Positions 1 through 29,615 of a stretch of 29,615 bases of DNA are shown here, one piece after another (within the stretch, counting starts at the first letter, position 1; each line of letters opens with the position of its first letter). Source of the DNA: a virus; the IMG/VR virus record IMGVR_UViG_3300042987_003139, positions 1-29,615 of that record; one strand, 5' to 3'. Position numbers and translations under genes: made by a program. Under the pieces are notes generated by a model. That model was not told where the DNA came from. It ran no database searches and saw only the letters and a program-made list of their open reading frames with translations.

Positions 1-239
1 CTATTATATTTATCATTATAAATTGTTACGATATTCATATTGGAATCACAGATAAAATCCAAAAATTTTTTATTATCAAATCCATATATATAAACTAGAT
101 TAATATTGTCAAAAATAGATTTCAGAACGAAGTATTGATTTTCTATAATATTCTGTCTATTAGTAATTTTTATTAGTCCAGCACACCCCTTAGATTTCAT
201 TCCTTTTTGGTATTTATCTCCTAATATTATGCAATTCAT
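1..239 (-). CDS. Partial nucleotidyltransferase-like protein, 3' end beyond window
   Basis: An open frame starts at the ATG at 239-237 and runs to the window edge without a stop, giving 79 codons. The ATG overlaps the TGA stop of the preceding gene in an ATGA junction, the usual gene-to-gene spacing here. The visible protein begins MNCIILGDKYQKGMKSKG, and later contains IIENQY and VYIYGF. The pattern of a hydrophobic first strand, a basic loop with KSKG, an I/L-K-I segment and an IIE helix is reminiscent of the N-terminal Rossmann-like half of sugar-nucleotide transferases. The classical G-x-G-x-R signature is not clear, so this is only a family guess. It follows a glycosyltransferase and a Cys-cluster protein, which fits a sugar-modification cassette. 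Confidence 0.7.
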   Translation of the reverse strand, partial: MNCIILGDKYQKGMKSKGCAGLIKITNRQNIIENQYFVLKSIFDNINLVYIYGFDNKKFLDFICDSNMNIVTIYNDKYN

Positions 240-994
240 ACGATAATAAAATTACTTTCATCGTCTAGAATATTCTTTTTCTCTACCGCTATAGACCACC
301 TATAAGTAACAGCGCTGAATAATATGGCCGATTTATCTTTATTGGTTATTGCTGTGATTGTATCTAGAGATTCGTGAACAATAGAATTACCCTTCAAAAT
401 AATTTTATCAATATCGTCACATGGATTTTTAATACCAAGAATAAACCGATAACCCTTATTAAGATTGCAGCAATTATTCAATATGTCTTCGTGTTGAAGT
501 GTGGTGTCAACCATAGTTTGAATACGCCATTTGCAGTTAAGTTTTGTATTTTCAAAAAAGCTTTTTATTACATCATAAGTAAATAACCCATTATCTGCTT
601 GATACCTTATAAAGACTATCTTTTTGGGTTGTATGCCACACGATTTAATTGATTTTTCTAGGTTGTATAAATCATTTATAGAGAAGTTTTTTAAATCAAC
701 CATCATCAGATAATGTAAATGATTTAATTCATTAAATTTTGCAATTTTATTATCTAGTGTGGAATTTTCTAGATCATATTGGGCAAACCACTTATTTTCC
801 CTATATCCTAGGCACTTTCTGTTATTAATAACATAAAATTCCTTATCTTCATCATACGCTTCTAATATAGGAGTATTTTTGTTCTTATACTTGTCAATGT
901 ACTTTAAGGCACAATCTGTTTGAGTAATATTTTCATAAATAGCGAAAACACAATTCTTACACGATGTGTGTATACGACTTATTTGTTGTGACAT
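236..994 (-). CDS. Cysteine-cluster protein, possibly glycosyltransferase-related
   Basis: This 252-residue protein has an N-terminal cysteine cluster (C12, C15, C28, C61) spaced as a metal- or Fe-S-binding knuckle. A mixed alpha/beta region follows, with a strand-helix segment around residues 95-130 (MMVDLKNFSINDLYNLE, then KKIVFIRYQ) that looks like the start of a GT-A glycosyltransferase fold. I see no clear DxD motif. Its ATG lies within the last 16 bases of the upstream GT-B glycosyltransferase gene, and its stop overlaps the next ATG, so the three genes are probably co-translated. That context is the main reason to suspect a role in sugar transfer. Function is otherwise unknown. Confidence 0.75.
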   Translation of the reverse strand: MSQQISRIHTSCKNCVFAIYENITQTDCALKYIDKYKNKNTPILEAYDEDKEFYVINNRKCLGYRENKWFAQYDLENSTLDNKIAKFNELNHLHYLMMVDLKNFSINDLYNLEKSIKSCGIQPKKIVFIRYQADNGLFTYDVIKSFFENTKLNCKWRIQTMVDTTLQHEDILNNCCNLNKGYRFILGIKNPCDDIDKIILKGNSIVHESLDTITAITNKDKSAILFSAVTYRWSIAVEKKNILDDESNFIIV

Positions 995-2631
995 ATAAGA
1001 AAATCCTCAGCTGTTTCTATTTTTTGTGTACGAATATTTTCACAAGCTATTTTATTATTTAAATGAGCTTCTAAAACCTCAACAACTTTTATATAATCAA
1101 GAGTAGTTATCATACCGTTTCGTGCAACAATTCTACTAGATAAATCTCTAATGAGATTTTGTACCAATGAGGTTCTAATAAAATCTGGTTCATTTAGCAC
1201 ATTTATGCATATATATTCTATAAATTCTTTTGGATTAAGATTTGGTGGAACTTTAATATTGGTGTGATTTGTGGAAGATATTTTATCGTCTGTCCAAGAT
1301 TTTTTATTAGTAATATCTATACTTTGAAAACATTCATCCCAAACAGCATAAACATTATCCCATGTGTATTTATCTACACACGTTTCTCTGGCTTTGCGTC
1401 CCCAGGTTATTTTTTCTTCATCTGTCAAGTTATTAAAAAAATCATATATAAAATTTGTTATAAATAAATTATCCGGATATGCTCTATCAGCATTTGTTTC
1501 TAATTCTCGAAACATTCTCTGTACAGGTATTTTAACTCCATGTAAATTTTCTACTATTTCTGACATGGCACTATAATCAACACTAGCCATCGGAACTCCA
1601 CACGATGCTGCTTCTAGTTGTGGCATACCAAAACCTTCGGCTATAGCATTTTGTAAAAATACATCAAATAGATTATATATTTTATTTAGATCATTAGTAC
1701 CAAGACTTGCTGCTACACTAGGAAAAGTAGCTGATATATTTCTACATTTAGGACAGGCAGATATAGAGTTTCTGAATTTAGAAGGAAACCAATGTTTACA
1801 ATTTCTACAAACATAAGTAAAATATACTTTATCTAATAAATTATATTCTAATAGAATAGCTGGAAAATCCCAACCATTTTCTTCTGGATAGGATGTATGA
1901 CAGTATAGGAAAGATTTATTATACTGATCTAAATTATTATCTTCTTTTAATCTATTTAGATATTTTCTAAAAATTAACATATTATCAGCAAATAGTTTGC
2001 GTTTTTGATTACGCATAACACATCCAACTATATTATAGTCATTACCAAATATGTCTATTTTGTGTTGTCTTTTATTTTCTATAGGAAAAAATTCATTAGG
2101 ATTTATTCCAGCATTTGCTGTTTTAGGGAAAAGATTAATGTTTTTTCCACAAGCCTCGGATAGAACCTTTTTAGCCCATTCAGTATAAGGTATCACAACG
2201 TCCGCATTACAAAACGTATGTAACCATTCTATTTTTTGCGGAGCAGAATCGACCATTGGCATTTGTACCCAAGAGAAATATTTTCTATATGGACTAGTAT
2301 CCTGGTAGGCATACATCCAGTAGTCTGTCCACGTACAAACAATATGCGGTTTAAAGTGCGCACATACTCTGTTAAACCTCCAGCCGCCAAATTGGTTTGT
2401 TCCATTGGACTTGTAGGCTTCGTACCTTGAATCTGTATGGTCTACAGCATTTGGATAAAATGTCCAAGGTATATTTTGAATTTCTTGGTTATTTATAGTC
2501 GCGTAGCAACCAAGTTCTGCTACTTCATATTTTCCAGAATTGTGGAGTCTAGATAAAATTTCTTTAGCATATATTCCGTATCCACTAGCTAAAAAACTAG
2601 CATCTGTGGCTACCAAAATTCTTTTTTTCAT
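979..2631 (-). CDS. GT-B glycosyltransferase (GT4-like) with inserted zinc ribbon
   Basis: This 550-residue protein has the layout of a two-Rossmann GT-B glycosyltransferase that transfers a sugar from a nucleotide-sugar donor. The N-terminal domain begins with a strand (RILVATDASF) and a Gly-rich loop (SGYGIYAKEIL). The donor-binding domain carries the GT4 E-x7-E signature at E332 to E340 (EGFGMPQLEAASCGVP). Between residues 275 and 296 two CxxC pairs (C275/C278 and C293/C296) form a rubredoxin-like zinc ribbon inside the donor domain, which is not part of the usual GT4 core. The last 110 residues look like a helical tail. It could modify phage DNA, virion proteins or host surface sugars. 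The acceptor cannot be read from sequence. Confidence 0.9.
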   Translation of the reverse strand: MKKRILVATDASFLASGYGIYAKEILSRLHNSGKYEVAELGCYATINNQEIQNIPWTFYPNAVDHTDSRYEAYKSNGTNQFGGWRFNRVCAHFKPHIVCTWTDYWMYAYQDTSPYRKYFSWVQMPMVDSAPQKIEWLHTFCNADVVIPYTEWAKKVLSEACGKNINLFPKTANAGINPNEFFPIENKRQHKIDIFGNDYNIVGCVMRNQKRKLFADNMLIFRKYLNRLKEDNNLDQYNKSFLYCHTSYPEENGWDFPAILLEYNLLDKVYFTYVCRNCKHWFPSKFRNSISACPKCRNISATFPSVAASLGTNDLNKIYNLFDVFLQNAIAEGFGMPQLEAASCGVPMASVDYSAMSEIVENLHGVKIPVQRMFRELETNADRAYPDNLFITNFIYDFFNNLTDEEKITWGRKARETCVDKYTWDNVYAVWDECFQSIDITNKKSWTDDKISSTNHTNIKVPPNLNPKEFIEYICINVLNEPDFIRTSLVQNLIRDLSSRIVARNGMITTLDYIKVVEVLEAHLNNKIACENIRTQKIETAEDFLICHNK

Positions 2632-2652
2632 AAAATGCGCCTAACTGAAGTA

Positions 2653-2692
2653 AGTGGCAGGATACCCACATCTCTATGAGTATCCTGCCGCT
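2653..2692 (-). terminator. Hairpin downstream of ssb, possible terminator or processing site
   Basis: A perfect 10-bp inverted repeat, GGCAGGATAC at 2656-2665 and GTATCCTGCC at 2680-2689, has a 14-nt loop. It extends outward by two more pairs across one mismatch. It sits about 20 bases after the ssb stop and 25 bases before the glycosyltransferase start. On the minus-strand transcript it is followed by a U-containing but not U-rich stretch, so termination may be weak or the hairpin may protect the ssb mRNA end. Confidence 0.55.
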
Positions 2693-2711
2693 ACGAACCA
2701 CACTGTTTATA

Positions 2712-3089
2712 TCAGAATGCTACTGTCTCTTCCGCTGAAGCATCCGACTTTTCTGATTTCTTAGTTCTTAGGATTTTAGCAAAATTATTTACTCTAACCT
2801 TAAGAGTACTATGCTTTACTCCATCCTTTTCCCAACTATCATTACGAAGACTGCCTTCTACCATAACAAGGTCGCCCTTCTTAAATGCAGACCCTATAGC
2901 ATCGGCTCCGCTGTCCCAGGCTTCGCACTGGATAAACGACGTTACCTTATCCTGAGTTCCATTAGCTCGTGTGAATTCACGAGATGTTGCGATAGTAAAA
3001 TTAACTACAGATGTTTGCTTGTCTCCAATACTTACAACGCGTAATTCTGGATCACGAGCAAGGTTACCCCTCAACATTACAATATTCAT
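2712..3089 (-). CDS. ssb: Single-stranded DNA-binding protein
   Basis: This is a 125-residue bacterial-type SSB with one OB fold: MNIVMLRGNLARDPEL at the start, then FTIATSREF, TSFIQCEAWD, FKKGDLVMVEGSL and the closing strand TLKVRVNNFAKI. It coats ssDNA at the replication fork. A longer in-frame ATG exists at 3149, but its 20 extra residues would be encoded by promoter and leader DNA. The internal ATG at 3089 has an excellent Shine-Dalgarno AAGGAGA at 3101-3095 with 5-nt spacing and matches the family start. The tail is acidic but ends EETVAF rather than exactly the canonical DDDIPF-type tip. Its own promoter lies upstream and a hairpin downstream, so it is probably expressed as an extra, abundant transcript. 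Confidence 0.95.
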   Translation of the reverse strand: MNIVMLRGNLARDPELRVVSIGDKQTSVVNFTIATSREFTRANGTQDKVTSFIQCEAWDSGADAIGSAFKKGDLVMVEGSLRNDSWEKDGVKHSTLKVRVNNFAKILRTKKSEKSDASAEETVAF

Positions 3090-3131
3090 AAAATTCTCCT
3101 TAAAAATAAAAACCAATGTACCAACGTACAC

Positions 3132-3162
3132 AGTATAGTAAGATCCCATCAGGATGTGTCAA
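3132..3162 (-). promoter_or_regulatory. Sigma70-like promoter for ssb
   Basis: On the minus strand a perfect -35 TTGACA (3162-3157) is followed by TACTAT (3140-3135, 16-bp spacer), overlapping TATACT (3137-3132, 19-bp spacer). The -35 overlaps the TGA stop of the polymerase C-terminal half. A leader of about 40 nt with a strong Shine-Dalgarno then leads to the ssb ATG. Confidence 0.65.
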
Positions 3163-4778
3163 GTTTTGGCAATATATGCCTTTTCTACTATTAATCCATC
3201 CCCGGTTCTTGATCTGGTGCCAACAACTATAATAATATTACCATCAAATAGTATATTTTTATATGTTTTGTATTGCTCAGGAAAAAATATAACACTATCG
3301 ATGGAACCAGTTTGATCTGTTAAATTAACAAAACACATATCTGCACCTTTTAATTTACCAGTTTTAGTCTTGGTGACATTAATAAAAGCAATTTCTCCAC
3401 CGATAATAATATTATCTTTTGTTGAATTATTTTTAAAATCTCTACAAGTACTGTTTGTCATACTAATATCGTACATATCAATTTTTGAACACGAAATAGA
3501 GCAGCCCAATGCTGCGTCTTCGGCATCGGCAATCCATTCGGGACTATCCTCTACAGAATATGGTGGATTATTCAATAGGTGCTTAGAGTCCTCTATAATT
3601 TTTTTTCGATTCTTGTTGGATTTGCCATTAATCAATAGATAATCTAAAGCATCATCCAATTTAGTAAAATTATCAATATGACCAACTATAAACTCTGCTT
3701 CTTTTTTTGTTAGTTCTGATGCTATATTATATTCAAACAACATAGAACTGCGAGTTTTGGGAATAAAACTAGTAGCTCCACTTTCTATCAAAGCCTTTGC
3801 TGCTGTGCTGTTAATGTTTAATAGTATTTGAAATAATAGTCTTAACCAATTAATTTTATCTAAATCTATATGTTTTGTGTCTATAATAGAAATCAATTTA
3901 TTAAATACAGAATCTCCAACTCCTTTAATATCTGTTAGGCCGAAATATATCTTATCATTTTTTAGAATAAAATATCTATTCAAGTTTCTAATATCTGGAG
4001 TATGGATTGTTATATCCATTTCATTGGCATTTTGTACGAGAGCTTTAATTTCATCTTGTGGATCGATTTTATCCTTAGCAAATCTCAAATATGCCGCAAA
4101 AAATATTTTCGGGAAGTGTGCTTTAGCATACGCCGATAAATAAGCGTTCATAGCATAACTAACAGCATGACTTTTGTTAAATGAGTATCTTTGACTTTTT
4201 TCTATCCATCCGAAGATTTGTTCTGCTTCGTACTCATTCACAATCTTTTTTGCTTTACACCCATCAATAAATTTTGATTTAACAGCAGCCATTTTATCGG
4301 CTAGTTTTTTACCAATAGCTTTTCTTAATTCGTCAGCTTGCTGCAAATCGAATCCGGCAATATCCTTGGCAATCTCCATCGCCTGTTCCTGATATATTAA
4401 CTCACCTAAAGTGGGAGACAATATGGGTTCTAATGCACTATGGAAATAATTAATACTTTCTTGTGCATTTTTTCTATCTATATAATGATTTGTTACGCTT
4501 TTCCCGTCACGAATAGCCTCTAAGCATCCTGGTCTCAAAATACTAATAAGAGCAGAAAGCTGTTCCATATTTTCTGGTTTAAGTTTTTTTGCAATAGACC
4601 TACCTAATCTTGACTCTAATTGGAAAACCCCCTTTGTGTTTCCGTCACCAATTAGATCCCATGTTTTGTGACACTCTAGATTAATATTTTCAACATTAGG
4701 ATCAAATGAAATTTCTTTACGACCAGCTTCGTCAGAAAAGTCAAAAGAACAACCGCAAGAATACTTAAATTGTTTCAT
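3159..4778 (-). CDS. dnaE: DNA polymerase III alpha subunit, C-terminal half (fingers to OB)
   Basis: This 539-residue protein matches only the second part of bacterial DnaE. After about 45 residues it enters the fingers domain (KGVFQLESRLGRSIAKKL, then LISILRPG), continuing with YQEQAMEIA, ELRKAIGKK and SFNKSHAVSYA. The DIKGVGDS helix-hairpin-helix region follows, and an OB fold sits at about residues 440-539 (GGEIAFINVTKTKTGKLKG, then LTDQTGSIDSVIFFPEQY). It lacks PHP and palm, which are encoded by the gene at 5658-7532, and lacks an obvious tau-binding C-terminus. The N-terminal extension is new and contains CGC and a later CH. No intein splicing motifs are seen at the break, so the halves presumably assemble non-covalently. 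It overlaps the exonuclease gene by an ATGA junction. Confidence 0.92.
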   Translation of the reverse strand: MKQFKYSCGCSFDFSDEAGRKEISFDPNVENINLECHKTWDLIGDGNTKGVFQLESRLGRSIAKKLKPENMEQLSALISILRPGCLEAIRDGKSVTNHYIDRKNAQESINYFHSALEPILSPTLGELIYQEQAMEIAKDIAGFDLQQADELRKAIGKKLADKMAAVKSKFIDGCKAKKIVNEYEAEQIFGWIEKSQRYSFNKSHAVSYAMNAYLSAYAKAHFPKIFFAAYLRFAKDKIDPQDEIKALVQNANEMDITIHTPDIRNLNRYFILKNDKIYFGLTDIKGVGDSVFNKLISIIDTKHIDLDKINWLRLLFQILLNINSTAAKALIESGATSFIPKTRSSMLFEYNIASELTKKEAEFIVGHIDNFTKLDDALDYLLINGKSNKNRKKIIEDSKHLLNNPPYSVEDSPEWIADAEDAALGCSISCSKIDMYDISMTNSTCRDFKNNSTKDNIIIGGEIAFINVTKTKTGKLKGADMCFVNLTDQTGSIDSVIFFPEQYKTYKNILFDGNIIIVVGTRSRTGDGLIVEKAYIAKT

Positions 4779-5479
4779 ACTAAAGTAGCTTCATTCCTAA
4801 AAGCATTTTTAAATTTAATTTTTTCCGATAGCGTTCTATGAAGTTTCAAGAAACGTATCATAAGATTTGCTGTATCCTTAACATCTTTTAAAGCATCGTG
4901 AGCATTTGTTTTGTCTATACCAAAATACTCTCTAATTGTGTCAAGACTCAAACTTTTTACATCGTTGTTACTTTCAAACCAATAATAAACAAGATTAATA
5001 ACATCTAGAACATCTCTAGGATAAAACAAATCTGTTTTACCTTCCTTGTTAATATTCTTGTATTTATTGCTTAATCTATCAACAATAACAAGATCAAATC
5101 TATTTATGTTGTAGCCAGCAGCAATAGGAGCACTAAATTGACTTTTTTTAGTTGTTCTTGTATGATATTTATCTAAATAGTCAACAAACATTGTCCATGC
5201 TTGATTTTGTTTTGGATACTGTTTCCAAGCATTGAGTATATCGTCTTTTGAACACGATCTAACTTTAGCATGAAAATCTAATATATCGGTTGTATATACA
5301 TAGTTTTCATTTTCTTCAATAACCTCTGGTTTAAAATTCATATTGAATTCTGATCCTTTAATAATTTCTAAATTAATAGGATCAACCATAATAGCAGCTA
5401 TCTGGACCGGACTACATACCCTTGGATCGGATCCGTCCGTCTCCATATCAAAAACACAAATTTTATTTTTATTGATCAT
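4775..5479 (-). CDS. DnaQ-like 3'-5' exonuclease (proofreading)
   Basis: This 234-residue DEDD-family exonuclease shows ExoI at residues 8-14 (CVFDMET, with D11 and E13), ExoII in GYNINRFDLVIVDRL, and ExoIII in NAHDALKDVKDTANLM, where the His five residues before Asp marks the DEDDh type. Length and motif order fit the proofreading epsilon subunit of DNA polymerase III. It is encoded between the two halves of the polymerase gene, which strongly suggests it edits for that polymerase. The ATG at 5479-5477 overlaps the end of the 61-residue gene, and the stop overlaps the start of the DnaE C-terminal half, implying coupled translation of the polymerase parts. Confidence 0.93.
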   Translation of the reverse strand: MINKNKICVFDMETDGSDPRVCSPVQIAAIMVDPINLEIIKGSEFNMNFKPEVIEENENYVYTTDILDFHAKVRSCSKDDILNAWKQYPKQNQAWTMFVDYLDKYHTRTTKKSQFSAPIAAGYNINRFDLVIVDRLSNKYKNINKEGKTDLFYPRDVLDVINLVYYWFESNNDVKSLSLDTIREYFGIDKTNAHDALKDVKDTANLMIRFLKLHRTLSEKIKFKNAFRNEATLV

Positions 5480-5654
5480 CTACTACCACTTCGTCTAAAG
5501 GTTTTACCTGAATTTTTTGTTGGGCATTATCAACACCACAAGCGTTGATACTTCTGCAACAACTTACTCTTTTTTCTTCTGTCTTTTTGTATTTAACTCC
5601 ATTCAAAGTAAATTCATCATTAACAGCTAGATCTTTAAATTGTTTTGTAGCCAT
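5469..5654 (-). CDS. Small conserved-looking protein between polymerase halves
   Basis: This 61-residue protein starts 3 bases after the stop of the polymerase N-terminal half and overlaps the exonuclease start. It reads as a small all-beta unit (FKDLAVNDEFTLNGVKYKKTEE) followed by a VSCC pair and another Cys, then a strand with KIQVKPLDEVVV. I recognise it only as a type of short beta-strand protein often found in phages and cannot assign a function. Its position inside the polymerase gene set makes a replisome accessory role possible but unproven. Confidence 0.8.
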   Translation of the reverse strand: MATKQFKDLAVNDEFTLNGVKYKKTEEKRVSCCRSINACGVDNAQQKIQVKPLDEVVVDDQ

Positions 5655-5657
5655 AAA

Positions 5658-7532
5658 TCATATTCCTTGTTTAAGTAAATTTGCTATACTCATAACCTTA
5701 TCCAACAAGGCTATACCTAGTATATCAAATTTTATTACCCCAATAGCCTCTAAATCTTGCATTTCCATTCCCGCTATTGATTGATCGTTTTTTCCATCAT
5801 AAACCATCGGACATATTTCATGAAGAGGAATAGAACTCATCGCTATTCCAGCGGCGTGTTTTGACTGATTTGTTTTTGTTCCTTCTAATCTAATAGCCTG
5901 TTCAAATCTTTTGGCAAGCGGACCCTGTAATTCATTGTTTTCGTCTACATAACACCACTCTTTGAGTTGCTCAGAATGGTTTTCTAACGCCCAACGAATA
6001 ATAGATGCTTCTCCAGTTTCTTCTTTCATTTCTTGTAATTCATCCGAAATTTTGGCTTCGTCAGGAATATGCTTTGTGATTTTATTCATTTCTTCGAATG
6101 TAATATTACCATATACTCTTAATACATCCTTAAGAGCACCTCTGCCTTTCATAGTATTAAATGTAATCATTTGAGAAACGTTTTCTTGACCATATTTGTT
6201 TTTGATATAAGCAATAACATCTTCGCGTTTTAAAATTGGTACGTCAACATCAATATCTGGCAAAGATACCCTATCTTTTGTGTTACGACCAGCAGAATAA
6301 AATCTTTCAAAAATTAAATTATATGACAACGGATCAATGCTTGTTATACCAATAAGATATGAAACTAAACACCCTGCTGCTGAACCTCGTCCTGGCCCAG
6401 CCAACCAATTATTTTGTTTAACAAAATTTACAATGTCTTGAACTATCAAAAAGTAACTACTTAAACCAGCCCCTTGTAAAACCTCTAATTCTTGCTTAAT
6501 CCTTTCAACATATGATGGTTGTTGATCCACAGGAACTTTTGGTGCAATTTTTTCTCTCCAGCCTTTTCTGCATAATTCTCTTAAATATTCATCAGGATTC
6601 AAATTATTTGGACATGAATAAGTAGGCAGATTTGGTTTGCTTAAAATATCATAATCTTCTATCATAGATGCTACATAATTTGTATTATCGATTTCTTCTT
6701 GCGTATGAAGCTCTTTCATTTCATCATAAGATAATATATGATAATTATCTGACAAAAAGAAACACCCTAATGGAACATCTTCATTATTGCTGATTTTTCT
6801 ACTTATTTCTGGAAAGGTTGTTTTTAAATTATTACATAATAAGACTCTTTGATCTACAGCATCTTCTTTTCTGCAATAATGTGCATCTGGAGTGCAAATA
6901 ACTTTTGTATCTGTTGACTTACCCAAATATCTTATGCAGTCTGTTAGCTGTGTTTGAATGGTAAGATTTTTATGATCCATTAATTGGGCTTCTAAAAAGA
7001 CATTTTCTTTACCAAAGATTTTATGAATTTTTTCAATAGTCTCTTTGCCACGCTCTTTCCAATCTTGTCTTATCGTTGTATAGTTATCTATTAGGGCATC
7101 TGCTAGTGTTGATCCTAAGTGACCAATAATAGCAATTAAATTACCATCTATAAATTTAGATAATGTTTTAAGATCTAGTCTTGGCTTATGATAAAAGTGC
7201 TCGGCCCTATTGGATTCTGAAACTAACTTGATAAGCTGTTTCCATCCTTTATAATTCTTTGCCAAAACGATAAAATGGCTTAGATCTTTATTTTCTTTAG
7301 TTTTATTTTTAGGATCATCAGCACAGATATATAATTCACACCCTAGAATGGGTTTGATCCCAGCTTTTTTCATCTCGCTATAAAATTTCACAGATCCGGC
7401 TATATTTCCGTGGTCTGTTAATGCGCAATTTTTTACACCTATTTCTTTACAACGCTCTGCAATTTGAGAGGGTTTGCTTAGACCATCCAATAAAGAATAA
7501 GTAGAGTGACAATGTAGAACAGAATAACTCAT
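5658..7532 (-). CDS. dnaE: DNA polymerase III alpha subunit, N-terminal half (PHP and palm)
   Basis: This 624-residue protein covers the first part of bacterial DnaE. The PHP domain is intact, with HCHSTYS at 7-13, TDHGN, GCELY and TPDAHY. Next come the palm and thumb with GPGRGSAAGCLVSYLIGIT and the two catalytic aspartates D426 and D428 in PDIDVDV. The third catalytic aspartate, D603, lies in IKFDILG. The protein stops 21 residues later, exactly where the fingers domain should begin. So all catalytic carboxylates are here, and primer-template and clamp contacts are mostly on the partner at 3159-4778. The break is unlike the cyanobacterial split-intein site, which lies at the FNKSH motif and is intact in the partner. 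The ATG overlaps the upstream nuclease stop. Confidence 0.93.
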   Translation of the reverse strand: MSYSVLHCHSTYSLLDGLSKPSQIAERCKEIGVKNCALTDHGNIAGSVKFYSEMKKAGIKPILGCELYICADDPKNKTKENKDLSHFIVLAKNYKGWKQLIKLVSESNRAEHFYHKPRLDLKTLSKFIDGNLIAIIGHLGSTLADALIDNYTTIRQDWKERGKETIEKIHKIFGKENVFLEAQLMDHKNLTIQTQLTDCIRYLGKSTDTKVICTPDAHYCRKEDAVDQRVLLCNNLKTTFPEISRKISNNEDVPLGCFFLSDNYHILSYDEMKELHTQEEIDNTNYVASMIEDYDILSKPNLPTYSCPNNLNPDEYLRELCRKGWREKIAPKVPVDQQPSYVERIKQELEVLQGAGLSSYFLIVQDIVNFVKQNNWLAGPGRGSAAGCLVSYLIGITSIDPLSYNLIFERFYSAGRNTKDRVSLPDIDVDVPILKREDVIAYIKNKYGQENVSQMITFNTMKGRGALKDVLRVYGNITFEEMNKITKHIPDEAKISDELQEMKEETGEASIIRWALENHSEQLKEWCYVDENNELQGPLAKRFEQAIRLEGTKTNQSKHAAGIAMSSIPLHEICPMVYDGKNDQSIAGMEMQDLEAIGVIKFDILGIALLDKVMSIANLLKQGI

Positions 7533-8527
7533 TCAACGCTTCCAGGTGCTTTGTACTTACCAACAGTATAGCCTGTGGATGTGTATTCGTCAACCACAGA
7601 GTTTATACCTTTTAGTTCGATATCATGTTTTATCTGTTCGCACTTGGTCATGTAATTACCTTTTGAGCAAACCTGACCGTCTCTGTATTCAAGTATTGGT
7701 AATATGTTAGAATTTTCAAAAGTTGTTTTACCAAAGTGGCACAACTTATTGCATTTCCATGATTTATTAAGAATGGGTTTTTTACACTTTTTAATAGTTT
7801 CAAATTTCTTTCTAAGAATATCTTCAGTATCTGGTAAGTCAGTTTTGTCAAAACATATACTGAATGCCCCACCATCATTAATAAAATTGATCGTAGCCAT
7901 TATATGATCATATTCAGGATACAACTTGCTCATTGCATAATGATATATTTTTAATTGTGGATCTTTATATAATTTGGCTAAAGTTTTTTCTTGCCCAGTT
8001 GCCCAATCTAATCTTCTTCCAGTTTTCCAATCCACCATTTCTAGTGTGGAATCATTAACCTTAGTAATAAGATCAATGGTTCCTTTTATGGCCAAATTTC
8101 CCTCTAATATTCCATCTTTAGTTTCATATTTATAGTAAGCCCATGGCTTATCGATCATAATATCAAAATGTTGCTCTGGTTGGACTATTTCTCTGGAGCG
8201 TGGATCAAACGCCCCATTGTGGTCTGTTATCGCTTTATGCACCCAGGCGTGGCAATCTTTATAATCTTTGATTTCCCACTCGTGGTGTTTAAACTGGGCG
8301 ATATAGTATTTGTATACTTTTTCAATTATAGTATTCAAATTATAAGATTTGACATTAATTGGTCCTAAAATATCATCAATATATTCTGGTTCATTATTTT
8401 GTTGTGATAATTTTATTCCGGCTAAAATTTCTAATACTTTATGACAAATAGTTCCTTTGTCAGCCTTTTTGTTTGATGGACTACGCCAGCCAAGCACATA
8501 CTCCAAAAAATATTGCTGTTCACACAT
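7529..8527 (-). CDS. Cas4/RecB-like PD-(D/E)XK nuclease with Fe-S cysteines
   Basis: This protein (332 residues from the ATG) shows a RecB/AddB/Cas4-type nuclease core: KGTIDLI, then EMVDWKTGRR (the acid and Lys of the PD-(D/E)XK motif), then QLKIY (the QxxxY motif). A Cys at the start of the first helix (CEQQYFLEYVLGW) and Cys residues near the C-terminus (WKCNKLC and a later VCSKG) fit the Cas4/AddB [4Fe-4S] arrangement. It likely resects DNA ends in phage recombination or host DNA breakdown. The ATG used here truncates the family's N-terminus: about 15 further codons upstream are open and match the conserved leader, so the true start is probably a non-ATG codon near 8572-8567. Confidence 0.88.
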   Translation of the reverse strand: MCEQQYFLEYVLGWRSPSNKKADKGTICHKVLEILAGIKLSQQNNEPEYIDDILGPINVKSYNLNTIIEKVYKYYIAQFKHHEWEIKDYKDCHAWVHKAITDHNGAFDPRSREIVQPEQHFDIMIDKPWAYYKYETKDGILEGNLAIKGTIDLITKVNDSTLEMVDWKTGRRLDWATGQEKTLAKLYKDPQLKIYHYAMSKLYPEYDHIMATINFINDGGAFSICFDKTDLPDTEDILRKKFETIKKCKKPILNKSWKCNKLCHFGKTTFENSNILPILEYRDGQVCSKGNYMTKCEQIKHDIELKGINSVVDEYTSTGYTVGKYKAPGSVE

Positions 8528-8565
8528 TGAATGTGTGCCATATGAACTGCTTCTAATATATGTAA

Positions 8566-8583
8566 TAATTATGATAGCACCTT
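8566..8583 (-). promoter_or_regulatory. Shine-Dalgarno with AUA/AUU start candidates for the nuclease
   Basis: On the minus strand AAGGTG (8583-8578) is followed by in-frame ATA (8572-8570, 5-nt spacing) and ATT (8569-8567, 8-nt spacing; also 8566-8564). An in-frame TAA at 8587-8585 closes the frame just upstream, and no ATG, GTG, TTG or CTG lies between it and the ATG at 8527. That ATG has no recognisable Shine-Dalgarno. Confidence 0.5.
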
Positions 8584-9186
8584 TTTATCTTTTAGAAAAT
8601 TATATATGATTTGATTTTGTTCGTCAATAGAAATATTACAATTATCAATGACAAGATCAAAATTATTCTCATTATAATTTATTGGATCTAATGCTGTTTC
8701 ACTAGCGTGTGTTGAGTCGAAAGGATTTCTTTTTAATTTAATTACTAATCCACCAGCTTTTTTGACAACATCAACCTCATTAGGAAATCTACAATCGGCT
8801 ATGATAGCTAATGGCGGCTGTTCTAAATTAATTTTATTTATTGTTGCACCGGCCCAAACATCGTGTTTCATTTTTCTGAATAAATCAGTTCCAACAAATT
8901 GCATAACTTCTCTGGCCGTTAATCGCTGGCCTTCCCACACAATGTCTGTAAGAGTATTTTTGTCGATATCCTCTCCATAACATTGTTCATATGTTAGTCC
9001 TAATATATTCATGCAAATATCCTTTTTTAAAGGGTCTGCAAAATTATATATTTTAGCAATATTAACATTATTTATTGTTTCAAATAGTCTTTTATATAGT
9101 TGATTATTGAATTTGGTTTTTACATATTCCGAACACGTTGTTTTTCCAGACTGTTTGCGTCCTGCAAATGCTATTATCTTGGTCAT
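8569..9186 (-). CDS. Deoxynucleoside monophosphate kinase
   Basis: This 205-residue P-loop kinase has its Walker A at residues 8-17 (AGRKQSGKTT) and a later IIADCRFPNEVDVVKKAGG segment typical of phage dNMP kinases related to T4 gene 1. FADPLKK after the first helix and GTDLFRKMKHDVWAG in the middle also fit that family. It phosphorylates dNMPs to dNDPs with ATP, feeding DNA synthesis alongside the ribonucleotide reductase and dCMP deaminase in this window. The ATG overlaps the primase stop. The stop lies within the probable leader of the nuclease gene that follows. Confidence 0.92.
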   Translation of the reverse strand: MTKIIAFAGRKQSGKTTCSEYVKTKFNNQLYKRLFETINNVNIAKIYNFADPLKKDICMNILGLTYEQCYGEDIDKNTLTDIVWEGQRLTAREVMQFVGTDLFRKMKHDVWAGATINKINLEQPPLAIIADCRFPNEVDVVKKAGGLVIKLKRNPFDSTHASETALDPINYNENNFDLVIDNCNISIDEQNQIIYNFLKDKKVLS

Positions 9187-10337
9187 ATAATGCTTTCTAT
9201 ATAATCATATATCTGAGTTTTGATTTCTTCTGGAGTCATTTCTCCAACATCATTTTTTGTTATTTGTGGAATAAATACTCTATAAGTATTTTGACACTTA
9301 CTTTTAATCTGTTCGGATGCTTTCTTGCCAGCATCATCATTATCTGTAAGTATGATAAGATTCATACAGCCAGAAGAATCTAATAAAATCTTTTGTCTAT
9401 CACTTAGCGAAGAACCAAATATAGCAACACTATTGTGTATTCCGTTTTCTTCTAAACGCCATACGTTGCCAGGACTTTCAACTATTATTGCTGTGTGTGT
9501 TTTAAGTATATGGTCTTTAGCAAACCAAAAGTTGTATAAATAATTTTGACTCTTGAAATCTGCGCTATGTTTCCATTTTGAGAATATCCATCGCTTATCC
9601 TCTTCTGGACAATCTTTACTATTATCATGATAAGATGAACACTTTGCACATTTTTCAAAAATACTTCGCCCAGTACATCCTACCATATACTTATAATCGT
9701 TGTCATATATAGGAACAACAACTCTATTATACATAGGTTTATCAGGATTCGAACATAATCCAACATCATATTTATTTAAAATATCTGATGTATAATTTCT
9801 ATCAATATAATATTGTGCGGGTATTTGGATGCTTCTAACGATTTGATGTCGGCTGATTTTTTGTACAACATCTTGTTCTGGTTTATTAATATAATTAACT
9901 AGATTAGCAAAGTTCTTTTTATCTCTATCAACTCTAGATATTTTGATCTTACTAAAGTCCTTTTTTAAGAACTTGGTAGCATAATCTAGAGCTTCTTGAA
10001 AAGAACATCCTTGATCGCCATCTTTTGTCCAACCATATTTTCTATTAGAAATGATTCCTCTAATAAAACCAATTATAGATGGCTTAAAAATCTTTTCACA
10101 ATTATGTGTGCGACATACCCAGTTGCCTCTATAATTTTCGCCTTCTGGATATATATTTAATGCTCCAAAGTTATCTCCATCATGAATGGGACAACTCATG
10201 TTTATTAACTTATAGTTCATTTTATATTCAAGCTCAAAACTATCTAGCAATTGTTCTATGTTATCACATAGTTCATCGCAGACTATTTTCAGCTTATCTT
10301 GATCAAACGAACGGTATTTCTTCATCGTTGTGTTCAT
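9183..10337 (-). CDS. TOPRIM DNA primase with extra zinc ribbon
   Basis: This is a 384-residue DnaG/T7-type primase. The N-terminal zinc-binding domain uses C49, H52, C75 and C80 (CPIH, then CRTHNC). The TOPRIM core contains E287 in AIIVESPGNVWRLEE and the D332-x-D334 pair in TDNDDAG. A further cluster, C230, C233 and C243 in EKCAKCSSYHDNSKDCP, sits inside the catalytic half and is not part of the standard DnaG core. It would lay down RNA primers for the polymerase here, working with the DnaB helicase encoded just upstream and overlapping by about 35 bases. I chose the ATG at 10337; a TTG one codon upstream and an ATG at 10325 are alternatives. There is no separate helicase domain. Confidence 0.9.
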   Translation of the reverse strand: MNTTMKKYRSFDQDKLKIVCDELCDNIEQLLDSFELEYKMNYKLINMSCPIHDGDNFGALNIYPEGENYRGNWVCRTHNCEKIFKPSIIGFIRGIISNRKYGWTKDGDQGCSFQEALDYATKFLKKDFSKIKISRVDRDKKNFANLVNYINKPEQDVVQKISRHQIVRSIQIPAQYYIDRNYTSDILNKYDVGLCSNPDKPMYNRVVVPIYDNDYKYMVGCTGRSIFEKCAKCSSYHDNSKDCPEEDKRWIFSKWKHSADFKSQNYLYNFWFAKDHILKTHTAIIVESPGNVWRLEENGIHNSVAIFGSSLSDRQKILLDSSGCMNLIILTDNDDAGKKASEQIKSKCQNTYRVFIPQITKNDVGEMTPEEIKTQIYDYIESII

Positions 10338-11757
10338 CAACTATAAATCCTTCATCACTATTATTATGGTTTAAAAGTTCCAATCTGGTTTTACCTTCTG
10401 TAATTTTGGCACACCAACCTTTCATGTGACAATTAATATAATCATTGTCATCTAGTCCTCCACCGTGGCGACTTACTAATGGTAATAATTTACGATTACC
10501 GTTTTTAGATCCATCTTCTGCTATTTCCTCGTCTGTTTTACGTTTAAAAATAGTGAAATTACTACATAACCATATGATTCTATCCGATCCGCTTGCTGTG
10601 TCTGTACTTTCTTTAGTGATACCATCACGATTTAATTGGACAAAAGCCAGTATTGGAATTTGATATCTAACAGCAAAATTGTGTAATGCTGTCATCATGA
10701 ATCCTAATACCTGATATTCTTTCATATCTTGACTAATGCCAGTACTATCCATAAGCTTAATATAGTCATATACTATCAAACAAGGCTTGGCTGTTCCATC
10801 ATCATTAAGTCCTACTTCTTTAACTAACCATCTTCTCATTAGCGCTAATTGTTCTTCAAAAGATTTACCAGCTATAGTTTTATAAAACAGTGGGGTCTCT
10901 TTTAGATCTGATGAGGCTTTATGTAGTTTTTCATTTTGATCTGGTAAACTTGCAAATTTACCAGTTTCTATAGACGATATTTCTGTTTCTGTCATCATAG
11001 CCAAAACTCTATTAAGATGGTCCTTAACATTCATTTCAGTATCCATATTCAACACTGGAATTTTATGTTTATTAGCTATATGAAATCCTATATTATCTGC
11101 TAATAAGGTTTTTCCCGTCTTGGGTCTTGCGGCAATAACATTAACCGTTCCTTTTCTGAAGCCTCCACCAATTGCTTGGTCATAAACCGGGAAGCCTGTA
11201 GGAATACCAACTTGATCAATAGGGTTATTTACAAGATCATCCAAATAAGCATCAACATCTTTGCCAATATGAATAGGATTATTATCTGTATCATTTAATA
11301 GAGAGGAGAAGTTAAAAACAGTATCTTCTGCAATCCCCAATATGGATGTTATAGACTCACTACCATTAATTTCTAATAATTTATCTTGTGCTAATTCTAA
11401 TTGAGTGCGTAGTAATCTGGCTATTTCTAGCTTGCGAATTTTTGCTGCAAATTTTCTAACATTTTCAAGACTTACTGGAAAATCTATAATGGCCTTTAGA
11501 TGTTGTGCTTCTTCTTTTTTGGATAATAAATGTGAGACAGAGAGTTCCTGTGCCACAGAATAGATAGAAGCAATATCTATCTTTGGTTTGTTCTCATTCT
11601 CACACAATCTTTTTAAGCATTTAAAGATTATGGAATTGCTATCAATACTAAATGTAGACTCTTGAATTATATCGGCAATATCTAAATACGCCTCTTCACC
11701 ATAAATACATATTCCGGCTAGGACTGCTCTTTCAGATGCTGGATCACACAAAATCAT
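10303..11757 (-). CDS. dnaB: DnaB-type replicative DNA helicase
   Basis: This 484-residue protein has the two-domain DnaB layout. An N-terminal helical domain begins DPASERAVLAGICIYGEEAYLDI (shown to about residue 27), and a RecA-like ATPase domain starts near residue 185 with IPTGFPVYDQAIGGGFRKG. The Walker A is at about 210-217 (ARPKTGKT), the Walker B at CLIVYDYIKLMD, and FVQLNRDG provides the sensor-like Gln. It unwinds DNA at the fork as a hexamer and is expected to partner with the downstream, overlapping primase gene. No separate helicase loader is recognisable nearby, although the two unknown genes immediately upstream are candidates by position. Confidence 0.94.
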   Translation of the reverse strand: MILCDPASERAVLAGICIYGEEAYLDIADIIQESTFSIDSNSIIFKCLKRLCENENKPKIDIASIYSVAQELSVSHLLSKKEEAQHLKAIIDFPVSLENVRKFAAKIRKLEIARLLRTQLELAQDKLLEINGSESITSILGIAEDTVFNFSSLLNDTDNNPIHIGKDVDAYLDDLVNNPIDQVGIPTGFPVYDQAIGGGFRKGTVNVIAARPKTGKTLLADNIGFHIANKHKIPVLNMDTEMNVKDHLNRVLAMMTETEISSIETGKFASLPDQNEKLHKASSDLKETPLFYKTIAGKSFEEQLALMRRWLVKEVGLNDDGTAKPCLIVYDYIKLMDSTGISQDMKEYQVLGFMMTALHNFAVRYQIPILAFVQLNRDGITKESTDTASGSDRIIWLCSNFTIFKRKTDEEIAEDGSKNGNRKLLPLVSRHGGGLDDNDYINCHMKGWCAKITEGKTRLELLNHNNSDEGFIVDEHNDEEIPFV

Positions 11758-11763
11758 AATTTT

Positions 11764-12189
11764 TCAACCTGGGGATGCTGCACACTTATTACATTTATAT
11801 CTGTTCTTTGAATCGAGCAAGGCGGGATTTACTGTGTCGTTTTTACCGCATACTCGACATACAACATCCACTTCCTGATATGTTCTATTTCTTTGAGTTG
11901 GTGGAAATTTTCTTAGCTTACGATCAATTTCTATATCTTCCTGATGCATAGATGATTCACGCATCGAGAGAAATTTATTAGGGATCTTTTCTCTAGACTT
12001 TACAGATATTTTTTTAGAATTAGTTTTAATTGATGAGACTTTTACTGGCTGATTATCAAAATCTTCCTCAGCACCATTGTCCGCTACTTCTTGATTTGTT
12101 GATTCATTATCTTGTGCTGGTTCGGATTTTTCTACTAATTTTTGTAACAAAGTTAATAGTTGTTTAAAATCATTAGGATCAATTTCCAT
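11764..12189 (-). CDS. Unknown protein with C-terminal zinc ribbon
   Basis: This 141-residue protein has a short helix at residues 5-25, a long acidic and then basic low-complexity middle (about 25-85), and a C-terminal treble-clef-like zinc ribbon made of VCRVCGK and YKCNKC. The layout, a short interaction helix plus flexible linker plus Zn ribbon, suggests a DNA- or protein-binding adaptor rather than an enzyme. It lies directly upstream of the DnaB gene and overlaps the end of the preceding gene, so a role at the fork such as helicase loading is conceivable. I have no family-level recognition. Confidence 0.78.
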   Translation of the reverse strand: MEIDPNDFKQLLTLLQKLVEKSEPAQDNESTNQEVADNGAEEDFDNQPVKVSSIKTNSKKISVKSREKIPNKFLSMRESSMHQEDIEIDRKLRKFPPTQRNRTYQEVDVVCRVCGKNDTVNPALLDSKNRYKCNKCAASPG

Positions 12190-12667
12190 TTTTCACCTTA
12201 TTTTTTTGTATGGATAATATAATATCTGATAGGTTTTTTATTCCATTAGCAAGATAATTTAATCTATCGCTTCTTTGTTTAGCATATTTTTTTATGTTGT
12301 TTAGAGCATTAGCCTTTTCATTATGCTTAATAGCCTGATATGCTTTTTCCACATATCCATATCCTTTATAATTATTGATATCATCAGCTATGCACTCTTT
12401 AATATTTTCGTCGGCCCAGTTGTATCTGGCAACTTCTCTATTTACAGTTCTTTGTAAATGAAAAGCAAATTGGCCAAGTCTGTATGCTATTTGACCGCAA
12501 TCTTCTGGAGTTAATTTTTCCAATTCATCACGACTCATTACTAAATATTTATTCAATTCTTCAGAGTTTAAAGCATCAGACACATAACCAGATAATCCTG
12601 AATTATTTTCGTATTCATCTAAAATGGTATCCCAATGATTCAACTCGTCTTTGGCTGACTTATTCAT
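12179..12667 (-). CDS. Helical protein, possible UvsY-like recombination mediator
   Basis: This 162-residue, almost entirely alpha-helical protein is rich in charged residues and Asn. Core segments are CGQIAYRLGQFAFHLQRTVN, a mid helix with AYQAIKHNEKANALNNIKKYAKQ, and a final helix YLANGIKNLSDIILSIQKNK. Its size, helical architecture and long terminal helix resemble T4 UvsY-type mediators that load the phage RecA/UvsX onto SSB-coated DNA. The position two genes downstream of recA supports this. There is no diagnostic motif, so the assignment rests on architecture and neighbourhood only. Confidence 0.75.
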   Translation of the reverse strand: MNKSAKDELNHWDTILDEYENNSGLSGYVSDALNSEELNKYLVMSRDELEKLTPEDCGQIAYRLGQFAFHLQRTVNREVARYNWADENIKECIADDINNYKGYGYVEKAYQAIKHNEKANALNNIKKYAKQRSDRLNYLANGIKNLSDIILSIQKNKVKNGN

Positions 12668-13067
12668 TAATTAACCTTTCTTCCCATTCTGTTGTTTTTT
12701 CATCATAAGGCAACACCACATATCTAATACCATTATTACTGCACCATTCAGCTTTTTCTCTATCTCTTTTCTGAGATTTTAAAAATCCTAATATATTATT
12801 ATGATAAAATTGCACAAACTTATAGTGTTGTTCTCCATGAACTTCAACACACATTTTTTTCAGAGGTAGATAAAAATCTAAATATAATGTTTCTGATTTC
12901 CTTAATGGTATTGGAACTTCTTCAAGTAATTGTAGGGTTGGAAATACTGTGCTTAATAATTCTCTAGCCTGTAGATGCAGACTTGATCTATTATTAATTT
13001 TACCCTTCGCCATATTACCTGTTAAATGCCAATTATGACTATTCCCATCAAGATCTTTTATTTGCAT
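12660..13067 (-). CDS. Vsr-like PD-(D/E)XK endonuclease
   Basis: This 135-residue protein contains a compact restriction-endonuclease-like core: LYLDFYLPLKKMCVEVHGEQHY, with the Asp of the strand, then E-x-H and GEQHY, followed by a helix with QKRDREKAEWCSNNGIRY and a final VVLPYDE strand. This is the Vsr/very-short-patch-type fold, also seen in phage-encoded stand-alone nucleases. It overlaps the end of recA by 10 bases and is followed by the UvsY-like gene, so a recombination or repair role such as nicking or flap processing is more likely than homing. Its specificity cannot be read from sequence. Confidence 0.82.
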   Translation of the reverse strand: MQIKDLDGNSHNWHLTGNMAKGKINNRSSLHLQARELLSTVFPTLQLLEEVPIPLRKSETLYLDFYLPLKKMCVEVHGEQHYKFVQFYHNNILGFLKSQKRDREKAEWCSNNGIRYVVLPYDEKTTEWEERLINE

Positions 13068-14077
13068 TTGATTCCCATAGTCTCCTTAATAGAAGACACT
13101 AAATCCTCATAAGCTTTTGGATTTTCAAGTAGATACTGTCGTACTTTTTCTGTGCCTTGAAATTTTGGCTTATCTTCAATAGCGGTAAGAGTATACCAAG
13201 CACCACCTTTATGAATTAAACCTATATCAGAGGCTAAACAAATAGCTTCCATATATTTATCAATACCTTGACCATATCTAATATAACTAGTAATTTGTCC
13301 ACCAGGAGGGCCAAGAGACGAACAAACAACTTGCCATTCAATTTCTTGACCTATCTGATTACTATCAGCACTTAAAACCCACGGCTTAAAAGTTTTTGCC
13401 CTTATCTTAATATCTGTTTGATAAGCAATTGCTTGTCCGCTTTTTTCTTTAAATTCTGCACCATATCCCGTGGGGTTACCCATTAAATGCGTAATACCAA
13501 TCACTATGTTTTTGTTAACGGGAATAACATTAGCAACTTTTCTACAAAATTTTGCCAACAATTTAGCCCCATCTGCTCTTTGCATTTTATCCATATCGCT
13601 TGTTATTTCAGCTTCTGTACATAGTGCAGAATACGAATCGATAATCATCACACTTCCTGGAACTTCATTAATAATTTTTTCAGCAATCTGTAGATATTCT
13701 TCTGCATGTAATATTTTCCCTTGTTGACTACCTATTACATGAAAACGAGACAGATCAAGTCCTGGTATTCCTTCTAAGTCTCTTTTTTTCAATCTACCTT
13801 CGATGTTTAGGTAATACACTTCTCGTGGTGACTTTAATGCCCCCTGATATTCTGGTCGTTGTGCAGTTGCCGCAAAATCCAAAGATGTTGTGGTTTTGCC
13901 GCATTTGGGCTGACCAGTTAGTACAACAAAACTACCTTCTGGAACACCACCATTTAAAACAATATCTAGTGATGGACTAAGCGGTATTGTTAAAACCTTT
14001 TTATCCACAATAGAATTTCCGGATAATATTATGTCTTCTCCGAATGTTTTGGCCACATCTTCTTTAATGCTACTCAT
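13058..14077 (-). CDS. recA: RecA/UvsX-type recombinase
   Basis: This 339-residue recombinase has its Walker A at residues 55-62 (GQPKCGKT). The catalytic-Glu region is YLNIEGRL at about 90-97, the Walker B is VMIIDSYSAL with D148, and a loop-2 segment follows THLMGNPTGYGAEFKEKSGQ. The closing region GIDKYMEAICLASDIGLIH matches RecA's C-terminal core. It forms filaments on ssDNA for strand exchange, probably driving recombination-dependent replication. It is slightly shorter than E. coli RecA (353) and has a divergent N-terminus. The gene overlaps its upstream and downstream neighbours. Confidence 0.93.
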   Translation of the reverse strand: MSSIKEDVAKTFGEDIILSGNSIVDKKVLTIPLSPSLDIVLNGGVPEGSFVVLTGQPKCGKTTTSLDFAATAQRPEYQGALKSPREVYYLNIEGRLKKRDLEGIPGLDLSRFHVIGSQQGKILHAEEYLQIAEKIINEVPGSVMIIDSYSALCTEAEITSDMDKMQRADGAKLLAKFCRKVANVIPVNKNIVIGITHLMGNPTGYGAEFKEKSGQAIAYQTDIKIRAKTFKPWVLSADSNQIGQEIEWQVVCSSLGPPGGQITSYIRYGQGIDKYMEAICLASDIGLIHKGGAWYTLTAIEDKPKFQGTEKVRQYLLENPKAYEDLVSSIKETMGIKCK

Positions 14078-14489
14078 TATCTAATTCCTTTAATTTTGAT
14101 AGAATGCTTTTTTTGGTTTGTGTATTGGAAAATGTTTTTTCAACTTTTCTGTCTGGATTAAGAGAAAAATTAGTATTCTGTGATTCCAAAATTTTCGCCT
14201 GTTCCTCTATAATAGCTATTAGGTGAGGCGCTCGTAAGGAATAGATTTTTTTGGCTTTATCGCTTTTGAGAGCTTTTACAATAGCTTCTGGATCATATTG
14301 CTTAACAAGCTTATTAGCAGATGCTATCTGATTTCTGTAATAAGAAGCCCACTTTTTACTTACCCAAAATCTATAATGTAAATCTTCTTTCTGTTGTTTC
14401 GCTTTATTTTCACAGATAATTTCTGTTATATATTGAGCAGCAGAAACAGATTTTCCATTAGAATACCTGGATGGATATTTATCAGCCAT
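14070..14489 (-). CDS. Unknown 139-residue protein upstream of recA
   Basis: A basic, helical protein with an aromatic-rich middle (LHYRFWVSKKWASYYRNQ), then a helix pattern (ANKLVKQYDPEAIVKALK) and a polar tail. I do not recognise the family. It ends with TAG, one of the TAG stops showing that this genome uses the standard stops. It overlaps recA by 8 bases at its 3' end and the HTH gene at its 5' end, so it belongs to the recombination operon. A small nucleic-acid-binding protein is a reasonable guess from charge alone. Confidence 0.75.
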   Translation of the reverse strand: MADKYPSRYSNGKSVSAAQYITEIICENKAKQQKEDLHYRFWVSKKWASYYRNQIASANKLVKQYDPEAIVKALKSDKAKKIYSLRAPHLIAIIEEQAKILESQNTNFSLNPDRKVEKTFSNTQTKKSILSKLKELDNE

Positions 14490-14823
14490 TTGGTCTATAG
14501 ATATTTTTATTATTGTTTCGTGTTGAAATGCGTTTACGAGCCTCGTCCACTTGTTGTGATGCGGCCTCTGTCATTATAGCAACAGAATTAGTTTTTTTAA
14601 CTGCTGTTTCGTTGATTAATAAACTTTTTGGTTTTTTCTTTGTGCCAACTGGTTCAGAACCACTAGGAACAATATTGTCTTTGTTTATGTGCTGGTTTTT
14701 CTCTAAAATATTCTGAATACTGTTTTCTGGTAGTTTTAATTCTTTAGATATTGATGCAATATCAAACCCTTGATATGATAACCATTGTATTGCGTATTTT
14801 TCAACTTTGGAAGTTCTAGGCAT
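14482..14823 (-). CDS. Small helix-turn-helix protein
   Basis: This 113-residue protein has a likely helix-turn-helix at about residues 8-40 (WLSYQGFDIASISKELKLP, then NSIQNILE), typical of the sigma-region-4/Trp-repressor-like fold. A disordered Lys/Ser/Asn-rich tail follows. It may be a transcriptional regulator or a DNA-targeting subunit. I chose the ATG at 14823, which overlaps the upstream stop as TGATG and has a purine-rich GAGAGGGTGAG leader. A GTG one codon upstream is also possible. Confidence 0.75.
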   Translation of the reverse strand: MPRTSKVEKYAIQWLSYQGFDIASISKELKLPENSIQNILEKNQHINKDNIVPSGSEPVGTKKKPKSLLINETAVKKTNSVAIMTEAASQQVDEARKRISTRNNNKNIYRPNG

Positions 14824-15203
14824 CACTCACCCTCTCTTTCTGCATTATGTAGCCATGCTGTATTTTTAGTCTTAAGAAAATTTGTATATAGCTCAAATAC
14901 TTGTGGATTTACATTCTTAAATCTATTTTCACTTCTAACAGTATTATCTAAAAAGCTCTTTGTTTTGTCTAGACCGTATACTGATGTTGGATCATATAAT
15001 TTATTACTTAATGATAATCTTATACAATATCTTACAGTATTATCATCTCTAATAATCTTTTTAGCATAGACCTTATCTGATTCTTGATTTAATCGTGGTA
15101 GTTGATTATCATCAAAAAAATCTTCACTACCTGATATAGTATAATATTCAGTTGATCCTACGGCCTTAACATTGGTTGGTTTGGAAAAAATAAAATCATT
15201 CAT
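14823..15203 (-). CDS. Unknown 126-residue protein
   Basis: An acidic-to-neutral protein with an N-terminal stretch (SGSEDFFDDNQLPRLNQ), a central beta-looking region (VYAKKIIRDDNTVRYCIRLS) and a helical C-terminus (VFELYTNFLKTKNTAWLHN). No recognisable domain. It overlaps neighbours by ATGA and TGATG junctions and so is part of the operon running from the HNH nuclease towards recA. The regular codon composition and placement support a real gene. Confidence 0.72.
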   Translation of the reverse strand: MNDFIFSKPTNVKAVGSTEYYTISGSEDFFDDNQLPRLNQESDKVYAKKIIRDDNTVRYCIRLSLSNKLYDPTSVYGLDKTKSFLDNTVRSENRFKNVNPQVFELYTNFLKTKNTAWLHNAEREGE

Positions 15204-15382
15204 TTTAATCCTCTTCTTTTCTTTTTGGTTTTACCATCAGTCCAAACTGGTTTTGGTGGTTTCTTTTTATATGACATACCCTTTGGTAATTCTTTAGTTT
15301 CTAGTTTATCGTCTTTGTAAGAATTATGCTTAATATATAATTCTTGTTTTTGGTCGGTACTCATGCGTTCAGTGTTTCTCAT
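15200..15382 (-). CDS. Small Lys-rich basic protein
   Basis: This 60-residue protein starts at the ATG at 15382; a TTG two codons upstream and an ATG at 15365 are alternatives. The C-terminal half is strongly basic (SYKKKPPKPVW, then GKTKKKRRGLK), suggesting nucleic-acid binding. It overlaps the end of the FmdB-like zinc-ribbon gene by 14 bases and the next gene by ATGA. The family is unknown. Confidence 0.6.
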   Translation of the reverse strand: MRNTERMSTDQKQELYIKHNSYKDDKLETKELPKGMSYKKKPPKPVWTDGKTKKKRRGLK

Positions 15383-15578
15383 TGCCAAGTCGCCCAGTGT
15401 TTTCGCTATCAGCTTTTTTAACAGAAGGGCATATGCTGATTAAGTCTGTTTCATAATCTCTTTCGGTTTTTGACGATTTGCAATGAATGCATTGTGGATT
15501 AGATTCATAGCTAGAGATATTGAAAAATAGTTCAAATCTCTGATCGCAACGACCGCAATAGTAAGAATAAGTTGGCAT
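15369..15578 (-). CDS. FmdB-like zinc-ribbon protein
   Basis: This 69-residue protein begins MPTYSYYCGRCDQRFELF and has a second pair CIHCKSSK, the CxxC-CxxC pattern of the FmdB/Zn-ribbon_8 family with its standard MPTYxYxC start. These small zinc ribbons are annotated as putative regulators, but the molecular role is unclear. The start overlaps the HNH nuclease stop (TAATG). Confidence 0.85.
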   Translation of the reverse strand: MPTYSYYCGRCDQRFELFFNISSYESNPQCIHCKSSKTERDYETDLISICPSVKKADSENTGRLGNEKH

Positions 15579-16174
15579 TATTTAAAATATGATTGTGGAA
15601 GATATGTTATCCATTCATTGGGTATATCTTCTTTCATTTTAGATATAAGATGAGCTATTGGCAAGTATTTATTATTTTTAGTAGGCGCTATTGGCAAATT
15701 TTTTAATGGCATATTAGCTTGCTTTGGCGTTCTGTTGCCCTTTTTTCTATTGCACTTGATACAAGCCGTTACTATATTGGTCCAAGTGGTTGCTGATTGC
15801 TTATCATGTTTCAATGAAGATTTGGGAACAACATGATCATAAGTTAATTCATTATGAATAAATTTTGATCCACAATATTGACAAGTATAATCGTCTCTAA
15901 TAAATATGTTTTTTCTAGAGAATATTATTTTATTAATGCTTTGTTGATGGAAAAATCTTTTAGTTTTAGCAATAACTGGTATTGGTATTTTTCTGTCACC
16001 AGAACATTGTATAAAATCATCTTTATAAAAATCAAGAATTTCTATGCCATACTTTTTATTATTAGCATATTTTATATTCCATACAATAGCTTTCTTCCAA
16101 TCAATAATATGTAATGGAGTATAATCAGCATTTAATAATAAGCATTTATTATTTCTGGTCTCTATGATCTTCAT
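15578..16174 (-). CDS. HNH endonuclease
   Basis: This 198-residue protein has a classic HNH core at about residues 95-150. CQYCG (C98, C101) is followed by LTYDHVVPKS (D113, H114), then WTNIVTACIKCNRKKGNRTP (N133, C138, C141, N142), giving a four-Cys zinc site plus the metal-coordinating His/Asn pair. The N-terminal 90 residues (LLLNADYTPLHIIDWKKAI) match the leader found in many bacterial and phage HNH proteins. It could be a homing-type nuclease or a phage DNA-processing enzyme. It overlaps the end of phoH by 26 bases, so it is an integrated operon member rather than an inserted free-standing element. Confidence 0.92.
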   Translation of the reverse strand: MKIIETRNNKCLLLNADYTPLHIIDWKKAIVWNIKYANNKKYGIEILDFYKDDFIQCSGDRKIPIPVIAKTKRFFHQQSINKIIFSRKNIFIRDDYTCQYCGSKFIHNELTYDHVVPKSSLKHDKQSATTWTNIVTACIKCNRKKGNRTPKQANMPLKNLPIAPTKNNKYLPIAHLISKMKEDIPNEWITYLPQSYFK

Positions 16175-16886
16175 AAGATTCTAATCTTGATATTATCTTT
16201 CCAATGATTGGATGTCTAACTATATCTTCATTTGTTAATTTAGAAATTCCTATACCCTCTATGCCATTCAAAGCCTCCATCATAGCAAAAAATCCACCCT
16301 GTAAATGTCTGGCTAAGTCTGACTGAGATGTGTCTCCTGTTAATACCATTTTACTATTATTGCCGATACGTGTTAATAACATTTTTAATTGATCATATGA
16401 TGCATTTTGACATTCATCAGCAACAATAAAACAATTATGGAAATTACGCCCTCTCATAAAACCTAGTGGCACAATTTCTATCTTATTATTCAGCTTTAAA
16501 CTAGCATTTTGGGCTGGTGAAACGAAATGATTAATTTCATCTTCTATTGGTAATAGATATGGAAATAATTTTTCTTCATACTTACCGGGCAAATACCCGA
16601 TTTTTTCACCCGCTTCAACTACTGGTCGTGTTATAATAATTTTTCTAACTTTTTCATCAAATAAATATTCTAAAGCTAACCCTACCGCACAGTGAGTTTT
16701 ACCACTACCAGCAGATCCTTGACAAAAAGTTATTACGTTTTCAGCAATAGATCTAATGTATTCTTTTTGATTGTCGCTCCTTGGCTTTAAGCTATTTCTA
16801 ATTCCTGTTAAATTTTCAGTTGTTTTAATGCTGTTCGTTAAATCTATAGATTCTCTTTTCTTTTTTGCATTTTTATTTTTTCTCAA
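16149..16886 (-). CDS. phoH: PhoH-like ATPase, TTG start
   Basis: This 245-residue PhoH-family P-loop ATPase has its Walker A at residues 57-64 (GSAGSGKT). It also has TRPVVEAGEKIGYLPG (family signature), Walker B NCFIVADECQN, and the GNNSKMVLTGDTSQSDL motif. PhoH proteins are widespread in phages and are predicted RNA helicase/NTPases of uncertain role. The start is a TTG at 16886: an in-frame TAG lies 18 bases upstream, the first in-frame ATG would delete the ATPase core, and a Shine-Dalgarno GAGAGGGA lies about 5 bases before the TTG. A 72-base gap separates it from the ribonucleotide reductase, and a possible -10 box lies there. Confidence 0.93.
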   Translation of the reverse strand: MRKNKNAKKKRESIDLTNSIKTTENLTGIRNSLKPRSDNQKEYIRSIAENVITFCQGSAGSGKTHCAVGLALEYLFDEKVRKIIITRPVVEAGEKIGYLPGKYEEKLFPYLLPIEDEINHFVSPAQNASLKLNNKIEIVPLGFMRGRNFHNCFIVADECQNASYDQLKMLLTRIGNNSKMVLTGDTSQSDLARHLQGGFFAMMEALNGIEGIGISKLTNEDIVRHPIIGKIISRLESYEDHRDQK

Positions 16887-16920
16887 TGGTGTCCCTCTCT
16901 ATTTTGGGGTGAAAAACTAT

Positions 16921-16926
16921 ATTATA
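16921..16926 (-). promoter_or_regulatory. Possible -10 box upstream of phoH
   Basis: The minus strand reads TATAAT here, 35 bases before the phoH TTG, in the 72-base gap after the ribonucleotide reductase. No good -35 hexamer is present at 16-19 bp spacing, so this is weak on its own. Confidence 0.3.
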
Positions 16927-16958
16927 ATACACCCTATAAAGTTTTTATTGAGATTTGT

Positions 16959-19151
16959 TTATAGTAGACAGGCTCCACCAGCGCAACTAATTTCTTCTAT
17001 TCCTACAGTATTGTCTTCCTGTTCTAAGAGTTGAGTGTAATCTACCTTTTTAAAACTACTAAATAGATCACAATAAATTTTCCAATTGTAAACATCTTTC
17101 ATGCAGTATGTTAATCGTCTAATATCGCCGTCAAAATATTTGCCAGCAAAATTTTTCATTTTAGTTACGAACAACAATTTATCTTGACTATCATCAGACT
17201 TTGCTTGATTCATACTAACATAATCACACGCTGCCCATAAATTATTATTAAATGCATTAAGGCCAAGCTCTATTAATCCAGAACACCACAATGCCGCATC
17301 TCCATATTCTTTAACAATTTCTCTGCTAGTATAAACTGTTGTAAATGGTGCTTGAGGATAATCTTTATCTCCACTTTGAGGTATTAAACTAATACCAGCA
17401 AAATATTTTCTGTTGTCATAAATAAACTTGGTAACTTCTTTCCACTCGTCTGGTTTCACTGTTACTGTATTGCTAACATTATGACTTAAATATTCTTGTG
17501 TACATAATCCTTTATTCTTTCCGGATTGTACCCAGTGTTTTTGAGTATCTTTAACAATACTTAACATTTCTACTGCTGGTAATTGATTCTTTAGTTTGGC
17601 TCCGTCAGGAACTTCTATTGGAAATTTAATCACCTCGTCTGTATTGTTGGCCGACCAACTGGATTTTTCACAGGCTTGTGGGTTTAGTTTTTTAAAGTGC
17701 TGATATGGTGCTTCTAAAATATTGGCCTGTACGTGTCTTATATATCGTTTAGCGTGATGAGGATGAATGCCAGAACTGGTTCCAAGCATACTACTACTGG
17801 TTCCTTCTGGTTTTAAACAGGTTACTCTTGCCGCTTGATTAATTTGAATTTTTTTGGCCAATTCTTTATTGGTTTCTACCGCAATTTTAGCACCCTTGGT
17901 TAAGACTTTTTCTGTTAATACCAAATCGTGCTTTTCCATGGTGCCAGTTAAGGATACGCCTAATAAGGCTTCTCTATCAAAAATTCTCTCACTAATCTCC
18001 CCCAAATAATCCAATTCAGTAAAACCAGCTTGCAAAGTACCAATAATAGCAGCCGCTTTGCATCTTTCATAAAAATCATCCTCGTCTGTTACACTAGAAC
18101 AATTAATTGTAGATAGATTACACCCTTGCCAGCCACTTTTACCACTTTGTTCATCAATGGGCCACATGCCAATTTCAACACAAGGATTAAAAATCATTTC
18201 TGTTGATTCGCTCCAAATAAATCCTGGCTCACCAAATTCTTTGACACTCTCCATTAAAGCTTCAAATTGTTCAAATGATGTATCGTTTTTTAATAATAGA
18301 GCCGAATTATTGCTTCGTGCTCTTTGTGGATTATCAATAAACCAATTACCTGTTTTGGCTTTGGCCATTTCTTCATCATCGGCACTAAATAGTGCCAAAC
18401 TTGCTGATCGTCTTACGCCACCACTCAATACAGCATCACTACTATGCATAACAATATCATAAGCATCAACTGGTCGTAGTTTCTTTTGTCCATTGGCTAT
18501 ACAACGATCCAACAATGCTCTTATTTTTTCAAGACCGTTGGCTAATGGTTCATAGCCAGGAGCCTTACCAACTCCACTAGCTAAAGATGAACCCTTTGGT
18601 CTAATATTAGAATAATCAAAAGCGATACGACAGTTTTTATATTGTTTGAATTCTTCTACTGGCTTACTAAAATAGCTACTTAATAAAACCCCTAAAGCAT
18701 CTGCCCAACCCTCAATACTATCATCAATAACATATTTGGTGCATAGGTCATTTTCTGGATTATGCTCTAAGTTTGGTAATTTAGCAACGTGGTGTTTTTG
18801 TACGCTGAATCCTGTGCCACTACCACACAATAGTAGCCAGAAACACTCTTGGAAAAATCTTAATCTGTCACAATAAGAACTTGTGCAATTATAAATTTTA
18901 GCGTGTCTTTTAAGAATGGGTTCTCCACCAAATTGTAGTGCTCTTTGACTACCGAGAACTTTCTTTTTATACATCATATCATATGCCCAATCAACATCTT
19001 CTGCTACGCCATATTGATCGTATCTGGTATGCATCATATTACGCACTCTTTCAACAGCTTCCTTCCAAGTTTCACGACGTTGTTTATCCTCTAACCAACG
19101 AGCGTATTTGCTAACGAAAGTATAATTTTGAAGCTCTTGAAGTGCAGACAT
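16959..19151 (-). CDS. nrdJ: Adenosylcobalamin-dependent ribonucleoside-triphosphate reductase (class II)
   Basis: This 730-residue monomeric class II reductase converts NTPs to dNTPs and is close to the 739 residues of the Lactobacillus leichmannii enzyme. The active-site stretch is N322-P-C324-V-E326 (thiyl Cys and Glu), with CNLSTIN at C344 supplying one half of the reducing cysteine pair. C89/C94 (YNCTSSYCDR) are candidates for the other half. The C-terminal C723 and C728 (CAGGACLL) form the redox-shuttle tail. It needs vitamin B12 coenzyme but neither oxygen nor a second subunit. AGGAG at the end of the preceding 46-residue gene is its ribosome binding site. Confidence 0.95.
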   Translation of the reverse strand: MSALQELQNYTFVSKYARWLEDKQRRETWKEAVERVRNMMHTRYDQYGVAEDVDWAYDMMYKKKVLGSQRALQFGGEPILKRHAKIYNCTSSYCDRLRFFQECFWLLLCGSGTGFSVQKHHVAKLPNLEHNPENDLCTKYVIDDSIEGWADALGVLLSSYFSKPVEEFKQYKNCRIAFDYSNIRPKGSSLASGVGKAPGYEPLANGLEKIRALLDRCIANGQKKLRPVDAYDIVMHSSDAVLSGGVRRSASLALFSADDEEMAKAKTGNWFIDNPQRARSNNSALLLKNDTSFEQFEALMESVKEFGEPGFIWSESTEMIFNPCVEIGMWPIDEQSGKSGWQGCNLSTINCSSVTDEDDFYERCKAAAIIGTLQAGFTELDYLGEISERIFDREALLGVSLTGTMEKHDLVLTEKVLTKGAKIAVETNKELAKKIQINQAARVTCLKPEGTSSSMLGTSSGIHPHHAKRYIRHVQANILEAPYQHFKKLNPQACEKSSWSANNTDEVIKFPIEVPDGAKLKNQLPAVEMLSIVKDTQKHWVQSGKNKGLCTQEYLSHNVSNTVTVKPDEWKEVTKFIYDNRKYFAGISLIPQSGDKDYPQAPFTTVYTSREIVKEYGDAALWCSGLIELGLNAFNNNLWAACDYVSMNQAKSDDSQDKLLFVTKMKNFAGKYFDGDIRRLTYCMKDVYNWKIYCDLFSSFKKVDYTQLLEQEDNTVGIEEISCAGGACLL

Positions 19152-19152
19152 A

Positions 19153-19293
19153 TTATCTCCTATACAAAATTGAAAGTAAACCTAGAATTACTAATGTTTT
19201 AAAAGTGATCTCTTGCATTTTTGAATCTTGTGTGCAAAAAACATGTAGTAAAAAGAATAAAAGTGCTATATAAAATCCGGTTTTATAACTCAT
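19153..19293 (-). CDS. Tiny two-helix membrane protein
   Basis: This 46-residue frame begins at an ATG that overlaps the dCMP deaminase stop (TAATG) and ends just before the reductase start. It encodes two hydrophobic stretches, about residues 6-20 (GFYIALLFFLLHVFC) and 31-44 (FKTLVILGLLSIL), joined by a short polar loop, and ends YRR. The overlap pattern matches the rest of the operon and the hydrophobic layout is not random. Function unknown; a small inner-membrane protein. Confidence 0.6.
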   Translation of the reverse strand: MSYKTGFYIALLFFLLHVFCTQDSKMQEITFKTLVILGLLSILYRR

Positions 19294-19757
19294 TATACAC
19301 CAGTTAATTGTTTCAGCCAAGTAAGATCAGGATCAACATAAATAATTTTTATTCCACTCATAGACACGAAAGTATCAAATCTTTTTTTAGCATCAGTGTC
19401 AAATAAATGAGTACCATGATCTTGTGACATTATAACTGTTTTTATACCTTCTTGCCATAAGGCCATAATACAATCATTACAACTTTGGCCCGTAACATAT
19501 GCTATTCCATCGTCAGGACGAACAACACAATTAGATAATGCATTTCTTTCAGCATGAATCATCCACGGATATTTTTCTGGTCTTGTATTAGGTAATAATT
19601 GATCGTCTAATCCGTGAGGAAAACCATTATACCCAACACCTAATATTCTATGATTTTTATCCGTAATTACACAGCCGTGCTGTGTTTGAATATCATGGCT
19701 GCGTTGAGAAACAACCTTTGCCAAGCCTAGAAAATAATTCGTCCACGATGGTCTCAT
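19293..19757 (-). CDS. dCMP deaminase
   Basis: This 154-residue zinc-dependent deaminase starts MRPSWTNYFLGLAKVVSQRS. H68-A-E70 (HAERNA) supplies a zinc ligand and the proton-shuttling Glu, and C93/C96 (SCNDC) supply the remaining zinc ligands. GVGYNGFP is the conserved substrate loop. It turns dCMP into dUMP for thymidylate synthesis; no thymidylate synthase is in this window, so that enzyme is either elsewhere in the genome or from the host. The upstream promoter places the likely transcription start at the ATG itself, and no Shine-Dalgarno fits between them. Confidence 0.93.
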   Translation of the reverse strand: MRPSWTNYFLGLAKVVSQRSHDIQTQHGCVITDKNHRILGVGYNGFPHGLDDQLLPNTRPEKYPWMIHAERNALSNCVVRPDDGIAYVTGQSCNDCIMALWQEGIKTVIMSQDHGTHLFDTDAKKRFDTFVSMSGIKIIYVDPDLTWLKQLTGV

Positions 19758-19763
19758 GGATCT

Positions 19764-19791
19764 ATTATAACGAAAAGATGGGTGTGGTCAA
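19764..19791 (-). promoter_or_regulatory. Sigma70-like promoter for dCMP deaminase, leaderless geometry
   Basis: On the minus strand TTGACC (19791-19786, five of six matches to TTGACA) and a perfect TATAAT (19769-19764) are 16 bp apart. Only 6 bases (AGATCC) separate the -10 from the deaminase ATG at 19757, so a usual start at 7 bases past the -10 falls on the A of ATG. Confidence 0.65.
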
Positions 19792-19794
19792 GAA

Positions 19795-20043
19795 TTATTT
19801 TGTTGTGAGCTTATTATACAGAACTAGCGATAATACGCTACCAGCAACACCCATAAGGACTCCTGCTGGAGAAACAGCATCATAGGTGCCTAATAAATAC
19901 AGTACGGCGCCGCCCATGTATGAGCCAGCAACACCTAGTGCTACTGTTTTAACAAACCCAAAATTTTCTTCACCAGGAACTATGCTTTTAGCAATAGATC
20001 CAACGAATAGGCCGTATACACACCACACTAAAATATTAAACAT
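19795..20043 (-). CDS. GlsB/YeaQ/YmgE-family membrane protein
   Basis: This 82-residue protein has three hydrophobic segments with the family pattern: LVWCVYGLFVGSIAKSIVPG, then FVKTVALGVAGSYMGGAV, then a third helix ending LVLYNKL. GlsB/YeaQ/YmgE proteins (also called transglycosylase-associated) are small cytoplasmic-membrane proteins linked to stress response in bacteria. Their biochemical role is unknown. In this phage it sits in the cluster of membrane and exported proteins between tail genes and the reductase, so a part in envelope alteration is possible. It overlaps the preceding gene by 8 bases. Confidence 0.85.
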   Translation of the reverse strand: MFNILVWCVYGLFVGSIAKSIVPGEENFGFVKTVALGVAGSYMGGAVLYLLGTYDAVSPAGVLMGVAGSVLSLVLYNKLTTK

Positions 20044-20431
20044 TTGATGCCTCCACTAGAGTAACAACTTCATCATCCGTGAGATTAGCTCCTGTATCTA
20101 AAATACCATTAAGTAATTGTAGACCATATTTTTCATAGTCTGCTTTTGGTAATTCTCTTCTTAAGATTCGTTTTATTCTGAGTTTAGTAAACATTCCGCG
20201 ACGAGTACTATACTCTTTAATTTCTGAACCATAAAGATTATATTTGTCTTGAGTGGTATAATTTCCGGTTAATTTATTTTTATTGCATTCTTGTAATACT
20301 CTGATGACTGTTAATATAATACTAATCATCATTAAAATAGCAATAACACTACCAAATTTTTCTTCTTCTGGCACACCGGCCTTGCTTAAAACTTTTGAAG
20401 CTATTGCTTTTAATTGTTCTTCATTATTCAT
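20036..20431 (-). CDS. Unknown single-pass membrane protein
   Basis: This 131-residue protein has a polar, helical N-terminus (about 1-26), one transmembrane segment at about 28-46 (SVIAILMMISIILTVIRVL), and a basic cytoplasmic-type C-terminal domain (FTKLRIKRILRRELPKADYE, then DDEVVTLVEA). The start overlaps the upstream stop as ATGA. I do not recognise the family. The genes around it suggest a role in the lysis or membrane module. Confidence 0.78.
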   Translation of the reverse strand: MNNEEQLKAIASKVLSKAGVPEEEKFGSVIAILMMISIILTVIRVLQECNKNKLTGNYTTQDKYNLYGSEIKEYSTRRGMFTKLRIKRILRRELPKADYEKYGLQLLNGILDTGANLTDDEVVTLVEASNV

Positions 20432-20751
20432 TTTTTAATTACTCTACATCCATTAGGGCCGCACATTATTGATGTTGGGCCACTTTTAATTACACCAACA
20501 GATGACGGTTTACCTTGTTCTGGTTCGCAATATCCACAGTCTACCATTTTTATACCATCACCACTTAAATATTTACCAGTACCTTTACATACTGGACAAT
20601 TTTTTCTTTCATATTTTTTATCAGGCATTTCTATATGAGTAGATTTTATAATGCCTCCAGATAATACTACAGCTGCTGTTGTTGATCCTTTATATGGAGA
20701 CGATCCAAAGATTATCGTAGCAATTAGTAATAAACCAAATACCTTATTCAT
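20428..20751 (-). CDS. Exported DnaJ-type zinc-finger protein
   Basis: This 107-residue protein starts with a signal peptide or membrane anchor (MNKVFGLLLIATIIFGSS). It continues with a single DnaJ central-domain-like zinc knuckle: CPVCKGTGKY, then DCGYC about 20 residues later, with the CxxCxGTG signature. The C-terminus has a further CGPNGC pair. DnaJ-type knuckles usually act in the cytoplasm on unfolded proteins, so finding one behind an export signal is unusual. It may act in the periplasm or at the membrane with the neighbouring peptidase. The ATGA overlaps on both sides tie it to the cluster. Confidence 0.82.
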   Translation of the reverse strand: MNKVFGLLLIATIIFGSSPYKGSTTAAVVLSGGIIKSTHIEMPDKKYERKNCPVCKGTGKYLSGDGIKMVDCGYCEPEQGKPSSVGVIKSGPTSIMCGPNGCRVIKK

Positions 20752-20909
20752 TTGTTTACCCTTGGAAAAATTCTTTTTCTTTTTGGTTTGGGTTTAGGAT
20801 CATCATCAGCTTCTGTATTAGATGGCATAAGTAATTTCAGTACCGCTAATATAAAAGTTAACAACATACTGATCAATCGTTGCAATGCAATCTTATCTAA
20901 TATTCTCAT
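20748..20909 (-). CDS. Small membrane-anchored basic protein
   Basis: A 53-residue frame that starts with ATG at 20909 behind a Shine-Dalgarno (AAGGTG, about 5 nt away) and ends in an ATGA overlap with the zinc-finger gene. Residues 10-29 are hydrophobic (LISMLLTFILAVLKLLM), followed by an acidic patch (EADDDP) and a Pro/Lys/Arg-rich tail (KPKPKRKRIFPR). It fills what would otherwise be a 166-base gap. Function unknown; it has the look of a small phage membrane accessory. Confidence 0.65.
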   Translation of the reverse strand: MRILDKIALQRLISMLLTFILAVLKLLMPSNTEADDDPKPKPKRKRIFPRVNK

Positions 20910-20917
20910 AATACACC

Positions 20918-21841
20918 TTATAAGTAATCAAAGCCGTAATCTGGTAATTTTTGTACAGGAAATCCGTTAAAATTACTAAAGGCATATGTTCCATTTTGTT
21001 TAATCATGCCTTCCGCAACATCGCTATGAATTAAGAAAGAGCCGTCGGGGATCGGTCCCCAGGCTGGATGACCACCATCATTCCATTTGCCCCAGCTATT
21101 CTGCACTAAGAATGATGTGTCTCCATTAGTATCGTCACAAGCTATCCAAGCCATACAATGAGCCCAGCTACCGCTAGTTCTAGCAAATCCTTTACTATCT
21201 CTTTTATTACTAAAACCATAATTAGAACATACTGCTATTCCATAACCATTCGCTAAGGCATCTCGCGCTTCTTCAACAGTTTTAATTAATGATACTGTTT
21301 TAATTTGATGGTCGTTAGCAAGATCTAAAACTTTGTCCGGTACGCCTCTGCCACCCCACCCTGCACCAAGCATTCCATCATATTTACTTAGGTCAACAAC
21401 TCCCTTATAGTTTTTGCGAACCAGAATTCCACCAATCTTGTTAACAAATTCAGCCGCCTTACTACCTGTCATACCCTGACCACTCCAGCCACGAGCACCA
21501 TAAATAGCTTCTGTAGCGCCCCTAGCTATCCAACTTTCTTTTTCACCCAGTATATCGATCTCTACTGCTCTACTAACATCACAAGCATTTCTTGTTCCAT
21601 GGCTTACGCAATCACCAGTAATTTGTCGTTCTTCATAAGGCTTCTTATCAAACTTTAATACGCTTTTGTATGGCGTTGATAATTTACCTTTGCCACTATC
21701 TGTAATTCTAGAACTAGCATCACCAAAGAGTGGATATTTTAAAATTTCCATCAAGTGATCAAATTCTAGCTGATTCCATATGGCTCCTTGAAAGCCTTGT
21801 CTATAATTGTTATAAAGATCTGCTGGTGATAAACGAGCCAT
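20918..21841 (-). CDS. Papain-like (C1) cysteine peptidase
   Basis: This 307-residue protein has a C1-family catalytic set: Q73 and C78 in QITGDCVSHG, H228 in SGSWAHCMAW, and N248 in LVQNSWGKW. GYGIAVC before the His is the usual core strand, and the C-terminal domain closes with PDGSFLIHSD. There is no signal peptide and no obvious inhibitory propeptide; the first 70 residues are mixed and may be structural. Roles to consider are virion maturation, entry through the host surface, or lysis. It follows small membrane-protein genes and precedes exported ones, with a strong Shine-Dalgarno (AAGGAGC) before its ATG. Confidence 0.9.
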   Translation of the reverse strand: MARLSPADLYNNYRQGFQGAIWNQLEFDHLMEILKYPLFGDASSRITDSGKGKLSTPYKSVLKFDKKPYEERQITGDCVSHGTRNACDVSRAVEIDILGEKESWIARGATEAIYGARGWSGQGMTGSKAAEFVNKIGGILVRKNYKGVVDLSKYDGMLGAGWGGRGVPDKVLDLANDHQIKTVSLIKTVEEARDALANGYGIAVCSNYGFSNKRDSKGFARTSGSWAHCMAWIACDDTNGDTSFLVQNSWGKWNDGGHPAWGPIPDGSFLIHSDVAEGMIKQNGTYAFSNFNGFPVQKLPDYGFDYL

Positions 21842-22339
21842 TTATTTTGCTCCTTGTAAACAAGCCCATGCTAATGCTTTAAAACCTTCTGATGCTTGAA
21901 CTCGTGATTCTTTATTTAGTGCAACACTATCATCGCCAACAGCTTCAACCATAACAGCCTTGCAAGCTTCTGCTAATTTAGGATATTTATTTTTCATATC
22001 TAACTTTAGCATAGTACCCGCTAGCTTGTTTGCTTGTCTAATTTCTTCTGTATTTTTAATAACCTCGTCCTCACCATCTAAGGATACAAGAGTTGCCAAA
22101 TCTACATATAAACTAGCTAATCTTTTACCATCAATTTTACGATCAACATCACCATCTTTTAAAACCTCAACCACCTCATCGGCTTTGGCTCTTAATCCTT
22201 CTCTGGTTGGTGCTGATAACTCTTCAATCTCAATCACAACAGGTTTTGGACGATTGACCAATAATCCAAGATCTGGCTTAAAGAATCCAATCACAATTAA
22301 TAATCCACCTAGTGATAGTAATAATGTTTTAGTATTCAT
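21842..22339 (-). CDS. Unknown N-terminally anchored protein
   Basis: This 165-residue protein has an N-terminal hydrophobic segment at about residues 4-21 (KTLLLSLGGLLIVIGFF) acting as signal anchor or signal peptide. A soluble helical domain rich in Ala, Asp, Glu and Lys follows (REGLRAKADEVVEVLKDGD, then ACKAVMVEAVGDDSVAL). No catalytic motif is recognisable. It stops one base before the peptidase ATG, so the two are likely co-translated, and a partner or inhibitor relation with the peptidase is possible by position only. Confidence 0.78.
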   Translation of the reverse strand: MNTKTLLLSLGGLLIVIGFFKPDLGLLVNRPKPVVIEIEELSAPTREGLRAKADEVVEVLKDGDVDRKIDGKRLASLYVDLATLVSLDGEDEVIKNTEEIRQANKLAGTMLKLDMKNKYPKLAEACKAVMVEAVGDDSVALNKESRVQASEGFKALAWACLQGAK

Positions 22340-22713
22340 TTTGTCTCCTTATCTCCACAAACCACAGGACTTAAATATGGAAACATTTGATCTGCAACTT
22401 CTACAGCTTTACTGCATCCACATTCGGCAGCCAAATCTCTCGTTTGTTTCCAGCTCACAATGAGTTTGAAAAATATATCTTCCTTAGTTGTAACCACAGG
22501 TTTTACTGATGGAACAACAACAGCAACTGGAGTTACTGGCTTTAGTGGAGATACATTCTTAAATTTTTCTATTAATCCACCCAAAAATGTTTGAACAGGG
22601 CTTAGTTTATCCTTAAATAATACCCATAGCACTAAGCCGACACCGGCATATAGGGCCAAATCCATTGGTCCAACTTTGCTAGCAAATTCTTCAAAAGTCT
22701 CTGTGTAATTCAT
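22336..22713 (-). CDS. Unknown single-pass membrane protein
   Basis: This 125-residue protein has a membrane segment at about residues 17-33 (MDLALYAGVGLVLWVLF), a linker, a Pro/Val-rich stretch (PLKPVTPVAVVVPSVKPVV), and a C-terminal helical part with several Cys (ECGC, then VVCGD). It overlaps neighbours by ATGA on both sides. Family not recognised; a spanin-like or envelope-spanning linker role is conceivable from the Pro-rich linker, without direct proof. Confidence 0.78.
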   Translation of the reverse strand: MNYTETFEEFASKVGPMDLALYAGVGLVLWVLFKDKLSPVQTFLGGLIEKFKNVSPLKPVTPVAVVVPSVKPVVTTKEDIFFKLIVSWKQTRDLAAECGCSKAVEVADQMFPYLSPVVCGDKETK

Positions 22714-23096
22714 AGTCCAGCCTCTCTTTTAATAAAAACGCCCGTATTTCTGAAAATTGTAACCGTAGCATCAATAGTAGCGCTCACCATGATCATGAGG
22801 ATATTTTTGATGTACTTATGTATTATAGGCTCAACAAGGTTAGGAACAAAAGGAACATCGATTATTAAAAATACTTTATCATAAAAACTATTTAATAATT
22901 CTAACGCTAAAGCTTTTTTATCTGGATTGCTTAGATCGTTACCTATAGCCTCTATAATCTGTACGACACTAGCTGTTGTTAATTGTAAAAGTTTCCACGC
23001 TTCGCCAAGAGCAAAACGCTTAACTTCATTTACTCTTTCTTTTGTGCTGACTATTAGTTTTTCTACTTCTGCTCTTATTAGTTCTTGGCTTGACAT
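22710..23096 (-). CDS. Unknown helical, membrane-associating protein
   Basis: This 128-residue protein has an amphipathic helical N-terminus (ELIRAEVEKLIVSTKERVNE) and a hydrophobic C-terminal half (KVFLIIDVPFVPNLVEPII, then NILMIMVSATIDATVTIF). It reuses the last 71 bases of the holin-like gene in another frame. Its ATG at 23096 has a Shine-Dalgarno (AGAGGT) 8 nt away and no later plausible start exists, so the overlap looks real. Function unknown, but its proximity to the holin suggests a lysis accessory. Confidence 0.78.
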   Translation of the reverse strand: MSSQELIRAEVEKLIVSTKERVNEVKRFALGEAWKLLQLTTASVVQIIEAIGNDLSNPDKKALALELLNSFYDKVFLIIDVPFVPNLVEPIIHKYIKNILMIMVSATIDATVTIFRNTGVFIKREAGL

Positions 23097-23385
23097 CTTT
23101 TTTTACCTCTTTTTCTATAACAGCTGGTTGCTCTATCAATTTATTTGACTCAGTTTGATTACTCCACCAAATTTTCTTAATTTCATTACGACCCTTAACA
23201 TATCTAAATAATACAGTTAATTGACCAATAATTAGTATTAAGGCTTCTAGTCCTCGACTAGTTTCTTGAATCAGATCTTCTTTCTGAGAATTTTCACTAA
23301 TTAATCCTAATAAGTATGCGCCACTAAATAAGAAACTTACTAGGGTAAACCAAAATTCACTAGTTTTGTATCCTGGTTTAATCAT
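23026..23385 (-). CDS. Holin-like membrane protein
   Basis: This 119-residue protein starts at MIKPGYKTSEFW. Two hydrophobic helices, about residues 12-30 (FWFTLVSFLFSGAYLLGLI) and 47-62 (ALILIIGQLTVLFRYV), are followed by a strongly basic tail (residues 90-119, RKTNSQHKRKSK at the end), the usual layout of small phage holins. A longer frame to 23535 exists but would overlap the upstream 941-residue gene by 130 bases. The chosen ATG follows that gene's stop by 20 bases. Its 3' end overlaps the next gene by 71 bases. Confidence 0.75.
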   Translation of the reverse strand: MIKPGYKTSEFWFTLVSFLFSGAYLLGLISENSQKEDLIQETSRGLEALILIIGQLTVLFRYVKGRNEIKKIWWSNQTESNKLIEQPAVIEKEVKKDVKPRTNKSRSRKTNSQHKRKSK

Positions 23386-23404
23386 ATTTATATACACTTT
23401 CTTA

Positions 23405-26230
23405 TTATAAAATATTGATTTTGCCAACAAGCTGAGATTTTGATTGATTTTCGTCGAAACCACAACCAAGATGAATATTCGGAGTATTATTGGCAATATC
23501 AGTCTGTTGCGTGTTCGTTTGTTGAATACTAACAATATTAAAATTAGTGTCGAGTGTTGGAATTCCTTCGCTTTCGCCAGGATTTATTTCTTCATACCCA
23601 AAATCTACTAAATTTTTTAAAGTTAATTGGCTTAGTACTCTAGTTTCTCCAGGATTTGGAGCTGAACCAACCATTAATTCATTTAATACGCCAGGATAAT
23701 TGGGTTTTTCTGTTGATGGTGAGAAATATCTAGATTGATTTTCCCAATGAGAGTTAACAGTGCCTGATCCTCCAGTTATTTCTAATGGTATATTAATTGG
23801 TTGATATAAATAGCTAGATAATCCTGTGATACTATTATATGCCATTTGTGTTTGCTCATATGCTGTTCCATTTAAAAATCCACAGGATGTATTATAAGTA
23901 TTTTGTGGACATATTGTTGGCGATGGTGGATATATATTCCAAAACACCCCAACTCCTAAAGCGTGTAATAACTCATGACTAATAATATCTATCCAATTAG
24001 AAATATTATATCTATTTAGATAAAATAAATTAATATATACTGAATAACTAATAGTATTAATTTTTATAGGATTAGAATTACTAAGACTTACATAAGAATT
24101 TGGTGCTGCTTTAGCAACGTATAACGCAGATTCTGCATACTCAAAATTAATAGAGTCAGCAATAGCTCCTTGAAATTGTTCGTAGCCACTAATTCCTCTT
24201 ATTCCGCTTATAACATCATCTTTATATTTAATAAATTTACTTAATCTATTAACTGCTGAGAATATATATTCTTCCCAAGGAGACATTGACAATATTTGAT
24301 TATTATTTAGTGCAGTGTTGAGCGCGCTACTAATGCTGTCAACATCAAATAAATATGTCAAAGACTCTGGTGGCGGTCCTTCTGGCATAATCATACCGCT
24401 TAGTGTTCCGGGACTTGTACCAATAGCATTAATAGCGTAAACTTTGAATCTATAATTGTTACCATTGATTAGACCAGATACATGAATAGAATTTGTCGTT
24501 GCTGCTACAGTCGTAAGTTCTGTCCAATCACCTAAAGGAAATCCTGTGGAAGCGATCTCAATTTTATATGAAGTTATTGGAGAGCCGTTATCATTAGCTG
24601 GTGGAGTCCAATATACTATAGCTGCTGCATTTAAAGCTTGTGCTGATACAGAGACTGGTTGTTCAGGAGCTGTTGGTTGTGGAATAATTGTGCTGCTTGG
24701 TAAGCTGTATGGTCCTACACCAATAATATTTGTGGCAGCTACTCTAAATTTATAAGAAGAGCCATTAACTAGTCCAGATATTAGCGTAGAGGTTCCAGAC
24801 ACAGGAACGCCATAGTTTGTCCATGTTGTTCCATTATTTGATGATATTTGTATTCTATAATCAACAATAGGTAATCCCCCAGTATTAGTAGGAGTACTCC
24901 ACGATAAATTTACCGATTGATTTAGTGGGGTTCCTTGAATATTTGTTGGAGGCGCAGGTGGCGTAGATCCAGGAGTTACAGATACTGATAGCTTACTAAA
25001 TTGTCCAGCACCAACAATATTTACAGCAGCAACTCTAAAAGAATAAGATTGTCCTGGTGTTAAATTACTGATGGTGGCCGTGGTATTAGTATTATATCCA
25101 TCATTATACTGTATCCAACTAGTTCCGTCGTAATATTGAATAATATAATCTAGTAACAATACATTTAAACCGCCAGTATTTGTTGGTGGTGTCCAAGCTA
25201 TTGTAACAGAACCTTCACCCAAGCCCGTAATTGCCGGTTGGGACGGAACATCTGGCGGAGATATTGGTCTTGCTAGAGCTTTATTACTCCATACACTACT
25301 ACCTCCCGGAACATTATATGTAGTAGATCCCATAACATTATAAGCTCTAATTGTAAAGGCATAAAATAAACCATCTTTTAAGTTTGTTACTCTATATAAA
25401 TTAGTATTATTAGTATTGGCAACCCTTCTGGTTGTAAGATCAAAAGGAACAGAATTTTGTGGTGTTGGAATATATGCCTGGGCTTCTGCTAAGGTTTTAA
25501 ATCCTGCGCATCTTATGCCATATTCGACAATTGCTTTTCCGCCATTGTTTGTTGGAGGAATCCATGACAAATCTACCGATTGATTGTTTCCTAAACGAAT
25601 TGCTCTAAGATTCGTTGGAGCAGATGGTGGGGCAAATACTAATACTGTCTGTGGTGCGCTTGATTCTCCCCAACCACTTCCATTTTTTGCAGATACTCTA
25701 CAAAGATATGTAGTTCCATTAACTAAACCTGTCAATATGTAAGAAAATGTTGTTGAAGTTATATCTGGTGTTGTTGTCCATGATGTTCCGCCATTAGACG
25801 AATATTCTATCCTGTATGCTGAAATATTAGTAGATCCAACGTGGGTTGGCGCCGACCATTTTATGTTGATACTTCCGATATTGTTTGCTGCAACAATATT
25901 GATTGGTGCCGCTGGTGTTGCTGAAAGAGTTTTAACTTGAAGAGTTTTTGAGCTATATGGCCCTATTCCTCTGGTTGGATGAGCAGCTCGTATTCTGAAA
26001 GTATAAAAAAGAGATGGATTTAAGAGTTGTGCTGGATTGCCAACCGCAGTAAAAAAAGCGGTTGTTACTGACATACCATACAATCCGGCAAGTTGCCAAG
26101 AAACACCATTATTGGTGCTGTATTGTAATTCATAATATCCTTTAGTTCCGGGATCTGCTCTTGTCCACGTTAAAGAGAAAGATAGTATACCAGGTAGTAC
26201 TGAAGTAATAGTGGTGACTGGAACGGCCAT
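23405..26230 (-). CDS. Multi-Fn3 virion protein with leishmanolysin-like metallopeptidase
   Basis: This 941-residue protein starts with about six fibronectin type III repeats (roughly 1-103, 104-200, 200-325, 326-424, 425-520, 521-620). Each has the Trp strand and YxxRVxAxN-type motif (for example YSFRVAAVNIVGAG and YKFRVAATNIIGVG). The C-terminal 320 residues carry HELLHALG (H752, E753, H756, G759), SHW with H828 as likely third zinc ligand, and NELM with M853 as Met-turn, the arrangement of M8/leishmanolysin-type metzincins. It is probably a tail or surface protein that binds host glycans or proteins through Fn3 and degrades surface protein. There is no signal peptide. Shine-Dalgarno AAGGAT precedes the ATG. 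Confidence 0.9.
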   Translation of the reverse strand: MAVPVTTITSVLPGILSFSLTWTRADPGTKGYYELQYSTNNGVSWQLAGLYGMSVTTAFFTAVGNPAQLLNPSLFYTFRIRAAHPTRGIGPYSSKTLQVKTLSATPAAPINIVAANNIGSINIKWSAPTHVGSTNISAYRIEYSSNGGTSWTTTPDITSTTFSYILTGLVNGTTYLCRVSAKNGSGWGESSAPQTVLVFAPPSAPTNLRAIRLGNNQSVDLSWIPPTNNGGKAIVEYGIRCAGFKTLAEAQAYIPTPQNSVPFDLTTRRVANTNNTNLYRVTNLKDGLFYAFTIRAYNVMGSTTYNVPGGSSVWSNKALARPISPPDVPSQPAITGLGEGSVTIAWTPPTNTGGLNVLLLDYIIQYYDGTSWIQYNDGYNTNTTATISNLTPGQSYSFRVAAVNIVGAGQFSKLSVSVTPGSTPPAPPTNIQGTPLNQSVNLSWSTPTNTGGLPIVDYRIQISSNNGTTWTNYGVPVSGTSTLISGLVNGSSYKFRVAATNIIGVGPYSLPSSTIIPQPTAPEQPVSVSAQALNAAAIVYWTPPANDNGSPITSYKIEIASTGFPLGDWTELTTVAATTNSIHVSGLINGNNYRFKVYAINAIGTSPGTLSGMIMPEGPPPESLTYLFDVDSISSALNTALNNNQILSMSPWEEYIFSAVNRLSKFIKYKDDVISGIRGISGYEQFQGAIADSINFEYAESALYVAKAAPNSYVSLSNSNPIKINTISYSVYINLFYLNRYNISNWIDIISHELLHALGVGVFWNIYPPSPTICPQNTYNTSCGFLNGTAYEQTQMAYNSITGLSSYLYQPINIPLEITGGSGTVNSHWENQSRYFSPSTEKPNYPGVLNELMVGSAPNPGETRVLSQLTLKNLVDFGYEEINPGESEGIPTLDTNFNIVSIQQTNTQQTDIANNTPNIHLGCGFDENQSKSQLVGKINIL

Positions 26231-26255
26231 AGTTATCCTTTCAATAATATAACGC

Positions 26256-26284
26256 GTATATATAAATTATTATTTTATATATAC
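26256..26284. repeat. AT-only inverted repeat upstream of the Fn3 gene
   Basis: GTATATATAAA (26256-26266) and TTTATATATAC (26274-26284) form a perfect 11-bp inverted repeat around a 7-nt loop. It lies in the 59-base gap before the Fn3-metallopeptidase gene, close to the edge of the GC-rich island. It could be a weak hairpin, a protein site or a promoter-rich AT tract. Its base composition makes chance pairing easier. Confidence 0.5.
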
Positions 26285-26289
26285 ACTAA

Positions 26290-26388
26290 TTATATTTTAT
26301 TAAATTTTTTTCTATTAATAGACAGGGTGTGCGACATTGCGCCAATTATTAAATCAATCCTAGAATAGAGGAACTGTTGGTAACTCAT
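26290..26388 (-). CDS. Possible 32-residue ORF at the island edge
   Basis: The ATG at 26388 overlaps the TGA of the 103-residue gene (ATGA) and the frame runs to TAA at 26290. The product starts MSYQQFLYSRIDLIIGAM and ends in a basic tail (RKKFNKI). Its length is too small for a firm call. It could be a short gene or the remnant of a longer one cut when the island joined the AT-rich DNA. Confidence 0.35.
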   Translation of the reverse strand: MSYQQFLYSRIDLIIGAMSHTLSINRKKFNKI

Positions 26389-26696
26389 GTCGGTGTCGGC
26401 ACCGGCCTAACAAACAACGCCTCCAGACCAGCCTTGAGATCACTACCCAGCACCTCAAGCACGCGGGCCTCCACCTGATCCTGTGTGTAGTCACCAGCCG
26501 TGTCGTAGGCATCGCCTTGCCAGAGGGTCACAGGGCGTGGACAGGGAAGGAGCCGCGCCTCCGCGATCCGACGCTTGGCGTTGTCGATGATGGTGATGTC
26601 CAGTTCGGTCAGCGTGAGCGGTCGTGGGGTCTTGACCTCGCCGTTGATGCCGGTGTACGGTGGACGCTGGATGGTAACAGGAATTGGAAGATTCAT
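26385..26696 (-). CDS. Unknown protein on GC-rich island
   Basis: This 103-residue protein starts MNLPIPVTIQRPPYTG, with a strand-rich N-terminus (VKTPRPLTLTELDITIID) and a helical C-terminus (EARVLEVLGSDLKAGLEAL). The DNA is markedly richer in G+C than its surroundings (34 G/C of 60 at 26401-26460), unlike the AT-rich genes on either side. It may be a small virion accessory protein linked with the upstream repeat protein. Family not recognised. Confidence 0.75.
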   Translation of the reverse strand: MNLPIPVTIQRPPYTGINGEVKTPRPLTLTELDITIIDNAKRRIAEARLLPCPRPVTLWQGDAYDTAGDYTQDQVEARVLEVLGSDLKAGLEALFVRPVPTPT

Positions 26697-26698
26697 GG

Positions 26699-27379
26699 TT
26701 AGATTACTCCTAAAATTGAGGATCCGTTGATGCCGCGAGGAATCGGATACGGGGTACGGTTGGCGTAGGTTTCGGTGCCGGCAATCACACCGTTTGCCGT
26801 GCAGTACGAACTGTCGTTGAATGTGGCGTCGCCGTCTACTGGGCCGTCGCAGTACGAACTGTCGTTGAATGTGGCGTCGTAATTTACGCTCATGTATGTC
26901 CCGCTGCGAGAGTTGTGATTGAATGTTCCGTTTCCCATAAGATAATCACCAAAAGATGACGTATCGTTGAAAACAGCATCGCAACCGATGAACTGCTGAA
27001 TAACAGTTCCGCCATTGACAGTAAGATGTCCGGTGATTGTTAAAGCACCATTTTGTCCATAAGAGTTGCATCCGTCCGCTATTACTTCTCCTCCGGCCAC
27101 CCCGCACTCCATGCTGCTTGCCGGGCCAAAATAGGCAACCCCCGGGACTGTGATGGTTTGACTGCTTATTGCAAAATTCCCGCCCAACACCGTCAGGTTT
27201 GCGACGGTTGGTGCCGATCCGGCGTTTGTCCAGACATCGGCTGCGACCACCACATCGTCACTGCTTGTCGGCAAACTAGTGGCAGGAACGCGAGTGCCGG
27301 TGAAGTTGTCCAGCCGCCAGTTGCCTAGCGTGGCCCAATCGTAATCGCCAGTGTCGTTGTCGTAGTAGAGTGTTGCCAT
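26699..27379 (-). CDS. Beta-repeat protein, likely tail or adhesin-like
   Basis: This 226-residue protein starts MATLYYDNDTGDYDWATLG and is nearly all short beta strands. It carries repeats of the type ATFNDSSY (two exact copies, plus looser forms such as AVFNDTSSF and GTFNHNS), as in phage and bacterial surface proteins with stacked beta coils. No enzymatic motif is visible. It is probably part of the tail-fibre set, given the genes on both sides. It is encoded in the GC-rich island and has a plain Shine-Dalgarno (GAGGAAA). The 31-bp repeats in its 3' half code for the ATFNDSSY copies. Confidence 0.82.
   Translation of the reverse strand: MATLYYDNDTGDYDWATLGNWRLDNFTGTRVPATSLPTSSDDVVVAADVWTNAGSAPTVANLTVLGGNFAISSQTITVPGVAYFGPASSMECGVAGGEVIADGCNSYGQNGALTITGHLTVNGGTVIQQFIGCDAVFNDTSSFGDYLMGNGTFNHNSRSGTYMSVNYDATFNDSSYCDGPVDGDATFNDSSYCTANGVIAGTETYANRTPYPIPRGINGSSILGVI
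26801..26879. repeat. Two exact 31-bp direct repeats in the beta-repeat gene
   Basis: The 31-bp sequence starting gcagtacgaactgtcgttga occurs at 26801-26831 and again at 26849-26879, a 48-bp period. It encodes the repeated ATFNDSSYC coil. Such exact coding repeats permit copy-number change by recombination or slippage. Confidence 0.85.
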
Positions 27380-27402
27380 ATTATTTCCTCAGTTTCTTCT
27401 AG

Positions 27403-28275
27403 TTAATAACCCGGTACGAATGCGATAATATCCCATTTATTTCTATCAAGATCATAAGTGGCTGCTAATAAATCCATAGTTCCGCTTGTGCTACTAAATG
27501 GTAATGGACTAGTTGCGGTAGATGGAATATTAAAACCGCTACCTAAGACTATTGGAATGCTATTAGCTTGGTGCGTTATTCTCCAACGTAAACTTTGACC
27601 ATCTGTTGGATTGGTAGGATTAGCCAATGTTCCGCTAGCCATAAGATTAATATCAAAAATATCTCCTAATGATGCATCTGTATTGATAGTACCGCTAGCA
27701 TCGCCAAGTTGAACTACTGTGGGATGTTTGGATATCAAGCGAGAACCATCTGAAAATGTAATACCACTAGGATTAATTTCTATATTATTAATTCCTGTGC
27801 CTGACGGAAACACTAACGCTCCGGTAGAGCTAAAAGACCAATTGTTATTGTTTGACCTAATGCTTATAGTAGGATCTTGTCCAGCACCAACACTAACAAA
27901 ACTATTTTCTCCGCCCAAAAATAATTCACTATTACTATTATCTATTGTTCCACCAGCTCGTATATGAATATGATTTGGTCCTGTTGGATCTATTATTAGA
28001 TACTGATGACTACCATTATTGTATGCTTCAATATCGGGTATTAATTTTATGGTGTCGTATCCATTACCATCTCCGCTGTCGGCATTGTGACCATAAAACT
28101 TACCCTTGCCCAATACTTTATTAAGATTAGTACTATTTACTCCATCGTGGATAACAAGATCAAATCCACCATTGTCATCATTATATAGGGCCATCTCTCC
28201 ATTCGGACGCTTATCACTATCGTCAGAATAGCCGCCTTCAACTTGACTAGTATTTATTCTATTTACTTTTACCAT
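27403..28275 (-). CDS. Tail-fibre-like protein
   Basis: This 290-residue Gly/Asn/Ser-rich protein starts MVKVNRINTSQVEGG, with KRPNGEMALYNDDNGGFDL, a stretch typical of phage fibre N-termini that attach sequence modules. The middle is beta-rich with GITFSDGS. The C-terminal part (LANPTNPTDGQSLRWRITHQ, then DRNKWDIIAFVPGY) resembles the receptor-proximal domain of many tail fibres. No catalytic motif. It precedes the GC-rich island and follows the edge-truncated repeat protein, in the virion-surface block. The GITFSDGS element is shared in form with GITFADGT in the neighbouring gene, indicating related fibre modules. Confidence 0.82.
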   Translation of the reverse strand: MVKVNRINTSQVEGGYSDDSDKRPNGEMALYNDDNGGFDLVIHDGVNSTNLNKVLGKGKFYGHNADSGDGNGYDTIKLIPDIEAYNNGSHQYLIIDPTGPNHIHIRAGGTIDNSNSELFLGGENSFVSVGAGQDPTISIRSNNNNWSFSSTGALVFPSGTGINNIEINPSGITFSDGSRLISKHPTVVQLGDASGTINTDASLGDIFDINLMASGTLANPTNPTDGQSLRWRITHQANSIPIVLGSGFNIPSTATSPLPFSSTSGTMDLLAATYDLDRNKWDIIAFVPGY

Positions 28276-28292
28276 TAGATTGCCCTCGTTAT

Positions 28293-29615
28293 TTAGTCGT
28301 ATAGTTCAGAGCCATAGAATACTTTCGCGCTCCACTGAATTTTTAGTGTTTTACCCTCACCATCCATGCGGCGATAGCTTATGGTTCCTTCGTTTTGCAC
28401 AAACCATAAATCATCATTCTCACTATCTGTACTGCCACTGCTAACTTCTGTGTGTGTAATATTTGCTTCGCCATCATCATCAACAATATGAATAGTGCCT
28501 ATAAATGTTCCTTCGCCTGTAAAACCATGATAATCTATTACTGCTCCTCTAAAGTTTGATGAACCATTTGGAAGATTACTTTTATCCCACCATACTTGAG
28601 GAACACCACCCGTATTATATCTAAAATAAATGGTGTCGCCAACATTATATGATACTGAGCTGTAAAGACTATATCCTCTTTCGTTTCCGTTAGAACTTGT
28701 TCCAAAACCCCATTTATACCAAGTATTATTATCTAATGAAAACTCTATAGATGAACTATCAGTAATATTATATGCTGATAGGTTATTTAAGATTTCATCA
28801 ATAGTTGTGGTTGTACTATCTATCCATATAACATTTTCACCACTAGCTGATCGTGATGCTGTTGTTGTTAGATTTACGGTTTCAACAGGAGTAACTGTTA
28901 CTGTTGAATTGCCATAAACTTCTTCTATTCTTCTGTTTCCACTAGTTGTGGATTTTATTGGACCAACACCGGCCGCACTCTTTAAAACTGTTCCATCAGC
29001 AAAAGTTATACCCTCTTCGATTTCGTTAAGATTAATAGCATATTTTACATAACTAAAACCACCACCATTTCCACCCTGTGTCCAGCTTAAAAACTTAATA
29101 GCATAATAAATATTTGTTCCAATAATATGCATTATTAGATTTGCGCCAACAATATTATTTCCAAGTTGACCACCAATAGCATCATAAAAATTAGTATAAG
29201 TTCTACTTTCTATATCTGATAAATCATTCCATCCGTCCATATTCCATTCTGTTCCAACAGGACTGTTATTTTGATTCCAGTCTGCTTCTTGATATGGATT
29301 ATATATGCCTTGATTTTCTCCTCTTGTTATTCCAACGCCGGATCCTTCAGGAACATCAGCAACAAAAGTATCTATTTCGCTACCATAATCAGTTTTTTCA
29401 AAATAGTTTGGATTATCGACAATTAGTGTTCTTGTATAAGCAAAAGACCCACCATTGTTTTGTCCCCAATCGCTAAAAATAAACTTATAATATTGATTGT
29501 TAATAGTATCATGCATTATTAATTCAGTACCCACTATATTCTCACCAATAGCATTATTCAAAGCTGATCGTAGTGTGGTATATGATCTTGATGATAAATC
29601 TAATAAATCACCCCA
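28293..29615 (-). CDS. Partial tail protein with tandem repeated domain, 5' end beyond window
   Basis: The frame runs open to the window edge. A TTG at 29561 could be read as a start, but 18 further codons upstream are open and complete a repeat unit, so the real start is outside. Two copies of a domain of about 100 residues are visible: the first from the edge (WGDLLDLSSRSYTTL, then ENIVGTELIMHDTINNQYYK) and the second starting WNDLSDIESRTYTNF, then NNIVGANLIMHIIGTNIYYA. The second ends at GITFADGTVLKS, and a more variable C-terminal region follows (residue 200 on). Likely a tail or adhesin-type structural protein. Confidence 0.82.
   Translation of the reverse strand, partial: WGDLLDLSSRSYTTLRSALNNAIGENIVGTELIMHDTINNQYYKFIFSDWGQNNGGSFAYTRTLIVDNPNYFEKTDYGSEIDTFVADVPEGSGVGITRGENQGIYNPYQEADWNQNNSPVGTEWNMDGWNDLSDIESRTYTNFYDAIGGQLGNNIVGANLIMHIIGTNIYYAIKFLSWTQGGNGGGFSYVKYAINLNEIEEGITFADGTVLKSAAGVGPIKSTTSGNRRIEEVYGNSTVTVTPVETVNLTTTASRSASGENVIWIDSTTTTIDEILNNLSAYNITDSSSIEFSLDNNTWYKWGFGTSSNGNERGYSLYSSVSYNVGDTIYFRYNTGGVPQVWWDKSNLPNGSSNFRGAVIDYHGFTGEGTFIGTIHIVDDDGEANITHTEVSSGSTDSENDDLWFVQNEGTISYRRMDGEGKTLKIQWSAKVFYGSELYD

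Follow-up and report, generated by a model that had tools for sequence, protein, structure and literature searches.

The window analysed here is a whole stretch of viral DNA of 29,615 nucleotides (IMG/VR record IMGVR_UViG_3300042987_003139, positions 1 to 29,615), and it carries on its minus strand, in reading order, the genes that are called X, DnaE-N, S, E, DnaE-C and SSB below. The coordinates of these genes, and of the motifs that are discussed, are as follows, with the basis of each assignment in brackets:

7529..8527, minus strand: X, a PD-(D/E)XK (RecB/Cas4-like) nuclease, directly 5' of DnaE-N (Pfam, synteny)
5658..7532, minus strand: DnaE-N, 624 aa, PHP and palm (DNA_pol3_alpha) with the three catalytic Asp (Pfam, conservation, AF2)
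6243..6260, minus strand: PDIDVD, catalytic Asp 426 and 428 of DnaE-N (invariant in 89/89 rows)
5715..5732, minus strand: KFDILG, third catalytic Asp 603 of DnaE-N (D603 invariant in 89/89 rows)
5469..5654, minus strand: S, small protein of 61 aa between DnaE-N and E (alignment of relatives; conserved SCC motif)
4775..5479, minus strand: E, DnaQ-like 3'-5' exonuclease, 234 aa (RNase_T, 1.3e-8; phrog_192, 1e-19)
3159..4778, minus strand: DnaE-C, 539 aa, CGCxF N-terminal extension, fingers, HhH and OB (Pfam, AF2)
4749..4757, minus strand: CGC motif (C8, G9, C10) in the extension at the start of DnaE-C (91/97 unique C proteins)
4671-4673, minus strand: C36 of DnaE-C (82/82 rows)
2712..3149, minus strand: SSB, 3' of DnaE-C (Pfam, synteny)

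The reading frames of S and E overlap by 11 bp and those of E and DnaE-C by 4 bp, and the true start of SSB probably lies 20 codons further in. By synteny, X and SSB are conserved operon markers that flank the split DnaE.

The initial annotation had described a DNA polymerase III alpha in two ORFs broken at the palm-fingers boundary, with the three catalytic Asp on the N-terminal product and the fingers, HhH and OB regions on the C-terminal one; the coordinates, the Pfam profiles and residue conservation all agree with this description. Indeed, DnaE-N matches PHP (7e-41) and DNA_pol3_alpha (5e-74, profile positions 1-260 of 260), and DnaE-C matches DNA_pol3_finger (2e-43), HHH_6 and OB, the last with 26.7 bits, slightly below the Pfam cut-off of 27, the OB assignment being confirmed by the fold. 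The domain order PHP, DNA_pol3_alpha, finger, HHH_6, OB is of the DnaE type, spread over two ORFs, and the tau-binding C-terminal domain is absent from DnaE-C. Because two ORFs are found in all loci of the clade in place of the single polypeptide of DnaE, we name the polymerase a two-chain variant of the DnaE-type Pol III alpha (family C). The end of DnaE-N was also placed exactly, 21 residues past D603 of KFDILG, in the helix after the third Asp; this last residue aligns with Salmonella DnaE 576 and DnaE-C picks up at 577. On the TIGR00594 model (Pol III alpha superfamily) DnaE-N covers to ~572 and DnaE-C from ~579, and in seven split representatives the break falls inside Salmonella DnaE 572-581, a hinge of ten residues. 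The initial annotation did, however, underplay the fact that the halves are not adjacent, the two genes S and E lying between them.

DnaE structures have been solved for the Thermus, E. coli and M. tuberculosis enzymes. Each half of the window's polymerase was modelled separately with AlphaFold2 using alignments of relatives, that of the C half excluding rows that differed from the loci letter for letter. The model of DnaE-N (pLDDT 92.7, pTM 0.90) corresponds to residues 5-639 of Thermus DnaE and 3-576 of the E. coli enzyme (Z 39-42, VIA), and that of DnaE-C (pLDDT 92.1, pTM 0.84) to E. coli 573-1074 and Thermus 639-1125 (Z ~22, VIA). The modelled halves adjoin in the palm-fingers linker with hardly any gap or overlap. 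In DnaE-C, residues 1-25 form a small predicted β element that bears the CGC motif, and CGC and C36 together may constitute a metal-binding knuckle. The same CGC start of DnaE-C is present in the splitB loci and in L424, relatives that are described below. As one subclade has lost the extension, it is not essential; some members of the clade are wholly without it.

The sample of related loci was obtained by two scans of IMG/VR, which led to 160 fetched loci with 109 distinct N and 97 distinct C proteins. The clade size given by these short-pattern searches is a lower bound: an alignment query of IMG/VR returned at least 569 relatives among the 600 stretches listed, and the group is larger than the sampled set. 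The 50,697 phage isolate records contain no near relative, the best match of N being ~34%, and the genome collection yielded one locus only, L162, on a MAG contig from Lake Lanier. The order X-N-S-E-C-SSB is kept in 126 of the 160 fetched loci, most of the others being cut by contig edges or having no recognisable S. The split is conserved in these related phage contigs, N and C being separate ORFs in all 152 IMG/VR loci that show N, E and C, and no N-C fusion was seen among the 160. The distance from N to C is 825-921 bp in 142 of the 152 loci and longer in the remaining ten, owing to insertions or an interrupted N. A sequencing or assembly error, which the initial annotation had named as a possible source of the break, is ruled out by the separate, never fused ORFs of the 152 loci, and the recurring gene order agrees with this.

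Conservation extends to the residues expected to matter for function. D426, D428, D603 and the palm GS motif are invariant in 89 of 89 N rows, as are the PHP metal-site residues H41, E66, H86, H138, D216 and H218, and D16 likewise, while H7 and H9 of DnaE-N are present in 77 of the 89, the remainder being mostly starts called further in. In DnaE-C the residues of FQLESR, YQEQ, GKK and FN.SH are invariant over 82 rows. The dN/dS values of N, C and E in close pairs (Nei-Gojobori) are ~0.01-0.06, as estimated from the sequences, which indicates strong purifying selection on all three genes. Moreover, 24 related records of 112-244 kb each contain exactly one DNA_pol3_alpha (PF07733) and one finger domain (PF17657). 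A second polymerase elsewhere in these records was looked for and rejected: there is no PolA (PF00476), no PolB (PF00136), no extra PF07733 or PF17657 and, up to 244 kb, no PolC. Since there is one palm, one finger domain and neither PolA nor PolB, the split DnaE is the only recognised replicative polymerase of these 24 records, which are not certified complete. Domain III of a β clamp was not found in the 24 records (112-244 kb) either; loose matches to the internal β-clamp-binding motif occur in 57 of 97 sequences, at no single conserved place.

Between the two halves, S has residues S31, C32 and C33 conserved to at least 90% in the alignment; its matches to PHROG are weak, to entries of unknown function, and it has no match among phage isolates. 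E belongs with phrog_192, the DNA polymerase exonuclease subunit; exonuclease motif I is found in 98 and motif III in 94 of its 101 unique sequences, and its best isolate match, at 27%, is to Bacteroides phages. S is absent from one relative of the splitB lineage, L492. An HNH-like ORF, recognised by eye and having no Pfam match, lies between N and S in L093, and because of it mobile endonucleases may be supposed to enter the gap; by analogy with the origin proposed for gene 43 and nrdA of phages (PMC2988022), they may also have made the first split.

Taken together, these data make it very probable that the locus encodes a non-covalent two-chain DnaE replicase, its chain permanently cut in the palm-fingers linker. 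The natural two-piece replicative polymerase proposed in the initial annotation is thus supported by conservation, selection, the catalytic residues, the folds of the single halves and the lack of another polymerase. DnaE-N would bring the PHP nuclease and the full catalytic triad, and DnaE-C the fingers, HhH and OB; both halves would be made from one operon together with the proofreading exonuclease E, their frames overlapping or adjoining. A single active site would then form by non-covalent assembly of the two chains, one supplying the metal-binding palm and the other the fingers. We infer both the physical assembly of DnaE-N with DnaE-C and the activity of the pair from the sequences; the joint evolution of two linked genes speaks for co-requirement, not for binding. 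The CGC-bearing extension may hold or orient DnaE-C, and S and E may have a place in the complex. The gap between N and C would be a free genetic slot, filled differently by lineage, either with E, with or without S, or with dUTPase and thymidine kinase.

DnaE is a known host of split inteins, and the halves could in principle be ligated after translation by trans-splicing, as in cyanobacterial DnaE. Relatives of the window provide an internal control for this reading. L091, L111 and L154 carry within DnaE-N, at GPGRG^SAAG, what reads as a split intein, with ~80-100 intein residues on one ORF, the C-terminal intein part, which ends in HN, on the following one, and an endonuclease-like free-standing ORF alongside; their DnaE is in three pieces, two of them presumably trans-spliced, with DnaE-C permanently apart. 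Continuous inteins are found in L425 and again in L154. These true split inteins lie at another site and look unlike the palm-fingers break: they add ~80-100 residues and have an HN end before the +1 residue, whereas at the break N has just 21 residues past the Asp, at a native helix end, and C a 25-residue CGC stretch which some clade members wholly lack. Neither Pfam nor NCBIfam finds an intein domain there, and SFNKSHAVSYA, which in cyanobacteria is the region of the split-intein site, is unbroken in DnaE-C, both as the initial annotation had it. We therefore regard trans-splicing at the palm-fingers break as very improbable. Splicing at the mRNA level, by a group I or II intron or by joint excision of S and E, would equally yield one DnaE, and the DNA polymerase genes of many phages are indeed split by introns (PMC12363816); among the DnaE relatives, L267 and L162 are interrupted by endonuclease ORFs. 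A search of 2600-8700 against Rfam, however, gives no match even when E values up to 1 are allowed, the genes that occupy the gap are conserved and under purifying selection, and in L492 there is no intron space because N, E and C are joined by 4-bp overlaps (N/E and E/C), so that this explanation too has very little probability.

It could also be argued that the polymerase is decaying and the host replicase is used, the halves being pseudogene pieces or serving another role, for example as PHP nuclease only. Split genes are often degraded and some phages have no polymerase. Against this stand the catalytic and finger residues, which do not vary in any of 89 N and 82 C rows, the dN/dS of 0.01-0.06 in both halves and the persistence of the split state across sequences down to ~33% identity. 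Nor was an intact dnaE found beside a decayed copy, an outcome that the initial annotation had considered; intact dnaE occurs only in other lineages (L349, L350). Decay is accordingly a most unlikely account of the locus, and the non-covalent two-chain replicase is the reading that we retain.

The history of the split was followed through more distant relatives. The window's group is referred to as splitA. In a second group at ~50% identity, splitB (L492, L434, L488, L448, L440), N and C are again separate ORFs, and E lies between them. A third at ~33% identity, splitC (L298, L309, L424, L425), has the operon X-N-...-C-SSB; in L298 and L309 the gap holds dUTPase, thymidine kinase and small ORFs, and the 177-kb record of L309 contains no PF00929 exonuclease. 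An intact DnaE occupies this operon position, between X and SSB, in L349 (1,138 aa) and L350 (1,122 aa), with the window's kinase and glycosyltransferase genes to either side; L365 also belongs to the intact type, its sequence being truncated. A single intact ORF is likewise found in about 115 further viral DnaE loci that were fetched. Rossellomorea phage phiT1 (PV767480), an isolated phage in which DnaE is gp20/gp18, forms with L262 a further lineage split at the same linker; single-sequence patterns of phiT1 found no match in IMG/VR, and L262 was matched at 60% by an alignment query.

In the tree, splitA and splitB are joined (100/100) and the intact L349 group is sister to splitC (100/99). 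AU tests reject a single clade of all splits (p 2.6e-9) and also a clade of A, B and C without the intact genes (p 0.0085). Because the AU tests reject the monophyly of the splits, the sequences point to at least two independent splits within one ten-residue stretch, together with a third split or a re-fusion. A different history would have the split ancestral to the X-DnaE-SSB group, the gene being fused again in L349, L350 and L365. This history is favoured by the CGC start of DnaE-C, common to L424 of splitC and to splitA and splitB, and by the one operon common to all, but it requires a return to a linker of normal length without any trace of an extension; the sister position of the intact genes and the rejection of the A+B+C clade are compatible with either history, and we give this one somewhat less than an even chance. 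A broader interpretation, which we put forward tentatively and consider rather unlikely, is that the palm-fingers linker would be a reusable hinge, repeatedly cut and possibly re-fused, and that the fingers chain would have gained a CGC attachment element and a slot for accessory genes. Were this so, the enzyme would be a genuine replicase of two subunits, with assembly or exchange behaviour of its own, and more than a tolerated break.

Family C polymerases are single chains of ~1,100 residues that copy nearly all bacterial chromosomes. A large group of uncultured phages appears to rely on a replicase whose metals and fingers are on different proteins, which would make the linker a natural, repeatedly used division point of the enzyme. 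Structural work could use two halves that each fold confidently, and the intact and split orthologues of DnaE at the same operon position permit a direct comparison. In practice, the output of gene callers for such phages shows two genes labelled 'DNA polymerase III alpha' and gives no sign that each is required; the record PV767480 of phiT1 annotates the alpha subunit twice, without comment.

A split Pol III alpha as such is already known from jumbo phages (PMC7824862). The minimal version of the group 2.2 jumbo phages (Iyer et al. 2021, PMC7824862) is reduced to a catalytic core that lacks the remaining Pol III domains; its two halves, described as NTP-binding and Mg2+/DNA-binding, are encoded by genes distant from each other, and it is accompanied by PolB. 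It resembles the present enzyme in being a phage family C polymerase made as two proteins, but ours is full-length, comes from one operon, has the three Asp on the N chain and is the sole recognised polymerase, with no PolB in the 24 records. Two ORFs for one phage enzyme are also found in other enzyme families: gene 43 (PolB) is split in Aeromonas phages 25 and 44RR and nrdA in Aeh1, where the NrdA pieces form a working enzyme, these splits being tied to homing endonucleases or an untranslated insert and limited to few phages (PMC2988022). In a survey of bacterial Pol III alpha, fragmented genes were taken as frameshifts or intein splits (PMC3919608), and a survey of polymerase swapping in phages (PMC11348598) does not, in the passages searched, mention a split PolC. 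The literature searched describes neither a large clade whose sole polymerase is a full-length, two-chain DnaE from one operon, nor a split that recurs at one hinge and has an intact counterpart at the same locus in relatives.

The split DnaE of cyanobacteria is trans-spliced at a site in the FNKSH region; there, too, dnaE consists of two genes, whereas here the site is another one and there is no intein. The closest parallel in arrangement is phiT1, with two DnaE ORFs, the break at the same linker and a small unrelated ORF between them; it nevertheless represents a separate lineage, its gap has no exonuclease, its gp19 is unrelated to S and its fingers chain has no CGC extension. With bacterial DnaE, finally, the window's polymerase shares the order of PHP, palm, fingers, HhH and OB, the Asp triad and the fold of each half, and it differs in being made as two chains cut at ~576, in having no tau-binding domain and in carrying the CGC extension on the fingers chain.

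In three relatives of the window's phage (L091, L111 and L154), the PHP and palm half of the polymerase (DnaE-N) is cut further by a split intein at GPGRG^SAAG, with a free-standing endonuclease-like ORF lying between the intein parts in a fractured-gene arrangement; because DnaE-N is additionally divided in this way, DnaE is coded in three pieces in these loci. L154 contains a second intein, at the RPG^C site of the half with fingers, HhH and OB regions (DnaE-C). In L425, a phage of the more distant splitC group, each of the two DnaE halves (2027–5200 and 7221–9689) carries a continuous intein:

DnaE-N intein of L425: site GPGRG^SAAG, LAGLIDADG type
DnaE-C intein of L425: site FNK^SH

Analysis of the Lake Lanier MAG contig RFNS01000104 (L162), the sole match in the genome collection and probably a phage contig placed by binning in a bacterial MAG, reveals a LAGLIDADG intein-like insert within the PD-(D/E)XK nuclease gene and an endonuclease-like ORF interrupting DnaE-N ahead of PDIDIDIP.

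In some loci, inserted genes also lie in the gap between the DnaE halves. In L093, an ORF resembling by eye an HNH homing endonuclease, and giving no Pfam match, is inserted between DnaE-N and the 61-aa ORF (2130–2813), possibly picturing colonisation of this gap. Genes inserted between the DnaQ-like exonuclease gene and DnaE-C in L127 (3596–4579) and L135 (3809–4882) include one for a DUF1559 prepilin-like protein, adjoined by ThyX-like and membrane protein ORFs. This family is typical of Planctomycetota, hinting at such hosts for part of the clade.

Elsewhere in the window, one ORF may encode a virion or host-surface protein:

23405–26230: 941-aa ORF with fibronectin-type repeats and, after them, a HELLHALG stretch

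The latter stretch resembles a zinc metalloprotease.

Compared with known systems, the FNK^SH site of L425 is separated by a few residues from that of the cyanobacterial split intein. Interruptions of dnaE in other phages occur at the catalytic PDID motif (Bacillus phage Jayan), between PHP and palm (Rhodococcus phage Grayson) or as two overlapping, unannotated frames (Bacillus phage vB_BpsS-140), all at sites different from the palm-fingers break.
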